The notes beneath the pieces are model-generated. The model worked only from the letters and a program-made list of their open reading frames with translations, was not told where the DNA came from and made no database searches. From NCBI RefSeq assembly GCF_000378965.1, contig NZ_KB900536.1, positions 3,039,407 to 3,103,406 on the forward strand: a stretch of DNA of 64,000 bases, given 5' to 3'. Below are positions 1 to 64,000 of the stretch, in pieces; within the stretch, counting starts at the first letter, position 1; each line of letters begins with the position of its first letter. Origin of the DNA: Thioalkalivibrio thiocyanodenitrificans ARhD 1. GTDB lineage: Bacteria > Pseudomonadota > Gammaproteobacteria > Ectothiorhodospirales > Ectothiorhodospiraceae. The position numbers and the translations under genes are program-made.

Positions 1-473
1 GCGAGTTCACCGTGATCAACCCGAACCTGGTGAACGATCTGAAGACGCGCGGGCTGTGGGACGAGGTGATGGTCAACGACCTCAAGTACTACGACGGCTC
101 CGTACAGCCCGTCGACCGGGTGCCCGACGACCTCAAGCAGCTCTACGCCACGGCGTTTGAATTGGACGCCCGCTGGCTGGTGGAGGCCGCCTCGCGCCGC
201 CAGAAGTGGATCGACCAGGCCCAGAGCCTGAACCTCTACATGGCCGAGCCCTCCGGCAAGAAGCTGGACGTGCTCTACAAGCTCGCCTGGATCCGCGGCC
301 TCAAGACCACCTACTACCTGCGCTCCATGGGCGCGACCCACGTGGAGAAGAGCACCGTGGCCGATGCCAGCAAGGCGAACAAGCTGAACGCAGTGAAAGG
401 CGCCGAGGCGGCGGCACCGGAGGCACCGAAGATGTGTTCGATTCTGGATCCCGAATGCGAAGCGTGCCAGTAA
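1..473 (+). CDS. nrdA: Ribonucleoside-diphosphate reductase alpha subunit, C-terminal part
   Basis: This is the last ~157 residues of a class I ribonucleotide reductase large subunit, which reduces ribonucleoside diphosphates to deoxy forms in the cytoplasm. The frame is open to the left edge, so the gene starts outside the window. The [16 protein letters not shown] stretch (about residues 105-120 of the visible part) is typical of NrdA. The tail ends with a Cys pair (CEAC), the expected swinging-arm thiols that re-reduce the active-site disulfide. A tail of roughly 30 alanine-rich residues links the barrel to this pair. nrdB follows after 175 bp on the same strand, so the two are probably co-transcribed. 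Confidence 0.93.
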
Positions 474-515
474 GGCAGTGGCAAGTGGCTAGTGGCAAGT
501 CTCAAGGTTTAAACC

Positions 516-536
516 CCCTCTCCCTCAGGGAGAGGG
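516..536. repeat. Perfect palindrome between nrdA and nrdB
   Basis: CCCTCTCCCT and its exact complement AGGGAGAGGG face each other around a single C. No T-run follows, so a full terminator is unlikely; it may stabilise or attenuate the nrdA-nrdB transcript. Similar CCCTCTCC/GGAGAGGG palindromes are common between proteobacterial genes. Confidence 0.5.
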
Positions 537-648
537 TTGGGGTGAGGGTGGTTCTACCTGCCCCCGGCCGCTTGAGACTGGCCAGTTGGCCGCGGCTCCA
601 TCTGAATCCGCCAAAGTCACAACCGAACAAGAGAAGGGGATAAAACAA

Positions 649-1875
649 ATGCTTCAATGGGACGATCCGATCGCCGCCGTCACCGGAAAGAAGGTCCAGG
701 AACCCGCAGTCCGCCCGGGAATGGGCTTCCAGGACAACGAATCACTCATGGTCACCGCCGGCGCGGCGCCGAGCGTGAACCCGGATCCCGAGGCGGTCGC
801 GGATGTGGAGGCCGAGGGCGTCGGCAACACCGGCCTCGAAGACATCGAGATGGGCGCCGAGCGCATCCGCGTGGACGACAAAAAGATCATCAACTGCCGG
901 GCGGATCTGAACCAGCTCGTCCCCTTCAAGTACCAGTGGGCCTGGCAGAAATACCTGGACGGCTGCGCCAATCACTGGATGCCCCAGGAAATCAACATGA
1001 ACGCCGACATCGCCCTGTGGAAGGACCCCAACGGTCTGACCGAGGACGAGCGCACCATCGTCAAGCGCAACCTGGGCTTCTTCTCCACCGCCGATTCGCT
1101 GGTGGCCAACAACCTGGTGCTGGCCGTCTACCGCCACATCACCAACCCCGAGTGCCGCCAGTACCTGCTGCGCCAGGCCTTCGAGGAGGCCCTGCACACC
1201 CACGCCTACCAGTACTGCGTGGAGAGCCTGGGCCTGGACGAGGGCGAGATCTTCAACATGTACCGGGAGGTGCCCTCCGTGGCCCGCAAGGCCGAGTGGG
1301 CCCTGCCGTTCACGCGCTACCTCGCCGATCCCGACTTCCACACCGGCATGCCCGAGAACGACCAGCGCCTGCTGCGCGAGCTGATCGCCTTCTACGTGAT
1401 CTTCGAGGGCATCTTCTTCTACGTGGGCTTCGTGCAGATCCTGTCCATGGGCCGGCGCAACAAGATGACCGGCGTCGCCGAGCAGTTCCAGTACATCCTG
1501 CGCGACGAGTCCATGCACATGAACTTCGGCATCGACGTGATCAACCAGATCAAGGTGGAGAATCCCCACCTCTGGAGCGCGGCGTTCAAGCAGGAGATGT
1601 CCGACATGATCCGCGAGGCGGTGGAACTGGAGGCACAGTACGCGCGCGACACCATGCCCCGCGGCGTGCTCGGCATGAACGCCGCCATGTTCGAGGAATA
1701 CCTGCATTTCATCGCCAACCGCCGCTGCGCGCAGATCGGCCTGGCCGAACTCTATCCCGGCGCGGACAACCCGTTCCCGTGGATGAGCGAGGTGCTGGAC
1801 CTGAAGAAGGAGAAGAACTTCTTCGAGACGCGGGTCACCGAATACCAGACGGGGGGTGCCCTGAGCTGGGACTGA
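649..1875 (+). CDS. nrdB: Ribonucleoside-diphosphate reductase beta subunit
   Basis: Small subunit of class Ia ribonucleotide reductase; it holds the diiron centre and the tyrosyl radical. The start at 649 is chosen because of the AAGGGG upstream; a longer frame opens at 586 but has no such signal. The 408-residue protein shows the metal ligands in order: D149, E180 with H183 (ExxH), E253, and E287 with H290 (ExxH). Y187, four residues after H183, matches the spacing of the radical tyrosine (HxxxY). The first ~70 residues, rich in Ala, Glu and Pro, are an extension compared with the usual ~375-residue protein and look disordered. Partner of the NrdA fragment just upstream. Confidence 0.95.
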
Positions 1876-1892
1876 GTGTGCAACCACCCCCA

Positions 1893-1934
1893 CCCCCTCT
1901 CCGGTTCCCGATCACGTAGGAGCCGGGGAGGGGG
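1893..1934 (+). terminator. Hairpin downstream of nrdB
   Basis: CCCCCTCTCCGG (1893-1904) pairs with CCGGGGAGGGGG (1923-1934) with one mismatch and an 18-base loop, starting 18 bases after the nrdB stop. No T-run follows, so it may be an mRNA-stabilising hairpin rather than a true terminator. Confidence 0.35.
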
Positions 1935-2110
1935 CTCGGGGGAGGAGCAGAGAGGGTGAATGATCCGAAAGGACGCACTGCACGTCGAACCGTTTCAGCA
2001 GGAAAGGCCGCCCGCCGCTGCGGAAGGCCCACGGTCGCTTGGGGGAAGACTGAGCGAGGATTCGAGAATCAGAATGGCCAGGGATATGGTGAAGGATTGC
2101 TTTGGGTTTA

Positions 2111-2140
2111 AGGGGCGCTCCGCGAGGGGCGCCCCTTTGT
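2111..2140 (+). terminator. Rho-independent terminator
   Basis: AGGGGCGC (2111-2118) and GCGCCCCT (2129-2136) form a perfect 8-bp stem with a 10-base loop, followed by a T-rich run. It lies 236 bases after nrdB and probably ends the nrd transcript. Confidence 0.7.
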
Positions 2141-2161
2141 GTTGCTTCCCCTGTATTCACT

Positions 2162-2190
2162 CATTACTAGCTATTGCCAGCCTTGACCCC
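2162..2190 (-). repeat. Interspersed repeat copy 1 (GGGGTCAAG family)
   Basis: On the minus strand this reads GGGGTCAAGGCTGGCAATAG and continues TAGTAAT, a divergent copy of the eleven-copy repeat of this window. It marks the left edge of the accessory block. Confidence 0.6.
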
Positions 2191-2209
2191 TGTCTGCAAG
2201 GAGAATGAG

Positions 2210-2503
2210 ATGGTTCAATTTGACGTCGCCACCGAATTTCGAGAGCCGCCCAAAGGATTAACTCCGTCGCACAAGATCACGATTCAACACGGCTCGAACA
2301 CCTACACCTACTGGTACACACAAGAACCGAGCACGGCCCGCCCCTTTGATCGCATGAGGGATCGCGACCTCGTGAAGCGCATGCATGCGAAGGGCATGGA
2401 ATTCGGGATTGATCAGTTCGAATCATTTGCCATAGGGGCGGAACGCGACTACCACCTCAAGCGGGTTAGTAGCCATGAGTTCGTTATCAAGTCGCTTCGG
2501 TGA
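2210..2503 (+). CDS. Hypothetical protein, 97 aa
   Basis: Not recognised. The start at 2210 has an AAGGAG six bases upstream, which decides against the longer frame from 2174. The product is small, soluble and basic, with no signal peptide or membrane segment. It has an aromatic patch (YTYWYT, near residue 30) and a charged middle (RMRDRDLVKRMHAKGMEFG). Codon use and base composition are less GC-rich than nrdB, in keeping with acquired DNA. No attC site was found next to it, so it cannot be called a cassette gene. Confidence 0.55.
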   Translation: MVQFDVATEFREPPKGLTPSHKITIQHGSNTYTYWYTQEPSTARPFDRMRDRDLVKRMHAKGMEFGIDQFESFAIGAERDYHLKRVSSHEFVIKSLR

Positions 2504-2630
2504 TGCGGTGAGCAGCCGGCAAGATAGTTAGCTAATTAGTCGGGAGATATGGGAGGGGAACGTCGGAGGACACCCGTCATCCTTGTGACTATTCGATTGG
2601 TAACAGAGGTTCCCTTGTAGGGGGTGTTTC

Positions 2631-2813
2631 ATGGCTAGAAAGAACGTTCCAGTAAAGGGCCACAACCGTTCCAAACCGTCGGCTCCAGCAAAGAAGTCGC
2701 CGAAACCAGGCCCCAAGACCGTACCTGTTCAACCGCATAGGCGATCATCGCCAAGCGCCAAGAAAGACAAAGATCGTACGGGTAGTACAGGTGCAAGGGC
2801 AAGAACCGACTAG
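2631..2813 (+). CDS. Small Lys/Pro/Ser-rich basic protein, 60 aa
   Basis: Short, very basic, low-complexity product made mainly of Lys, Pro, Ser and Arg, starting MARKNVPVKGHNRSKPSAP. A weak purine-rich stretch (GGGGGTG) precedes the start. The stop is only four bases from the start of the membrane protein at 2818, so the two are probably translated together. No known domain was recognised; a nucleic-acid or membrane-surface role is possible but only a guess from charge. Confidence 0.4.
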   Translation: MARKNVPVKGHNRSKPSAPAKKSPKPGPKTVPVQPHRRSSPSAKKDKDRTGSTGARARTD

Positions 2814-2817
2814 GGAT

Positions 2818-3219
2818 ATGAAACTGAAGGATTATAGAGAGACGTACTACGAATTCTCTGGGCGGACCAGTGATATCGCGCGGAACCTTGCATTCGCAGG
2901 GATAGCTCTCATATGGGTGTTTCGTGTCGAAGTCGGGAGTGCCTCAGTTGTGCCGCCAGACCTAATTCTTCCCGCACTCATGTTCACGTTAGCTTTGGCT
3001 GCCGACCTTATGCACTATGTTCTCGCGACTCTTATATGGGGAACATATCACCGCTATCTCGAAATTCGGAGAGGGGTGGAATGCGAAGAATCACTTACAG
3101 CGCCACGGTTTATGACTTGGCCGCAGAATGCGTTTTTTGTATTGAAGATAGTTCTGGTTGTTATGGGATACATTGCGCTATCTTCTCATCTGTGGGGGTT
3201 GTTTGTTGCTAGGAGTTAA
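2818..3219 (+). CDS. Hypothetical membrane protein, 133 aa
   Basis: Begins MKLKDYRETYYEFSGRTSD, a hydrophilic N-terminus, followed by three likely membrane segments: about 23-35 (NLAFAGIALIWVF), 45-70 and 107-130. No catalytic motif was recognised. The frame opens upstream at 2791 (GTG), but the ATG at 2818 sits four bases after the previous gene, which suggests coupling. The function is unknown. Confidence 0.55.
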   Translation: MKLKDYRETYYEFSGRTSDIARNLAFAGIALIWVFRVEVGSASVVPPDLILPALMFTLALAADLMHYVLATLIWGTYHRYLEIRRGVECEESLTAPRFMTWPQNAFFVLKIVLVVMGYIALSSHLWGLFVARS

Positions 3220-3696
3220 GGTCCTAAAAGAGGAAAAGGTGACAGCTCTATTTTTGCGCTGTGCTCTCAGCAGGTCACGGCTAAAGGATGTGGATCGCCG
3301 AAATACGCTGCGAAAACTGCCAGCCGGAAGGCCTTCGTTCGCAGCCCAACACATCGGGGCAGTCATCAATGTCGGCCTCGGACAAGCTCCTGATCCTGTG
3401 GCCTATCCGCACCTTGTTGAAGACCTCGACAGGCCTGACATGGCATCGCTGCCGGCGATTCGGCATGCCGTTTTCGCAAGCAGACTCAGGTACTTGTCGA
3501 AGAACATGGCTGCGGGCTCAGAAGGGCGGGGAGGTGTCAGGCATGTGACATCTCCTTGTCGAAATCGCGGGCGCCCTGTCCGGAAAGGCTGGAAAGCGCA
3601 GCTATGCTAAGACGCGGCACTGGTTATTGCATTACGACGCAGCGGCACTATTGCCATTGCGACCACCGTCGCCGAAATGACTGTTAGGTTTCAAGG
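3220..3696. other. Gene-free stretch before the SIR2 cassette
   Basis: About 480 bases with no convincing gene. Overlapping frames on both strands lack start signals. A short frame at 3288 begins with a Cys pair (EIRCENCQ) but does not continue as a recognisable zinc ribbon. No integrase remnant was recognised here on either strand, although an integrase would be expected to read leftward from this place. Confidence 0.4.
3683..3689 (+). other. Integron core site (GTTAGGT)
   Basis: GTTAGGT matches the GTTRRRY simple core and lies eight bases before the SIR2-like start codon, where a cassette boundary belongs. No matching RYYYAAC partner was found upstream, so this could be the end of a decayed attC or of an attI-like site. 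Confidence 0.45.
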
Positions 3697-4645
3697 ATGC
3701 GTACCGAAGCGAACCGAAGAAAAATTAACCGCCTCTACATTCTTGGTGCAGGCGCTAGTTATGCGCTGACTCAAGGTCAGACGGAATCGTTGGTGGCCCC
3801 TCTGGATATTCAATTTTGTCAGCGCATTAAAGACCTGCAACAGCGTACCCGCCCGAAATGGGTGGCAGCCGCCGCCAGGCGGGTTGAGAAAGAATATTTA
3901 CATCACGTAGACTTTCAAATCACAGGCCTCGAGGAGTTGATTCGGCAACAAATCAGCGATTATGAGTTTATCGCAGCAATTCACCCTCGTCGAACGCGCG
4001 GAAAGAGAACAAAAGAAGAATATTTGAACGATCTAAATCACCTAGCGGCCTATCTACTGTCCCGTGCCCGAGCTAGAGATCAATCCCTTCTCGAAAAGTG
4101 GCTTGAGAAATACCTAAAAGGCACTGAGAAGCGGGCAACGCGAAATCGCATTATTACTTTCAACTACGATACGCTGATAGATAACGTGTTGCTTAACTGG
4201 CATTCTCCACAACATGTTTACTTCGACAATATTTGGAGTAGTTCTACGAAATCTCCAACCCGTCTCGCGGACCGTTACCCCTTATTACTGAAATTACATG
4301 GCTCAATTAATTGGCGTTGTTCCGAGGAGGAATACGCAAAACTCTTCAACAGTGCTGTAACTACCGACGAAAGTAAAACGACAACCTACAACACAAAAGA
4401 TTGCCACTATATAGACAAAATGTGGATCAATAACCGCGTATGTACTCCCGAGGAACAGGAAACACCTCTAATTATTCCCCCGCTACCGCAAAAGCCGATA
4501 ACGTCAATCGCAATCTTTCGTTATTTATGGACCTATGCGTATGAGTACTTATATGAGGCCCGGAATATAGTTATTGCGGGTTATTCGTTGCCGCCTGAAC
4601 CGCCCCGGGTATCGCGGAGGCTCCAACTCTTGAGAGAATGGAGCC

Positions 4646-4969
4646 ATGAACAAGTCAAACAAGTTTTCACCTGAGGTCCGTGAGCGGGCGGTGCGGATGG
4701 TCCAGGAGCACCGTGGGGAGTACCCGTCGCTGTGGGCGGTTGTGGAGTCGATAGCCCCAAAGATCGGCTGCGTGCCACAGACGCTGCTGGAGTGGGTCAG
4801 GCGAGCGGAGATTGATGCGGGTGCGCGGCCAGGCATGACCACGGCCGAGACGCAGCGCATCAAGGACCTGGAGCGCGAGAACAAGGAGTTACGGCGCGCC
4901 AATGAGATCCTGCGTACCGCCAGCGCTTTTTTCGCGCAGGCGGAGCTCGACCGCAAACTGAAGTCGTAA
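4646..4969 (+). CDS. IS3-family transposase OrfA
   Basis: A 107-residue DNA-binding half of an IS3-family transposase. A helix-turn-helix covers residues ~5-50 ([16 protein letters not shown] and following) and a leucine-zipper-like coiled coil covers ~70-95 ([18 protein letters not shown]). A T6 run at 4927-4932, read GCT-TTT-TTC in this frame, is the likely -1 slippage site that fuses OrfA to OrfB. Confidence 0.9.
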
Positions 4970-5874
4970 ACGCCTACATCGATCAGCACCGGGACGCCTA
5001 TGGGGTCGAGCCGATCTGCAAAGTGTTGCAGGTTGCCCCATCGGCCTACCGGCGCCATGCGGCCCGGCGGCGCAATCCGGATCTGCGCAGTGCCCGGGCC
5101 AAGCGCGATGAGCGGCTGGTTCCACACATTGAGCGTGTCTGGGAGGCCAACCTCCAGGTCTACGGCGCCGACAAGGTCTGGAAGCAACTCAACCGCGAAG
5201 GTGTTTCCGTGGCGCGCTGTAGCGTGGAGCGGCTCATGCGCCGCCTGGGCTTGCAGGGGGCACGCCGTGGCAAGACGGTTCGCACCACCGTGGCGGACCG
5301 ATCGGCGCCATGTCCGTTGGATCGGGTTAATCGGCAGTTCCAGGCCGAGCGCCCCAACCAGCTCTGGGTGTCGGACTTCACCTACGTTTCGACCTGGCAG
5401 GGATGGCTGTACGTGGCCTTCGTTGTCGACGTCTTCGCACGGCGCATCGTGGGATGGCGCGTCAGCTGCACCATGACCACGGACTTCGTGCTCGATGCCC
5501 TGGAGCAGGCGCTCTACGCTCGGCAGCCCGAGCATAACGATGCCCTGATCCATCACTCCGACCGCGGGTCGCAATACGTCAGCATTCGCTACACGGAGCG
5601 ACTTTCCGAAGCCGGTATCGAGCCGTCGGTCGGCAGCCGTGGCGACAGCTACGACAATGCCTTGGCCGAGACCATCAACGGCCTGTACAAGGCGGAACTG
5701 ATCCATCGCCGCGGCCCCTGGAGGTCCAGGGAGTCGGTGGAGCTGGCGACGCTGGAATGGGTGTCCTGGTTCAATCATCAGAGGTTGATGGAGCCCTTGG
5801 GGTATATTCCGCCGGTGGAAGCTGAGGCAAACTACTATCGGCAACTCGCCAGTCAGGCCGTAATGGCGGCTTGA
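4930..5874 (+). CDS. IS3-family transposase OrfB (read by -1 frameshift)
   Basis: DDE integrase half of the transposase. The open frame is entered from OrfA at the T6 run; the first internal ATG is at 5023. An HTH_21-like segment ([18 protein letters not shown]) leads into the rve core. The acidic triad is visible as [14 protein letters not shown] and [12 protein letters not shown]. All three residues are present, so the element looks competent. Confidence 0.88.
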
Positions 5875-6098
5875 CTTAAACCAACCAGCCTCCGCAATTC
5901 CCGGGGCGGTTCACGCCAGCGGACACGCTAGCGGTAAGTCTGTTTTCCAAATTCAAGAATACGACTCTCAATAATGTGACCATTGTGGATCCAAATGAAG
6001 AAGTGCTAGGAAAATGGATTAAGCTATTCCGTCGCAATGGAGTAAAGACTCATGAAGTTCATTACTATCCGGACTTCTTTGAGTATCTTGAGCATGAA

Positions 6099-6155
6099 AC
6101 CTAACAAGGCGCCCCAGTCGGGCGGCTTCGCCGCCGCTGGGCTTGGTCGTTAAGT
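6099..6155 (+). other. attC site of the SIR2 cassette
   Basis: 57-bp site beginning ACCTAAC (RYYYAAC) at 6099 and ending GTTAAGT (GTTRRRY) at 6149-6155. Between them lie GCCCCAG/CTGGGCT arms and an inner GGCGGC-TTCG-CCGCC hairpin. The stop codon of the SIR2-like gene sits inside the left core. This layout is diagnostic of an integron cassette recombination site. Confidence 0.85.
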
Positions 6156-6174
6156 CGCTGCAAGGGAGGCCCTT

Positions 6175-6693
6175 ATGCCAACCGAGAGCCGAGAAGAGCA
6201 AATCGTAGCCGCTGGACGCGGAAAATGGTCCAAGGCGGGCGTTCCTCATAAAGGTTGGCAGTGTGTCGATATCGAGGATCTCGGCGAGCCACAAATTGAA
6301 TGTGGCATGTGTGAGTCGCAGACGATCCGTTATGTGCATCACATGGAGCATCCGAACTACCCAGAAGTTCTAGAAGTGGGCTGTATCTGCGCAGGTCACA
6401 TGGAGGGGGATGTCGCTGCGGCCCGGACTAGGGAATCCTCCATGAAAAGCCGCACCCACAAGAGGAAGCGGTGGCTTTCCCGGAAATGGAAGATTTCTGC
6501 TAAGTGCAATCCGTGGATCAAAGCGGATGGATTTCGGGTTACTGTTTATCGTCGTGGATCGGGCTGGGCAGCCACTGTAAGCTCGCAGAATAACTCGCTG
6601 GTTCAGCACAGCAGAAGAAATTACAAGACGGAAGATCAAGCTAAGCTGGCAGCGTTTGATCATATCACGCGGCTTTTGGCAAAAGAGACTTAA
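6175..6693 (+). CDS. Cassette-borne hypothetical protein, 172 aa
   Basis: Strong ribosome site AGGGAGG (6163-6169) before the ATG. The 172-residue product has a Cys-rich first half (CGMCES, GCICAGH) that could bind zinc, then a Lys/Arg-rich linker and a C-terminal segment (WIKADGFRVTVYRRGSGW) resembling a small beta-rich domain. It lies exactly between two attC sites, with its stop codon inside the next attC, so it is the single gene of a cassette. Its function is not recognised. Confidence 0.75.
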   Translation: MPTESREEQIVAAGRGKWSKAGVPHKGWQCVDIEDLGEPQIECGMCESQTIRYVHHMEHPNYPEVLEVGCICAGHMEGDVAAARTRESSMKSRTHKRKRWLSRKWKISAKCNPWIKADGFRVTVYRRGSGWAATVSSQNNSLVQHSRRNYKTEDQAKLAAFDHITRLLAKET

Positions 6694-7443
6694 CAAAGTG
6701 GTCAACGGGACGCCAACTACGCTGCGCTCCGTTGGCGTTCATTACCACTGGCGTTAGCGCGCCGCGCAAAGCGTGGCGCATCTGGTCGGGTGAGAGTCCC
6801 GACATGGTAAGGGTGAACCACCCACCATTACCGAGTGTTGCGCCTCTGGCGGAACGGTGCCTTGGTCACGAAGACTGGAGCATGCGTGAACAAGAGAGGT
6901 GAAGCGTACACAGGGTATGTTGCAGGCCGTTTGGAGACGTAGCTCCTTAGAGATGGAATCGCTTCGAAATGAACAGTCCCGGTTGGCCAGCGTTGTAACG
7001 CGCGTGAAGCCCATACGAAGCAGGCGCATTGGTGAGCCTGTAGAGAGCCGGCGGAGTTCTCAAGCTGCGGCATGTAACAAGAGATGCGTCATGAACGCGG
7101 GAGGCCCCATGGGCTCCAAGGGAAGGGTAAAGTACAGCGGACCGCTACAAACGGGAGGCTGGCTTGAAGGCCGATGGGGAGTCGGATCACTCCATAGTAC
7201 TCGGAGACGGTAGGGCCGATCACATGGGGAAGGGAGTGACAGTCATGTGTAGCTTGCAAAGGCAACTCGCGCCGGACAATGTAGGGCCGGAGTACGACGA
7301 GCCAACCTTCTTGCAGGGACTATCTATGAGCAGCATTGCTGCTTCTACGAATGTGAGCATGATTGAAGAGCCCGGTGCGGGAAAACCGCACGCCGGGATC
7401 TGTGCAGGGGGCGCCGGGTAACCGGCGTCCCTACTGCGACGGC
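6688..7443 (+). other. attC site interrupted by a group II intron
   Basis: The left core ACTTAAC is at 6688-6694. Arms GTGGT (6698-6702)/ACCAC (6744-6748) and ACGCCAAC (6710-6717)/GTTGGCGT (6731-6738) form the hairpin. The right core reads GTTA at 6753-6756 and is completed by GGC at 7441-7443 once the intron is removed, giving GTTAGGC, a perfect GTTRRRY. The intact site would be 72 bp. Confidence 0.8.
6757..7440 (+). mobile_element. Group IIC intron lacking its reverse transcriptase
   Basis: The 5' end folds GCGCGCC with GGCGCAT and continues with the bacterial group II signature GTCGGGTGAGAGTCCCGAC. The 3' end has domain V (GAGCCCGGTGCGGGAAAACC and its partner strand) and a domain VI hairpin GCGCCGGGTAACCGGCGT, ending CTACTGCGAC. 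The start of the intron reading frame is still visible (from about 7246, ...LAPDNVGPEYDEPTFLQG), but it is cut off after ~25 residues and joined to the 3' domain IV sequence, so the maturase is gone. Splicing would need a maturase supplied in trans. The intron lies in the same orientation as the cassettes and sits exactly in the attC core. Confidence 0.85.
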
Positions 7444-7444
7444 A

Positions 7445-8215
7445 GTGACCGAATGGAGATTTCCTGCATTGGATATTCCACGGATCTTCCACATCACTGA
7501 AAGTGCTCACCGCATCCACGACCCGTTCACACCCGAAAAGCTCGCCACGCTCGGCAAGGCGCTGCGTCTGGAAGCGGGGGCCCGAGTGCTCGACCTCGGC
7601 AGCGGTTCGGGGGAAATGCTGTGCACCTGGGCACGCGATCGCGGCGTTATCGGCACCGGCATCGACATGAGCCAGCTGTTCACCGAGCAAGCGAAACTCC
7701 GTGCGGAAGAACTCGGCGTCGCCGATCAAGTCAAGTTCATCCATGGCGATGCTGCGGGATACGTCTCTGACGAGAAGGTCGATGTTGCGGCCTGTGTCGG
7801 TGCGAGCTGGATCGCCGGGGGAGTCGCCGGCACTATCGAGCTTCTGGCGCGGAGCCTGCGCGCCGGGGGGATCATCCTCATCGGCGAGCCCTACTGGCGG
7901 CAGCTACCGCCGACGGAAGATGTTGCCAAGGGGTGTCTTGCCAACTCGATCTCTGACTTTCTCATGCTTCCGAAACTTCTCGCATCCTTCGGCCAGCTTG
8001 GCTACGACGTCGTTGAAATGGTCCTGGCGGACCAGGACAGTTGGGACAGGTACGAGGCGGCCAAGTGGCTCACGATGCGTCGGTGGCTTGAAGCCAATCC
8101 CGACGACGAGTTGGCGAAAGATGTTCGAGCCCAACTGACCTCTGAACCCGAGCGCTACGCAGCTTACACGCGTGAATACCTGGGCTGGGGCGCGTTCGCG
8201 CTGATGCCTCGGTGA
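7445..8215 (+). CDS. Class I SAM-dependent methyltransferase (cassette gene)
   Basis: A 256-residue methyltransferase with the SAM-binding motif I VLDLGSGSGEML (about 49-60) and a downstream acidic position GIDMSQ. Proteins of this kind (starting MTEWRFPALDIPRIF) are frequent integron cassette passengers. The chosen GTG at 7445 lies two bases after the attC core, which is usual for cassettes, but leaves no room for a ribosome site of its own because the intron end lies upstream. The substrate cannot be told from sequence. No attC was found after the stop, so the array appears to end or be truncated here. Confidence 0.82.
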   Translation: MTEWRFPALDIPRIFHITESAHRIHDPFTPEKLATLGKALRLEAGARVLDLGSGSGEMLCTWARDRGVIGTGIDMSQLFTEQAKLRAEELGVADQVKFIHGDAAGYVSDEKVDVAACVGASWIAGGVAGTIELLARSLRAGGIILIGEPYWRQLPPTEDVAKGCLANSISDFLMLPKLLASFGQLGYDVVEMVLADQDSWDRYEAAKWLTMRRWLEANPDDELAKDVRAQLTSEPERYAAYTREYLGWGAFALMPR

Positions 8216-8276
8216 TGAGGGGATTACCGGGCGACTCAGAAGGTGGACATAGGGGGTCAGGACATAGGGGGACATA

Positions 8277-8300
8277 GGGGGTCAAGTCTAGCGTTGTAGG
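8277..8300 (+). repeat. Interspersed repeat copy 2 (truncated)
   Basis: GGGGTCAAGTCTAGCG, then the sequence diverges; the AGTAAT tail is missing. Preceded by tandem GGACATAGGGGGTCA-like units. Confidence 0.6.
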
Positions 8301-8310
8301 GAGAACAATA

Positions 8311-8339
8311 GGGGTCAAGTCTAGCTTTATATAGTAAAG
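8311..8339 (+). repeat. Interspersed repeat copy 3
   Basis: GGGGTCAAGTCTAGC followed by TTTATATAGTAAAG; close to the family consensus and 34 bases from copy 2 in the same orientation. Confidence 0.7.
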
Positions 8340-8579
8340 AGTGAGGCGGAAATCACTCCCACGATCAGGAGAAGTGGCGGGATTGATGTTTGTTCCCTGC
8401 AATCCTTCATGCTCGGTCCCCGTTATGTTTTGAACGCACGCCTCCCGCGACTGACACGGCCAATGGATGACTCCGACGCCCCAAGCGCGTCGGGCGTTCG
8501 GCCGCCGAGGTGGACAGGGGTCCGTTGATCACTTAGGGTCCGGCCATCAGAACAATAAAATGGGCAAGGGGAAATCATA

Positions 8580-10034
8580 ATGACCGCACGCCATCCGGGC
8601 CTCGCCGGTGCTTTCGGCATCCTGTTGCTGCTCGCATCCAGCGCGAACGCGCAGGAGATCACCACGGCCCCCGTGGCCACCGTGCCGGTGGACAATCCCT
8701 GGGCCCTGGCCCTGCTGGTAGTTGCCTTCCTTGCCGGTGCCTTTGTGGTGCTGCACCGGCGCAGCCACAGGGTGAGCCTGATGGCGCTCCTCTCCGTGGG
8801 GCTTGCCACCGGCATGCTCTGGCAGAGCGCCGATCTGCGCGCCCAGGTGGTGCTGATGTTCACCGACCCGGGCGGCGAGACGCTTCCCATCGCCGTCGAC
8901 ACGGTCATGGCCAACGGCGACATCGTGGGCTTTGTGCCGGCCGATTTCGTCAACCAGTCCGGCAACACCTTGCGTATCGCGGCTATCACACTGCCCTCGT
9001 TTGCGCAGTGCTTCCCCGGTGGGGCCGGCAACCTCCAGCCGCCGGGGCCGCCGGATCCTGACCCTCCCGCGTCCTGCGACGTCGGCCGGACGTTGCCCAG
9101 TGGAGCGGGCTGCCGGGTGGACGTGGACAGCGTCTGCCGCGATCTGGCTGCAGCGACTCCCCCGCTGAGCTCCATCAATTCACTGGCACTGGCCGTGAAC
9201 GCCCCGGGCGAGGATCCGCCCCTGCCAGGTAATGCACGCCAGATTGTGTTCACCAACACCGGCAGCGACGCGTTGGTCAACCTGCAGGTAAGTGTCTCCG
9301 GACTGCCTGCCGGCACGATAATCAGCAACAACACCTGTGTCGGCACGCTGGACGCTGGCGCAAGCTGCACCGTGACAATCACACCCGGCGCCAGCCCCAG
9401 CCATGATGTTTCCGCCAATGCCTGCACCGGTGCGCCCGGCACTGAGCCGGTGCCGGGGATTGTCTCGCTGCATAGCCATAACGCACCGCCGAGTGATGTG
9501 AACGTGCTGGTGCTCGGCTACGGCTGTATCTACGAGGGTGGCTACCTGTTCGCCGTGGATGACTCAACCCCGGCATCCGGTTCGATCGGCGGGAAAGTGG
9601 CGGCATTGAGCGATGAGAACAGCGCTCAATGGTCGACATCGCTCGCGGAGACAAACGCGGACAGCCTGTATGACGGCTCTGCAAACAGCGCCGTGCTGGG
9701 TGCCGACCCGGGTGATTATCCCGCTGCACAGGCTTGTCTGAACCAGGCAGCGGCAGGCTACACCGACTGGTATCTTCCCGCCATCTGCGAGCTGGGGCGT
9801 TTTGTCGGTCTGGGCACCGATGCCGGATGCGGCAACAACTCCCCCAATCTGTACACCAGCCTGCATCTGGGCGGCCGCGGCGGATTCGGCAACGACCTGT
9901 ACTGGAGCTCCACAGAATCTTCGGCTGATCCGGTGAGCTTCGGGTGGATCCAGAGCTTTGACTCCGGAATCCAGGCTATCGCCAACAAAACGGGACTTTA
10001 CCGGGTGAGATGCATTCGGCAGTTCAGCCCCTGA
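8580..10034 (+). CDS. Secreted 'midcut-by-XrtH'-type protein with C-terminal DUF1566-like domain
   Basis: 484 residues. An N-terminal signal peptide (residues 1-24, ending ANA-Q) is followed at once by an exosortase-type sorting signal placed inside the protein rather than at its end: PVDNPWA (36-42), a hydrophobic run (43-57) and RRSHR (60-64). A Cys-containing domain follows (about 80-185), then a spacer, then a C-terminal domain with WYLPAICELGRF and YWSSTE near the end, typical of DUF1566/Lcl-like carbohydrate or surface domains. The layout matches proteins thought to be cut mid-chain by exosortase H. A paralogue lies at 31082. No exosortase gene is in the window. Confidence 0.8.
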   Translation: MTARHPGLAGAFGILLLLASSANAQEITTAPVATVPVDNPWALALLVVAFLAGAFVVLHRRSHRVSLMALLSVGLATGMLWQSADLRAQVVLMFTDPGGETLPIAVDTVMANGDIVGFVPADFVNQSGNTLRIAAITLPSFAQCFPGGAGNLQPPGPPDPDPPASCDVGRTLPSGAGCRVDVDSVCRDLAAATPPLSSINSLALAVNAPGEDPPLPGNARQIVFTNTGSDALVNLQVSVSGLPAGTIISNNTCVGTLDAGASCTVTITPGASPSHDVSANACTGAPGTEPVPGIVSLHSHNAPPSDVNVLVLGYGCIYEGGYLFAVDDSTPASGSIGGKVAALSDENSAQWSTSLAETNADSLYDGSANSAVLGADPGDYPAAQACLNQAAAGYTDWYLPAICELGRFVGLGTDAGCGNNSPNLYTSLHLGGRGGFGNDLYWSSTESSADPVSFGWIQSFDSGIQAIANKTGLYRVRCIRQFSP

Positions 10035-10074
10035 CACCTGGCAAACGAAGGCAAAGGGGATCACGAACATCCAC

Positions 10075-10494
10075 GGGGTCAGGTCTCCCATTGCACACCC
10101 ACTGATCCCGGCATTATCGTAGCCGAGACAACCACCAAACGAGCGAGGCCAGGGATGGCCAGACCGCTGAGAATCGAATTTGCCGGGGCGTTGTATCACG
10201 TCACCGCTCGAGAAAACGAACGGCGCAGTATCTTTTTCTCGGACGATGACCGATCTCGGTTCCTCGATACTCTGGGCGAGGTGTGCGCGAGATTCAGTTG
10301 GCGTTGTCATGCCTTTTGCCAGATGACAAACCATTATCACCTCCTGGTCGAGACGCCCGAGGCCAACCTCTGCAGCACGAAAGAGATCTCGGCGCATTTC
10401 GGGGTAGGCCGCATGACGGTCAGCCGAGCGGTGCAGCGGTTAGAGACGGCGCTCAGGCAGGAACAACGGAATGGGCAATGGGAGACCTGACCCC
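10075..10494 (+). mobile_element. RAYT-type element, internally deleted (420 bp)
   Basis: Bounded by GGGGTCAGGTCTCCCATTGC (10075-10094) and its exact complement (10475-10494). It contains a Y1 transposase gene that has lost its middle. It is a shortened relative of the 964-bp element at 13662 in the same orientation, and the two bracket the collagen-like operon. Confidence 0.8.
10155..10490 (+). pseudogene. REP-associated (Y1) transposase, internal deletion
   Basis: The first ~72 residues (MARPLRIEFAGALYHVTARE... NHYHLLVETPEANL) match the Y1 transposase at 13743, including the HxH metal-binding pair in TNHYHLL. The sequence then jumps in frame to the C-terminal helix-turn-helix (EISAHFGVGRMTVSRAVQR), losing about 170 residues and with them the catalytic tyrosine region. 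The stop codon is part of the right inverted repeat. Probably non-functional, but its ends could be mobilised in trans. Confidence 0.85.
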
Positions 10495-10522
10495 GGGAAG
10501 GACGGGAAGGCCGTGTCGGCGC

Positions 10523-11230
10523 CTATTGCCGGCGATCTCGCTGGAGTCGCTGGCGACCGATGATCACAAGAATCGAGAATAGCAGGAGCAGTGCCGCCGG
10601 GTGCAGGCTTGGCACGGCTACGGGGGAACGGTCCGGGGCCGTGTTCAGGGTGATCCCGGCATGCGTCATGTCGCCGCCGTCGGGGACGCAGTCTGTAGCT
10701 TCGTCGGCATAGCCGATGATTGCCGCGACACCGATCAGACCGGTATCCAGGCCGAGTAAGATCTTGTCCACGGTTACGGAAAAACCGGTGTCGGTTGGCT
10801 CCCAGTGCGCATAGCCAATGATGTCGTCGGCGGCATCCAGGACGGGTACAGCCGAGCCATGCCGAGCAAACAGGTCTATCGTGCGGTTGACCGTCAGCCC
10901 GGTTGCTTTCGGGCACAACAGGGATATGCGGGATGTGGCCCCGCTCTGCGGTGACTGGCCGGTGTCGATCTCGATCAGCCCCACGGTTTCAGTGGCCATG
11001 CCTGGATCGGTGAGCTCAATGGACAGGCGCAGGGTGTTGCCCTGGTCCTCGGCCAGCAGCGCGGTTGCATCCGGACCATGGCCCAGTCCGATCAGGTCGC
11101 CGGTCGGATCGTCGAAGACCTCGATCGCGAATGCAGGCGGGGCCAGGGCCAGGCAGGCCAGCAGGACGAGCCCAGTTCCGAATGTTTGTCGCCCCCGCAG
11201 CGTGTTCACGAAAAGGTCTCCGGCCATCAT
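10523..11230 (-). CDS. Secreted protein with C-terminal exosortase-type anchor
   Basis: 235 residues from the ATG at 11230, whose ATGA overlaps the stop of the collagen-like gene upstream; the longer frame from 11362 is rejected. A signal peptide is visible (LVLLACLALAPPAFA). The C-terminus has a short motif VPSLHP, a hydrophobic span (AALLLLFSILVII) and an Arg-rich tail (GRQRLQRDRRQ), the tripartite form of PEP/IPTL-type sorting signals. The central domain is not recognised. Last gene of a four-gene operon with three collagen-like proteins; it may anchor or organise them at the cell surface. Confidence 0.75.
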   Translation of the reverse strand: MMAGDLFVNTLRGRQTFGTGLVLLACLALAPPAFAIEVFDDPTGDLIGLGHGPDATALLAEDQGNTLRLSIELTDPGMATETVGLIEIDTGQSPQSGATSRISLLCPKATGLTVNRTIDLFARHGSAVPVLDAADDIIGYAHWEPTDTGFSVTVDKILLGLDTGLIGVAAIIGYADEATDCVPDGGDMTHAGITLNTAPDRSPVAVPSLHPAALLLLFSILVIIGRQRLQRDRRQ

Positions 11231-11988
11231 GGATCGGCCGGGCAGCAGACGGCAGTGGCTGTGGCTTGCCCGGTGCGGCAGCGTGCGGTCCAGGTGCGGT
11301 CGCCGTCGGGCAGGCTGGCCTCCAGTTGCGCCGCACCGGTCTCGCCAGGGTTGGCGGTACATCGGCCGCCCCCGCTGATGACCCGCTCACCGGCATCGCA
11401 CGCAGCAGAGGCTTCGTTTTGACCGGAAGTGCCTTGCACCAGGCGGCAGTCGGCGCCGGCCACGCGACCCGGAAGGCCCTGAGGGCCTGTTTGCCCGGTC
11501 GGGCCGGGGGGGCCGACCGCGCCCGCGGGGCCTGGCGGACCGGGCTCGCCCGCGGGCCCCTCGGGGCCGGCAAAGCCGACCAGTTGCGGGCACTGGTTGG
11601 GACAGGGCTCCGAGTCGGCGGTGGCCTCCGCCGTGCGTCCACGAATGCTCCAGGTCAATGTGTCGTGTTCATCCAGGTCCCATGTGGCCGAGAAGACCCC
11701 CAGAAACTGCCCGGGGGAGAAAAAGGTGGGCTGGCCGCGATTGAGCGGAGTGGGAATGAACGTATTGTTGGTGCCCAGGTTGATGGTCCGGGACGAGGTC
11801 TCCAGGCTCACATAGCCGTAGTGTGCCGTGGCCGTGTTGTTTTCTTCGTCGTGCTCGACACACTCGAGTATTGGCCAGACCTGCTGGGCCTGAACGGTTG
11901 TCGGTGCGAGCATGCAGCCGGCCAACAGCAGTGCGACGAGTATGGCCCGAGCCCTGGTGAGCATCGCCGGTTGGAAGATTCGGGTCAC
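11227..11988 (-). CDS. Secreted collagen-like protein A
   Basis: 253 residues. The signal peptide contains LLAGC, a possible lipobox, with a later VQA-QQ site as an alternative. The N-terminal domain starts with the operon's shared motif (VWPILECVEHDEE). A tract of about 13 Gly-X-Y triplets rich in Pro (GPEGPAGEPGPPGPAG...) spans ~140-180. The C-terminal domain has a conserved cysteine set: single Cys in ADCR, AACD, GRCT and ARCR, then a final CC. The triplets predict a short collagen-type triple helix, so a trimeric stalk is likely. It overlaps the next gene by ATGA. Confidence 0.82.
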   Translation of the reverse strand: MTRIFQPAMLTRARAILVALLLAGCMLAPTTVQAQQVWPILECVEHDEENNTATAHYGYVSLETSSRTINLGTNNTFIPTPLNRGQPTFFSPGQFLGVFSATWDLDEHDTLTWSIRGRTAEATADSEPCPNQCPQLVGFAGPEGPAGEPGPPGPAGAVGPPGPTGQTGPQGLPGRVAGADCRLVQGTSGQNEASAACDAGERVISGGGRCTANPGETGAAQLEASLPDGDRTWTARCRTGQATATAVCCPADP

Positions 11989-12000
11989 GGGCGTTGTTTC

Positions 12001-12753
12001 CTATTGCGAAGCCGGGCAGCAGATTGCGTGGGAGGTCGCGTGGCCCAGTGCGCATTCCACTGCCCACAGGCCGTTCGAGTCGGGGTAGCTGGCCCGGATT
12101 TGTCCGGTGGCCCAATTCTGGGTATCGGTGATCAGCGTGTCGTCGCAATGGCCACCGCCACTGACCAGGACCTCGTTGGCTGCACAGGCGGCGATTGCGG
12201 TATCTCCGCCCTCGGCTGTCGTTACGGTACGGCAGCCACTGGTGGCGCCTGGCGCCGGTTCGCCGATCGGGCCGGGCGCGCCCCGGGGGCCTTGATCGCC
12301 TTGCGGCCCGACGGGTCCGGTGGGGCCTTCCGGTCCTTCCGGACCGGTCAGCCCCTGTGGGCCGGGATCGGTACGGCATTCGGGGATGCCGCAAAGCCTG
12401 CTGTTGAACGCATGCATGACGACTTCATTGCCTAGCAGGTGCCAGGTCAACTGAGGCGTGCTTTCGACATTCCAGGTGATGGTGAAATCGCGCCAGTGCA
12501 GTCCCGGAACAAACCGGCTTTGCTGACGGCGATTGCCTGGTGCCGGCGAGATGTAGTTGTCGCCGCCGGGAGGCAGATTCACCACGAAGTCGTTCATGTT
12601 GATGTAATACAGGCGCGCGGTCGCTTCCTGGGTGTCTTCGTCGTATTCCACGCATTCAAGCATTGGAATAATCGGCTCGAGGGCCAGAGCAGGCTGACTG
12701 CTCAGGAACAGCAGCGCCAGCAGAACCAGCAGCTTTGGCCGGGACGTGTTCAC
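12001..12753 (-). CDS. Secreted collagen-like protein B
   Basis: 250 residues from the GTG at 12753, whose GTGA overlaps the stop of the upstream paralogue; the longer frame from 12807 is rejected. Signal peptide (LLVLLALLFLSSQPALA). The N-terminal domain has IIPMLECVEYDED, followed by about 12 Gly-X-Y triplets (GPQGLTGPEGPEGPTG...). The C-terminal domain repeats the cysteine pattern of its neighbours (SGCR, AACA, GHCD, VECA, final CC). The tandem paralogues suggest duplication with divergence or a heterotrimer. Confidence 0.82.
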   Translation of the reverse strand: MNTSRPKLLVLLALLFLSSQPALALEPIIPMLECVEYDEDTQEATARLYYINMNDFVVNLPPGGDNYISPAPGNRRQQSRFVPGLHWRDFTITWNVESTPQLTWHLLGNEVVMHAFNSRLCGIPECRTDPGPQGLTGPEGPEGPTGPVGPQGDQGPRGAPGPIGEPAPGATSGCRTVTTAEGGDTAIAACAANEVLVSGGGHCDDTLITDTQNWATGQIRASYPDSNGLWAVECALGHATSHAICCPASQ

Positions 12754-13661
12754 AAGGTGGGCTCCCCGCAGCAGAGCGCCTTCGCCGTGGCCCGGCCAAT
12801 GCGGCAACTTACCGCCCAGGCATTGTTGTCGACCGGCAGGCTGCTCTGCACCACCCCGCCAGTCCAGACCTCGGGCTGCAGGGGCGGCTCATTGTCGCAA
12901 CCGGCGGCCCCGGACAGTAGCTGTCGGTTGTCGCCACATACAGCCAACGCTTCGCCGTCGTCGGACTGGGTGCTGACCCAGGTGCAAGCCGAAAGCGCAT
13001 CGGGCCCCCGCGGCCCCTGGATTCCTGCAGGGCCTTCGGGGCCCGTGGGTCCGGCTGGCCCGACCGCGCCTGCCGCACCCATCGCGCCCTGTTCACCGGT
13101 CGGGCCCTCGGGACGTGGCGGACAAACACATTGCGCGGACCGACAGTGGATGCTCGGGTTGTCAGTGACGGTGACGCTCGAGCCTTCGATCTCCCAGAGC
13201 ATCGAGCTCTGCTCGGATGCAAAAAATGCGAGCGCCATGCCCATTTTTGAATGATATCCAGGCCGGAATTCGATGATCTGGCCCTGGTCGGCGGGGCCAG
13301 GGGAGACACGATTGTCTTCACCCGCCTCGATAACCCGCTGATCCGAGCTGCGACTGGCGTATGCCATATGGCCGACCACCATGTCGTACTCTTCGATGAC
13401 GTCGACACACTCGAGCAAAGGGAAAATATCATTCTGCTGGCCGAGGGTGGCCCCCGGGGTCAGCAAGAGAGCCGCCAGTGTCAGCGATGCGGGGAATCGA
13501 AGTACCCGTGGCAGGCGGCCGGGGTGTCGCCCATGAGCCTGGATGGGGAGCGGGCTCACAGAAGCGCTCGCCACAGGGCCTGATGCCTTGCCAGAGGCAG
13601 CCGGGTGCAGCACTTCTGCTCGGGGATGGATGTCGGCTCCATGATCATTCGGTCCTTCCAT
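12750..13661 (-). CDS. Secreted collagen-like protein C, first gene of the operon
   Basis: Up to 303 residues. The start is uncertain: 13661 is the first ATG clear of the RAYT inverted repeat, but a GTG further in, giving MASASVSPL, would place the signal peptide (RFPASLTLAALLLTPGATLG) nearer the N-terminus. The shared motif FPLLECVDVIEEY follows. About 12 Gly-X-Y triplets (GPTGEQGAMGAAGAVG...) and the same cysteine set (SACT, AVCG, AGCD, VSCR, final CC) complete the plan. Its upstream region is occupied by the RAYT element, so the promoter may lie in or be shaped by that element. Confidence 0.78.
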   Translation of the reverse strand: MEGPNDHGADIHPRAEVLHPAASGKASGPVASASVSPLPIQAHGRHPGRLPRVLRFPASLTLAALLLTPGATLGQQNDIFPLLECVDVIEEYDMVVGHMAYASRSSDQRVIEAGEDNRVSPGPADQGQIIEFRPGYHSKMGMALAFFASEQSSMLWEIEGSSVTVTDNPSIHCRSAQCVCPPRPEGPTGEQGAMGAAGAVGPAGPTGPEGPAGIQGPRGPDALSACTWVSTQSDDGEALAVCGDNRQLLSGAAGCDNEPPLQPEVWTGGVVQSSLPVDNNAWAVSCRIGRATAKALCCGEPTL

Positions 13662-14625
13662 GGGGTAAGGTCTCCCAATGCACACCCACTGATCCCGGCA
13701 TTATCGTAGCCGAGGACAACCACCAAACGAGCGAGGCTAGGGATGGCCAGATGACTGAGAATCGAATTTTCCGGGGCATTGTATCATGTCACCGCTCGAG
13801 GAAACGAACGGCGCAGTATCTTTCTCTCGGACGATGACCGATCTCGGTTCCTCGATACCCTGGGCGAGGTGTGCGCGAGATTGAGTTGGCGTTGTCACGC
13901 CTATTGCCAGATGACAAACCATTATCACCTCCTGGTTGAGACGCCCGAGGCGAACCTCTCGCGCGGAATGCGGCAGCTCAACGGCGTCTACACGCAATAC
14001 ATCAATCGTCGCCACCGGCGCGTGGGGCACCTCTTCCAAGGCCGTTTCAGCGGCATTCTCGTGCAGAAGGAAACGTATCTCCTGGAGCTGGCCCGCTACA
14101 TCGTGCTCAATCCGGTGCGGGCCCGTATGGTGCCGGCGGCCGGAGAATGGCCGTGGAGCAGTTATCGTCCAACCGTGGGGCTCGCGTACAGACCGGAGTT
14201 TCTCACCACCGATTGGCTCCTGACCGCTTTCTGCAATGAGCGCGATCTGGCGAGAAGAGCCTTCGAGCGCTTCGTGGCCGACGGCACCGGGCAACCGGGC
14301 CCGTGGGCGCGGCTGAAGAACCAGATCTATCTCGGATCTGAACGATTCGTTGAGGAGATGCAAGGTCGAATCGACGCAAAGCAACCGCTCGATGAGATTC
14401 CGGCAACACAGAAACGCCCTGTGGCCCGCGACCTCGCTTACTATGCCGATAGATTCTCACCTAGAGACCTTGCGATCGCCGAGGCGTACCGCAGTGGCGC
14501 CTACAGCATGCGGGAGATCGCGATACATTTCGGTGTAAGCCGCATGACGGTCAGCCGAGCGGTGCAGCGGTTCGAGACGGCGCTCAAGCAGGAACAACGG
14601 AATGGGCAATGGGAGACCTGACCCC
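13662..14625 (+). mobile_element. RAYT-type element, full length (964 bp)
   Basis: Bounded by GGGGTAAGGTCTCCCAATGC (13662-13681) and, in inverted orientation, GCAATGGGAGACCTGACCCC (14606-14625), with two mismatches between the ends. It carries a nearly complete Y1 transposase gene. The right end is followed by a second TGACCCCGGGAAGG (14632-14645), a tandem duplication at the junction with the intron relic. Confidence 0.8.
13743..14621 (+). pseudogene. REP-associated (Y1) transposase with early stop
   Basis: The family start ATG-GCC-AGA at 13743 is followed by TGA, where the copy at 10155 has CCG, so translation from the normal start ends after three residues. An open frame resumes (TTG at ~13776, ATG-like at 13779) and encodes about 280 residues: YHVTARGNERRSIF, the HxH pair in NHYHLLVE, RQLNGVYTQYINRRHRRVGHLFQGRF (with the likely catalytic tyrosine region), and a DnaA-like C-terminal helix-turn-helix. 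An alternative start could rescue activity. RAYT proteins are single-strand transposases tied to REP sequences. Confidence 0.78.
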
Positions 14626-14631
14626 GGGAAG

Positions 14632-15028
14632 GTGACCCCGGGAAGGCGCAAAGCCAATCGGCCCAAGCCGTTGGCTGCCCTGCTCACGACCCTCGCCCGG
14701 AAGGTCCGTGGTCACTACAACTACTTCCGGGTGGTGGGCAATAGCCGGGGCCTGTGGACGTTCTACAAGGAAGTGGTAAAGCTGCTGTACAAGTGGTTGA
14801 ATCGACGCAGTCAGAGACGAAGCTTGACATGGTCGAGGCTGAATCGGGTGCTGGAGCGCTTCGCGTTTCCGCGCCCCGTCCAGCCCGTCCGGTAAGCAGT
14901 GAATCGGGGGGCTTGCGTGAGCGCTGGTCTTGCTACGCGAGTGAGTATGTTTGAAGAGCCCGGTGCGGGAAAACCGCACGGCGGGATCTGTGCAGGGGGC
15001 GCCGGGTAACCGGCGTCCCTACTGCGAC
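14632..15028 (+). mobile_element. Group II intron relic (3' part)
   Basis: Holds the C-terminal part of an intron-encoded maturase followed by domains IV-VI. The last ~85 bases, from GAAGAGCCCGGTGCGGGAAA to CTACTGCGAC, are nearly identical to the 3' end of the intron at 6757-7440. The 5' half is missing, cut at the RAYT element boundary, so it cannot splice by itself. Confidence 0.85.
14641..14895 (+). pseudogene. Group II intron maturase, C-terminal fragment
   Basis: About 84 residues with the maturase-domain pattern LARKVRGHYNYFRVVGNSR followed by LWTFYKEVVKLLYKWLNRRSQ, ending LERFAFPRPVQPVR. The reverse transcriptase domain with its YADD motif is absent. The visible frame begins at 14602 inside the RAYT right end, which is not a natural start. 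Confidence 0.85.
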
Positions 15029-15057
15029 GAGTACCATCACCACAAAGGGGAATAGTC

Positions 15058-15993
15058 GTGGAAACAATTGCAGTAGTACAAGAATCTCCGGCTTTCCTTG
15101 ATCGTGAGAAAACGATTGCGCTAGCCATTGCAATGGTGAAAAAAGCCGTCAAAGGCGGCGCGAGGTTGATTGTGTTCCCCGAGGCTTTCATCTCGGGATA
15201 TCCCGCATGGATTTGGCGGCTCCGGCCGGGAGGTGACTGGTCACTGAACGAGGAGCTGCATACACGCCTGCTGAATAGTTCGGTCAACGTCGATGCCGGG
15301 GAACTGGATTCGCTGTGTGAGGCCGCTAAAACACATCAGGTCACAATAGTCTGCGGTCTGAATGAAAGGGCCGGCGATCTCAGCCAGGCTACGGTTTACA
15401 ACACAGTCGTTGTCATAGGCGACGATGGCATCATCTTGAACCGGCATCGGAAGCTGATGCCAACCAACCCGGAAAGAATGGTTTGGGGCTTCGGTGATGG
15501 GTCCGGCCTGAAAGTCATTGACACTGCAGTTGGCAAGGTAGGTACGTTGCTGTGCTGGGAAAACTACATGCCCTTGGCACGATACGCGCTCTATGGGCAG
15601 GGCGTACAACTCTATGTGGCACCGACCTATGATTGCGGTGAAGGCTGGATCGGCACTATGCAGCACATTGCCCGGGAAGGCCGCTGCTGGGTGATTTCCT
15701 GCGGTGTCGCACTGACCCGAGAAGATATTCCGGCCGATTTCCCCGAGAAGGACACAATCTACCCCGACTCGGAAACCTGGATAAATGCCGGTGATTCCGT
15801 TGTTATTGCACCTGGTGGCGAAATTGTTGCGGGCCCAATGAGAGAGGAAAAGGGGATCCTGTTTGCACAGATAGATGCTCAGAGCGCGGTGAATGCGAAA
15901 CGCGCTCTCGATGTGGCGGGACATTACTCAAGGCCGGATATTTTCAACTTAAGCATCAATAGAGAGCCTCAGAAACCCGTGGTGTTCAAGTAG
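15058..15993 (+). CDS. Nitrilase (C-N hydrolase family)
   Basis: 311 residues, starting at GTG 15058 with AAAGGGGA upstream. The three catalytic residues of the nitrilase fold are visible: E42 in FPEAFISGYP, K132 in HRKLMPT and C166 in LLCWENYMPL. The CWENYMPL context and length fit nitrilase branch 1, which converts nitriles directly to carboxylate and ammonia. The enzyme should be cytoplasmic and oligomeric. It starts 30 bases after the group II intron relic, so it may have arrived with that mobile segment. A stable hairpin follows the gene. Confidence 0.88.
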   Translation: METIAVVQESPAFLDREKTIALAIAMVKKAVKGGARLIVFPEAFISGYPAWIWRLRPGGDWSLNEELHTRLLNSSVNVDAGELDSLCEAAKTHQVTIVCGLNERAGDLSQATVYNTVVVIGDDGIILNRHRKLMPTNPERMVWGFGDGSGLKVIDTAVGKVGTLLCWENYMPLARYALYGQGVQLYVAPTYDCGEGWIGTMQHIAREGRCWVISCGVALTREDIPADFPEKDTIYPDSETWINAGDSVVIAPGGEIVAGPMREEKGILFAQIDAQSAVNAKRALDVAGHYSRPDIFNLSINREPQKPVVFK

Positions 15994-16037
15994 TTGAGAG
16001 AGAAATCTGACAACACGTTGCAGGTGACGTCTGACCC

Positions 16038-16071
16038 GCTGTGCAGCCTTGCTTCCGCAAGGCTGCACAGC
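16038..16071 (+). terminator. Strong hairpin after the nitrilase gene
   Basis: GCTGTGCAGCCTTGC and its exact complement form a 15-bp perfect stem around a TTCC loop. There is no T-run, so it is either a factor-assisted terminator or a 3' stabilising structure. Confidence 0.55.
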
Positions 16072-16113
16072 GCCTCGAACGCGCCTGAACGTTGTCGTCA
16101 GGTACGGACAAAG

Positions 16114-16168
16114 GGGGTCAAGTCTAGCAATACATAGTAATTCTCGACCAATGGGGGCGAGACGGGGT
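16114..16168 (+). repeat. Interspersed repeat copy 4 (extended form)
   Basis: Core GGGGTCAAGTCTAGCAATAC and TAGTAATT, then a further ~25 bases (CGACCAATG...GACGGGGTC) that are shared with copy 5. The two extended copies show that the full unit is about 55 bp and ends in another GGGGTC. Confidence 0.75.
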
Positions 16169-16241
16169 CCATCGGAATAGGTGACGGATCGATTTCTGCA
16201 GGGCAAAAGTAGATCCGTCACCTTCTCCTTGGTGATTGACT

Positions 16242-16478
16242 TCAGCCTTTCTTGACATAGAACTGGATCACCCCTTCACTCTCCCCCGATCTCATCAGCG
16301 TGTGTCCCGTGCGTTCGCACCAGGCGGGGATGTCGGTGAGTGTTCCGGGATCGGTGGCAATGATCTCCAGCACTTGGCCGCTGTTGATCTTCTTCATGGC
16401 TACATTGGTTTCCACGATCGGCATGGGACAACATTTGCCGCTGGTATCCAGTTTGCTGTCAGCCCTGATATCGCTCAT
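16242..16478 (-). CDS. TusA-family sulfur carrier protein
   Basis: 78 residues from the ATG at 16478, preceded by AAGGAG; the longer frame from 16505 is rejected. The CPxP signature appears as GKCCPMPIVET near residues 14-24, where the second Cys carries sulfur as a persulfide. Length and fold fit TusA/SirA proteins, which pass sulfane sulfur to partners such as DsrE-type proteins. It is downstream of a DsrE-like gene and likely in the same transcript, under a TetR regulator. Confidence 0.9.
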   Translation of the reverse strand: MSDIRADSKLDTSGKCCPMPIVETNVAMKKINSGQVLEIIATDPGTLTDIPAWCERTGHTLMRSGESEGVIQFYVKKG

Positions 16479-16489
16479 ATGTTTGCTCC

Positions 16490-16906
16490 TTAAAAATACT
16501 GGCAATGTTCGGCCTTGGCGGCTTTTTCATTCAAAAACCACGATGCGCCGACGATACCGCTGGCTTCCGGGATCAGGTTGTCCTCGTTGACGCCGAAGAT
16601 GCTGGCCGCGAGGCTGCAGGCATAGAAGTTCACGTTCTCGGTGGCTTTGAGGGCCTTGATCACGTCATAGATATCCGGCGGCAATCCCGCCTTCTCGACT
16701 TGCTGGCGAACCCAGCCATCCTGGTCGGCGTGCTCCCCCTGGATCACCTGGCCTTTCGCGCCTTCCTCGGTGAGTGCCTTGACCGCCCAGTTCACAAACA
16801 GCAGATCGACCTGGGTGCCCTCGGACCCCTGCAGATAGGCAAACGCCAGGGGCGTGAGCAGTTTGTCGTACCCGTCTTCGCGGACCACGATTGCGAGTGA
16901 TTTCAT
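16490..16906 (-). CDS. DsrE/DsrF-like sulfur-relay family protein
   Basis: 138 residues with an AGGAGG ribosome site. The DsrE fold is shown by a beta-alpha start (SLAIVVREDGYDKLLTPLAFAYL) and a conserved Cys in VNFYACSLAASIFGV. This resembles the DsrE2/peroxiredoxin-like branch found beside TusA in sulfur oxidisers, which accepts or donates sulfane sulfur. It is followed 11 bases later by the TusA-like gene. An operator-like palindrome lies just upstream of its start. Confidence 0.85.
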   Translation of the reverse strand: MKSLAIVVREDGYDKLLTPLAFAYLQGSEGTQVDLLFVNWAVKALTEEGAKGQVIQGEHADQDGWVRQQVEKAGLPPDIYDVIKALKATENVNFYACSLAASIFGVNEDNLIPEASGIVGASWFLNEKAAKAEHCQYF

Positions 16907-16916
16907 TATTGCCTCC

Positions 16917-16936
16917 TAGAACGAACATTCGTTCTA
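16917..16936. promoter_or_regulatory. TetR-type operator 1
   Basis: TAGAACGAACATTCGTTCTA is a near-perfect 20-bp palindrome eleven bases before the DsrE-like start. An almost identical palindrome precedes the tetR gene, so both are likely bound by that repressor. Confidence 0.75.
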
Positions 16937-16979
16937 ACCTGAGGACCAAAAAAAGGCCGATGCGGGTTGAACACGTTGC

Positions 16980-17576
16980 TCAGACCGCCACCGACCGCCA
17001 GGCGCATTGCCAGATCTCATCGAGATACTCCGGCAATGGCGCGTCCAGAATCCCGTCCAGACGTAATTGAATCAAGCGCAGGGCGCCGCCAAACACGGCC
17101 GAGGCGGCGATGATCGGGGTCATCTCCCGGACTTCGCCGCCCTTCATCCCGGCGGCGACCATCTCGCGCATTTGTACGAAAGGGCGCGAGGAACAGACCG
17201 GCTTCTGATCCGGTATGAACTCCCGATGGCGGGAAAACAGCATGAACCGCATCACCGCAGGCTCCTGCTCGGTCAGATCAAACAGCAGCGCGATCACTGC
17301 CCGGCAGCGATCGCAGGCCGTGGTATGGGTTGCCTCGATCTCGTTGAAATGCGACTCCATCCGCTCGACCAGGGTGTCGTAGAGACTCCGGGCGATACCC
17401 TCCTTGTCGCGAAAGTAGTGGTAGATGGAGCCGGTACTGACTGAAGAGGCCTTAACGATGTCCGGGATCGAGGTATTGAAATACCCCTGCTCGGTAAAGA
17501 GATTCAGCGCCGCCCCCAGCACCTGCTCGGTGGCCGGGGTGGTGCGGGCACGTTGGGTTTCTGTACGAGTATCCAT
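16980..17576 (-). CDS. TetR/AcrR-family transcriptional regulator
   Basis: 198 residues. An N-terminal helix-turn-helix (residues ~18-60: VLGAALNLFTEQGYFNTS, then SSVSTGSIYHYFRDKEG) and a larger C-terminal ligand domain. Transcribed towards the DsrE-TusA pair and sharing its operator sequence, so it most likely represses both itself and that pair. The ligand domain has Cys residues in TTACDRCR (near 88-91) and VCSS, which could sense reactive sulfur or electrophiles; that is a guess. Confidence 0.85.
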   Translation of the reverse strand: MDTRTETQRARTTPATEQVLGAALNLFTEQGYFNTSIPDIVKASSVSTGSIYHYFRDKEGIARSLYDTLVERMESHFNEIEATHTTACDRCRAVIALLFDLTEQEPAVMRFMLFSRHREFIPDQKPVCSSRPFVQMREMVAAGMKGGEVREMTPIIAASAVFGGALRLIQLRLDGILDAPLPEYLDEIWQCAWRSVAV

Positions 17577-17586
17577 GCCTCCAGAT

Positions 17587-17606
17587 TAGAATGAACATTC
17601 GTTCTA
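17587..17606. promoter_or_regulatory. TetR-type operator 2
   Basis: TAGAATGAACATTCGTTCTA, eleven bases upstream of the tetR start, differs from operator 1 at one position and suggests autoregulation. Confidence 0.75.
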
Positions 17607-17627
17607 GTCAATCAAGAAGTTCCATTT

Positions 17628-19406
17628 TTATCGAATTTCACTCCGCCCCTCTTTCTCCCCGAGGGGTCTGTTGCGACGACGCTTGGCCTCGTACATGGCG
17701 GCGTCGGCGTGGCGCAACAGATCATCCGCCGTCTCACCATCATCGGGATACACGCTCTGGCCCATGCTCACGGTGAGGGCGAGTTCACGCCCTTCCAGCG
17801 GGAAGGGTGTCGCCATCAGGGTGTGGACGCGCTCCATGATGCGTTCGAGTTCGCCTTCGGTGTGGGGATCAAGGCACAGGAGCACGAATTCGTCGCCCGC
17901 GAAACGTGCCACGGTATCTCCGGCCCGAACCGCGCCGAGCAAACGTGCGGCCACCTGTTCAAGTATGGCGTCGCCGGCCTGGTGCCCGTAGGTGTCGTTG
18001 ATGTACTTGAAGTCGTTGAGGTCCACGAACATGATCGCCAGTTTGCGCCCATGACGATTCGCGTTCGCCAGTGCGATGGCCAGGCGGTCATCCAGCAGGC
18101 GGCGATTGGGCAGTCCCGTGAGCGGGTCGTAGTAGGCCAGGTGACGAATCTTCTCCTCACGCCTTTTCAGTTCGGAGATGTCGTTGAATTGGCCCGCATA
18201 ATGAAGCACCCGCCCCTCTTCGTCGCGTATGGCAACGATGCTGAGAAACTGCGGATAGATCTCGCCGCTCTGGCGGCGGTTCCACAATTCGCCCTCCCAG
18301 TGGCCCCGCTCCTTGAGGGAACGCCAAAGCTTGTCATAGAACTCCGGCCCCTGACGGCCGGAGCTGAGAAGTGCAGGGGTCCGGCCCACCGCTTCCTCCG
18401 GCGTGTAACCGGTCAGTCGGGTGAAGGCCGGGTTGACGCGCTGTATCACGCCATCGGAATCGGTGATCATCACGCCTTGCAGGGAGTTCTCGATGATCTG
18501 CTCGGCCACGTGCAGACTGCGCCGGGACTGAGCCAGCGCCACGTCCCTCTCCCGTAGCACACGGCCGAGTTCGCGCAGGTAGTCCACCTCGATGCCTGAG
18601 AGGATCTCGGCAAAGCTGACAATGCCGATGATCCGGCCGTCGTCCGTCGCACCCACGTGGCGCAGGCCCCGCTCGGCCAGCAAGTCGCGTGTGCGCGCCA
18701 GGCTCTCGCTTGCAGGCACCGTGAACAACGGGCGGCTGGCCACCTCACCCAACGGTGAATCTTTCAAGCCGCTTGCCACGAAGCGCACCATATCCCGTTC
18801 GGTGACGATCCCCGTGTCGCCGTCCCCGTAGTCAACGAGTACCGCGTCGGAGACGGAGCGGCGCATGAATTGCGGGGCGTCGGACAGAGGTCGCTCCTCG
18901 CCAAGCCGTGGCACGTCCCTCCGCACCACGGACTCCACGGTGCGCAGCGTGAGAAAATGCTCCATGCCCTGATGCACCACAACGTCCGTCTGAGTGATCA
19001 CGCCCTGAGGCGAACCGTCTCTTTCGTCGACTACCACGAAGTGGCGCACGCCGTGCTTCTGAACTCGTGTCGCCAGGTCCTCCAGGGGCGTGTCCGAAGA
19101 AAGGGTGACGACCGGTGAACTCATCACCTGACGGATAGGCCAGTCAATTGCCTCCGGGACCGTAAAGTCCAGGCAGATGGCATCCCGCTCGGTCCAGATT
19201 CCTACCATCTGATCTTCTTCGAATACGACGATGCAACTGCAGTGATGGGTCCACATGCGCTTGGCCGCCTCGTGCAGGGGCGTAGACGGATCGCAACGCA
19301 GAATGTTCCGCTGCGCCACCTGCCCCACGGTGGCGCCGGTGCGCAGGGACAGAGCCTTGCCGTCACCCAACTCCACTGCTCGAAAAGCCTGCTGTTTGTT
19401 TGTCAT
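17628..19406 (-). CDS. Diguanylate cyclase with four CBS motifs and a PAS domain
   Basis: 592 residues from the ATG at 19406 with AGGAAC upstream; the longer frame to 19670 only translates an interspersed repeat. Domains in order: two CBS pairs (about 25-275), PAS with PAC (297-415) and GGDEF (425-590). The active-site loop is AGDEF (503-507), a variant known from active cyclases, and there is no EAL domain. It probably makes cyclic di-GMP in response to a nucleotide bound by the CBS pairs and to a PAS ligand. No membrane segment is present, so it should be cytoplasmic. Confidence 0.87.
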   Translation of the reverse strand: MTNKQQAFRAVELGDGKALSLRTGATVGQVAQRNILRCDPSTPLHEAAKRMWTHHCSCIVVFEEDQMVGIWTERDAICLDFTVPEAIDWPIRQVMSSPVVTLSSDTPLEDLATRVQKHGVRHFVVVDERDGSPQGVITQTDVVVHQGMEHFLTLRTVESVVRRDVPRLGEERPLSDAPQFMRRSVSDAVLVDYGDGDTGIVTERDMVRFVASGLKDSPLGEVASRPLFTVPASESLARTRDLLAERGLRHVGATDDGRIIGIVSFAEILSGIEVDYLRELGRVLRERDVALAQSRRSLHVAEQIIENSLQGVMITDSDGVIQRVNPAFTRLTGYTPEEAVGRTPALLSSGRQGPEFYDKLWRSLKERGHWEGELWNRRQSGEIYPQFLSIVAIRDEEGRVLHYAGQFNDISELKRREEKIRHLAYYDPLTGLPNRRLLDDRLAIALANANRHGRKLAIMFVDLNDFKYINDTYGHQAGDAILEQVAARLLGAVRAGDTVARFAGDEFVLLCLDPHTEGELERIMERVHTLMATPFPLEGRELALTVSMGQSVYPDDGETADDLLRHADAAMYEAKRRRNRPLGEKEGRSEIR

Positions 19407-19442
19407 CTCAATGTTCCTGACGGGCTGCACACCACAAACACA

Positions 19443-19499
19443 GGGGTCAAGTCTAGCAATACATAGTAATTCCCGACCAATGACGGGCAAGACGGGGTC
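19443..19499 (+). repeat. Interspersed repeat copy 5 (extended form)
   Basis: Same core as copy 4 (GGGGTCAAGTCTAGCAATAC), then TAGTAATTCCCGACCAATG and GACGGGGTC. It lies in the region between the CBS-PAS-GGDEF gene and the subtilase. Confidence 0.75.
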
Positions 19500-19663
19500 G
19501 GACTGCGACGAAGGGGGCGACACGCGGTCGGACCCGGAAACCCGATCAGCGGACTGACCGGACGGGGCGGCGCGACTGGCGGCCTCCGCAGGATGGTGCA
19601 GGTGTATCCCCCGACCCGACATGGCGCTGTGTACGCCCAATGGCGAGGCGTACCGTTGTGTCC

Positions 19664-19691
19664 TTGACATTACGCCGTTACCTGCTAGTTA
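19664..19691 (+). promoter_or_regulatory. Predicted sigma-70 promoter of the subtilase
   Basis: TTGACA (19664-19669), 16-base spacer, TAGTTA (19686-19691), 54 bases before the start codon. Confidence 0.5.
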
Positions 19692-19745
19692 ACGTAGATG
19701 CAGTAGAGATTACAACTTCAAAAAACTCTACACCGGGGGTGTGCC

Positions 19746-21611
19746 ATGAAGCGCAAGGTCTCCCCTGCCGCACACGCCGGTATCCTCCTTCTTGTGAGTC
19801 TCCTGTTCGCCCCGCTGCTCGCGGTGGCGGCGTCTGCACCCGCCCCGCTTACGCCGAAGGGGGTGATCGAGGGACATTACATCGTGGTGCTGAGGCCCGA
19901 CGTGCACGACCCGGGCGCGGTCGCGCGTGATCTCGCCCGGCAGCACGGTTTCGAGGCCGGGTTCGTCTATGCCCATGCCCTCAAGGGCTTCTCCGCTGCA
20001 CTGAGCCCCAGGAGCGCGGACGCCCTGCGCCGCAACCCGCTCGTGGACTTCATCGAGGCCGACCAGATGGTCCGGATCATGTCCCAGTCGGTCCCCACCG
20101 GGATCCGGCGGGTCTTCGCCATGGACAATCCGGGACTCGAAATCGACGGGGTGGACGATTGGCGCGTGGATGCCGACGTTGCTGTGCTCGATACCGGCAT
20201 CGACGCGACGCATCCCGATCTCCACGTCGTGACGAGCGTCGACTGCTCCGGCGGCAGCCCGTGGGCTGGAAGCTGCAAGAGCGGAGGCGACGATGGTAAC
20301 GGACACGGCACGCACGTCGCCGGCACGATCGCGGCCATCGACAACGGCATCGGCGTCGTCGGGGTCGCCCCGGGGGCGCGCCTGTGGTCGGTCAAGGTGC
20401 TGCGCAACGACGGTTCCGGTTACATGTCCTGGATCATTGCCGGAATCGACTGGGTGACGGCGCGGGCCCACACCGTCCGCGTCGCCAACATGAGCCTGGG
20501 CTGCGAGTGCACGAGCCAGGCCCTTGATCAGGCCATAACCAACTCGGTGAAGGCCGGTGTGAGCTATGTCGTCTCGGCCGGCAACAGTGCAAAGGACGCG
20601 GAGACCTTCAGCCCCGCCAGGCATCCGGATGTCATCACGGTATCCGCGCTCGCCGACTTCGACGGCCTGCCGGGCGGAGAGGGTGCGTCCACCTGCCGCC
20701 AGGACACGGACGACACGCTCGCCAACTTCAGCAACTTCGGCCGGCTGATCGATATCGCCGCCCCCGGCGTATGCATTCTCTCGACCTGGCCGGGCGCGGC
20801 CTACCGCACCCTGAGCGGCACCAGCATGGCCGCGCCGCACGCCGCCGGCGCCGCCGCGATCCTGGTGGCAAGTGGCATCGCGAACCCCGAACAGGTGCGT
20901 GCCGAACTGACCCAGGCCGGCAACCTCGATTGGGTGGATACCTCCGGCGACGGTCACCACGAGCCGCTGCTCGACGTCGGCGACGGCAATCTCTTCGCGC
21001 CGGTGATGGTGGCCGGCACCGCCGCCCCGCCCGGCGAGGCGGTGGCCTCAGTGAGCATCCACAGCCCCGCCAACGGCACCTCATTCCTGGTCGGTGACAA
21101 CATCCTGTTCGAGGGTGCAGCCGACGACGGCGAGGGCGGCGATCTCTCGTTGTCCCTGCGCTGGACATCGAGCATCGACGGCGAGATCGGCACAGGCGCG
21201 AGCTTCACGGCCCAGCTCGCTGCGGGTGAACACACGATCACGGCGCAGATCGAGGAGCCCGCCGCGAGCGCCAGCGTTGTCATCACCGTGAGCGAGGCGG
21301 GTACCGGGGCCCTGTTGGTCGAATCGATCAGTTACCAGACCTCGGGCGGACGGAACAGCGACCGCCACCTCACCGTCACGGTCGCGATCGCCGATGCCGA
21401 TGGACCCGCCGGTGGCGTGAGCGTCGAGGTCGTCGTCGCCAATACTACGACCGGTGCCTCCTGGCAAGGCACCTCTACGACCGACTCGAACGGCAACGCC
21501 TCGTACAGCATCAACAACCACCCGGCGGGCTGCTACGAGACGAAGATCGTCACGCTCAACGGCGAAGATCCGGGAGCGTATGAAGACGCAGACCCGGGAT
21601 ACTGCAAGTAG
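19746..21611 (+). CDS. Secreted subtilisin-like serine protease (S8)
   Basis: 621 residues. Signal peptide 1-30, then an I9-type propeptide (about 40-110, HYIVVLRPDVHDP). The catalytic triad is complete: D149 in VAVLDTGID, H187 in NGHGTHVAGT and S360 in SGTSMAAPHAAG, with N280 (SAGNS) for the oxyanion hole. After the peptidase domain come two beta-sandwich stretches (about 440-520 and 525-615), the first Ig-like (SVSIHSPANGTSFLVGD). The protein should be exported and self-processed. No exosortase-type tail is present, so release into the medium or periplasm is likely. Confidence 0.92.
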   Translation: MKRKVSPAAHAGILLLVSLLFAPLLAVAASAPAPLTPKGVIEGHYIVVLRPDVHDPGAVARDLARQHGFEAGFVYAHALKGFSAALSPRSADALRRNPLVDFIEADQMVRIMSQSVPTGIRRVFAMDNPGLEIDGVDDWRVDADVAVLDTGIDATHPDLHVVTSVDCSGGSPWAGSCKSGGDDGNGHGTHVAGTIAAIDNGIGVVGVAPGARLWSVKVLRNDGSGYMSWIIAGIDWVTARAHTVRVANMSLGCECTSQALDQAITNSVKAGVSYVVSAGNSAKDAETFSPARHPDVITVSALADFDGLPGGEGASTCRQDTDDTLANFSNFGRLIDIAAPGVCILSTWPGAAYRTLSGTSMAAPHAAGAAAILVASGIANPEQVRAELTQAGNLDWVDTSGDGHHEPLLDVGDGNLFAPVMVAGTAAPPGEAVASVSIHSPANGTSFLVGDNILFEGAADDGEGGDLSLSLRWTSSIDGEIGTGASFTAQLAAGEHTITAQIEEPAASASVVITVSEAGTGALLVESISYQTSGGRNSDRHLTVTVAIADADGPAGGVSVEVVVANTTTGASWQGTSTTDSNGNASYSINNHPAGCYETKIVTLNGEDPGAYEDADPGYCK

Positions 21612-21648
21612 AACTGGCGGTCGCCGGGCTTTAGCCGCGCCGGGAACA

Positions 21649-21708
21649 ACCGGGTCAGAGAGCAATTGCCGCTAATACCAGTGGTTATTGGTCTCTGACC
21701 CGGTTTTC
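21649..21708. terminator. Large palindrome after the subtilase (REP/MITE-like)
   Basis: AACCGGGTCAGAGA at the left end pairs with TCTCTGACCCGGTT at the right end, around CAAT/ATTG and a central loop, followed by TTCG. It can act as a terminator. Its GGGTCAGAGA ends resemble the RAYT-associated ends, and a related palindrome lies at 34648. Confidence 0.6.
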
Positions 21709-21838
21709 GTTCCTCACGGTGGCTAGACCTGAGGAACAAAAAACCTGTCATGCGCGCTGTTTTCATCAAGCGTAGTACGTAACTATCGGTTTACACGAGA
21801 GTATTTCTGGGGAAACCTCAGGATCTGTCACCTTTCCC

Positions 21839-21928
21839 CTGCTGGCCAACAAGATCGCACGCATCAGCTGGAACGTGGTGGCCAAGGGCTGCGCCTACGA
21901 GCCAGGCAAGGCCTTCGGGAAGACATAA
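21839..21928 (+). pseudogene. IS110-family transposase, C-terminal relic
   Basis: About 29 residues reading LLANKIARISWNVVAKG and ending CAYEPGKAFGKT before a stop, typical of the IS110/IS1111 transposase end. No other part of the element is visible. Confidence 0.6.
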
Positions 21929-22234
21929 CCGAGTTTCACGCCCGTGAGTTCGCCGACGCGATGAAACAACAGGTCAATGCCCCGGCAAGAGCCTGCTTTA
22001 GGACCAGGTCAGTAAACCGAGTGGGTGTTTAGGCGGCCGGGGCTCCCTGATCTCATTGAGGGCCGGAAACGCATTTCAGTCTTTCCATACAGAGCCCGGA
22101 TATATGTCCGCGAACCGAATTTCAGCGCGGGCGGCGATCGCACAAGCGGTTCAATACAGCCCTTGAAACAAGGGAGGCGTCCATATATGTCCTCTGTTCC
22201 CCCCTGTTTCGCTCGGATTCTGGGCCCGAAAATT

Positions 22235-22268
22235 TGTGATTGACGTCACATTTTTCCAATTTTAGAAT
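22235..22268 (+). promoter_or_regulatory. CRP-type site overlapping a predicted promoter
   Basis: TGTGATTGACGTCACA (22235-22250) is a perfect TGTGA-N6-TCACA site. It overlaps a -35 TTGACG (22240-22245), which is 17 bases from a -10 TAGAAT (22263-22268). The site centre lies near -32 of the expected start, so repression is more likely than activation. The leader to the DUF11 gene would be ~250 bases and run across the IS30 relic. Confidence 0.5.
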
Positions 22269-22318
22269 CAATCAACCATTAGCTCTGCGCATTCCTCATC
22301 GATGGGATAGACCCGGCG

Positions 22319-22474
22319 GATTCTGGTCGCAAGGGCACGATGCAGCGCCTCAGTGAAGGCATCGTAAGGTGACCGGGAGGGGAGGCATTTGCGCGATCTC
22401 TGGTTGATGTTCATGACGACCCCCTGGACCTGCGCGTCAGGCACTTTGCGGGAAAGATTGGTACCCATCGGTAA
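22319..22474 (-). pseudogene. IS30-family transposase, C-terminal relic
   Basis: On the minus strand the frame reads LPMGTNLSRKVPDAQVQGVV, then MNINQRSRKCLPSRSPYDAF and EALHRALATRI, matching the end of IS30 transposases, where a GTNL segment precedes an N-x-RPRK segment. It has substitutions at otherwise conserved positions (QRSRK for RPRK). Nothing of the N-terminal part is seen. Confidence 0.65.
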
Positions 22475-22525
22475 GCATGAACGGCCGATAAAGGAACTGT
22501 CACGCCGTGGCAGTCGATAATAAGA

Positions 22526-25500
22526 ATGCTGGAGATCCACCCCTTGCATCGTGAGATCCTGTCTTTTGTCGCCGGATGGCGGCGCGTAAAGAATGGTCAA
22601 GCCCCCGTCACGCGTGCCGGCGTCGTACTGCCGGCACTGCTTGCCATGTTCCTTCTTGCACTCCCCGCTGTCGCCGTCGCACAGCTTACGGTGACGCCGA
22701 TCACCTGGGACGTGGTGGGCCTGGATCACAATCGGCCGCTGAGCGAAGGGCCGGAACTGTTTCCGGTCGGGGCAAGTGTATGCTCGGACAGCGGGACCGG
22801 TACTGACGCGGTCACGGCCGAGTTCAGTTGGGACGGTCCGGATTCCGACGCCGGAACGCCCGACGACTGGATCATCAGCCGCCCCGGTTCCCTGACGGTG
22901 CTGGAGTTCGATCCGCTGGAGGCCGGCGAGTGCGTGGACGCGTACTTCGAGATCCAGGTGATTCGTGGTGCCGGCGCGTTCGGAGTTTCCCGTGAGTACC
23001 GGATTACCGCTACCGCGGGCCCGGAGGTTGCCGTCACGCCGACCCCGCGACAGATCTTCGTCGAGCGGCTGGTTTCGCAGAACCGAAACCGGACCCAGAG
23101 CATCCGCTGGGGCCGGCAGGCCGACGGCTCGGACTGGCAATTGCTCGGTGGCGGTTCCTCGCTCAATCTGGAGGTCGGCGAGACCTACTTCATCGAGCTG
23201 ACCACGCAAACCGCGACCGCCTATGAGCAGATCGAGTCGTTCCTCACGCTGTCAAACACCATATTCCAGGTGCTCTCGGTCAGCACCGATTACTCTACCC
23301 GCAATTTCGACCCGCTCATTCCGGATCCGAATCCCAGCCTGTACGGCGATGGTTGCCAATGGGACCCGGACCCGAACAGCCCGAACTACCTGTCGTGCCT
23401 GGCGACCGGCAAGGCCGGCGGCACGGTCACGACCGTCTATCAGATCCGCATCGTTTCCGGCGGCGGCGAGCGGGTCAACCTGGAAGCCCTGATCTACGAC
23501 TTTTCCGGTTCCAGCTTCCACTACAACACCGACTTCGTTCGCTCGCCCGGAGAGCTCGTGGTATTCACGCCCAGCGCGCCGGAATTCAGCAAGCGATTCA
23601 TTCCCGGCACAATCGGGGCCGATGGCATCGCCACGGTGCGGTTCACGATTTCCAACCCGAACCCGATTCCCCAAAGCGGGTACTCGTTCACCGACACCCT
23701 TCCGGCCGGCATGGAAGTGGCCGCTGATCCCAACCTCTCAAGCAGTTGCGGTGGCAGCACGAATGCCTCTGCCGGCGGCAGTGTCATATCACTGGCGGGG
23801 GGGGAGCTGGAAGCCAACAGCTCCTGTACCATCCTGGTCGACGTGACGGTGCCGGAGGATGCCGGCGCCAGCTATCCGCAGACGCTGGAGAACAGCGTCG
23901 ATTTGCGGGTCGGCGATCCGGGCGATCCCGAATTCACGCTCAATGCCACCGCCGAGCTGGAAGTCACCGAGTTCCCGCCACCGCCACAGGTTTGCACACC
24001 GAATGCGCTGGTGGCCTGGGACGGCTTCGACAGTGCGTCGACTCCCACTGCGACCGCCGATCCCGAGAACCGTTCTCCGGCCGCCTCGGGCGGGGCGGGC
24101 CTGACCTTTTCAACCGCGACCATCTCCGGACGCGGCGTCTGGAACGCGCGTGCCAACACCGCCAACCAGAGTCTGTCCCAGGCACTTTCGTCCAATGCCT
24201 ACTACCAGTTCAGCCTGAATACCGTCGGCCTGGATACCGTGGACTTCGCGCTGGAGGCATTCCGCCAGAACGTCAACGCGCCCGAGTCACTGACGCTGTT
24301 CTGGGGCGCGGACACATCCAGCCTCACCCAGTCGGCGACGCTCACTCCGGTGCCCACCCGTTCCAACTCCGTCGGGTTCCGCAACCTTCGCGCCTCGGGG
24401 TTGGGCAACCTGGACGACGGCACCGGCGGTGGCGACGGCATTACCGTGTTTCGCGTCTATGCCTATGGCGCCTCGGGCACCAACCAGGATGTCAGCGTCC
24501 TGGATGTAATGATTTCCGACGGAGATACCTGCACCGATGCCGACCCCTCGACTGCGCCGGATCCTCCGCAGGTCAGCAAGCGCTTCGAGAGCCCACCCGG
24601 AACCGAGGTAAGTTCGGCAGGGCTGGGTCAGGAGCTTCGGCTGCTCTTCACCATCACCAACCCGAACGCGGCGGACGGGCTGACCGGCCTGCGCCTGGTC
24701 GACGCGCTGCCGCCGGGACTCGAGGTGGTGCCCGACACTTTCGACAACAACTGCACTGGCGGGGTCTGGGCCGAAGACCCGCAGGGCGTGCTGGTGCTCG
24801 AAGACAGCAGCATTAACGCCTCGGCTACGTGCACGCTGGCAGTCGACGTGCGGGCAACCTCGGTGGGCGGGCTGACCAATCTCAGCGACCCGATCGATGC
24901 CAATGAGACGCTGGCGGGCAATTCGGCCCGAGCCAGCCTCACGGTCGACGCGCCGTCGGAGACCCCCTCGATGGTCAAGTTCTTCGAGCCCAACCCACTG
25001 TTCGATCCCGCCGGCGCCACGCGCCTGGTCTTTCGCATCACCAACAACGACAGTTCAGATGCGATTGAGCAGGTCGGCTTCAGCGATACGCTACCGGACG
25101 GTCTGGTGCTGGCAAATCCGCTGGCCGACGAGGCCACCGGCAACTGCGGGTCGCCGACAGTCAGCAGAACCGCGGCCGATCTCGTGGAGGTTTTCGGCGC
25201 CACGGTGCCGCCGAGTACCGTCTGCGAGATTTCAGTGGATGTGGAACTGGCCGATCCGGGCATGGAGTTGCCGGCGTGGTTCGAGAACGTTTCCGGCCCG
25301 GTCCGCCATGTCTTCAACGGCGTGACCATCGAGGGTAATCAGGCCACGGCCACGCTGTTGGTCGATGAGCCCATTCCCTCGGTGCGGCTACTGAAGCAGG
25401 TCGGCCTGACGTCCGACATCGATGGCGCCTGGTCCGACTACGTGGGCGTGGCGCTGAACACCGATGTCTATTTCAGGTATGCGGTCGAGAACATCGGCGA

Positions 25501-26278
25501 GAGCGAACTGTCGGCCATCTCGCTGTCTGACCCCGAACTTGGCCTTGACCTTTCCAACTGCGTCTGGACCGATACGCAGGGCAATGCGCTGGGACAGGGT
25601 TTTGTGCTGCCAGTGGCCGACTTCGCCGATCCGGAAGCCCACATCGCAGTATGCATTGCCGGGCCCGAGACCGTGGCTCAGGCCGTGGAGTTGACCACAT
25701 GGGCAACCGTGCAGGCCACGGCCCCGACCGGCGACGTGCAGGGCAGCGACGATGCCACGGTCGCGACCGCCGCGCTGGACGTGGTGAAAAGCGCCGATCC
25801 GGAGCAGTTCGAGGCCGCGGGCGAGACGATCAGTTACACCTTCACGGTCACCAATTCCGGCCCGGCGATCCTGAGCGGACCGGTGCTGATCGACGACCCG
25901 CTGATCCCGGATGTGAGCTGTCCGCCGGTGTCGAGCATTGGAGATAACGACAACTTCTTCTCGCCCGACGACGGTGCGCTGGTCTGCACCGGCACCTATG
26001 TCACCACCGACGAGGATGTCAGCGCCGGCCGGGTGGAGAATACGGCAACGGCCACTGCGGGAGCCGGAACGCCATCGGCCCCGGCCATCGAATCGGAGCC
26101 CGATACTGCGATTACCGCCATAGGCGGGGGAACGGAGTTGCCCCCGATTGAATCTTCCGATGAACCGGTGCCGATTCCGATTGGCGGTGGCTGGGCGCTG
26201 TGGTTGCTGCTGGCACTGATCGGCGCTGCCGGAATAATCGGACCGAATTGGCGGCGGCGTCGGCCCGGGGCCTGCTGA
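22526..26278 (+). CDS. Large DUF11-repeat surface protein with exosortase-type C-terminus
   Basis: 1250 residues. Signal peptide near the N-terminus (VVLPALLAMFLLALPAVAVAQ, cleaved near 53). At least four DUF11/conserved-repeat units follow, each opening with a phrase such as FSKRFIPG, VSKRFESP or VKFFEPNP and containing FTISNPN or FRITNND and DTLPAGM-like motifs; the last unit has YTFTVTNSGPA. A Cys-bounded domain sits between (about 490-670). The C-terminus has VPIPIGGGWA, a hydrophobic run and WRRRRPGAC, an IPTL/PEP-type sorting signal. Likely an exported, anchored adhesin-like protein. The ATG at 22526 has only a weak ribosome site; a later start is possible. Confidence 0.85.
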   Translation: MLEIHPLHREILSFVAGWRRVKNGQAPVTRAGVVLPALLAMFLLALPAVAVAQLTVTPITWDVVGLDHNRPLSEGPELFPVGASVCSDSGTGTDAVTAEFSWDGPDSDAGTPDDWIISRPGSLTVLEFDPLEAGECVDAYFEIQVIRGAGAFGVSREYRITATAGPEVAVTPTPRQIFVERLVSQNRNRTQSIRWGRQADGSDWQLLGGGSSLNLEVGETYFIELTTQTATAYEQIESFLTLSNTIFQVLSVSTDYSTRNFDPLIPDPNPSLYGDGCQWDPDPNSPNYLSCLATGKAGGTVTTVYQIRIVSGGGERVNLEALIYDFSGSSFHYNTDFVRSPGELVVFTPSAPEFSKRFIPGTIGADGIATVRFTISNPNPIPQSGYSFTDTLPAGMEVAADPNLSSSCGGSTNASAGGSVISLAGGELEANSSCTILVDVTVPEDAGASYPQTLENSVDLRVGDPGDPEFTLNATAELEVTEFPPPPQVCTPNALVAWDGFDSASTPTATADPENRSPAASGGAGLTFSTATISGRGVWNARANTANQSLSQALSSNAYYQFSLNTVGLDTVDFALEAFRQNVNAPESLTLFWGADTSSLTQSATLTPVPTRSNSVGFRNLRASGLGNLDDGTGGGDGITVFRVYAYGASGTNQDVSVLDVMISDGDTCTDADPSTAPDPPQVSKRFESPPGTEVSSAGLGQELRLLFTITNPNAADGLTGLRLVDALPPGLEVVPDTFDNNCTGGVWAEDPQGVLVLEDSSINASATCTLAVDVRATSVGGLTNLSDPIDANETLAGNSARASLTVDAPSETPSMVKFFEPNPLFDPAGATRLVFRITNNDSSDAIEQVGFSDTLPDGLVLANPLADEATGNCGSPTVSRTAADLVEVFGATVPPSTVCEISVDVELADPGMELPAWFENVSGPVRHVFNGVTIEGNQATATLLVDEPIPSVRLLKQVGLTSDIDGAWSDYVGVALNTDVYFRYAVENIGESELSAISLSDPELGLDLSNCVWTDTQGNALGQGFVLPVADFADPEAHIAVCIAGPETVAQAVELTTWATVQATAPTGDVQGSDDATVATAALDVVKSADPEQFEAAGETISYTFTVTNSGPAILSGPVLIDDPLIPDVSCPPVSSIGDNDNFFSPDDGALVCTGTYVTTDEDVSAGRVENTATATAGAGTPSAPAIESEPDTAITAIGGGTELPPIESSDEPVPIPIGGGWALWLLLALIGAAGIIGPNWRRRRPGAC

Positions 26279-26360
26279 ACGAAACCCGGGCGACGGGTTC
26301 GTTCGTAGGAGTCAGTCGAGATATGGGGGAGGTTCAACTTGACGCCTGTGTCTCCTCTCG

Positions 26361-26382
26361 AATTACTATCTATTGCTAGACT
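26361..26382 (-). repeat. Interspersed repeat copy 6, split by an IS element
   Basis: With 27646-27653 this forms GGGGTCAAGTCTAGCAATAG and TAGTAATTC on the minus strand. The IS3 element at 26383 lies inside it, and the ACT target duplication is made of repeat bases. Confidence 0.85.
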
Positions 26383-26409
26383 TGAGCTTCCCCCAATAAA
26401 ACGGACGGT

Positions 26410-27273
26410 TTAATTGCTCGCGTATCGTGCTTCGTATTCTACCGGCGCCAGGTAGCGTAACGAAGCATGCCGTCGTTGCCGGTTGTAGAACACCTCGATG
26501 TACTCAAAGAGGCTTTGCTTGGCTTCTGCCCGGGTCTTGTAGTCCTCGTGGTGCACCAGTTCGTTCTTCAGGGAACCGAAGAAGCTTTCGGCCACCGCGT
26601 TGTCGAGGCACTCGCCCTTGCGGCTCATGCTGCAGCGCAGGCCGTTCTCGCGTAACTGCTGCCGGTACGTCGTCGAGGCATAGGTGCTGCCCTGATCGGA
26701 GTGGACGATGAGGTTGTCGACCTTTTTTCGACGCCACAGCGCCATAGTCAGGGCCTGCTGCACCAGTTCGGTATCGTTGCGGTTGCCCATGGCCCAGCCG
26801 ATCACCTGACGGGAGAAGAGGTCCAGGAGCACGGCGAGGTAGAGCCAGCCCTCGCGGGTGGGGATGAAGGTGGTATCAGAAACCCAGGCAGTGTCCGGCT
26901 GGTCGACGGTAAATCGTCGCTGTAGCAGATCGGGTGCGGGCTGCAGGGTGTTCTTCGAATCCGTGGTGATGACGAACTTGCGGGCCATCCGGGACTTGAT
27001 GTCCGCCGCCTTCATCAGGCGAGCCACCCGGTTAACACCACAGGCCGCGCCTTCGGCGACCAGGTCTTTGTGGATCTTCGGCGAGCCGTAGTTTTGCCGG
27101 GAACGTTGATGATAGTAGGCGATCTTCGCGGTGAGTCGTTTGCTTTCCTGGGTCCGCGGGCTCTCGGGCCGATCCAGCCAGTCGTGGTACCCGCTACGGG
27201 AGACCCCCAGTACCGCGCACAGCCGTGAGAAGGTGTGTTGATGACGGTGTTCCCGGATGAAGGCGTACTTCAC
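26410..27273 (-). CDS. IS3-family transposase OrfB
   Basis: 287 residues with HTH_21 (YHDWLDRPESPRTQ and following) and an rve integrase core. The triad is visible as VSDTTF, HSDQGSTY and NAVAESFFGSLKNE. Expression normally needs -1 frameshifting from OrfA: an A7 run (minus strand of 27303-27309) precedes the OrfA stop, and OrfB overlaps OrfA by four bases. All catalytic residues are present. Confidence 0.92.
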   Translation of the reverse strand: MKYAFIREHRHQHTFSRLCAVLGVSRSGYHDWLDRPESPRTQESKRLTAKIAYYHQRSRQNYGSPKIHKDLVAEGAACGVNRVARLMKAADIKSRMARKFVITTDSKNTLQPAPDLLQRRFTVDQPDTAWVSDTTFIPTREGWLYLAVLLDLFSRQVIGWAMGNRNDTELVQQALTMALWRRKKVDNLIVHSDQGSTYASTTYRQQLRENGLRCSMSRKGECLDNAVAESFFGSLKNELVHHEDYKTRAEAKQSLFEYIEVFYNRQRRHASLRYLAPVEYEARYASN

Positions 27274-27578
27274 TTGGACTCCCGAGCAAAGTACGCCGCG
27301 GCTTTTTTTAGGATTTCATTCTCCTCCTTGAGCCGCTTGTTCTCCTGGCGAAGCGTGGCCATCTCGCTCTGGCCTTCTTTCCTGGGCCGGCCCCGTTTGC
27401 TTGAAGCCACCTTGCCTTTCTGACTCATCTGTTCCTTCCATTTGTAGAGCTGGTTGCGTCGGATGCCGAGCTGCCGGGCTACTTCACTGGCCGGCCTGTC
27501 GGATTCCTCCAGCAAGCGCAGGGCTTCGAGCTTAAAGGCTTCGGGATAGGTTTTATAGGGCTTGCGTTTGACGGTCAT
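27270..27578 (-). CDS. IS3-family transposase OrfA
   Basis: 102 residues with an N-terminal helix-turn-helix (YPEAFKLEALRLLEES, then ASEVARQLGIRRNQLYKWK) and a C-terminal coiled coil (LRQENKRLKEENEILKKA). The N-terminal sequence and RRNQLYKWK pattern fit the IS3-family OrfA type. Confidence 0.92.
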   Translation of the reverse strand: MTVKRKPYKTYPEAFKLEALRLLEESDRPASEVARQLGIRRNQLYKWKEQMSQKGKVASSKRGRPRKEGQSEMATLRQENKRLKEENEILKKAAAYFARESK

Positions 27579-27645
27579 GGGACACTCCTTGGGGAGACGC
27601 TCGTCTCCGATTAAAAGTGTCCGCTAAACTGGGGGAGGTTCAACT

Positions 27646-27683
27646 TGACCCCTATGCTCTTATGTGACCCCTATGCTCTTATG
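27646..27683. repeat. 19-bp perfect tandem duplication
   Basis: TGACCCCTATGCTCTTATG occurs twice without a gap, right next to the split interspersed repeat. It looks like slippage or local duplication of the repeat's GGGGTC end. Confidence 0.7.
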
Positions 27684-27762
27684 CCAGGGCGAACACGGAT
27701 GCGCCTCCCCGGATGGCCATCCGGGATCCGGCGGACAACGGGTTTCACTCAGGAAAAGGAAA

Positions 27763-27798
27763 GGGAACGGAGGGCCGATACGCCCTCCGTTCCCTTTT
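27763..27798. terminator. Bidirectional terminator after katG
   Basis: GGGAACGGAGGGC and its exact complement form a 13-bp stem with a 6-base loop, flanked by A/T runs on both sides. It ends the minus-strand katG transcript. Confidence 0.75.
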
Positions 27799-27853
27799 GC
27801 ATTTCCCGGGGAGCTGCCATCCCTGGCTCCACCAGTGTCACTTCACCTGTCGA

Positions 27854-30490
<2,637 letters not shown>

Positions 30491-31000
30491 ATGACCAGCG
30501 CCCTACCCAACCAGGATTGTCGCTTCTGCCGGATTGCCGCGGGCCTGGCCGACCCGCTTGTTTTCGCGAACCGCTCGTTCGTCGCCGCCTTCGACACCCA
30601 CCCGGTCAATCCGGGGCATGCGCTCATCATCCCGCGGCGGCATGTGGTCTCCCTGTTCGAACTCAACGAAACCGAACAATCGGACTATTTCGACGCGATT
30701 CAGGGCGTCCGGGAGGTCATCGAAACGACCGATATGACCAGCCTGTATCGCAACATGTTGAGCCGCGAGGACCTGCGGGAGAGACCGAAGGACCACATCG
30801 AAAGCGTCCTGGAACTCCCCTTCCTGGGCAACCGGCCCGACGCCTACACGGTGGGCAACAACGACGGCCGGGCGGCGGGACGGAGCATCGACCACCTGCA
30901 TGTCATCCTCCTGCCGCGCTATGAGGGAGACGTGCAGGATCCAAGGGGCGGCATCCGGAACGTCATCCCCGATCGGGCGAAGTACCACAAGCGACAATGA
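30491..31000 (+). CDS. HIT-family nucleotide-binding protein
   Basis: 169 residues from the ATG at 30491. CRFCRIAAG opens the fold and VIIPRR-type strands (ALIIPRRHVVSLFEL) follow. The C-terminal motif reads DHLHVILLPRY: of the three histidines of HxHxH, the first two are kept, including the middle one that forms the nucleotidyl intermediate, but the third is Ile. The GDVQDPRGGIRNVIP tail is typical of this sub-family. Likely a nucleotide hydrolase or transferase with altered activity. Confidence 0.85.
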   Translation: MTSALPNQDCRFCRIAAGLADPLVFANRSFVAAFDTHPVNPGHALIIPRRHVVSLFELNETEQSDYFDAIQGVREVIETTDMTSLYRNMLSREDLRERPKDHIESVLELPFLGNRPDAYTVGNNDGRAAGRSIDHLHVILLPRYEGDVQDPRGGIRNVIPDRAKYHKRQ

Positions 31001-31081
31001 CCAAGGGAAGAGGGGAGGTTCGCTCCGTCTCCTATTCGCACTTGCACTAGAATAGGAAACGGGCAAGGGGAGACCTGCAAC

Positions 31082-32440
31082 ATGACACCACACCACCGAG
31101 GCCTGGCCGGCGCTCTGACCGTGCTGACGTTTGTCTCATTCACCGCAAGCGCGCAGGAGATCACCACGGGCCCTGAGGCCAGCGTCAGCATACCGGTGGA
31201 CAATCCCTGGGCCCTCGGGCTGCTGCTACTGGCGTTCACGGTCTGCGCCTATGTCGTGCTGCAAAGGCGCACCCACCGGGTGGCCCTCGCGGTGCTCCTC
31301 TCCCTGGGCCTGGTCGCCGGCATGCTCTGGCAGAGCCCTGATCTGCGCGCCCAGGTGGTACTCATGTTTACCAACCCCGCTGGTGAGACCCTGCCCATCG
31401 CCGTCCACCCGGTCACCAGCAACGGCGACATCGAGGGTTTCGAACCGGCCGACTTCGTCAACAATTCCGGTAACACACTGCGCATCACGGGTATCGAGCT
31501 GCCCACGTTTGCCCGGTGCTTTCCCGACGGGGCCGACAACCTGCTGCCCCCGGGACAGCCCGACCCGGACCCGCCCGCCTCCTGCGGTGTCGGCCAGACA
31601 CTGTCCAACGGAGCGACCTGCCGGGTAGATGTGGACAGCATCTGCCGCGATCTGGCCGCGGCGAACGTCACGCTCACTGCCATCAGCCCCAACTCCGGCC
31701 CGGCAGCCGGGGGCGCAGGCGTCACGCTCACGGGCACCGGACTGGCCGGCGCCACCGCGGTCAGCTTCGACGGGGTCGCGGCCACCAGTGTGAACGTGGT
31801 CAACTCCACCACCGTCACCGCCGTCACGCCGGCCCATGCGGCGGGCACCGTGGACGTGGTCATCGACACTCCTGCGGGCGGCGCCACCCTCACCAATGGC
31901 TACACCTATCTGGCCACGGCGGTCGGCCAGTCCTCCGGCGGCGGCACCATCGCCTGCCTGAATGGTGCACTTAACAATCTGATCGCCGCCACGGCCGACA
32001 ACAGCATGGCAATCGAGTGGGGCGGGTCTGGTACAGCGATCGGGTCCGGCGCCCAAAGCGTTACGGATGGCGCGGCCAATACCGCCTCCATCGTAGCGGG
32101 CCTCGGCAACAACGGCGGAACCCCCTATGCCGCGCAGTTATGTACAGATTTCGAGGTGGACTCCCAGGGGAACACGCCCTGCCAGGCAGGCAATACCTGT
32201 TACAACGACTGGTTCCTTCCAGCGGGTAATAATGTCACGGTGACCGGCCAGCTGAACTGCCTGTTTGCCAATCGTGCCGCTATTGGCGGTTTTGCGGCCG
32301 GCTTCTACTGGAGTTCAACAGAGTTCTCTGGCGATCCTGTTCTTAGTGCGTGGATGCAGGATTTCAACGGTGGCGGCCAGTTTGCCGGCTCAAAGAGTTT
32401 CGCGCACAGAGTCCGTTGTGTTCGCGGATTCACCCCCTGA
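31082..32440 (+). CDS. Secreted 'midcut-by-XrtH'-type protein with IPT/TIG and DUF1566-like domains
   Basis: 452 residues and paralogous to the protein at 8580. Signal peptide 1-24, internal sorting signal IPVDNPWA (37-44) with a hydrophobic run and QRRTHR (61-66), then the same Cys-bearing domain (about 80-190). An IPT/TIG Ig-like domain (about 196-278: LTAISPNSGPAAGGAGVTL) is inserted before the DUF1566-like end (NDWFLPAGN, YWSSTEFSG, HRVRCVRGF). Domain swapping between the paralogues suggests modular surface proteins. The start follows a GGGGAG-type signal. Confidence 0.82.
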   Translation: MTPHHRGLAGALTVLTFVSFTASAQEITTGPEASVSIPVDNPWALGLLLLAFTVCAYVVLQRRTHRVALAVLLSLGLVAGMLWQSPDLRAQVVLMFTNPAGETLPIAVHPVTSNGDIEGFEPADFVNNSGNTLRITGIELPTFARCFPDGADNLLPPGQPDPDPPASCGVGQTLSNGATCRVDVDSICRDLAAANVTLTAISPNSGPAAGGAGVTLTGTGLAGATAVSFDGVAATSVNVVNSTTVTAVTPAHAAGTVDVVIDTPAGGATLTNGYTYLATAVGQSSGGGTIACLNGALNNLIAATADNSMAIEWGGSGTAIGSGAQSVTDGAANTASIVAGLGNNGGTPYAAQLCTDFEVDSQGNTPCQAGNTCYNDWFLPAGNNVTVTGQLNCLFANRAAIGGFAAGFYWSSTEFSGDPVLSAWMQDFNGGGQFAGSKSFAHRVRCVRGFTP

Positions 32441-32580
32441 GGAGAGCACGGACCTCAGTACCATGGATTCCGCGAGCGCTTGTTGCACGCCTTGGGCGCC
32501 AGGTGAGAGCGGTTCAACGCACCGTCCCGATCAGGATCGCATCCCGCCAGAACCGGCGAGGGCGCCTGGGCGCGCGGGCG

Positions 32581-32955
32581 TTAATCCGGTGTCCTGCGCT
32601 TCAGCCCGTAGACCAGCCCGGCCACCGCACCCAGCAGGGCACCGGCGGGCCCGGTGATGAAGATGCCGAGCAGCGGCCCCTGGTTCGCCTCCGGCGCCAG
32701 CAGCATCGGCCCGAAGAATCCCGCCACGAAACCGATGGAACCCAGGATCGCGGCGCCGTAGCCGGCCGCCCCCAAAGCCGAACGCGGCATCTCGCGGGTA
32801 TGAGGCCAGACCATGAAGGCCACCGCCAGGGCGATGAGCAGGGCCAGAACCTGACCGGCCGACTCGAGCGAGAGGATCATCAGGATGATCACGCTCAGCA
32901 CGTACGTGCCGAAGAAGGTCATGAGCAAGACGGTGACTCTCAATACCGGGTTCAT
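32581..32955 (-). CDS. Small integral membrane protein, 124 aa
   Basis: Starts at the ATG at 32955 (MNPVLRVTVLLMTFFG); the longer frame to 33075 translates repeat copy 8. Four hydrophobic segments alternate with short loops (about 7-30, 35-50, 62-85 and 95-116). No family motif recognised. A role in transport or stress is possible but not shown. Confidence 0.6.
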   Translation of the reverse strand: MNPVLRVTVLLMTFFGTYVLSVIILMILSLESAGQVLALLIALAVAFMVWPHTREMPRSALGAAGYGAAILGSIGFVAGFFGPMLLAPEANQGPLLGIFITGPAGALLGAVAGLVYGLKRRTPD

Positions 32956-33036
32956 TGCGTCGAATCTCCCCCGAGGCTGTGGCGTCAAGTCCTGTAATAT
33001 GCGGTCATGCGATAAGGAAGCTATAGGGAAGCTATA

Positions 33037-33064
33037 GGGGTCAAGTCTAGTAATATATAGTAAT
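33037..33064 (+). repeat. Interspersed repeat copy 8
   Basis: GGGGTCAAGTCTAGTAATAT and TAGTAAT, preceded by two tandem copies of a GAAGCTATAGGG unit (33018-33038). Confidence 0.75.
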
Positions 33065-33235
33065 GCCCGAAGCAACGATGAGTCTTGAAATCCGACTCAT
33101 AAGGAAAATATGGCTCATACTGGAAGATATTCCTCTGTGACCCGGATCTTCACTGGATCGAGAAACCCAAAAGGTTGACGAACCGGCGGGACCTCCCGGG
33201 GAACGGGGATCCTCAACCACCTGGGGGCTTCCCGC

Positions 33236-33850
33236 ATGAAACGCCCATCCGTCTGGATCATTTCCCTCCTCTTGTGCCTGCCGCTGACCGTGGCGGGGGA
33301 GGCGCGTGAGTTGGCACGTGCCACGTTCGCCGGCGGCTGCTTCTGGTGTATGGAGCCACCCTACGATCGGCTGGATGGTGTGGTGGAGACCATCTCAGGC
33401 TTCAGTGGCGGCCATGTGGCCAACCCCTCGTATGAGGCGGTGGTGCGCGGCGGCACCGGACACCTGGAGGTGGTCCAGGTGATCTACGATCCTGCGGTGG
33501 TCAGCTACGAAGCCCTGTTGTATGTCTACTGGCGCAATATCGATCCCTTTCAGGCTGAAGGCCAGTTCTGCGACTGGGGACCGATGTACCGTTCAGCCAT
33601 TTTCGTTCATGACGAGGAACAGCGTCGTCTGGCCCGGGTCTCTCTGGAGCAAGTGAAGGCCCGGAATCTGTCGGATCGGCCAATCGCTACGCGCATACTC
33701 GATTTCGAAGCATTCTATCCGGCCGAGGAGTACCACCAGGGCTACTACCGGAAGAACCCGATACGCTACCGCTATTACCGATGGAACTGCGGACGCGACC
33801 AGCGCCTGGAGGACCTTTGGGGCCCGGAGGCCGGCGGCAGCCCGGGCTGA
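33236..33850 (+). CDS. msrA: Peptide methionine sulfoxide reductase A, exported
   Basis: 204 residues. Reduces the S-epimer of methionine sulfoxide in proteins. A signal peptide (IISLLLCLPLTVAG, cleaved near 21) places it outside the cytoplasm. The catalytic motif GCFWC is at 34-38 with C35 as nucleophile. The fold continues with SGFSGGHVANPSYE and FQAEGQFCDWG, and the resolving Cys is in WNCGRD. msrB, also exported, follows at 33947, so the pair probably repairs oxidised envelope proteins together. Confidence 0.93.
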   Translation: MKRPSVWIISLLLCLPLTVAGEARELARATFAGGCFWCMEPPYDRLDGVVETISGFSGGHVANPSYEAVVRGGTGHLEVVQVIYDPAVVSYEALLYVYWRNIDPFQAEGQFCDWGPMYRSAIFVHDEEQRRLARVSLEQVKARNLSDRPIATRILDFEAFYPAEEYHQGYYRKNPIRYRYYRWNCGRDQRLEDLWGPEAGGSPG

Positions 33851-33946
33851 AGCCCTGACAGTGCCGGATGAGCGCCGGTGGAGCGGCGTTCGCGGTGCGT
33901 GAAGCGTCTATAATTTCCGAGGCTCCCTTTGATCCCGGAGCGCCTG

Positions 33947-34510
33947 ATGAATCCGAATCCCCGAAGCAAGTCCCGATCGATGGCTCGATCCCGCCGCAGG
34001 TTTCTGGCGGCCATTGGTCTGACCCTGCCGATCCTCTGGTTGAGGCTCCGCGGGAGTGCTGCCGGTTCCGGCAACGGCCCGCCCTTTGAGGCCCTGGATC
34101 TCGATGATCAGACCTGGTGGGAGATTCTGACGGCGGCGCAATACCATGTCCTGCGCCGGGAGGGCACGGAAGCACCGTTTTCCAGCCCGCTGGACAAGGA
34201 GTATGGCGAAGGCACGTATGTCTGCGCCGGCTGTTTTCTGCCTCTGTTCTCCAGCGCACACAAGTACGATTCGGGCACGGGTTGGCCAAGCTTCTGGCAG
34301 CCGATCTCCCCCGTCCATGTGGGCACCCGGCGCGATTACTGGCCGTACTATCCCAGTATCGAATACCATTGCGCCCGCTGCGGCGGTCATCAGGGCCACA
34401 TCTTCAACGACGGTCCGCAGCCCACCGGGAGGCGCTGGTGCAACAACGGCCTCGCGCTCGAGTTCATTCCCGTCGGCACTGCGCTGCCCACTCTCAGGGG
34501 TCAAGTCTAG
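33947..34510 (+). CDS. msrB: Peptide methionine sulfoxide reductase B, Tat-type signal
   Basis: 187 residues from the ATG at 33947, with GGAG seven bases upstream; a TTG start at 33929 is rejected. The N-terminus has a twin-arginine-like signal (SRRRFLAAIGLTLPILW). The core shows zinc-binding CAGC and CARC, YDSGTGWPSFW, and the catalytic Cys in RRWCNNGLALEFIP. The last codons (GQV, stop TAG) belong to interspersed repeat copy 9, so the original C-terminus has been replaced. It repairs the R-epimer that MsrA cannot, and the two genes are close and co-oriented. Confidence 0.92.
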   Translation: MNPNPRSKSRSMARSRRRFLAAIGLTLPILWLRLRGSAAGSGNGPPFEALDLDDQTWWEILTAAQYHVLRREGTEAPFSSPLDKEYGEGTYVCAGCFLPLFSSAHKYDSGTGWPSFWQPISPVHVGTRRDYWPYYPSIEYHCARCGGHQGHIFNDGPQPTGRRWCNNGLALEFIPVGTALPTLRGQV

Positions 34511-34524
34511 CAATATACAGTAAT
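34497..34524 (+). repeat. Interspersed repeat copy 9 (supplies the msrB stop)
   Basis: GGGGTCAAGTCTAGCAATAT then CAGTAAT. The TAG within the core is the stop codon of msrB. Confidence 0.8.
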
Positions 34525-34647
34525 GTGAGCGATCGGGATCACCCCTCGGCCGGCATTGCGCGTGCACACCTGGTTGGTGGGGAACCACTCGTCAGGCCGG
34601 TTGCAGCGGTGGGTATACGCAGCGGGTGATCGGTGGGGAGCGAAAAA

Positions 34648-34699
34648 CGGGTCAAAAAGCGATTGTACGAATGCTGGCGGAAATTGCTCCCTGACCGGG
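34648..34699. repeat. Palindromic REP/MITE-like unit
   Basis: CGGGTCAAAAAGCGATT at the left and AATTGCTCCCTGACCGGG at the right form a ~17-bp imperfect inverted repeat. The ends resemble those of the palindrome at 21649. Confidence 0.5.
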
Positions 34700-34776
34700 C
34701 TATCTTCGATATTGCCCCTGACGCTGCCTTTCTTTTTTTGGTGTCCCGCAAGTCCAATAACAACGGAGTCCTCTCA

Positions 34777-35838
34777 ATGTGCCGATTGTTGGTATCACTT
34801 CTGTCGATCCTGATTCTTGCATCCGCCCCGGGACAGGCGGCGGATCTTGCCGACCTGTTCGAGCAGGTAAATCCCAGCGTCGTGGTGATCCGGTCCCAGG
34901 AACAGGTGGCCCGTGGTACGGAGCAGCTGGAGTGGCGCACCATCCAGCGGACCGGGTCGGGGGTTCTGGTGTCGGAGGATGGCCGCATCGTGACCGCCGC
35001 CCATGTGGTCCAGTCCGCAGACCAGATCCAGGTGACCTTTGCCGATGGCAGCGAGGCGGATGCCCGGGTGATCGGTTCAGAGCCTGCAGCAGATATCGCC
35101 ATGCTGGAGGTTGAAGAGGTGCCCGCGGACGCCAGGGTGGCGCACCTGGGCGACTCGGACGGGGTGCGCATCGGCCAGCCCGTATTCGCCATCGGAGCAC
35201 CCCGCGGCCTGGCCCACGCTCTCAGCGTCGGGCACATCAGCGCCCGCCATCAGGGCAGCGACATCACCGGTGACTTCGGGTTGGGCGAGCTGCTGCAGAC
35301 TGATGCCTCGCTCAACCGGGGCAACTCCGGCGGGCCGCTGTTTGACTATTCCGGTGAGGTGGTCGGAATCGTCAGTCGCATTCTCACGAGTTCCGGCGGA
35401 TCTCAGGGTCTGGGCTTTGCGGTCACCTCGAACCAGGTGCGCGAGCTGCTGCTGGAACAGCGCGCCTTCTGGAACGGCCTAAACGGTTACTGGGTGCAGG
35501 GCAACCTGGCACGGCTTTTGAACATTCCCCAGGCGCGGGGGCTGATCGTGCAAGGCATGGCCGCGGGCTCTCCGGCGGCGCGCATCGGCCTGCGTGCGGG
35601 CACGGTGGAAGTGAACATCGCCGGTGAGACGCTGATACTCGGCGGAGACGTGATCCTGAGCGTCGAGGGCATCTCCTTCGCGGATGACGATGGTTATATG
35701 CGCATCCGGCAGCACCTGGGCGGACTGAATCCGGGCGACAGCGTGACGATCAACGTGTTGCGTGCGGGCGAAAGGGTCTCGCTGACCACCACTCTGGGCG
35801 CGCCGGAGGCGAAAGGGGATGGAGGAATTGATTCTTGA
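34777..35838 (+). CDS. Secreted trypsin-like protease with PDZ domain (HtrA/Deg type)
   Basis: 353 residues from the ATG at 34777 (MCRLLVSLLSILILASAPGQA, signal peptide); the longer frame from 34633 has no signal. The triad is H in VTAAHVV, D in AADIAMLEV and S in GNSGGPL. A C-terminal PDZ domain (about 245-345) includes ARGLIVQGMAAGSPAARIG. One PDZ and this length fit DegS/HtrA-like proteases. Periplasmic quality control or sensing is the likely role. Confidence 0.88.
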   Translation: MCRLLVSLLSILILASAPGQAADLADLFEQVNPSVVVIRSQEQVARGTEQLEWRTIQRTGSGVLVSEDGRIVTAAHVVQSADQIQVTFADGSEADARVIGSEPAADIAMLEVEEVPADARVAHLGDSDGVRIGQPVFAIGAPRGLAHALSVGHISARHQGSDITGDFGLGELLQTDASLNRGNSGGPLFDYSGEVVGIVSRILTSSGGSQGLGFAVTSNQVRELLLEQRAFWNGLNGYWVQGNLARLLNIPQARGLIVQGMAAGSPAARIGLRAGTVEVNIAGETLILGGDVILSVEGISFADDDGYMRIRQHLGGLNPGDSVTINVLRAGERVSLTTTLGAPEAKGDGGIDS

Positions 35839-35877
35839 CCAGCCTCCCGCCGCCCCTTTTCCTCTTCTCCTTTGACG

Positions 35878-37425
35878 CTATCCCCAGGGAGGCTCCACCC
35901 CCTCGACCCGGTATTCCCGGCTGAGCGCGCGCGTGAGGCTGACGCAGCAGAACACGAGGATGATGGCCACCGGAAGGCCGGCGGTCAGCGACCCGGTCTG
36001 CAGGCTGTTCAGTGCGCGCTCGCCGCCGACGATCAGGAGCGTGGCGGCCACGGCGCCTTCGGTGATGCCCCAGATCACCCGCTGGCGTTTGGGCGAGTGT
36101 TTCGCGCCGCGCGAGATCAGCGCATCGATGACGTACGTGCCGGAGGCCGAAGAGGTGATGAAGTAGGTTGCGATCAGCAGCGTGGCCACCCCTGACGACA
36201 GTGTCGCCCAAGGCAGTTGGGCAAGGGTGGCGTACAGCGCCACGGTGGTGTCCTCGGCCACCGCGGAGGCGATGCCCGAGCCCTCCTCGAAGAGTTCCAG
36301 ATACAGGGCGGTACCGCCGAATACGGCCATCCATGCGAAGACGAACAGGGTGGGCAGGGCGAGTACCCCGACGATGAACTCCCGGATGGTGCGCCCGCGC
36401 GAGATGCGGGCAATGAAAATGCCCACGAACGGCGACCAGGCGATCCACCACGCCCAGTAGAACATGGTCCAGTCCTTCTGCCAGCCCGAGCCTCCGATGG
36501 CGTCGGTGTGCAGACTCAGCTCGATCAACTGCTGCAGATAGGCGCCGGTGGAATCCAGGAGAAAACGCAGGATGAACAACGTCGGGCCCGCGAACAGGAC
36601 AAACAGCATGAAGGTGACCGCGAGCACGAGGTTGAAGATGCTCACCCACTTGAGTCCGCGGTCAAGCCCCGAGAGCACCGAGAACACGGCGACGGCGGTG
36701 ATCGCAGTGATGATGCCCACCTGGTACCAGTGCGATACCGGCATGTCGACAAGTACGTTGAGTCCGGTGTTCAGCTGCATCGCGCCGAAGCCGAGCGATG
36801 TGGCCAGCCCGAACAGGGTGCCGAATACGGCGAGGATGTCGATCACGTGGCCGATCGGTCCGTAAATGCGGTCCCCCAGTAGCGGGTAGAAGATCGAACG
36901 GATGGTCAGCGGCAGACGGTGCCGGAAGCTGAAATAGGCCACGGACAGGCCCAACACCACGTACACCGCCCAGGCGTGCAGTCCCCAATGGAAGAAGGTG
37001 TAGACCATCGCCTGGCGCGCGGCCTCGTGGGTGCCGCCCTCGGCATGAGGCGGGTTCTGATAGTGCAGGATCGGCTCTGCCACACTCCAGAACACCAGGC
37101 CGATTCCCATGCCGGCGCTGAACAGCATGGCGAACCAGGCCCCGTAGCCGAACTCCGGCCGGTCTTCCGGCTGGCCGAGACGGATTGCGCCGTAGCGGCT
37201 GAATCCGAGCCACACAAGGAACGCGACGAAAAGCGTGACCACCAGCAGGTAGCCCCAGCCGAGGTACTCGGTGATGAACCCGTGGATGCCGTCGAAAACC
37301 GCAGCGGCGGTCACGGGAAATGCGACACCGAAGGCGACAAACACCACTACCATGATCGCGGAGGCGGTGAATACGACGGGGTTCACCGTGGAGAAGAAGG
37401 CTTGCGGGCGGTACGGGGCGGGCAT
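35878..37425 (-). CDS. BCCT-family betaine/carnitine/choline transporter
   Basis: 515 residues with about twelve membrane helices. Family signatures include MGIGLVFWSVAEPILHY, and WAWWIAWSPFVGIFIARIS followed by GRTIREF. Such carriers import trimethylammonium osmolytes with sodium or protons, consistent with life at raised salinity. The substrate cannot be set from sequence alone. It lies alone, convergent with the HtrA-type gene (41 bases between stops). Confidence 0.92.
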   Translation of the reverse strand: MPAPYRPQAFFSTVNPVVFTASAIMVVVFVAFGVAFPVTAAAVFDGIHGFITEYLGWGYLLVVTLFVAFLVWLGFSRYGAIRLGQPEDRPEFGYGAWFAMLFSAGMGIGLVFWSVAEPILHYQNPPHAEGGTHEAARQAMVYTFFHWGLHAWAVYVVLGLSVAYFSFRHRLPLTIRSIFYPLLGDRIYGPIGHVIDILAVFGTLFGLATSLGFGAMQLNTGLNVLVDMPVSHWYQVGIITAITAVAVFSVLSGLDRGLKWVSIFNLVLAVTFMLFVLFAGPTLFILRFLLDSTGAYLQQLIELSLHTDAIGGSGWQKDWTMFYWAWWIAWSPFVGIFIARISRGRTIREFIVGVLALPTLFVFAWMAVFGGTALYLELFEEGSGIASAVAEDTTVALYATLAQLPWATLSSGVATLLIATYFITSSASGTYVIDALISRGAKHSPKRQRVIWGITEGAVAATLLIVGGERALNSLQTGSLTAGLPVAIILVFCCVSLTRALSREYRVEGVEPPWG

Positions 37426-37479
37426 CGGTCACCTTGGCCTTGGTGTTTGCGGAGTGGATCCGGTCGCCGTGCGGCGGGA

Positions 37480-37938
37480 TCAGTCCTGCGGTTCGGGAGG
37501 CGGGCGCTCCATCACGCCGACCAGGTCCGCCGTCTCCAGCACATGTCCCTGCGCGGCGTCGTCGAACCGGCTGCGGGTTGCGCCGGATTCGAGGTCCAGC
37601 TCCGTGTCCAGGGCCAGGAGGCGGAAACGGTAGTGGTGGCTCCCCTCCGGAGGGATCGGCCCCAGGTAGCCGATCTTGCCGAAGGCATCCATGCCCACCC
37701 GGCCAGCGCCGGGCAGATTCAGGGCGTCCACGCGGGAGGTGGTGGCGGGAAGGTTCCAGACCAGCCAGTGGGTGACCGGACCGAGTGGTGAATCCAGGTC
37801 CTCGAGGAGGATTGCCAGGCTGCGTGCCTCCGCGGGCACGTCGCGGATCTCCAGTGGCGGGAGTTCGTTTTCGCTCGGCGCGGAGGCCCTCCAGGGCATC
37901 GTACCGCCGTCCTCGAATGCTGGGCTGAGCAGCTGCAT
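37480..37938 (-). CDS. PEBP/YbhB-YbcL family protein
   Basis: 152 residues from the ATG at 37938 (MQLLSPAFEDGG); an extension to 37974 is open but unlikely. The phosphatidylethanolamine-binding fold shows AILLEDLDSPLGPVTHWLVW and YLGPIPPEGSHHYRF. Function in bacteria is mostly unknown. It sits upstream of the BCCT gene in the same direction. Confidence 0.85.
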   Translation of the reverse strand: MQLLSPAFEDGGTMPWRASAPSENELPPLEIRDVPAEARSLAILLEDLDSPLGPVTHWLVWNLPATTSRVDALNLPGAGRVGMDAFGKIGYLGPIPPEGSHHYRFRLLALDTELDLESGATRSRFDDAAQGHVLETADLVGVMERPPPEPQD

Positions 37939-37961
37939 CGGTTCCTGCTCTGACTGAACGG

Positions 37962-38297
37962 ATGACCGAACCATCGCCCGAGGATGGGGCGCGGGTCAAC
38001 CTGGAGAGAAGGGGACACCCTGTCAGCTATGATTGGAGCGCGCCCAGGAAGGGGGCCAACCTGAGCGTCAATTCCGACTTTCCGGCCCGGGCGCGGGCGC
38101 TCAACATCAACCTTTCGCGGGCGTTCGAGGAGCGCCTCGCGGAGGTCGTTCGTCAAGCCGAACGTGAGCGCTGGGTAAAGGAGAACCAGGCCGCCATCGA
38201 GGACTACAACGCTCGCGTTGCGGAAAGCGGCAATTTCGGCGATACGGGGAAAGGGAAAGGGGAAGGGGAAGGAAAAGGGACGGAGTTCTACCCATAA
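37962..38297 (+). pseudogene. CcdA-like antitoxin without its toxin, altered C-terminus
   Basis: The core YDWSAPRKGANLSVNSDF and ALNINLSRAFEERLAE, then RWVKENQAAIEDYNARV, is typical of CcdA antitoxins. The last ~20 residues (KGKGEGEGKGTEFYP and neighbours) come from a purine-rich low-complexity run and not from the family. No ccdB follows. The only ATG is at 37962 and adds ~20 unrelated N-terminal residues. Most likely a decayed solitary antitoxin. Confidence 0.7.
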
Positions 38298-38300
38298 CCA

Positions 38301-38470
38301 AGTCCTATAGGATTGGTAAGAACAAAGTCATGGAATATTCACAGACGTCATATATATTCACAATTGTAATGCCATGATAAAAAACTAAAATTAGTCTAAA
38401 TCTAAAACTCAATAAGAAATTCAAGTAACACTTAATATTGTTTGATACATAATAAAAACGATTTCGTCAC
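38301..38470. other. AT-rich stretch at the left edge of the nitrile-hydratase-like island
   Basis: Very AT-rich compared with the rest of the window, with many A/T runs. Probably holds the promoter of the following operon and marks the edge of acquired DNA. No gene was seen. Confidence 0.5.
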
Positions 38471-38493
38471 GACTGTTAAGAGGCTGCGAGACC

Positions 38494-38886
38494 ATGAAAT
38501 CGCATAACGCACCGAAACGCGTGGATGAGATGGCGGATCCCGCCACTTTCGGTCACGACCGATTCAAGAAGTTGATGCATGTCATCCATGATCTCGGGGG
38601 TGAAAAGGGCGGGCCGATTTCTCTGGAAGAAAGAAAGTCCGAGCCGTGGGAACTTGGCACCTATGCAATCTGCGAGTGTCTCACTTGGCGTGGGGTCTGG
38701 ACCAATGTGGAAAAGCTCCGCCGGGGCGCCGATCTCGGCGATAAGTACCTGGCGGTGCCTTACTCCGGGCGCTGGTTGCTCGCTGCTATGCGGGCACTGG
38801 TCGACAAGCAACACATCACACTAACCGAGCTGACTGAAAAAATCGAAGAGGTAAAGAAACGCCATGCGCAGAAGTCGCTTCTCTGA
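38494..38886 (+). CDS. Nitrile hydratase beta-like subunit, N-terminal half
   Basis: 130 residues. The IHDLGGEKGGPISLEE segment (about 29-44) and the helical part ending YSGRWLLAAMRALVDKQHITL match the N-terminal half of the nitrile hydratase beta subunit. In thiocyanate hydrolase the beta subunit is split in the same way into two proteins (ScnB and ScnA). It overlaps the next gene by 23 bases. No alpha/ScnC subunit with the CxxCSC metal site is found nearby. Confidence 0.75.
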   Translation: MKSHNAPKRVDEMADPATFGHDRFKKLMHVIHDLGGEKGGPISLEERKSEPWELGTYAICECLTWRGVWTNVEKLRRGADLGDKYLAVPYSGRWLLAAMRALVDKQHITLTELTEKIEEVKKRHAQKSLL

Positions 38887-39289
38887 GATAAGTGACGAAG
38901 GATCGGGAAAGGCGACCGGTTCGCCGAAATTCAGTCATCTGCAGATCGCCGAGATCGCCGCGGGCGTCGGCGACCCACAGTGCTACCGAGGGATGGCTGG
39001 TACGCCGCCGCGGTTCAAGGTCAGTGATCGCTTACGCGTCAAGGACCAGCCTGATATTTTTTACAATCAGACTCCCGGTTACATACGAGGGATTATCGGA
39101 ACAGTCACCGAGATAGCCTACGAAAGCCCCGCTCCGGAGGATGAAGCTTGGGGGCACATTGATAAAGTCGAATGGTTTTATGTTTTGTGTTTTCGTCATG
39201 GAGACATATGGGAGGACGATTCCCCCGACACGAACCCAAACGACACGATACAGGCCCAGGTTTCCGAACGCTGGCTTGAGCCGGCATAG
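38864..39289 (+). CDS. Nitrile hydratase beta-like subunit, C-terminal half
   Basis: 141 residues. The C-terminal part is an SH3-like barrel (about 50-140) with FKVSDRLRVKDQP, GYIRGIIGTVTE and VSERWLEPA, which matches the C-terminal half of nitrile hydratase beta. The first ~45 residues are a linker. The gene begins inside the previous one, so translation is probably coupled. Whether the pair is an enzyme part, a metallochaperone or a new complex is open because the alpha subunit is missing. Confidence 0.75.
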   Translation: MRRSRFSEISDEGSGKATGSPKFSHLQIAEIAAGVGDPQCYRGMAGTPPRFKVSDRLRVKDQPDIFYNQTPGYIRGIIGTVTEIAYESPAPEDEAWGHIDKVEWFYVLCFRHGDIWEDDSPDTNPNDTIQAQVSERWLEPA

Positions 39290-39326
39290 ATTCAGGCTAA
39301 TCAACTTACGGATTTTGGAGTGTTTT

Positions 39327-39737
39327 ATGGTTCGAAAAAGCGCCCGTATCCCCCTGGCCTACAGCTGCTCAGGATGTTCCAGCGCCGCCCAACTCACAAA
39401 TACGCTGGTCTTGCGCCTTGCCCGGGATGGAGAAGCCCAGATGTCGTGCATCGCTGGGGTTGGCGCCGGCATACCGAAGTTCGTGCATCAGGCCACCTCA
39501 GGCCAACCGATCCTCGTTCTCGACGGGTGCCCATTGGCCTGTGCCCGTAATTGCTTGAAGCGCCATGGTGTTGAGCCGGATCGCTATGTGCAACTGCAGG
39601 AGTACGGGGTAAAGAAGCGTTACGGCCAGGAGGCGTCGGATGAAGATGTGGGGCGCTTGTATCCGAGGATTGTGGAACTGGCACGTGAGCTTCGTTCCCA
39701 ATATGAACAAGTGTATGGCACGGCGCTGGTCCGATGA
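39327..39737 (+). CDS. DGC-domain putative zinc-binding protein
   Basis: 136 residues from the ATG at 39327 with GGAG upstream. Conserved cysteines occur in YSCSGCSSAAQ (18-28), MSCIAGVG and DGCPLACARNC, the signature of the DGC (aspartate-glycine-cysteine) family thought to bind zinc. It follows the nitrile-hydratase-like pair by 37 bases on the same strand. It could help with metal delivery, but that is an inference from context. Confidence 0.8.
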   Translation: MVRKSARIPLAYSCSGCSSAAQLTNTLVLRLARDGEAQMSCIAGVGAGIPKFVHQATSGQPILVLDGCPLACARNCLKRHGVEPDRYVQLQEYGVKKRYGQEASDEDVGRLYPRIVELARELRSQYEQVYGTALVR

Positions 39738-39913
39738 CAAGATCCACGTCCGAGAACAAAGATCCACAGCCCCCGCGAGAATGTTCGAAGTTCGGTGGCG
39801 TTCGCAATCGTCCGCAGGAGAGATACATATAAGCCTGACGCAGGGGAGGAAAGGATTGCGCAACGGGGTTTTCATAACGTACATGGCGAAACACAAAGAG
39901 GGAAAAGAATCCG

Positions 39914-41692
39914 ATGAGCTCCACTACCGCAGGACATGAATCTCTCTTCAACGACGACGGGGAAACCGCTGGCCGTCCGTTGAGAATGAAGGGTCATCAA
40001 TTCCTCGCGGAGGTGGTGCGTCGATCGGGCGCGAAGGCCGTGTTTTTTGTGCCGACATTCCTGTATCCAACGCTTGTGGAGTGGGCTGATGTTCCGATTA
40101 AGCGCGTCTTGTGTCATTCGGAAAAGGCCGCAGGCTATATGGCCGACGGCTATGCGCAGGCGTCGGGTATTCCAACCATCGTGATTGCACAGGGTGGGCC
40201 TGGGGCATCGAACCTGTACGCAGGCCTCGTAGATGCCTGGCAAAGCCACACTCCGGTGCTCGCAGTGACCCCGGTTCTTCCAAGTTCACGTTACCATGGC
40301 AACGCCTATCAGGAGGCCTATGTCGATTTCCGGACGGTGACCAAGTACGACGCAGAGGTGCGGACAATCGAGAGGATGGCCGAGTTCCTGGGAAAGGCTT
40401 ACAGGGAGATGACCACGGGGGCACCGCGGCCGGTCCATCTGTACCTGGACGGCGCGCTGGAAGCGGAGGAGTCGGAGTTCGATTTTCGGTACCTGGATCA
40501 GCGGTACTTTTCCTATCCGGCGTTTCGTCCGCGCGCAGACGATGATCTAGTGGAGCGTGCAATCCAGGAGCTTCGCCATGCGGAGCGCCCCGTGATGGTT
40601 TGCGGTCGTGGCACGGTGGTTTCCGGCGCTTGGGCGGAGGTGACGGCATTGGCGGAGCAGTTGGATATACCGGTCACCACGACCTTGGGCGGCAAGGGCA
40701 GCATTGACGATCGACACCCCTTGGCACTGGGGGTGACCGGCTCCTACCGACGGCCCTCGACCGATCAGGTGATTCTCGACGCAGACCTGGTGCTCCATGT
40801 GGGTACTCATTTCGGCGGGGCGACGACGAACATGAGGCAGATGCCCAAGCCGGGGGTGCGAGCCATCCACATTGACATCAATCCTGCACAGCCCGGGGCC
40901 AATTATCCCAATGTGTTGCCACTTGTAGGTGATGCGCGAACGGTCTTGGGGCAGATGTTGGACGCCGTGCGGTCAGGGGGGCGGGGAAGGCACGGTGTAT
41001 GGGTGAAAACGGCGCAGAAACGGTTGACCGAGTGGCGGGAAAGCCAACGTGACAACATGTATGGGGATGCTATTCCGATTCGGCCGGAGCGATTGGCGGT
41101 TGAGCTTGTCAAAGCGTGTCCGGAAGACACGCTCTACGTCACGGGCACGGGCTATGCGGGGACATGGGCCGGTGTATTCATGGATCTTCCGGCAGGGAAA
41201 AGCTGCCTTCACTGCGAGGGGAGCCTGGGTTGGGCATTTCCGGCGGCTATAGGTGCCAAGGCTGCAGTGCCCGATCGGCCGGTCCTCGCGTTCGAGAGTG
41301 ATGGCGGGTTCTTTTATCATCTCACTGAACTTGAGACGGCTGTTCGAAACGGTATCAACCTGGTTACGGTAGTGTTGAATAACCAGGCCATGGCTTTGCA
41401 GACGCATCTGCTTCAGGCCTGCTGGCCGGGTTATCGTGACTTGGACAAATTATCGAAGTTCGGGAAAACGAATTTCGCCAACATCGCGCGGGAGATGGGA
41501 ACCTGGGGTATCCGTGTGACGGACCCGAGGGACATTGGAGAAGCGGTGAGGAATGCGATCGATGCGGACAGGCCGGCGGTGGTGGATGTGGTAATCGATC
41601 AGGCCGCAGTCGCGCCCATGGCTTTCATGGCGGGGCAGGGGAGCCGCGCGACTGCATTGCCGGTACCGAAAAACAAGAAACGTTACGAGTAA
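39914..41692 (+). CDS. Thiamine diphosphate-dependent enzyme (acetolactate synthase-like family)
   Basis: 592 residues with the three domains of the ThDP-dependent acetolactate synthase/decarboxylase family. The catalytic glutamate is likely in LCHSEKAAGYMADGYA (about 67-82). The ThDP-binding motif of the C-terminal domain reads ESDGGFF...VVLNNQ, where the usual GDG is SDG. It is the largest gene of the island and follows the DGC gene after 176 bases. The substrate is not clear; 2-oxoacids or similar carbonyl compounds are possible. Convergent with the LysR gene. Confidence 0.85.
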   Translation: MSSTTAGHESLFNDDGETAGRPLRMKGHQFLAEVVRRSGAKAVFFVPTFLYPTLVEWADVPIKRVLCHSEKAAGYMADGYAQASGIPTIVIAQGGPGASNLYAGLVDAWQSHTPVLAVTPVLPSSRYHGNAYQEAYVDFRTVTKYDAEVRTIERMAEFLGKAYREMTTGAPRPVHLYLDGALEAEESEFDFRYLDQRYFSYPAFRPRADDDLVERAIQELRHAERPVMVCGRGTVVSGAWAEVTALAEQLDIPVTTTLGGKGSIDDRHPLALGVTGSYRRPSTDQVILDADLVLHVGTHFGGATTNMRQMPKPGVRAIHIDINPAQPGANYPNVLPLVGDARTVLGQMLDAVRSGGRGRHGVWVKTAQKRLTEWRESQRDNMYGDAIPIRPERLAVELVKACPEDTLYVTGTGYAGTWAGVFMDLPAGKSCLHCEGSLGWAFPAAIGAKAAVPDRPVLAFESDGGFFYHLTELETAVRNGINLVTVVLNNQAMALQTHLLQACWPGYRDLDKLSKFGKTNFANIAREMGTWGIRVTDPRDIGEAVRNAIDADRPAVVDVVIDQAAVAPMAFMAGQGSRATALPVPKNKKRYE

Positions 41693-41721
41693 CATGCCCG
41701 ACGATGCTCTCCGCCGTTTCG

Positions 41722-42750
41722 TCAGTTCCCATTTCCACTCCCGTTTCCCTTGGCAGTGGTTCGCCGCTTCCCATCTTCATATAAAGAGTGCTTCTCTGAG
41801 AGGGCACAAGGTTTCGATCGTCGACTGGAGGGGTGCTCATCCCTGTGAGCGGCCCAGTCCAATGCAAGCGCCGTGAAGGCTCGACACGCCGGACTCTTAT
41901 ATCCATTTTTGCGGCAGATGATGGTGATCGCCTTAGGAGGCAATTGCGGAGAGATCCGAATCCCGCAAATCCCATACTGCGTGCGTACAATGGACCGAGG
42001 AAGCACGCTGGCCAACTGGCCGGATTGGACCATTTTTATGATCACACTGAGAGAATCCGTTTCCATTGCGATACGCGGCAGAATGTCGAGATCATGGCAA
42101 TACAGATCTATGTGCCGTCTCAGTTCAAAATTTGTATTGAGCAGTATCAACGCTTCTTGTGAGAATTCCCGAACGCTCACCCCCTGTCGTTGTTTGGCGC
42201 GAGGATGATCATGAGAAATCGCGAGGAAAAGGTCTTCTTTGAAAAGCATTTCGGTCTTGACGTTGCTCGATGCCGGCTGGGTCGACAGCGGCACGCTGAA
42301 TACGATACCGACGTCGATATCGTCCTCTGCCACGGCCGCCTCAACGTCGTCCTGAGGCATTTCAAAAGTGCTTAGCGTAATGCCTGGATAGAGATTGTTG
42401 TAGCTAATTAGTAAGGAGCAAGTCAGGTAATCTGTAATTGGGGTCCATCCAAGGCGAAGTAAACCACGGCTTAGATCCTGCACATCAGAGATGGCCCGGG
42501 TTCCCGCGTCCAGTTCTCCCCAGGCGCGACGGGCATGGCCCAAATAGATTTCCCCGGCATCAGTCAGTCGTATGTTGCGCGCGGATCTGTTCACCAGCAG
42601 CGTCCCCAAAGACGCTTCAAGCTGCTTTATTTGTTGTGACAAGGTCGGCTGGGAAACATGCAAGGCCTCGGCCGCCCGCGTGTAGCTTCCGTATTCCGCG
42701 ATGGCCAGCAGGTATTGGAGGCAACGTGGGAAAATAACTCGTCGATCCAT
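41722..42750 (-). CDS. LysR-family transcriptional regulator
   Basis: 342 residues. N-terminal winged helix-turn-helix (about 1-60: LQYLLAIAEYGSYTRAAEAL, then VSQPTLSQQIKQLEASLG) and a LysR substrate-binding domain (about 90-300) of the CynR type. A Ser/Lys/Gly-rich tail of ~35 residues is unusual. The gene is convergent with the ThDP gene and separated by 30 bases. Its promoter lies in an AT-rich stretch. A nitrile-, cyanate- or related-compound ligand is only a guess from the neighbourhood. Confidence 0.85.
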   Translation of the reverse strand: MDRRVIFPRCLQYLLAIAEYGSYTRAAEALHVSQPTLSQQIKQLEASLGTLLVNRSARNIRLTDAGEIYLGHARRAWGELDAGTRAISDVQDLSRGLLRLGWTPITDYLTCSLLISYNNLYPGITLSTFEMPQDDVEAAVAEDDIDVGIVFSVPLSTQPASSNVKTEMLFKEDLFLAISHDHPRAKQRQGVSVREFSQEALILLNTNFELRRHIDLYCHDLDILPRIAMETDSLSVIIKMVQSGQLASVLPRSIVRTQYGICGIRISPQLPPKAITIICRKNGYKSPACRAFTALALDWAAHRDEHPSSRRSKPCALSEKHSLYEDGKRRTTAKGNGSGNGN

Positions 42751-43432
42751 AGACCACCCCTATGGGCTCAGAGGTACCGAAGCTACAAACCGATGATAGA
42801 GAACTTTTTCAATGAAAGAGTTCTTACACTTATCATTGCAGTGAATCACATAATAAGAACGTAAATATTGATAAAAATCATTTTATGTACAAGTTTCGTA
42901 ATTGCCTGGCAGGCGGGGTCTCCGGCAGTTGAGGACGCCGCCTTTTTTCCACGTTGGTGTCGGCCTTGGGGACGACGGATGGAACCTTCTTCCGGCCGAG
43001 CGCCTCGCGCAGCGCCTGCATAGGGGTCAAGTCTAGTAATATGCAGTAATATGAGAGGAAAAATGATCTTCATCATTCTCACATTCCCGCGTCCCCACAT
43101 CTCGCGATCATCCCCCGAATCCGTTGAACAGTCCGTTCAACGCCGGGTGTATGTCTGCGACCACGAGCTTTCCTGGATGTGGATCCTGCGCGAGGCCTTG
43201 CGCTCCGAGTGGGTGGACCAGTCGCCAACGGTACATGCGGAGGATGCACAGGCAACACGGACGATCCGCCTTTGCCACTATCCGGGCGTCGAGAGATAAT
43301 GAAAGCCTGTCGCGACAGGGGGGCGCGATAACGGCATGATCGGTCCGCGACGGCCGCATTTGCCGAGCCGGCGGGACAGGTGTGAACGCGGCGGTGACCA
43401 GCCCCTCAACAGCCCGATCATAAAGGAACGCC
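42751..43432. other. Gene-free stretch after the LysR gene
   Basis: AT-rich at 42780-42900, with an inverted repeat GAACTTTTTCA/TGAAAGAGTTC near 42801-42823 that may be a LysR operator or terminator. The middle has interspersed repeat copy 10. A minus-strand fragment at 42900-43020 (ALGRKKVPSVVPKADTN) may be a gene tail but is not recognised. Confidence 0.4.
43023..43050 (+). repeat. Interspersed repeat copy 10
   Basis: GGGGTCAAGTCTAGTAATAT then GCAGTAAT; intact copy. Confidence 0.75.
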
Positions 43433-44077
43433 ATGCGTCGTCGCCCCCACCTGTTTGCCGAACTGGCACCGGCTGATGCCGCGGTGCTCACGAGCCATGG
43501 GAGTGTGCGCAGCTATCCCGCCAACACCGTGCTGATCACCGAGGGTGATCAGGTGGGCTCGCTTTACGTCCTGCTGGAAGGCCGGGTCAAGGTGTTTGCC
43601 AGCGATGATGCAGGGAGGGAGGTGATTCTCAGCATTCTCGGGCCCGGTGAGTACTTCGGTGAGCTGTCACTGGTGGATGAGGCCCCCCGGTCGGCCTCGG
43701 TAATGAGCCTCGCCCCCGTCAAGCTCATGGCGATTACTCAGTCGCAGGTCAGGCAATGCCTGAGCGAGAACACCGAACTGGCCTTCAATCTGATCCGTGC
43801 CCTGACCCGGGAGGTCCGCGTCCTGACCGACAACATCAAGACCTTCGCCCTGATGGACGTGTACGGGCGCGTGACCCAGACACTGATCGATCTTGCGGTC
43901 GAGAAGGATGGAAAGCTAGTTATCGAGCCACGACTCACTCACCAGGATATCGCCAACATGGTGGGGGCGTCGCGTGAGATGGTCAGCCGGATTCTCAAGG
44001 AACTGGTGACCGGAAACTACGTCAGTGTCGATAAGCACAGCATGACCATAAACGAGAAACTCCCCGCCGCCTGGTGA
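43433..44077 (+). CDS. CRP/FNR-family transcriptional regulator (CRP-like)
   Basis: 214 residues. cAMP-type effector domain with GEYFGELSLVDEAPRSASV (about 77-95), which has the PRSA segment typical of cyclic-nucleotide binding, a dimerisation helix and a winged helix-turn-helix. The recognition helix ASREMVSRILKEL keeps the Arg-Glu...Arg residues that read TGTGA/TCACA. It lacks the N-terminal cysteines of FNR. The perfect TGTGA-N6-TCACA site at 22235 is a plausible target. Confidence 0.87.
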   Translation: MRRRPHLFAELAPADAAVLTSHGSVRSYPANTVLITEGDQVGSLYVLLEGRVKVFASDDAGREVILSILGPGEYFGELSLVDEAPRSASVMSLAPVKLMAITQSQVRQCLSENTELAFNLIRALTREVRVLTDNIKTFALMDVYGRVTQTLIDLAVEKDGKLVIEPRLTHQDIANMVGASREMVSRILKELVTGNYVSVDKHSMTINEKLPAAW

Positions 44078-44242
44078 GCCGGCGTGGCCCAGGGCCGTTC
44101 TGCCGGTATAGGCTGTGCGCGAGTTCGGCCGGCTCCGACGTGCGGTGGGGTCGGAACGGCGGAGCAGCCACCCGTTCGCGGATCAGGCTTCGGGAAGTGG
44201 TGTGCGGCGCCACCCATGTCGCGGATGGCGCCGCACCCACGC

Positions 44243-44449
44243 TCACTTCCTCCTCGAGACTCTGGCCTTCGCAATGCGCCGCTCGTGGTCATCCTCCTGT
44301 GCCTGTGTCGCAAAGAGTCCCTTGGAAGAAACGGCGCCGTTGATGCAGGGCTCCAGTTCGTTCGGATGAGGGTTGTTCGCCGCCGAGGCCATAAACGGGA
44401 TCGCCATCAGGCTCGTCGCGATTGCCAGTGTGAAGATGGACTTTCTCAT
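44243..44449 (-). CDS. Small secreted protein, 68 aa
   Basis: Starts at the ATG at 44449 with AAGGAG upstream; the longer frame to 44578 is not used. The signal peptide MRKSIFTLAIATSLMAIPFM ends near ASA-A. The mature ~45-residue part has one Cys (PCINGAV) and a charged tail (EDDHERRIAKARVSRRK). No family recognised; periplasmic location is likely. Confidence 0.6.
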   Translation of the reverse strand: MRKSIFTLAIATSLMAIPFMASAANNPHPNELEPCINGAVSSKGLFATQAQEDDHERRIAKARVSRRK

Positions 44450-45065
44450 GTCGGATTCTCCTTGCAGAAGGCAGTTTGAGGTACTCGGTTGTGGCCGTCG
44501 TCTATCGGGTTCCGCCCTCGTATTCCGGGAACTCCTCAAGGCGTTGCCGATGAATCCGGGGCCATGGTTCGTGCTCACCTTCTGGCCGGTTCCTGTCTCG
44601 TGACGCGAACCGCGTGACCCCTTGGATTCAAAGGCTACGCATGCCCGCCTTCCGGCGCGGTGAAGTAATCACCGCGCCGGTGTGAAATATTCACATCCGC
44701 CGCTGTCAACAGGGGGTCAGGTCTAGTAATGTATAGTTGGAGGGAAGGGGGAACGGTCCGCGTTAACCCGGCAATCGGGCATGAACTCATCACCCCGATT
44801 GGCCGTTCTGCCACTGATGGACCTGCAAACCGTCCCGGGCATTTCTCGGTCCGTTATCGTCGCTGTCATCTCCCACGCGTATCTCACCCCATCGCGCTTT
44901 TCACGCCGTCGCGGGCCTTCCGTATGCGGCCGCGCAAGAGAATCTGACCTGGGTCAACTGTACCGCATCTTGGGCTGTCGAAGGGAACCGGGGTCGATAT
45001 CCTGTGACTAATCAATTGCAGCTTTGAAACCCTCTTGTGCAGTTTAAATTCGGAGTAAACAAGTC
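44450..45065. other. Gene-free stretch with repeat copy 11
   Basis: Short frames lack signals. It includes interspersed repeat copy 11 and the AT-richer leader of the flavoprotein gene. Nothing else is recognised. Confidence 0.4.
44713..44738 (+). repeat. Interspersed repeat copy 11
   Basis: GGGGTCAGGTCTAGTAATGT then TAGTT. The GGTCAGGTCT core is the same as in the RAYT inverted repeats, which links the two. Confidence 0.75.
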
Positions 45066-46019
45066 ATGGAAAAACCCAAAGCAGGTATCGTTGGTGCGGG
45101 GATCTCCGGCGCCAGTTGCGCGGGTGCACTCTCCGCCGCGGGCTGGGATGTGGATGTGTTCGACAAGGGGCATGGTGCTGGCGGCAGGCTGGCTAGCCGG
45201 TGCCTCGAATCCGGCTGGGCGACGCTGGGCGCACCCTTCATCTCGGCCTGGAATACGCCGTTTCGCGAGCAGGCGGAGGAATGGGTGAAGAAGGGCTGGG
45301 TGGCGCCGCTGAAGGGTGACATCCTGCAGGGCCGTGCCGACACGGGATGGACGCAAGCGCGGCTGAAGGGCCACTATCTGCCCAAGATCGAAACCTCGGA
45401 ACTGGTCCGCCACGTGATGGGGCAGGCGAAGCTGCACCTTGAGTCGCACGTGATCGCGGTGCAGCCGCAGACCCTCGTTTTCCAGGACGGCTCCATGGCG
45501 GACGGTTACGACCAGGTGATCTGTGCCGTGCCCGGCCCGCAGGCCATTTCCCTGCTGGATGCCCTGTCGCCGCTTCGCGAGCGGCTGGCCGGTGTGCGCT
45601 ATCGCCCGGTCTGGGCGTTTCTGATGCGCTGTGAGGGCGGGCCTGACGCGGACATCATCAAGTTCGATGACAATCTGCTGGACATGGCGGTCCGCCAGAC
45701 CACCGCGGACCCGGACCTTTGGCTGGTGCACAGCAGCTACGAGTTCGCCGAGAGCCATGTCGAGGCCTCCGAGATCGAAGCCAGGACGCGCGCAGCGGCG
45801 GCCCTGATGGATCTGCTGGGGTTATCCCGGCCGGTCGAGGTCGAAGCCTCGCACATGTGGCTGTATGCGCGCTCCGAGAACCCGGTCGGCGGTCACTGGC
45901 TGCGCGACGATGAAAACCGGGTGATCCTGATCGGCGACGGCATTTCCGGGGCCGGCGTCGAGCGTGCCTGGGAAAGCGGCGTGCAGCTGGCGCAGGCGAT
46001 CCTGGAGTCGAAGGTCTAG
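45066..46019 (+). CDS. FAD-dependent NAD(P)-binding amine oxidase-like protein (renalase type)
   Basis: 317 residues. Rossmann start IVGAGISGASCAGAL (about 8-22) and FDKGHGAGGRLASR (about 32-45) are the FAD-binding pattern of the renalase/amine oxidase family. The C-terminal FAD motif is LIGDGISGAGVERAW. Soluble and probably cytoplasmic. Its own substrate is not known. No close partner gene is seen. Confidence 0.85.
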   Translation: MEKPKAGIVGAGISGASCAGALSAAGWDVDVFDKGHGAGGRLASRCLESGWATLGAPFISAWNTPFREQAEEWVKKGWVAPLKGDILQGRADTGWTQARLKGHYLPKIETSELVRHVMGQAKLHLESHVIAVQPQTLVFQDGSMADGYDQVICAVPGPQAISLLDALSPLRERLAGVRYRPVWAFLMRCEGGPDADIIKFDDNLLDMAVRQTTADPDLWLVHSSYEFAESHVEASEIEARTRAAAALMDLLGLSRPVEVEASHMWLYARSENPVGGHWLRDDENRVILIGDGISGAGVERAWESGVQLAQAILESKV

Positions 46020-46079
46020 GCGTGATCTCTCGATAGGTTGTTCATTCGGGGGGGGACTGGTGCACCGCAGGGATACCCT

Positions 46080-46195
46080 GTAGGAGCCCGGTCCTCCGGG
46101 CGAAGGGGGTTTGGCTTGGGTGGGTAATCGCCCCGGAGGACCGGGCTCCTACGCGTGCCTTGATCCCTCTGTAGGAGCCCGATCCTCTGGGCGAA
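46080..46195. repeat. REP pair and third copy (GTAGGAGCCCGGTC family)
   Basis: Three units: GTAGGAGCCCGGTCCTCCGG (46080-46099) plus GCGAA; the inverted unit at 46127-46152; and a third at 46171-46195. The first two form an inverted pair like a BIME. This family is distinct from the GGGGTCAAG repeat. Confidence 0.75.
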
Positions 46196-46289
46196 TGGTC
46201 CACTGGTATCGGGCCGGGAGGCCACAACCATCCGCGATCCCTGGCGCAATATGCGGGTCAGCGTTGCCTTCTCCGTTTCGGCTGCACCC

Positions 46290-47021
46290 CTATTCGAGCG
46301 TGGCCGCGATGCGCCGGATCTCTTCCGGCGTCCGCTCGCCCGCCAGCGGGGTGCCCGGCATCAGGTGTCTGCCCGATTCGAGCCCACCGATCAGGACGGG
46401 CTCGTAGCCGATGTCGCGGATCAGCGGGGAAACGATCTCGACGGCTTCGAGGTCATCGCCGGCAATGGGCATGCCGAAGCGCCCGGGCCGTTCGTGGGCG
46501 GCACCCATCCGCATATAACCGACCGCGTTGAATGCGCGCACGATGCGCGCGCCCGGCAGCAGTTCCGCCGAGGCCAGTCCGGCGCCCTTTGCCCGGGCCC
46601 AGGTCGCGATCTCACCGTCACGGGAAACGAACGGGTTGCAGGTATCGATGACGACCCTGCCATCGAGCAGGTCCTCCAGTGCCTGACCCACGTCGGGAAG
46701 CGCGTGGTAGGGCACGGAGATCATCAGCACCTCTCCGAAGGCGGCTGCCTCGCGCGGCGTTCCGGCCCGCGCGCCTCTTCCGAGCCTGGCGGCCAATGCC
46801 CTGTCGTTCTCGACATGGCGGGAGGAGAACATCACCTCGTGTCCGGCGCCCACCCACACTGCGCCGAGCGTGCCGCCAACCCTGCCGGAACCGACGATCC
46901 CGATCCGTTTTCTGCCGGAGACCGCGGCTGCGGCACCCGGCGGGCGGGCCAGGGATTGGGAGGCCAGAACCACCGCGGTGGCTCCGACAGTCCGCAGAAA
47001 TCGGCGGCGATCCTTTCTCAT
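46290..47021 (-). CDS. Exported NADP-dependent oxidoreductase, coenzyme F420-dependent type fold
   Basis: 243 residues from the ATG at 47021. A twin-arginine-like signal (MRKDRRRFLRTVGATAVV) is followed by a Rossmann fold (IGIVGSGRVGGTLGAVWVGAG). The SSRHVEN segment and the NAVGYMRMG region fit the F420-dependent NADP reductase-like family, but this protein probably uses another cofactor since F420 is not expected here. A Tat signal suggests export after folding with cofactor bound. Confidence 0.8.
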   Translation of the reverse strand: MRKDRRRFLRTVGATAVVLASQSLARPPGAAAAVSGRKRIGIVGSGRVGGTLGAVWVGAGHEVMFSSRHVENDRALAARLGRGARAGTPREAAAFGEVLMISVPYHALPDVGQALEDLLDGRVVIDTCNPFVSRDGEIATWARAKGAGLASAELLPGARIVRAFNAVGYMRMGAAHERPGRFGMPIAGDDLEAVEIVSPLIRDIGYEPVLIGGLESGRHLMPGTPLAGERTPEEIRRIAATLE

Positions 47022-47386
47022 GCTTCGACGCCTGGGGGAAACCACCGGAAAGTATAGTGCCTGTGTTGGCCATCGACGCCGCCGGGCCATGGCCCGCATC
47101 CCTGCCTTCTCCGGTTACGATGATTGTGTCGGGGGGTGCCCGTGAACGGGCAGGGGCAGAGCCCATCGCCTGTCTGAAGTGCCGCTGGCCGTACTGCTGG
47201 AAGAACCCGATCGACCCGGTTGACCGGGTCTGGACTTGAACGGTTGCCGGTGCCGGATGATCGGTGCCGATGCCGGGCGTCCTGGTTTTCCGCCCGCATC
47301 TGCTTCAGCATCTGTCAGAAAGCCGTATTGACCGTTGATAACGGGCCTTCGCGGTCCGTTCCGGATATTCCGAGGGGAGTGTGGTG
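47022..47386. other. Gene-free stretch before the metallo-hydrolase
   Basis: Holds the divergent upstream regions of the two neighbouring genes and the small frame at 47120. No promoter is clear. Confidence 0.35.
47120..47239 (+). CDS. Possible 39-aa Cys-containing peptide
   Basis: A short frame containing CLKCRWPYC (a CxxC pair plus a third Cys) that might bind a metal. The ribosome signal is weak. It may be a chance frame. Confidence 0.2.
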   Translation: MIVSGGARERAGAEPIACLKCRWPYCWKNPIDPVDRVWT

Positions 47387-48412
47387 ATGCAAGTGTTCTT
47401 CAATCACGGGTGGCGGGTGGCCGGTCTGCTTTTTCTGTACCTGTCGGGTGTCGCGGCCTCGGAGAGTGCTCCGGTCGATACGCCTTACGGTGCGGTCGGT
47501 GTGCCTGTCGAGCTGCACAAGCTTCCGGATGCACCGGTCTACTACATCATAGGGCTGTCGGGTGTTCCGGACGCCGTCAACGAGGGGCATACCTCGAACG
47601 CGGGATTCGTGGTCACGGAGGACGGTGTCGTGGTGTTCGATGCGCTCGGCACGCCGGCCCTGGGTTACCGGATGCTTCAGCACATCCGCGAAGTGACGGA
47701 CCGCCCTGTCCGGTACGTGGTCGTCAGCCACTATCATGCGGATCACATCTACGGACTGCAGGCCTTCAAGGAGCATGGGGGCGCACCGAAGGTTCTGGCA
47801 CAGCGCGGCGCCCTCGGATATGTGGGCGGCACGGCCGCCAGTCAGGGCGAGGATGCCGAGCGACGGCTTGCCCAGCGGCGCGAGGCCCTCTTTCCATGGG
47901 TCGATGAGCACACCTATATCGTCGCACCCGACCAAGTGTTCGACAGGGAGATGTCCTTCGAACTGGGCGGCGTAAGGTTTGATCTCAGGCATCTGGGTCC
48001 GGCGCACGCGCCCGCGGATGCCGTCATGCTGGTCGAGGATTACCAGGTCCTGTTCAGCGGGGACGTGATCTATGGAGGCCGCATCCCGTTTCTGGACAGT
48101 CCGGAGACGGACATCGATCAGTGGCTGGACGGGCTGGATTACGTGGCCGGTCTGCGCGAGCGGATCAGATACATCATTCCCGGTCATGGCACGATATCCG
48201 AGGATGCCCGGAAGGCGGTCGCGGCGACCCGGGACTACATCGTGTACGTGCTGGATGCCATGGCCGCGGCGGTCAACGACATGGTTCCCTTCGACGAGGC
48301 CTATGAGAACACGGACTGGTCCCGCTACGAGGACATGCCGGCCTTTGATGCCAGCAACCGCGGCAATGCCTACCGGATCTACCTGGAGACGGAGGCGCGG
48401 TCGTTCCAATAG
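47387..48412 (+). CDS. Exported metallo-beta-lactamase-fold hydrolase
   Basis: 341 residues from the ATG at 47387, with GAGGGGAG upstream. Signal peptide (LLFLYLSGVAAS). The zinc sites are complete: SHYHADHIYG (HxHxDH), a His in GPAHAPADAV, Asp in FSGDVIYGG and His in PGHG. The architecture fits the SoxH/quinoprotein-relay type metallohydrolases seen with sulfur or alcohol oxidation genes. Periplasmic location is likely. The substrate is unknown. Confidence 0.87.
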   Translation: MQVFFNHGWRVAGLLFLYLSGVAASESAPVDTPYGAVGVPVELHKLPDAPVYYIIGLSGVPDAVNEGHTSNAGFVVTEDGVVVFDALGTPALGYRMLQHIREVTDRPVRYVVVSHYHADHIYGLQAFKEHGGAPKVLAQRGALGYVGGTAASQGEDAERRLAQRREALFPWVDEHTYIVAPDQVFDREMSFELGGVRFDLRHLGPAHAPADAVMLVEDYQVLFSGDVIYGGRIPFLDSPETDIDQWLDGLDYVAGLRERIRYIIPGHGTISEDARKAVAATRDYIVYVLDAMAAAVNDMVPFDEAYENTDWSRYEDMPAFDASNRGNAYRIYLETEARSFQ

Positions 48413-48473
48413 TGTCCCGGGCCGACGACAGGATGATGTGGACCGGACCCGCCCGCGCGGCTAGTCTTTAACC

Positions 48474-49967
48474 ATGGACCAGTGGCTTTCGGTGATTCGT
48501 GCGGCCAAGTTCGCCGGGGTGACCCGGGGCGAGCTGCAGGCGCGCATCAAGTCCGGGGACCTGCCGAGCTTCGACGGCATGGTGAAGGTGGAGGACCTGC
48601 TGGGCCTCTACCCGGCCACCCGCCTGGAGGACGAGCGCACGCTCGAACGCCTGGACCGGATCAAGGACGCGGCCCTGGGCAAGGACATCGCGCGCCGCAG
48701 CCTGCCGGAACCCGAGGTGCTGGCGCGGCGGCTGGCGGCGCTGGGGCACAGGTACACGCGGGTCCAGCAGCAGGCCGAGCATTACGCGGGCGTATTGGAG
48801 GCGCTGGAACACCACCTGCGGGAGGTGGAACGGACCTGCGGCGAGTCCGAGCGCCCTGTCGTGCGTGACATCAAGCTCCGGATGCAGAGCATGCTTCGCC
48901 AGAAGCGCACGGACGAGGGACAGACCGGCGCGTTGGCCGAGGGCGTGAGCTGGCTGAGCGTGATGGCGCCGCAGGTGCGGCTCGTGCCGAGCAACCACGA
49001 GTTTCTGGTGGAGGGCGCAGACACCATCCTGCAGGCGGCCCTGCGGGCCGGGCTTTCCATCCGTTACGGATGCAGCGACGGCAACTGCGGGCAATGCAGG
49101 GCCCGCATCGTGTCCGGCGAGGTGCGCGAGGTGCAACCCCACGGCTATGCGCTCACCGATGCCGAGAAGGCGCAGGGCCTTGCACTGATGTGCGCGGTCT
49201 CACCGGTCACGGATCTGGTCGTGGAGATGGACGTGGCCCGCACGCCGGCGCAGATCCCCCGGCAGTCGATGCAGGCCGAGGTCCGGTCCATCGAGGACCC
49301 GGCGCCCCATGTGCGGGTGCTCCGGGTGCGCACCCCGGGGACGCACCGGCTGCGCTTTCTGGGCGGGCAGTATGTGCGATTGTCCTTTGACGACGGGCGT
49401 GTTCAGGGCGCGGCGGCGCTGGCCAACTGCCCCTGTGACGACCGGAATCTGGTTTTCCACCTGGCGGAGAACCGCGACGATCCGTTGACCACCCGTTGTT
49501 TCGAAGGTCTGAGCCGGGGCGACCCCGTCGGGGTGGAAGGCCCCTTCGGCGGCTTTGTGATGGGGGACGAGATCGATCGCCCCCTTGTGTTTCTCGCCTG
49601 CGACACGGGCTTCGCGCCGATCAAGAGCCTGATTGAACACGTGATCGCGCTGGATGTGGCGGACAGGATGGACCTGATCTGGGTGGCCAGCGGCAGTGCC
49701 GGTCATTACGAGGACAACCTGTGCCGCTCCTGGGATGATGCGCTGGACGATTTCCATTACCGGCCCATGCGGGTGGGCGTGGCCGGAGACCCGGCGGCCT
49801 GGCCCACCGCCGTCGCGCGGAGTCTTGCGCACCTGGACGACCCCGGGATGCGCGACTACTACATCGCCGGCCCCAGTCACTTCATCCGGGTTGCCACCGA
49901 CGTGCTGACCGGTCTGGGCGTCCCCGAGGAGCATCGCCGGGTTCAGGCCATCCCGCCGTCCGACTGA
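48474..49967 (+). CDS. Ferredoxin reductase-type protein with helical N-terminal region
   Basis: 497 residues. Residues 1-150 are helical and unusual for the family, starting like a small helix-turn-helix (SVIRAAKFAGVTRGELQARI). A plant-type 2Fe-2S domain follows with cysteines C200, C205, C208 and C240 (YGCSDGNCGQCRARI). The FAD/NAD(P)-binding reductase domain covers 250-497 (FLGGQYVRLSF, ACDTGFAPIKSLIEH). The order resembles CDP-6-deoxyglucoseen reductase-like proteins. The N-terminal part could bind DNA or a partner. Confidence 0.85.
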   Translation: MDQWLSVIRAAKFAGVTRGELQARIKSGDLPSFDGMVKVEDLLGLYPATRLEDERTLERLDRIKDAALGKDIARRSLPEPEVLARRLAALGHRYTRVQQQAEHYAGVLEALEHHLREVERTCGESERPVVRDIKLRMQSMLRQKRTDEGQTGALAEGVSWLSVMAPQVRLVPSNHEFLVEGADTILQAALRAGLSIRYGCSDGNCGQCRARIVSGEVREVQPHGYALTDAEKAQGLALMCAVSPVTDLVVEMDVARTPAQIPRQSMQAEVRSIEDPAPHVRVLRVRTPGTHRLRFLGGQYVRLSFDDGRVQGAAALANCPCDDRNLVFHLAENRDDPLTTRCFEGLSRGDPVGVEGPFGGFVMGDEIDRPLVFLACDTGFAPIKSLIEHVIALDVADRMDLIWVASGSAGHYEDNLCRSWDDALDDFHYRPMRVGVAGDPAAWPTAVARSLAHLDDPGMRDYYIAGPSHFIRVATDVLTGLGVPEEHRRVQAIPPSD

Positions 49968-50094
49968 ACCTCGGCACACGGCAACCGGAGGATGGATGAA
50001 CACATTGCTGCGGGCGGGAAGTACCCGGCCTCTCCGGCGTTCGGACAAGGATGACCGGTGACCCGATCTGCTGCCCGTCCCCGGCGTTGGGCAC

Positions 50095-50361
50095 TCAGGT
50101 CGATGACAGGCGCGTTTCCTCCCGCGCACCGCTGTCATAGACGGTAAGCTCCCAGGTGCTGCGCACCTCGTCGTGACGCAGCAGGTAGATGCCGCCGTCT
50201 TCGCAGCGCAGCTTGAAGTAACGGTGATCCGGCGCCGGCCAGCGGTCCACGATCTCCGACACCGCGATCCAGCGCCTGCCGATGCACAGGCGCCAGGGTT
50301 CGTACTCGCCCCCGTAGCCGACATGACACTCAACGCCGATCCTCAGACCCGCATCGCCCAT
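50095..50361 (-). CDS. Hypothetical protein, 88 aa
   Basis: Small soluble protein with an alternating hydrophobic pattern (YEPWRLCIGRRWIAVSEIVD, YFKLRCEDGGIYLLRHDE), suggesting a beta-rich fold. No signal peptide. Similar short proteins are widespread in proteobacteria; the function is unknown. Confidence 0.6.
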   Translation of the reverse strand: MGDAGLRIGVECHVGYGGEYEPWRLCIGRRWIAVSEIVDRWPAPDHRYFKLRCEDGGIYLLRHDEVRSTWELTVYDSGAREETRLSST

Positions 50362-50465
50362 GGTCCCGGTCCCTATGCGGTCACATGACTTAAGCGTAGC
50401 AGAGGATCCGGTCAGGGAAGCAGGTGCCCGTCATCCGCGGCGCCCGGGTTGTGAGGGTACGGATC

Positions 50466-50783
50466 TCATGGCCGGCTCATTTCCGCCATGAAACGCTCCA
50501 GAATGTCCTCCAGCGCGGTCCGGCAGGCAGCGAGGTTTTCGGTGAGCCAGAGGGCCGACAGGCAGTGCTCGATGTCTTCCGGGGATACGATTGCCCCGTC
50601 CTCGGGGATGACGGCGTTTTCGTGGATCAGCAGCGCGGGTGGGGCGATCCCGCCGCCCGATGCGCTGTCCGTATAACGCAGATCCAGTTTCAGGTCGAAG
50701 TGTGCCGCAATGGCTTGTGCGTAGCGGGTATAAAGGTTGCAGCGGCCACCCGCGGGCGACTTCGAGACGACAGTGACAGTCAT
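50466..50783 (-). CDS. Small thioredoxin-like protein, 105 aa
   Basis: Starts at 50783, where its ATG overlaps the TGA of the permease gene (ATGA), so it is co-translated. The fold looks thioredoxin-like (VTVVSKSPAGGRCNLYT near the N-terminus, PPALLIHENAVI) but the usual CxxC is absent; two single Cys remain (HCLSALW, AACRTAL). In the operon under the persulfide-type regulator. Its role in sulfur handling is inferred. Confidence 0.6.
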   Translation of the reverse strand: MTVTVVSKSPAGGRCNLYTRYAQAIAAHFDLKLDLRYTDSASGGGIAPPALLIHENAVIPEDGAIVSPEDIEHCLSALWLTENLAACRTALEDILERFMAEMSRP

Positions 50784-51592
50784 GCCATTCCTCCCAGGAT
50801 CACGTTGTTGAACAGGATGTAGGTGGCCACCAGCAGCAGGAAGACCGCGAATGCCCGTTTGAGGCCGTCCGGGGAGAACCGCCCCGCCATCTGTGTGCCG
50901 ATGAAACTGCCGGCCACGGTGACGGCGATGAAGGACGCCATCAGCGACCAGTCGATGAACACTGCGCCCAGATATCCCGCGAAACCCGCATATGACTTGG
51001 CGGCGACGATGGCCAGCGAGGTGCCCACGGCGGTGCGCATGGGGATGCCGGAAAGCAGTACCAGCGCCGGCACGATCAGGAATCCGCCACCCACCCCGAC
51101 CAGACCGGTCAGGACGCCGACGCCGAGGCCGTGCAAGGCGATGTGTCCCATGCAGGGCGAGAAGAATTCCTGGCAGCCGTTGAGGGCCGCCGCATCACCG
51201 CCCGCCGGCACCAGGCTGCCGGCAACGGCCGGCTTGACGGCCACCGGCCGAAGCATGCGCCAGGCGGCGGCATACATCACCAGCGCAAACAGTCCGAGCT
51301 GGATGATGACCGGCGTCACCACGCCGAGGCGCGCACCGGCATAGGTGCCCACGACCCCGAACAGGCCGAACACCGTGGCGACCCGCACATCGACCCGGCC
51401 ACGGCGCCAGTGGTCGGCCGCGGTAATGGTGGCGGTGACCGCCACCACGCCCAGACTCATGGCGATGGCTGATTTGGGGTCGACCTGCAACAGGTAAAGC
51501 AGCGCGGGCAGGGCGATGATGGAGCCGCCGCTGCCGAAAAGGCCAAGCACCATGCCGGTTGCGAGCCCGGCCGCGATGGCGGAGAGTTCCAT
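50780..51592 (-). CDS. TauE/SafE-family sulfite or sulfur-compound permease
   Basis: 270 residues from the ATG at 51592 with GGGAGG upstream. About eight membrane segments. The repeated motifs GLFGSGGSIIALPALLYL and GLVGVGGGFLIVPALVLL are the TauE/SafE signature. It shares a divergent promoter region with the ArsR-rhodanese regulator, and permeases of this family export sulfite or other sulfur compounds in such regulons. Confidence 0.85.
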   Translation of the reverse strand: MELSAIAAGLATGMVLGLFGSGGSIIALPALLYLLQVDPKSAIAMSLGVVAVTATITAADHWRRGRVDVRVATVFGLFGVVGTYAGARLGVVTPVIIQLGLFALVMYAAAWRMLRPVAVKPAVAGSLVPAGGDAAALNGCQEFFSPCMGHIALHGLGVGVLTGLVGVGGGFLIVPALVLLSGIPMRTAVGTSLAIVAAKSYAGFAGYLGAVFIDWSLMASFIAVTVAGSFIGTQMAGRFSPDGLKRAFAVFLLLVATYILFNNVILGGMA

Positions 51593-51639
51593 GGCGTATC
51601 CTCCCGTATGAAGGTGGGGCCGTGCCCTATCACGTTCAA

Positions 51640-51672
51640 ACAATCTAACGATTATTGGTATATTAGATCAAG
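51640..51672. promoter_or_regulatory. Divergent overlapping promoters and operator
   Basis: For the permease (minus strand): TTGATC, 17-base spacer, TTAGAT. For the regulator (plus strand): TATATT at 51659-51664, nine bases before its ATG, so its mRNA may start at or near the start codon. An inverted pair ATCTAA (51643-51648) and TTAGAT (51663-51668) is a likely operator. Confidence 0.6.
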
Positions 51673-52338
51673 ATGAGCGAAAGGCAAGTAAAAGATGTGC
51701 TCTATGCCCAGGTGGCCCGGATCGGCAAGGCCGTCTGCAGCCCCAAGCGGCTTGAACTGATCGACCTGCTGGCCCAGGGTGAGAAGTCGGTGGAACAGCT
51801 CGCCTCCGAGGCCGGGATCTCCCAGAAGCTGGCCAGCGCGCATCTCAGGGAACTGCGTCTGGCCAACCTGGTGGAGGCGCGCAGGGAGGGGAAGAATGTC
51901 TACTACCGTCTTTCCGGAAAGACGGTGGCCGATTTCTGGGTGGCCCTGCGTTCGCTGGCCGAGGATCGCCTGCTTGAACTGCGGGCCGCTCTCTCCAAGC
52001 TGTCCGAGAGCATCCATGAGCTGACCCCCATGAGCCGCGAGGAGATCCTGGAGCTGGCCAGACGCGGCGAGGTCGTGGTCCTGGACGTGCGGCCGGAGAC
52101 GGAGTTCGCCGCCGGGCATCTGCCCTATGCCCATTCCATGCCGCTCTCGCAGGTGCAGAAGCGCCTGGCCGAGCTGCCCCGCGACAGGCCGGTGGTGGCC
52201 TATTGCCGGGGACCGTTCTGCCTGATGGCGAAGGAGGCCGCGGAACTGCTCAACAAGGAAGGGTTCAGGGCGCTCAGACTGGAAGACGGCGTGGCCGAAT
52301 GGCGGGCACGGGGGCTCCCGGTGGAGACGGGAGAATGA
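51673..52338 (+). CDS. ArsR-family regulator fused to a rhodanese domain
   Basis: 221 residues. An ArsR winged helix-turn-helix (about 15-85: SVEQLASEAGISQKLASAHL) is joined to a rhodanese domain (about 120-215) with VLDVRPETEFAAGHLPYA and the active-site loop CRGPFC (C178, C183). Only one Cys, C22, lies in the ArsR half, so persulfide sensing may use the rhodanese part. Represses the divergent permease/thioredoxin-like operon by inference from layout. Confidence 0.88.
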   Translation: MSERQVKDVLYAQVARIGKAVCSPKRLELIDLLAQGEKSVEQLASEAGISQKLASAHLRELRLANLVEARREGKNVYYRLSGKTVADFWVALRSLAEDRLLELRAALSKLSESIHELTPMSREEILELARRGEVVVLDVRPETEFAAGHLPYAHSMPLSQVQKRLAELPRDRPVVAYCRGPFCLMAKEAAELLNKEGFRALRLEDGVAEWRARGLPVETGE

Positions 52339-52582
52339 CGCCTGCCCGGGTCGGCAAGCCACTGGTCGGATGGAAAGGCCGTCCGGATCCTGCCTTGTCT
52401 CATGAGCACAAGGCCACCTTGAGATGGCCTGACTCACCGGCACCGGCGGCAATCAGGAGAGCGCGGACTCCGGACATTCCGTCATCAGCGCTGATGATCC
52501 CGAGGCGCCCACTGAACCGCCATGGTTACACCGGCCCCGGGGTGTCCGAGGTCCGGAGATCATCACCGAGGAGGCCCGCCCC

Positions 52583-52999
52583 ATGATCACCCCTTTCCAT
52601 CTCGCATTTCCCGTTCACGATCTCGATGCGGCGCGCGCCTTCTACGGCAGTGTGCTTGGTTGCCGCGAGGGACGCAGTGCCGAAACCTGGATCGATTTCG
52701 ACCTCTACGGCCACCAGATCGTGGCCCACCTTGCCGGTCAGCCGTCACGGACGGCGGTCGAAAGCGAGGTGGACGGGCAGCGGGTGCCGGTACCGCACTT
52801 TGGAGTGATCCTGACCATGGACCAGTGGCAGGCGCTGGCCGAACGGCTGCGCCGCGCCGGTATCCGGTTCGTCATCGAGCCGTATGTCCGCTTCCAGGGT
52901 GAGCCCGGCGAGCAGGCGACGATGTTCGTCCTTGATCCGAGCGGCAATGCACTGGAGTTCAAGGCGTTCGCGGAGTTCGGGCAGATCTTTGCCGCGTAA
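52583..52999 (+). CDS. Glyoxalase/VOC-family protein
   Basis: 138 residues with two VOC half-units: [20 protein letters not shown] and [19 protein letters not shown] metal-binding set is suggested by H6, H75 (VPHFGV) and E127. A strong GAGGAGG site precedes the ATG. The chemistry is unknown; such proteins include dioxygenases and lyases. Confidence 0.85.
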
Positions 53000-53123
53000 T
53001 GGACCGGGTATGCATCGCCGCCGCGCCATTGCCCGCGTATGCACAGGTTGACCGCGCGATCTGATATCTTTTCCTGAAGCCGACTTTCAACCGATCCACA
53101 TACGATTCCGACGAGGAACCAGC

Positions 53124-53777
53124 ATGACCGACTTGAAGATGAGGATGTCAGTGGCCGTTTTCGCCATCGCCATGGCGATGCCGGGTCTGGCAGGCGCACA
53201 ATTGCCGGATGCCGAGCGTCTGGTGCGTGCGGCCCAGAGCGTGGACCTGGACCGGGCGCACGAGATCCACATGGATTCGTGTTTCCGCTGTCACGGCGCC
53301 GAGGGACTGAGCACCAACCCGGATACACCGCGCCTGGCCGGCCAGCATTTCCAGTACATTGCCAGGCAGTTGGCCGACTTCCAGTCGGGCCGCCGTGCCA
53401 GTGAGGTCATGCAGCCGCAGGCCAAGGATCTGACCGAGAACGAGATGCTGGCACTGGGCGTGTTCTTCAACGTCAAGCCTTCACCCGCCCAGCGGGTGCG
53501 GGATGCGGAACTGGCCGCGGTGGGCCGCTTCCTCTATCACCGAGGCAACCAGTATTCGGGTGTGCCCAACTGCGCGGGCTGCCACGGCGAGCGGGGTATG
53601 GGGACCGACGACCTGCCGCGTCTTGCAAGCCAGAGTACGCGTTATACGGAGACCCAGCTGGAACTGTTCAGCAAGCGTCCCCGGACTGAAGACAACGAGG
53701 TCATGCACGAGGTCGCATCCATGCTCACGGAACTGGAGATCAAGGCGCTGGCGGCATACATCAGCTCGATGGATTGA
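53124..53777 (+). CDS. Diheme cytochrome c (c4-like)
   Basis: 217 residues with a signal peptide (residues 1-25, ending AGA-Q). Two heme sites: CFRCH (53-57) and CAGCH (150-154). The two-domain form matches cytochrome c4, a periplasmic electron carrier towards oxidases. It starts with GAGG seven bases upstream. Confidence 0.9.
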   Translation: MTDLKMRMSVAVFAIAMAMPGLAGAQLPDAERLVRAAQSVDLDRAHEIHMDSCFRCHGAEGLSTNPDTPRLAGQHFQYIARQLADFQSGRRASEVMQPQAKDLTENEMLALGVFFNVKPSPAQRVRDAELAAVGRFLYHRGNQYSGVPNCAGCHGERGMGTDDLPRLASQSTRYTETQLELFSKRPRTEDNEVMHEVASMLTELEIKALAAYISSMD

Positions 53778-54053
53778 TCGGGGCGCCGTTGCGCGTGTCC
53801 CGAAAGTGAACGATCCTGCGGGGGCGGACGGATCCGCCGCGGCGACCGCCGCCCCCGCGCACGGGCGCCGGTTGCCGATTGGGTCATTCATGGCCGGGTC
53901 GGGGCACGTCAACCCGTTGTTCAGAGCGGGAAAACATGCGTCATCATACCTTGGATACAGGCGCGGGGTGCAGCGGCCCGCCCGCCATCCGCAGGTTTCC
54001 CGCGCCAGCGCGATGACAGCCGTCAGGCGGCCGATCGTTGCCAGGTCGGCCGT

Positions 54054-54512
54054 TCAGCCCCGCCGTGGGATGGGGCGTTGCTCGATGTCGCGGCTGGAAC
54101 CCGCGATCCAGATGAAGATGCCCATGAGCACCGGAAGGGTCAGGTCGTACCAGAGCGGTTCCCGGAGCCCCACCAGCAGTTCAAACCAGCCCAGTTGTCC
54201 CCGCGCCACGGCGGTTGTGGGGGCCAGCAGCTGGTGATAGCCCGCATCGGCCAGCCCGAATGCGACCACGATCGCGATCAGGCCGAGCACGGCGCCGATG
54301 GAACCGGCCACCCGGTGCGCAATCCAGCCGCCGATGCTGGCGGCCGTCAGGCAGACCACCATCGCGATCCCGATCCAGAGCGTGTTGAACTCCAGGCTGT
54401 TGCCCGCCAGGGCGTGCTCGGGCCCCAGCAGCAGAAACAACGGCACCAGGCACAGAAGCGCGATCCCTGAAATCACGGCCACACCGGCCGTCATACCCAG
54501 CAGCAAACGCAT
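54054..54512 (-). CDS. Small integral membrane protein, 152 aa
   Basis: From the ATG at 54512 (MRLLLGMTAGVAVISGIALL); the frame extends to 54593. Four hydrophobic spans with short loops. No known family motif. It is divergent from the CFA synthase gene. Confidence 0.6.
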   Translation of the reverse strand: MRLLLGMTAGVAVISGIALLCLVPLFLLLGPEHALAGNSLEFNTLWIGIAMVVCLTAASIGGWIAHRVAGSIGAVLGLIAIVVAFGLADAGYHQLLAPTTAVARGQLGWFELLVGLREPLWYDLTLPVLMGIFIWIAGSSRDIEQRPIPRRG

Positions 54513-54781
54513 TGCAGGCATCCTCCGAAAGCACGGCGACGGGCCGAACCGGCTTGTCCGAAGGCGCCCGGACAGGCGTTCATTAGAGCGCAAACCGGGT
54601 CGTCGGTTCCCGCGCCGCCCCGGTGGTCCGTACGGGCTGTGCGCATCCGGCGGCGATGGCGGTTCGGTCCCCGGTTACCGCCATGCACCCGCGCATTTGT
54701 GAGATGGACATGATTTTCCTAAGATTGACGGCACCCCCATGTCACATACCGCACCCCCGCGTGATAAGGAGGAGCGAAGGT

Positions 54782-56053
54782 ATGAGGAAAGGGAAGACGG
54801 CGCAGTTGAGCATCCCCCAGGCGGCCGGGCGGACCGCCGGTGGCGGCAGCAGCCGGTCGCTGGACCACTGGCTGGTACGCAGGATGCTGGCGTGGATGCA
54901 TGAGCCCCCGGTGGTGGTCCGGCTCTGGGACGGGACGGAGATCAGGCCCTCGACCCCCGCGCCCGAGGCGACCATGGAGATCAGGGACCGGGGGGCCCTG
55001 CTGACGCTGCTGCTCAACCCTGACCTGAACTTCGGCGATCTCTACAGCGCCGGGCGCATCGAGATCCACGGGGATCTGACGCGTTTCCTGGTCGAGATAT
55101 ACCGCCGGTTGGACGCGCGCGGGACCGCGCCTGTGCTGCGCGCCGCCCGGGCCTGGATCAACCGGCCGCGCCGCAACAACCTCTCCGGATCGCAGGATAA
55201 CGTCCATCACCATTACGACATCGGCAACGCATTCTATCGCCTGTGGCTGGACGGGGAGCACATGCAGTACACCTGCGCCTATTACCCGGATGCATCCCTG
55301 ACCCTGGAGCAGGCGCAGGCGGCCAAGATGGATCACGTATGCCGCAAGCTGCGGCTTCGGCCCGGCGACACCGTGGTGGAGGCCGGCTGCGGCTGGGGCG
55401 GTCTGGCGCGCTTCATGGCGCGCCATTACGGGGCCAGGGTGCGCGCCTTCAACATCTCCCGGGAGCAGGTGGCGTTCGCGCGTGACCGGGCCGCGCGGGA
55501 GGGGCTCGCAGACCGGGTCGAGTATGTGCAGGACGACTACCGCAACATCGAAGGGCACTACGACGTGTTCGTCTCCGTCGGGATGCTGGAACACGTGGGT
55601 ACGCCTCAGTACCGGGAACTGGGAGAGGTGATCCGGCGCAGCCTCAGGCGCGACGGGCGGGGCCTGATTCACACCATAGGCCGCAACCGGCCCAAGCCCC
55701 TGAACGCCTGGATCGAGAGGCGTATCTTTCCGGGCGCCTATCCGCCCACCCTGCGCCAGATGATGGACATCTTCGAGAACACGCCGTTCTCCGTCCTGGA
55801 CGTGGAGAACCTGCGACTGCATTACGCGCGCACCCTGCGCCACTGGCGGGAGCGCTTTGAGCAGCACCGTGAACGGGTGGGCGAGATGTTCGACGAGCAG
55901 TTCGTGCGCGCATGGCGCCTGTACCTGCACGGGTCGGAGGCGGCCTTCAGCGCGGGTGAGCTGCAGCTGTTCCAGGTGGTGTTCGCGCACCATGACAACA
56001 ACGATATCCCGGGTTCACGCGCCCATCTCTATGACGGGCGCATGCTGCCATGA
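54782..56053 (+). CDS. cfa: Cyclopropane-fatty-acyl-phospholipid synthase family protein
   Basis: 423 residues from the ATG at 54782 with AAGGAGGAG upstream; the longer frame from 54623 is rejected. Methylates unsaturated acyl chains of membrane phospholipids using SAM. SAM motif VVEAGCGWGG at 198-207, with SVGMLEHVG and GAYPPTLRQM regions typical of the family. Its last four bases overlap the start of a flavoprotein, so the two proteins probably work together, perhaps in making a modified (methyl, methylene or furan) fatty acid. Confidence 0.88.
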   Translation: MRKGKTAQLSIPQAAGRTAGGGSSRSLDHWLVRRMLAWMHEPPVVVRLWDGTEIRPSTPAPEATMEIRDRGALLTLLLNPDLNFGDLYSAGRIEIHGDLTRFLVEIYRRLDARGTAPVLRAARAWINRPRRNNLSGSQDNVHHHYDIGNAFYRLWLDGEHMQYTCAYYPDASLTLEQAQAAKMDHVCRKLRLRPGDTVVEAGCGWGGLARFMARHYGARVRAFNISREQVAFARDRAAREGLADRVEYVQDDYRNIEGHYDVFVSVGMLEHVGTPQYRELGEVIRRSLRRDGRGLIHTIGRNRPKPLNAWIERRIFPGAYPPTLRQMMDIFENTPFSVLDVENLRLHYARTLRHWRERFEQHRERVGEMFDEQFVRAWRLYLHGSEAAFSAGELQLFQVVFAHHDNNDIPGSRAHLYDGRMLP

Positions 56054-57192
56054 CCGGCCCGCGCGATTGCGACGTGATCATCGTCGGCGGGGGGCCGGCG
56101 GGGTCCACCCTGGCCTGGCGGCTCGTCCAGGCGGGGCTCGACGTGGTGGTGATCGACAAGAAGGCCTTTCCCCGCGACAAGGTATGTGCGGGCTGGGTGA
56201 CGCCGGCGGTCGTCGATGCACTCGAGCTCGATCTGGATGCGTATCGACGCGGGCGGGTGCTGCAGGAGATCCGCGCCTTTCGCATCAGCATGCTGGACGG
56301 ACCTGAGGTGCGGACCCGTCACGATGCGGTGGTGAGCTACGGGATCCGCCGTTGCGAGTTCGATCATTATCTCCTGGAACGTTCCGGCGCCGCGCTTGAA
56401 CCGGGCGAGACCGTCAGGGATCTGGAACGCAAGGGGGGGCGCTGGGTGGTCAATGACCGCCTGCGGGCCCCGCTGCTGGTGGGGGCCGGCGGACATTTCT
56501 GCCCCGTCGCGCGCCGCCTCGGGGCCGATCTGGGCGGCAGCGAGCGGGTGGTTGCGGCGCAGGAGGTGGAGTTCCCCATGGATGAGCGCCAGCGCGCGGC
56601 ATGTGCGATCCGGGGTGATACCCCGGAGCTGTTCTTCTGCCGTGACCTGCGGGGCTACGCCTGGGTGTTCCGCAAGGGCGATTTCCTGAACATCGGCCTG
56701 GGCCGCGAGGACAATCACCGCCTGGCCGAACATGTGGCGGCCTTCGTGGAGTTCCTCCACGCCCGGGGCAGGATACCCGCCGATCTGCCGGGTCGCTTCA
56801 AGGGACACGCCTACCTGCTGCACACGCACGCGGGGCGCGAGGTCCTGGGCGAGGGCGCCCTGCTGATCGGTGACGCGGCCGGTCTGGCCTATCCCCAGAG
56901 CGGCGAGGGCATCCGCCCGGCCGTGGAGTCGGCCCTGCTGGCCGCGGATACGATTCTCGAGGCAGGGGGCGACTACGGCCCGGGGCGTCTTGATGCCTAT
57001 GCGCGGCGGCTGCAGGAGCGCTTCGGGCGCCGTGCCGACGGGCGCCCCGCGAACCTGCTGATGCCGCCCGGCATCAGGACCTGGATCGGAGAGCAACTGC
57101 TGGGTACGCACTGGTTCGCCCGGCGGGTGGTGGTGGACCGCTGGTTTCTGCATCAGCATGAACCGCCCCTGGCGGCGGTCCGGACCGGCTGA
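56050..57192 (+). CDS. Geranylgeranyl reductase-type FAD-dependent oxidoreductase
   Basis: 380 residues. FAD-binding GxGxxG motif VIIVGGGPAGSTLAW (about 9-23), a GWVTPAVVDALEL segment and GDAAGLAYPQSGEGI near 275-290, the geranylgeranyl reductase sub-family of the PHBH fold. ATGA overlap with the CFA synthase gene suggests tight coupling. It may reduce or oxidise the methylated acyl chain, but a polyprenyl substrate is also possible. Confidence 0.85.
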   Translation: MTGPRDCDVIIVGGGPAGSTLAWRLVQAGLDVVVIDKKAFPRDKVCAGWVTPAVVDALELDLDAYRRGRVLQEIRAFRISMLDGPEVRTRHDAVVSYGIRRCEFDHYLLERSGAALEPGETVRDLERKGGRWVVNDRLRAPLLVGAGGHFCPVARRLGADLGGSERVVAAQEVEFPMDERQRAACAIRGDTPELFFCRDLRGYAWVFRKGDFLNIGLGREDNHRLAEHVAAFVEFLHARGRIPADLPGRFKGHAYLLHTHAGREVLGEGALLIGDAAGLAYPQSGEGIRPAVESALLAADTILEAGGDYGPGRLDAYARRLQERFGRRADGRPANLLMPPGIRTWIGEQLLGTHWFARRVVVDRWFLHQHEPPLAAVRTG

Positions 57193-57259
57193 GCCGCGGG
57201 ACCGCGTGTGGCCGGTCCTCAGGGGGATGCCCGGGGCGCCTCCCTACCTCGCTGTGCTG

Positions 57260-58042
57260 TCAGTCTCGGGACTGCCCCGCTGGCGCGCGTCGTTCCCACA
57301 TGGGCATCCGGCCCAGCTCCCCGTATCCGAGCCGGGCGTACACACTTGCCCCGGAGGGGCTCGCCTGGAGCGAGGTGGATGTCATGCCGCGTGCCCGCGC
57401 CTGCCGCAGTGCCGCGGCCATCAACCGGGTCGCCAGTCCGCGACCCTGGTAATCCGGCAGCGTCGCGACCGCCGTGATGCTGCAATCCCCTTCGGCGGTG
57501 TCACAGGTGAGCAGGGCGCTGACAGGCCTGTCGTCGATCCGCGCCAGATATCCCCGCCAGCGCCTGTTCGGCCAGCGGTCGAATACCGCTGCGAACGCGG
57601 GCGGCGGAAAGCCGAAGGCGGCGTCATTGATGACGCCCAGCGTTCGCAGATCATCGGTCTCTTCCCAGTCGAGGTCACCGGCGGCGGGCAGCCGGAGATC
57701 AGGGATGTGCGCCGCCATGGCCACCGGATCGTAGTCGAACACGTGGGCCCTTGACGCAAGGAACGCCGGTGTCGACGTGTCGCCCGGTCGCACCCATACC
57801 GTCCAGGCCCGGACGCCCGCGGCATCGTAGGCCGCGGCAATGGTGTCGTAATGCGTCCGGAGGGCATCGGGGGATTCGTACGCCACCCCGTTGAAAAGCG
57901 AACGGTCGGGGGCGGCCGGATTGATTCCGGCGACGATACCCGGCAGCGTCAGCACGCGGCCGTGAATGGAACAGCACGCCAGGAACGCGCATTCGTCCAC
58001 CACGCTTGCATGTACCCGCTCCAACAGAGTGTTCTGCTTCAT
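57260..58042 (-). CDS. GNAT-family N-acetyltransferase
   Basis: 260 residues. The acetyl-CoA binding motif is VATLPDYQGRGLATRLM (R/QxxGxG/A), near residues 191-207, followed by the terminal ASPSGASVYARLGY. The N-terminal half is extra and unrecognised. The substrate is unknown. Confidence 0.85.
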   Translation of the reverse strand: MKQNTLLERVHASVVDECAFLACCSIHGRVLTLPGIVAGINPAAPDRSLFNGVAYESPDALRTHYDTIAAAYDAAGVRAWTVWVRPGDTSTPAFLASRAHVFDYDPVAMAAHIPDLRLPAAGDLDWEETDDLRTLGVINDAAFGFPPPAFAAVFDRWPNRRWRGYLARIDDRPVSALLTCDTAEGDCSITAVATLPDYQGRGLATRLMAAALRQARARGMTSTSLQASPSGASVYARLGYGELGRMPMWERRAPAGQSRD

Positions 58043-58273
58043 CGCCTCTCGTCACGCGTGCACCGGTCCCGGCACTGTCACGCGCCATGATCGGGCAACT
58101 CCTGCGGCGTTGGCAACGACGTGAGCAGTTCGGAACCGGATCCCGTGCGGGGGCTTCGCCGACCCCACCCTGCGTTGGGAAAACGTGTTCCTTGCCCGGT
58201 TTGGCGGGTCGACGCCTGGTTTATACTGCCCGTAGCTCGCTGCAGCCCGCAGCGCCCAAGATGATGCGACCTG

Positions 58274-59248
58274 TTGAGCAACCGTAACATAGCGGTCCTG
58301 ATAATGTCGGCCCTGGCCTGGCTGGCGACCATGACGCCGTTGCCGGCCGCGGATCGCCTCCCCGCCGAGGATACGGATCCCGTCGGCGTGGTGCAGACCA
58401 TTGATGACCACCAGAGAGTGGTGTCCGAGACGATCCGGACGCTTTCCCGGCGCATGGACCGCATGTTCGGCACCACCGAGACCCTGCCGGACGAAGTCTA
58501 TGATTCGATGCTCAGGCTGCGGTTTATCCAGCGTGTGGATGAGGGCGGCGGAGGAGACTTCGAGTTCGGTGCCGGCGGCGTCCTGAGCCTGCCCGGCACC
58601 GAGCGCAGGCTCAGCCTGGTGTTCATCAGTGATGACTACGACGATCCCGTGGCCAGGGAGCGCGGCACGGAACGCGAACTCGAGGATCCCACGCGAAGAT
58701 CCCTGGCGCTGCGCCTGCTGCGACCGCCCGACCCCTGGGGGAGCGATTTTTCGGTCGGCCTGCGTTCCGGCGATCCCATCGATGTGCTCACACGCGTTCG
58801 CGGCTGGCGGGACTTCGATGTCGGAGACCTGAGGCTCAGGCCCGGACAATCACTGTTCTGGTACGACCAGGGTGGCGTGGGTACCGCAACGGATCTTCGC
58901 GTGGAGCGTCCGCTTGCCTCGACACGGATGCTGATGCGCAGCCACACCAGGGTGACCTGGTTCAAGCGGGAAGGGCAGTTCTACTACGACCAGGTCTTTT
59001 CACTTCTCCAGCCGCTGGCGCACCGCCGCGACCTGTTGTGGCAGATCGGCGTGCAGGGCGAGAGCGAACCCAATGACCGCGTGACCCGCTACTATGCCCA
59101 GGTGCGCTGGCGCAGTGTCCTCCACAGGGACTGGCTGATCGCGGAGCTTCGGCCGCAGGCCCTGCACGAACGCGAGAACGATTTCCGGACGCAGTGGCGC
59201 CTGTACTTCGGGATCGAACTGCTGTTCGGCGACCCGCAGCACTACTGA
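58274..59248 (+). CDS. Hypothetical exported protein, possible outer-membrane barrel
   Basis: 324 residues if the TTG at 58274 is used, which gives a signal peptide (IAVLIMSALAWLATMTPLPAA). An ATG at 58304 would shorten it. The rest is rich in alternating hydrophobic/charged residues and aromatic ends (YFGIELLF near the C-terminus), compatible with a beta-barrel. No family recognised. Confidence 0.6.
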   Translation: MSNRNIAVLIMSALAWLATMTPLPAADRLPAEDTDPVGVVQTIDDHQRVVSETIRTLSRRMDRMFGTTETLPDEVYDSMLRLRFIQRVDEGGGGDFEFGAGGVLSLPGTERRLSLVFISDDYDDPVARERGTERELEDPTRRSLALRLLRPPDPWGSDFSVGLRSGDPIDVLTRVRGWRDFDVGDLRLRPGQSLFWYDQGGVGTATDLRVERPLASTRMLMRSHTRVTWFKREGQFYYDQVFSLLQPLAHRRDLLWQIGVQGESEPNDRVTRYYAQVRWRSVLHRDWLIAELRPQALHERENDFRTQWRLYFGIELLFGDPQHY

Positions 59249-59367
59249 GCGCACGGGCGCGATCCGCTGGGGTCGTGAGCAGACGCATCAGAAGGATCGA
59301 GGTGTATCGTCATGCATGCCGATAACGCAGTGCACATCCTGTCCGCCGCTGCCCCGACGGGCGGCCC

Positions 59368-61503
59368 TCAGGGCTCCGGCAGTTCCAGTTTCCGCCCCGA
59401 GCGCATGAGTGCCTCACACTCGGCCGGAGACAGGGGCGGACTGAACAGATAGCCCTGGACCGCGTCGCAGCCCTCGCCGTACAGGAAGGCCAGTTGTTCC
59501 CGGGTCTCGACCCCCTCCGCGACCACCTGCAGGCCGAGGCTGTGCCCGAGGCGAAGGATCGAGCGCACGATGGCGACGTCGTTCTCATCATGGGGGACCT
59601 CCCGGATGAAGGACTGGTCGATCTTGAGCCAGTTGATGGGGAAGGTCTTGAGGTAACTGAGCGAGGAGTAACCGGTGCCGAAATCGTCCACGGAGATACG
59701 TATCCCCTGTTTCGCCAGTTGCAGGAGCATGGCCGAGGCGGCGGCGGGGTCGTCCATGATGACAGACTCGGTGATCTCCAGGTTGAGCGCACTGCCCGGC
59801 AGGTCCGCATCGCGCAGGATCGACCCGATGTTGTGCGCCAGGTCCGCCTGGCGCAACTGCCGCGTGGAGAGGTTGACCGCGATACTGCCGGGATCGAGTC
59901 CCAGGGAACGCCACGCGGCCAACTGTTGGCAGCTCTCGCGCAGCACCCATTCGCCCATGAGCAGGATGATTCCGGTTTCCTCCGCGACGGGGATGAACTC
60001 CAGCGGGCTGATCGCACCGAGGCCGGGAGAGTTCCACCGCAGCAGCGCCTCCCATTCGCCGATGCCCCCGTGCGACAGGAAGGCCTTGGGCTGATAGACG
60101 AGATGAAACTCGTTCTGCTCTAGCGCATGCTTCAGTTTCACTTCAATCAGGGCGCGCCTGGCAATGCTGTCGCTCAGGTCCTGGCTGAACAGGATGATGC
60201 ACTGCCGCCCGCGGGCCTTGGCGTGATGCAGGGCCACGTCGGCATGGCGCAGCAGAATGCTGGCCGTGTCTCCATCCAGCGGGCTGGTCACCACGCCCAT
60301 GCTGGCCGTGATCTCCAGCCGGTCATCGGCCACTGCATAAGGTTCCTGCATGGCGTGAAGCAGGCGCTGCGCAATGTCGTGTGCCTGTGCCGGCGTGGTC
60401 CGCTCAAGCAGGATCATGAAGTTGTCGCCGCTGAACCGGGCGATGAATGATCCTTCGGGAACGGTGCTGCGAATTCGATCCGCAACGGCAATCAGTAGCA
60501 GGTCACCCCGCTCGTGGCCCAGGGTGGCGTTGACGGTCTTGAAGCGGTCCAGTCCAACGGAGATGACCGCGCAGGTCTCGTCGGTCTGGCGCCCCTTCCT
60601 GATCGCCTCGTCGAGGCGCTCGTTGAAGGACACGCGGCTTGCAAGCCCTGTCAGCTCGTCGTGTACCAGCATGTTGCGGATCTGTTGAAACGGCTGCTGG
60701 ATGGCCTCCGCAAAGATTGCGCGATACAGGAAGAAGTAGGCCATGACCTTGTAGCCATGACCCATCAGGTTGGCGGTGTTGGTCACCTGCACGTACATAG
60801 TGAAGAACAGCTCGCCCACGGCCAGCAACAGAAGCGCAAGCATGAGGCTGCCGACGTCGCAATGGCGTACCCGCCGGCGGCGCAGGAACAGAAGCAAGGC
60901 GGTGGCGATGTACAGGCTGAAAACCAGCCATTCGATCCATATCTTCAGCGGTGTGAGGCCCTCGCCCGGCACGAACATCGCCGGCAGCACCTGGGGGTAG
61001 CGCAGTATCGGCCAGGACAGGACCGCCGTCAGCGCAAGCGTCGCCATGAGCAGCCATTGCCGTTCACCGGCGCCGGCCGGGCGCGTGTCCGGAAGCAGCA
61101 CGTACAGGAGAAGGCCGATGCCTGCGGAAACACGCGCACACAGCCATAACAGGATCGACTTGTGCGGACTGTTATCGGTCACCAGGGCGGGCATGCCCTC
61201 GTAGCTCAGCAGGTGAAGCCCATCGAACAAGGCCGCCGCCAGGAAAGCGCAGCCCAGCACCACCACCCGCACGGAGCGTTCCGCGCGCCGTGTACCATAG
61301 GCGGTGAAGAAGATCAGCGCCGCCACCACGACGGCGAAGATCTCCATGATGGAATGAACGGCCAGAAAGGCGGGCTGGGAAATGGGGATCTGGTTGGCGG
61401 GAAAGGCCTGCCAGAGCAGCAGCGGAGGCCCCAGAAGAAGCAGGATGATGCCCATCCGCTGAACAGGGGCCGCAGCACGCCAGTTCTGTGCCATTACCCC
61501 CAT
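59368..61503 (-). CDS. MASE3-GGDEF-EAL membrane protein (likely phosphodiesterase)
   Basis: 711 residues. About seven membrane helices form a MASE3-type sensor (1-275). The GGDEF domain is degenerate, SGDNF at 358-362, so it should not make c-di-GMP but may bind GTP. The EAL domain is complete: EALLRW (485-490), ITESVIMDD, DDFGTGYSS, WLKIDQSF and AEGVET. It probably degrades cyclic di-GMP, opposing the CBS-PAS-GGDEF protein. Confidence 0.9.
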   Translation of the reverse strand: MGVMAQNWRAAAPVQRMGIILLLLGPPLLLWQAFPANQIPISQPAFLAVHSIMEIFAVVVAALIFFTAYGTRRAERSVRVVVLGCAFLAAALFDGLHLLSYEGMPALVTDNSPHKSILLWLCARVSAGIGLLLYVLLPDTRPAGAGERQWLLMATLALTAVLSWPILRYPQVLPAMFVPGEGLTPLKIWIEWLVFSLYIATALLLFLRRRRVRHCDVGSLMLALLLLAVGELFFTMYVQVTNTANLMGHGYKVMAYFFLYRAIFAEAIQQPFQQIRNMLVHDELTGLASRVSFNERLDEAIRKGRQTDETCAVISVGLDRFKTVNATLGHERGDLLLIAVADRIRSTVPEGSFIARFSGDNFMILLERTTPAQAHDIAQRLLHAMQEPYAVADDRLEITASMGVVTSPLDGDTASILLRHADVALHHAKARGRQCIILFSQDLSDSIARRALIEVKLKHALEQNEFHLVYQPKAFLSHGGIGEWEALLRWNSPGLGAISPLEFIPVAEETGIILLMGEWVLRESCQQLAAWRSLGLDPGSIAVNLSTRQLRQADLAHNIGSILRDADLPGSALNLEITESVIMDDPAAASAMLLQLAKQGIRISVDDFGTGYSSLSYLKTFPINWLKIDQSFIREVPHDENDVAIVRSILRLGHSLGLQVVAEGVETREQLAFLYGEGCDAVQGYLFSPPLSPAECEALMRSGRKLELPEP

Positions 61504-61952
61504 GGGTCTATTCGTCCCGCCACGGCCAATGACAAATGCCGGTCATGTGTCATCGGGCCCGGAGGGCTCCGCGTGATCATGCTCAGGGCAATGCACCGCA
61601 GCCGGCATACGTATCCTCTTGCAGGGCACATGGCTGCGCCGCATGGCACCGGTGTCAGTCCCCGCATCAGTTCTGGCTGTCCCTTTTATCTTGCGCGTGG
61701 GTCCTGGCAATCTGCCGCGACGCTCGACCATAGGATAGTGGTTTGCCGCTGATTTGAGCAACACGGCAGCCGGTGCTGTTCGAGCCCATTGCCCTGATCG
61801 TCGCTCGTCACCGGTCTGTCACGCGAGGACAGTTCAACCGGATGGACGAGGCCGGCGGCCCGGTTCCTTGCTGGCGAACCCTGTTCCGGCCGGTTAGCAT
61901 TGCGCCTTTCGGGAGTATCCCGAAGTGTGCAGGTAATCGATGGGAGGACCAC

Positions 61953-62939
61953 ATGAGAAAACACGGTGTGATGGCCGCCTTGAGCGGCGGGCTTGTGGCG
62001 ACGCTGGTGGCGGGGGTTGTTGCGGCTTCGCAGGATATTGACGGGGCGGGCGATCATCCCGATGTCCCCCGCGCCGCCGGTTCCCACATCGTGTACCAGG
62101 ATCATGTGGATTTTGATCGCGTCACGGTCCCCGTAGGCCCGTATTCGCGTGACGGCTTCGAAGATGTCGAGGTGATGGAGGGCGAGGTCCTGAGCCTAAG
62201 CTATGTATTCGACAACCCGGATGTGGCAACGCTTCGCGTGAAACGCAGCTATCTGCAGGCGCTGGAGGAGCGGGGGTTCGAGATCCTGTTCAAGGGCAGC
62301 GAGGATGAACTGTCCGGCGGCGCGGGGCGGCTGTTTTTCCGGGAGTCGGGTCTGTACGAGCGCGGGGCCAGGGACTGCTGCCGCATTGCCAATCGCGATC
62401 GTCAGGTGCGTTATATCGCGGCGCGGTCCGGGAAGGGTGATGTGCTGGCGGCGATCGCCGTGTTCAATGCGCGGGGCGTCGAGGGGCCGGCGGTCTCGAA
62501 GGCGATCGTCACTGCACGGGAGATGGACGCGACCATGGATCATCAGCCCCTGACGGCGGGTGAAATGGAGACGGGACTGGTGCAGGACGGCCGCGTGGCG
62601 GTGCAGAACATCCTGTTTGCCGTGAACAGCGCCGAGATCCTGCCGGAATCGATCGAGGCACTGGAGACGATCGCTGAGCTGATGCGCGATCGCCCGGAGA
62701 TGAACCTCCTGGTCGTGGGGCATACCGACAACACCGGGGATTACGCATACAACGTGGCATTGTCGCTGGAGCGCGCACAATCGGTGGTGAGCTGGCTGGC
62801 CGGGGAGGCCGGTGTTGCCCGTGAGCGTCTGCAGGCGGCCGGCGCCGGCATGATGGCGCCGGTCACCACCAACCGCACCGAGGAGGGCCGTGCCCGGAAC
62901 CGTCGCGTGGAACTGGTCGAGCGCGGGGGTGACGCGTGA
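61953..62939 (+). CDS. OmpA-family protein
   Basis: 328 residues from the ATG at 61953 with GGGAGG upstream; the longer frame from 61773 is rejected. Signal peptide (LSGGLVATLVAGVVAASQ). The first part (about 60-190) resembles DUF4892-type periplasmic domains. The C-terminal OmpA peptidoglycan-binding domain has VQNILFAVNSAEILPES, VVGHTDNTGDYAYN and ARNRRVEL. Links the envelope to peptidoglycan. Confidence 0.88.
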   Translation: MRKHGVMAALSGGLVATLVAGVVAASQDIDGAGDHPDVPRAAGSHIVYQDHVDFDRVTVPVGPYSRDGFEDVEVMEGEVLSLSYVFDNPDVATLRVKRSYLQALEERGFEILFKGSEDELSGGAGRLFFRESGLYERGARDCCRIANRDRQVRYIAARSGKGDVLAAIAVFNARGVEGPAVSKAIVTAREMDATMDHQPLTAGEMETGLVQDGRVAVQNILFAVNSAEILPESIEALETIAELMRDRPEMNLLVVGHTDNTGDYAYNVALSLERAQSVVSWLAGEAGVARERLQAAGAGMMAPVTTNRTEEGRARNRRVELVERGGDA

Positions 62940-63018
62940 CCGCGAGTACCCCGCTCATGACTCTGTTCGCAATGCGGGGTATCCCGGCCGCCGGCATGGC
63001 TCAGGGATCACTTGGCCC

Positions 63019-63930
63019 GTGACCGCATCCCGTGAGTTTGATCTCGAGTTCCTGCTCAAGCAGCGGGTACCCCGGGCATGGGCCGCCATGGAGCCGCTGT
63101 TTCAGGCGCGCAGGCTGCGTCAGGCCAGGCGCAGCTGTCAGGTTCGTGACCGCGACCAGGACCGGCTGTTCGATCGGGTCCAACGCGCCTGCCTGTTCGT
63201 CGGCCAGCCGCGCAGTGGCCACAGTGTGCTCGGTGCGCTTCTCAATGCCCACCGGAACATTCTCATCAGCCACAACCTGGATGTCCTGCACTACCTGCGT
63301 GCCGGATTCGAGCGCGAGGAGCTTTTCCACCTGATTCTGGAGCGCGAGCGCTGGCTCGGCAAACGTGGACGCCGTATCGGCGGTTACGTCTACGACCTGC
63401 CGGGCCAATGGCTCGGATACCATGATGAACTGCGCGTCATCGGCGACAAACGGGCCGGCAGCACCAGCCAGCACCTGAGCGCCGACCCGGATCTGTTGAA
63501 GCGGTTTGCCGATCGGCTGGGCATGCCCGTCATCGTTATTCATCATCTCCGAAATCCATGGGACAACATCAGTTCACTGTGGACGCGGGCAGACATTCGC
63601 CGGGGCCGCAGCATGCCGGAGTTGGTCCGGTGGTACTTTGAAATGCTGGAAGGGGCGCTCGCAGCAGCAGCCCGGCCCCAGGAGTCCGTGTGTGTCGTGC
63701 GTACCTACCATGAGGACATGGTGCGGGATCCGTCCATGGTGCTCTCTCCGGTGCTCGACGCACTGGGCGTTTCCAGCAGTCCGGAGTATCTGGATGCCTG
63801 CCGCCGGTTCGTGCATCCAGGCATCCGGCGCACGCGAGACACGGCGCCGTGGACCGACCGGCTCATTGAGCAGGTGGATGAACGGCGGCGCATGTTCCCG
63901 CCCATAGCCCGCTACAGTTGGGACGATTAG
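63019..63930 (+). CDS. Sulfotransferase-family protein
   Basis: 303 residues from the GTG at 63019; a longer frame from 62890 overlaps the OmpA gene and lacks support. The 5'-PSB-type loop is FVGQPRSGHSVLGALL, which should bind the phosphosulfate of PAPS. A 3'-PB-type region (VIHHLRNPWDNISSLW) follows. The acceptor is unknown, possibly a carbohydrate or a surface molecule. Confidence 0.8.
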   Translation: MTASREFDLEFLLKQRVPRAWAAMEPLFQARRLRQARRSCQVRDRDQDRLFDRVQRACLFVGQPRSGHSVLGALLNAHRNILISHNLDVLHYLRAGFEREELFHLILERERWLGKRGRRIGGYVYDLPGQWLGYHDELRVIGDKRAGSTSQHLSADPDLLKRFADRLGMPVIVIHHLRNPWDNISSLWTRADIRRGRSMPELVRWYFEMLEGALAAAARPQESVCVVRTYHEDMVRDPSMVLSPVLDALGVSSSPEYLDACRRFVHPGIRRTRDTAPWTDRLIEQVDERRRMFPPIARYSWDD

Positions 63931-63961
63931 CACAGTCCCGCGTACATTGAGGGAGAGCACG

Positions 63962-64000
63962 ATGGAGCCTGTCGGCTACAAGTATATCTCGGCGGACAAT
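63962..64000 (+). CDS. Start of a gene cut by the window edge
   Basis: ATG at 63962 preceded by GAGGGAGAG; 13 codons visible (MEPVGYKYISADN). The rest is outside the window. Confidence 0.5.
   Translation, partial: MEPVGYKYISADN

Follow-up and report, generated by a model that had tools for sequence, protein, structure and literature searches.

Locus Organization

The locus described here belongs to Thioalkalivibrio thiocyanodenitrificans ARhD 1 and lies within a stretch of 64,000 nucleotides, the whole of which is referred to below as the window. It comprises a block of four codirectional genes, scnB'-scnA'-DGC-ThDP, together with a convergent regulatory gene (Table 1). The first two genes overlap (38864-38886), and the start of the third (39327) was picked from the alignment of its orthologues, its frame being open from position 39141. 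A preliminary description of this DNA, made from the sequence letters and open reading frames, had placed the genes between 38300 and 42900, had proposed DGC and ThDP proteins plus a convergent CynR-like LysR, and had pointed to AT-rich DNA on both sides. These points are borne out: the open reading frames were found at those positions, the Pfam and NCBIfam domain matches agree, and the GC content is 0.311 (38298-38493) and 0.477 (42751-43050) in the flanks vs. 0.623 in the window. Promoter and terminator scans returned hits at about the number expected by chance.

Table 1. Features of the locus, in window coordinates.
Feature	Position	Strand	Remarks
ccdA-like antitoxin gene	37962..38297	+	left island edge; ccdB-like partner (present in G001) absent here
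Island, ~4.77 kb	38248..43018		blastn of window 30-50 kb vs. G001 contig L158
LysR-type operator-like motif AGTCCTATAGGATTGGTAAGAACAAAGTCATGG	38301..38333	+	upstream of scnB'; putative
scnB'	38494..38886	+	NHase_beta_N match; paralogue of thiocyanate hydrolase (SCNase) beta subunit
scnA'	38864..39289	+	NHase_beta_C match; paralogue of SCNase alpha subunit
ScnA' Gln69 codon	39068..39070	+	replaces canonical alpha Arg; aligned with NHase betaArg157
DGC-domain (PF08859) gene	39327..39737	+	Pfam DGC, 114.4 bits (cut-off 27)
ThDP gene, acetolactate-synthase superfamily	39914..41692	+	three TPP_enzyme domains; SDG for GDG
CynR-like LysR gene	41722..42750	-	convergent; 340.2 vs. CynR (NCBIfam PRK11242) cut-off of 277 bits

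The genes sit on an island. Another genome of the genus (G001) is ~94-97% identical to the window on both island sides, and the junctions join window position 38247 to position 9242, and window position 43019 to position 10343, of its contig L158. Between them G001 carries an unrelated 1.1 kb holding two ORFs, the one next to ccdA being ccdB-like (by eye, presumably CcdB), where the window has 4.77 kb. Since G001 carries these 1.1 kb at the same site, the module and the LysR gene were gained or lost as a single block; this genome is 82% complete, and the island site nevertheless lies inside one of its contigs. A comparison of the two island ends for repeats gave no convincing target-site duplication. 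The genus is represented by five genomes; apart from our own, G001 has one ScnA-type match, a canonical one, and G002-G004 have none.

ScnB' and ScnA' as Altered Hydrolase Subunits

Thiocyanate hydrolase converts SCN- into COS and NH3. The SCNase beta subunit 2dd4_B (E 1.9e-32) was the sole match of ScnB' in the PDB at E <= 0.001, and the best match of ScnA' was the SCNase alpha subunit 2dd4_A (E 8.4e-37), followed by an NHase beta subunit (6.6e-08). The early assignment of both genes as halves of an NHase beta subunit, as in thiocyanate hydrolase, thus stands and is narrowed to paralogues of SCNase beta and alpha. The 11 ScnA' rows form one clade vs. 75 canonical rows (support 99/99; 0/500 shuffles as low), in a tree built on few columns and with a bootstrap that is not fully settled. 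As judged from these comparisons, the analysis shows ScnA', together with ScnB', to derive from an old duplication of hydrolase subunits.

Few positions of ScnA separate the two classes strictly, and the clearest is Gln69, found in 11/11 ScnA' where 75/75 canonical sequences have Arg, a comparison that covers the best 80 of the 121 relatives. Gln69 falls at NHase betaArg157 within the range aligned with 1ire_B (46-135 to 134-220), if this is ungapped, and the alignment with 3qxe also places an Arg opposite it. The other arginine (the betaArg52 equivalent, R76) is retained in ScnB', as counted by hand on the 2dd4_B alignment. According to the available parts of two papers, betaArg52 and betaArg157 hold the modified cysteines of NHase, Arg-cysteine salt bridges are held to drive its subunit swapping, and such swapping has been speculated for SCNase (PMC7193024, PMC7587978); mutation of one of both arginines abolishes activity (PMC7587978, in part). 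The alignments show that, of the arginine pair that would hold the oxidized cobalt-ligand cysteines, ScnA' has lost its member.

Other positions have been kept to different degrees. ScnA' retains 35/44 near-invariant alpha positions and ScnB' 28/46 near-invariant beta positions, the latter counted without both rows of locus L021 because its ScnB' had been grouped with the canonical ones. This protein, which scored best vs. canonical ScnB (48%) and was identified by place and sequence, retains an Asp where the 10 other ScnB' have Gly. Values of dN/dS were 0.09-0.19 over all four genes (14/16 pairs computable), and are rough, as two pairs were saturated and several others had dS > 1; by this sequence measure, all four genes are evolving under purifying selection.

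A PF02979 scan of the same genome gave one NHase_alpha gene (G000:C1:844687-845265, E 9.8e-69). It is scnC, the gamma-subunit gene, with the cobalt motif VVCTLCSC (L001), and lies ~2.2 Mb from the module on the same contig, within a complete scnB-scnA-scnC-P15K operon in which we take the gene beside scnC to be P15K from its position. Around this operon lie genes for a CynR-like LysR, a cyanase, an ABC-transporter ATPase and substrate-binding protein, the cobalt transporter CbtA, a DsrE-like protein and a pyridine nucleotide-disulfide oxidoreductase. No gamma subunit with a CTLCSC motif was found among the ORFs and domains of the module block. Thus, the earlier remark that an alpha subunit is missing holds inside the block and fails genome-wide; its authors had counted a co-expressed alpha gene elsewhere in the genome against their reading, and, judged by sequence, scnC would be such a gene, with the operator-like motif described below at its operon, from which co-expression is predicted. 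By the features tested, i.e., the absence of gamma from the block and the lost Arg, ScnB'A' itself is predicted to be no thiocyanate hydrolase.

Conservation and Distribution of the Four-Gene Block

The genome_contigs collection (84,980 species) was scanned once, the query being an alignment in which ScnA' was joined by four canonical alpha subunits; of the 121 relatives obtained, the best 80 were kept (77 loci). Within these best 80 of 121, the order scnB'-scnA'-DGC-ThDP recurs at 10 other loci (L012-L021; 64-83% identical), that is, at 10/10 of the other loci with a module-type ScnA', and the remaining 67 loci are canonical. The four-gene set had been proposed as a possible metabolic island, and the idea was to fall if its homologues never occurred together; at every one of these loci they do, and the set is real, conserved and no accident of position. 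The 11 module loci, the window included, come from records whose names point to beta-, gamma- and alphaproteobacteria. Three canonical loci share module genomes (L060/L017, L085/L013, L077/L018), leaving 64 other SCNase genomes.

The gamma gene is present in 11/11 module genomes, in two of them as contig-edge fragments only, which is the co-occurrence count of the alpha-type subunit that had been proposed as a check. It is complete in the window genome and exceeds the PF02979 cut-off in 8/10 of the others; G703 has two contig-edge ends under that cut-off, and G707, where PF02979 found nothing, has contig-edge pieces of 46 (L018) and 40 (L077) residues by tblastn, 89-92% identical. The module lies immediately 3' of scnC in L014 and L018, between cyanase and scnB in L015, and beside or inside scn clusters at most other loci.

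At E <= 1e-100 the ThDP enzyme had a match in 1/64 other SCNase genomes (1/50 and 0/14), the sole one, in G715, being 44% identical and in another gene context; G707, included as a check of the search, yielded its module copy. Broader searches found it in 2/274 genomes of the class at E <= 1e-120 (our own and G155) and in 2/398 of the phylum at E <= 1e-85 (our own and a 36% relative). A plasmid search with ScnA' gave six records, all below 60% identity and none module-like; three matches were examined, two of them adjoining an annotated scnC and one, unannotated, adjoining what by eye is an NHase-alpha-like ORF.

Regulator and Operator-Like Motif

The LysR encoded in the window shares 64% identity with that of the canonical scn operon of the same genome, where two 33-bp motif sites lie between scnB and the regulator gene. 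With a model made from those two sites, window position 38301 ranks first in the 64 kb (score 13.6; next non-overlapping site, 4.5). A second model, built from ten canonical scnB/lysR sites chosen among earlier hits and with module promoters excluded, scores 28.6 at the same position, the next site in 64 kb reaching 2.6 and the best of 20 local window shuffles 11.3.

The motif was found upstream of the module at 7/11 loci (window, L012, L015, L016, L017, L019 and L020; scores 15 to 34); in L021 the contig begins at the module. The site of L017 and L020 precedes a multicopper-oxidase-domain ORF that itself precedes scnB'. L014 and L018, directly after scnC, have no motif of their own, and nothing above noise was found upstream of the L013 module with the second model. 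The distance to scnB' is ~0.2 to 0.6 kb, and longer in L017 and L020, so that some sites are far from scnB'. When our own genome was searched, at up to 3 mismatches, with a degenerate pattern built from all three of its sites, no others were found, and the reversed control matched none. The 8-base core AGTCCTAY occurs in 1/9 module and 1/74 canonical upstream regions (the window and its own scn promoter); being confined to this genome, it leaves the match elsewhere to rest on the longer motif.

From this shared operator-like motif, we assign the module to the Scn (CynR-like LysR) regulon, as a sequence-based prediction. Given the gamma gene in 11/11 genomes and the common motif, the block scnB'-scnA'-DGC-ThDP is a conserved accessory module, predicted to belong to the thiocyanate regulon.

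The ThDP Enzyme and the DGC Protein

The ThDP enzyme is the longest member of the module, is 75-81% identical across the set and is always encoded last of the four genes (11 loci). It should bind ThDP, since Glu70, invariant in the 11 sequences, and the cofactor motif with Asp463 and Asn489/490 are present. The unusual SDG motif noted early on is real in the window copy and is not a family feature, as 10/10 orthologues have GDG. The protein stays under the cut-off in all 25 NCBIfam rows listed (of 55), e.g., 319.9 vs. 673 bits for PRK06112 and 314.8 vs. 538.35 for acolac_lg, and its structure model is poor (mean pLDDT 60.9). The four relatives examined outside the module are 35-44% identical and lie in other contexts, with no ScnB', ScnA' or DGC match beside them; the neighbors annotated for three of them (the fourth being L128) are TctC-type receptors, FAA hydrolases, a ketopantoate-reductase family gene or an amino-acid ABC transporter.

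Glyoxylate carboligase, which is among the high-scoring PDB relatives, was considered as an identity and is unsupported: that enzyme has Val in place of the cofactor Glu, which is kept here. A GlcF-like gene follows the ThDP gene in L021; its product is 36% identical to a clade of GlcF-like proteins encoded near other scn loci, which are 66-91% identical to each other, and as it falls outside that clade it gives the carboligase reading no support.

The DGC protein has five cysteines (14, 17, 41, 68 and 72) invariant in the alignment of 11, as would be expected for metal or Fe-S binding. Its best structure model has a mean pLDDT of 78.7 (the other four, 64-67) and had no PDB match at E <= 0.001. 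DGC relatives occur in 20/398 phylum genomes, our own included, and at three of the four loci scanned they adjoin genes of the U32-peptidase/SCP2 family (presumably UbiU/V/T-like), NrdD or MoeA. Literature searches on the DGC domain returned titles and abstracts on diguanylate cyclases or other matters. That some of these relatives adjoin genes of low-oxygen metabolism suggested an anaerobic adaptation; NarG was over the cut-off in 5/11 module genomes (not in our own) vs. 10 of the 40 scanned among the 64 other SCNase genomes, and the idea was dropped for want of a clear difference.

Possible Function of the Module

The reading we prefer, with a probability of about 0.4, is that ScnB'A', catalytically weakened, docks on gamma (ScnC) and serves it as a scaffold or in maturation. 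Thiocyanate, via LysR, would switch on both operons; ScnB'A' would still bind the common ScnC, as a weakened partner, and would hold immature gamma or enter an alternative gamma complex. Once the cysteines are oxidized, the canonical beta/alpha pair, with both its arginines, would bind gamma more tightly and ScnB'A' would release it. The DGC protein might supply metal or thiol chemistry to the same gamma step, and the ThDP enzyme a separate carbon reaction needed during thiocyanate degradation. This docking is favored by the joint occurrence of the four genes (10/10), by gamma in 11/11 genomes and by the position of the module after scnC or within the scn cluster; by the near-exclusivity of the ThDP enzyme (1/64 other genomes) and the motif at 7/11 loci; by the single ScnA' clade, its Gln/Arg switch, the dN/dS of 0.09-0.19 and the retained near-invariant positions; and by the consulted portions of the papers on the NHase arginines and subunit swapping (PMC7193024, PMC7587978). 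On the other hand, P15K, the canonical activator, is encoded beside the genome's own scnC, and a second maturation partner is thus not obviously needed; the docking leaves the long and strongly conserved ThDP enzyme unexplained, and 63/64 other SCNase genomes, with no match to it at E <= 1e-100, manage without it. The motif is also missing in L013, L014 and L018, and the loss of 18/46 near-invariant positions from ScnB' might mean that gamma binding has been lost.

It is doubtful that ScnB' and ScnA' are instead small subunits of the ThDP catalyst, acting with the DGC protein in a gamma-free complex on the carbon product of thiocyanate or on a toxic by-product. Acetolactate synthases use separate small subunits, and the ThDP enzyme, highly conserved and always last of the four genes, forms a family of its own, the four outside relatives examined being 35-44% identical and in other contexts; however, those relatives have no ScnB', ScnA' or DGC match beside them, and in sequence the pair still shows many traits of one that binds gamma. 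Alternatively, though this is unlikely, ScnB'A' and the common gamma could make up an active isoenzyme (alpha'beta'gamma), a hydrolase or hydratase whose active site has changed and which acts on another nitrile-like substrate. That substrate would be a cyanide adduct, an organic nitrile or thiocyanate at a different concentration, and the DGC and ThDP proteins would process the product. The co-presence of gamma, the same motif at its operon, most of the near-invariant alpha positions, the betaArg52 equivalent (R76) and purifying selection all agree with such an isoenzyme, but the lost Arg is one of two whose mutation abolishes NHase activity, as the available part of PMC7587978 has it, and no amidase occurs among the selected module neighbors scanned.

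The preliminary description had considered an unrelated pathway, with the beta fold acting without any alpha or gamma subunit. The block does lack gamma, yet the gamma gene or its fragments in 11/11 genomes, the common motif and the place of the module beside or inside most scn clusters make this very improbable, and its statement that the set fits no known pathway gives way to a tie with the SCNase regulon; its proposal that the beta fold has been put to a new use may possibly prove right. That the block is a decaying, functionless duplicate carried along with thiocyanate genes is scarcely credible: the SDG change private to the window copy and the patchy distribution would suit it, and against them stand the low dN/dS of all four genes, the same gene order at 11 loci in records from three proteobacterial classes and the motif retained upstream of seven.

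Significance

No description of the module was found in the literature searched on thiocyanate hydrolase, mostly outside subscription journals. The scn contexts of T. thioparus DSM 505 and Tv. thiocyanodenitrificans are given without such a module in the accessible part of one paper (PMC5328954), and the portions available of four others do not mention it (PMC5458468, PMC8061750, PMC6382920, PMC6172326). In its workings the module resembles a component of the SCNase system, one that a few thiocyanate degraders carry besides the normal hydrolase. Waste-water treatment makes use of thiocyanate degradation, whose hydrolase pathway is usually described as ScnABC plus P15K. A conserved scn operon was reportedly described in bioreactor Thiobacillus by Kantor et al. 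in 2015; to judge by its name, the Thiobacillus 63-78 'SCNpilot' record (L015) may stem from work of this kind, and the module may then already be depicted there.

Weakened subunit copies and an uncharacterized ThDP enzyme suggest missing steps in maturation or carbon handling. In a bolder version of the docking, distinctly unlikely as a whole, the pseudo-subunit pair would act, under regulation, as a placeholder for gamma with its cobalt and would couple SCNase to a new ThDP enzyme, one that works in the carbon metabolism of thiocyanate; if so, it would add to the COS pathway a step absent from the literature searched. The Gln-for-Arg switch also offers a simple test of whether Arg-cysteine salt bridges drive swapping in the NHase family.

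Comparison With Known Systems

The closest known system is SCNase itself (ScnABC plus P15K; 2dd4, Thiobacillus thioparus), of whose beta and alpha subunits ScnB' and ScnA' are homologues along most of the sequence, and with which the module shares the overlapping beta/alpha genes, the type of regulator and the operator-like motif. The module block differs in having neither gamma nor P15K, in the Gln for Arg and in the DGC and ThDP genes that follow. The activator proteins of Co-NHases, which are self-subunit swapping chaperones, offer a likeness in that the partner may bind an immature metal subunit; the resemblance of these activators to beta is said to be limited to its N-terminal part, whereas ScnB'A' has both halves of the beta fold. 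The regulator resembles CynR in passing its cut-off, but it adjoins scnB'A'-DGC-ThDP and not cyanase, which its paralogue at the canonical scn operon does adjoin. With acetolactate synthase and PRK06112-type proteins, the ThDP enzyme has in common the three TPP domains, Glu70 and the D463...N489N490 motif, while missing the acetolactate synthase equivalog cut-off. Finally, the DGC protein scores over the Pfam cut-off for DGC-domain proteins (PF08859), others of which are found in the context of U32-peptidase/SCP2, NrdD and MoeA genes.

Genes and putative operators near scn clusters

The GlcF-like Fe-S proteins encoded near thiocyanate hydrolase (scn) clusters form a clade of their own, with 66-91% identity to one another, and a second GlcF-like protein of the source genome shares 44-48% identity with them. 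The scn operator-like motif lies shortly 5' of the clade's genes at four loci, and a motif scan at the source-genome copy returned no good match to such a site. The clade may represent an additional member of the thiocyanate regulon.

Coordinates of GlcF-like genes, scn-type motifs and related features
Feature	Locus	Motif	Gene
GlcF-like gene	L041	1154	1311-2693
GlcF-like gene	L015	5312	3761-5197
GlcF-like gene	L017	6857	5439-6797
GlcF-like gene	L020	6225	4801-6165
GlcF-like gene, source genome	L147		C1:818195-819523
Multicopper-oxidase-domain ORF	L017		8467-9570
Multicopper-oxidase-domain ORF	L020		8419-9570
scn-type motif	L016	15018	
scn-type motif	L019	15130	
ccdA-like gene	window		37962-38297
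Corresponding ccd site of G001	L158		9005-9578

At two module loci (L017 and L020), an ORF with a multicopper oxidase domain, assigned by Pfam match and by homology, respectively, is located immediately 5' of scnB' and preceded by an scn-type motif. Strong scn-type motifs (score 28.6) at L016 and L019, also module loci, are putative sites at most 1 kb from a formate/nitrite-transporter-family gene that lies downstream of the ThDP gene.

Genomic surroundings of the module

The module is placed after scnC at L014 and L018, being followed at L014 by a further scnBA; contigs that break within scnC point to duplicated scn copies in these MAGs (loci L014, L018 and L143). Thiobacillus thioparus DSM 505 (L076) and a MAG labelled Rhizobium (L080) have identical ScnA proteins; the contig of the MAG is likely mis-binned. 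The island edge in the window carries a ccdA-like antitoxin gene but lacks the ccdB-like partner that the same-genus genome G001 has at the corresponding site. DGC-domain relatives also occur outside the module, in other genomes (loci L116-L127); their neighbours at three of the four loci scanned, U32-peptidase/SCP2 family, NrdD or MoeA genes, hint at a tie to low-oxygen metal or cofactor metabolism.
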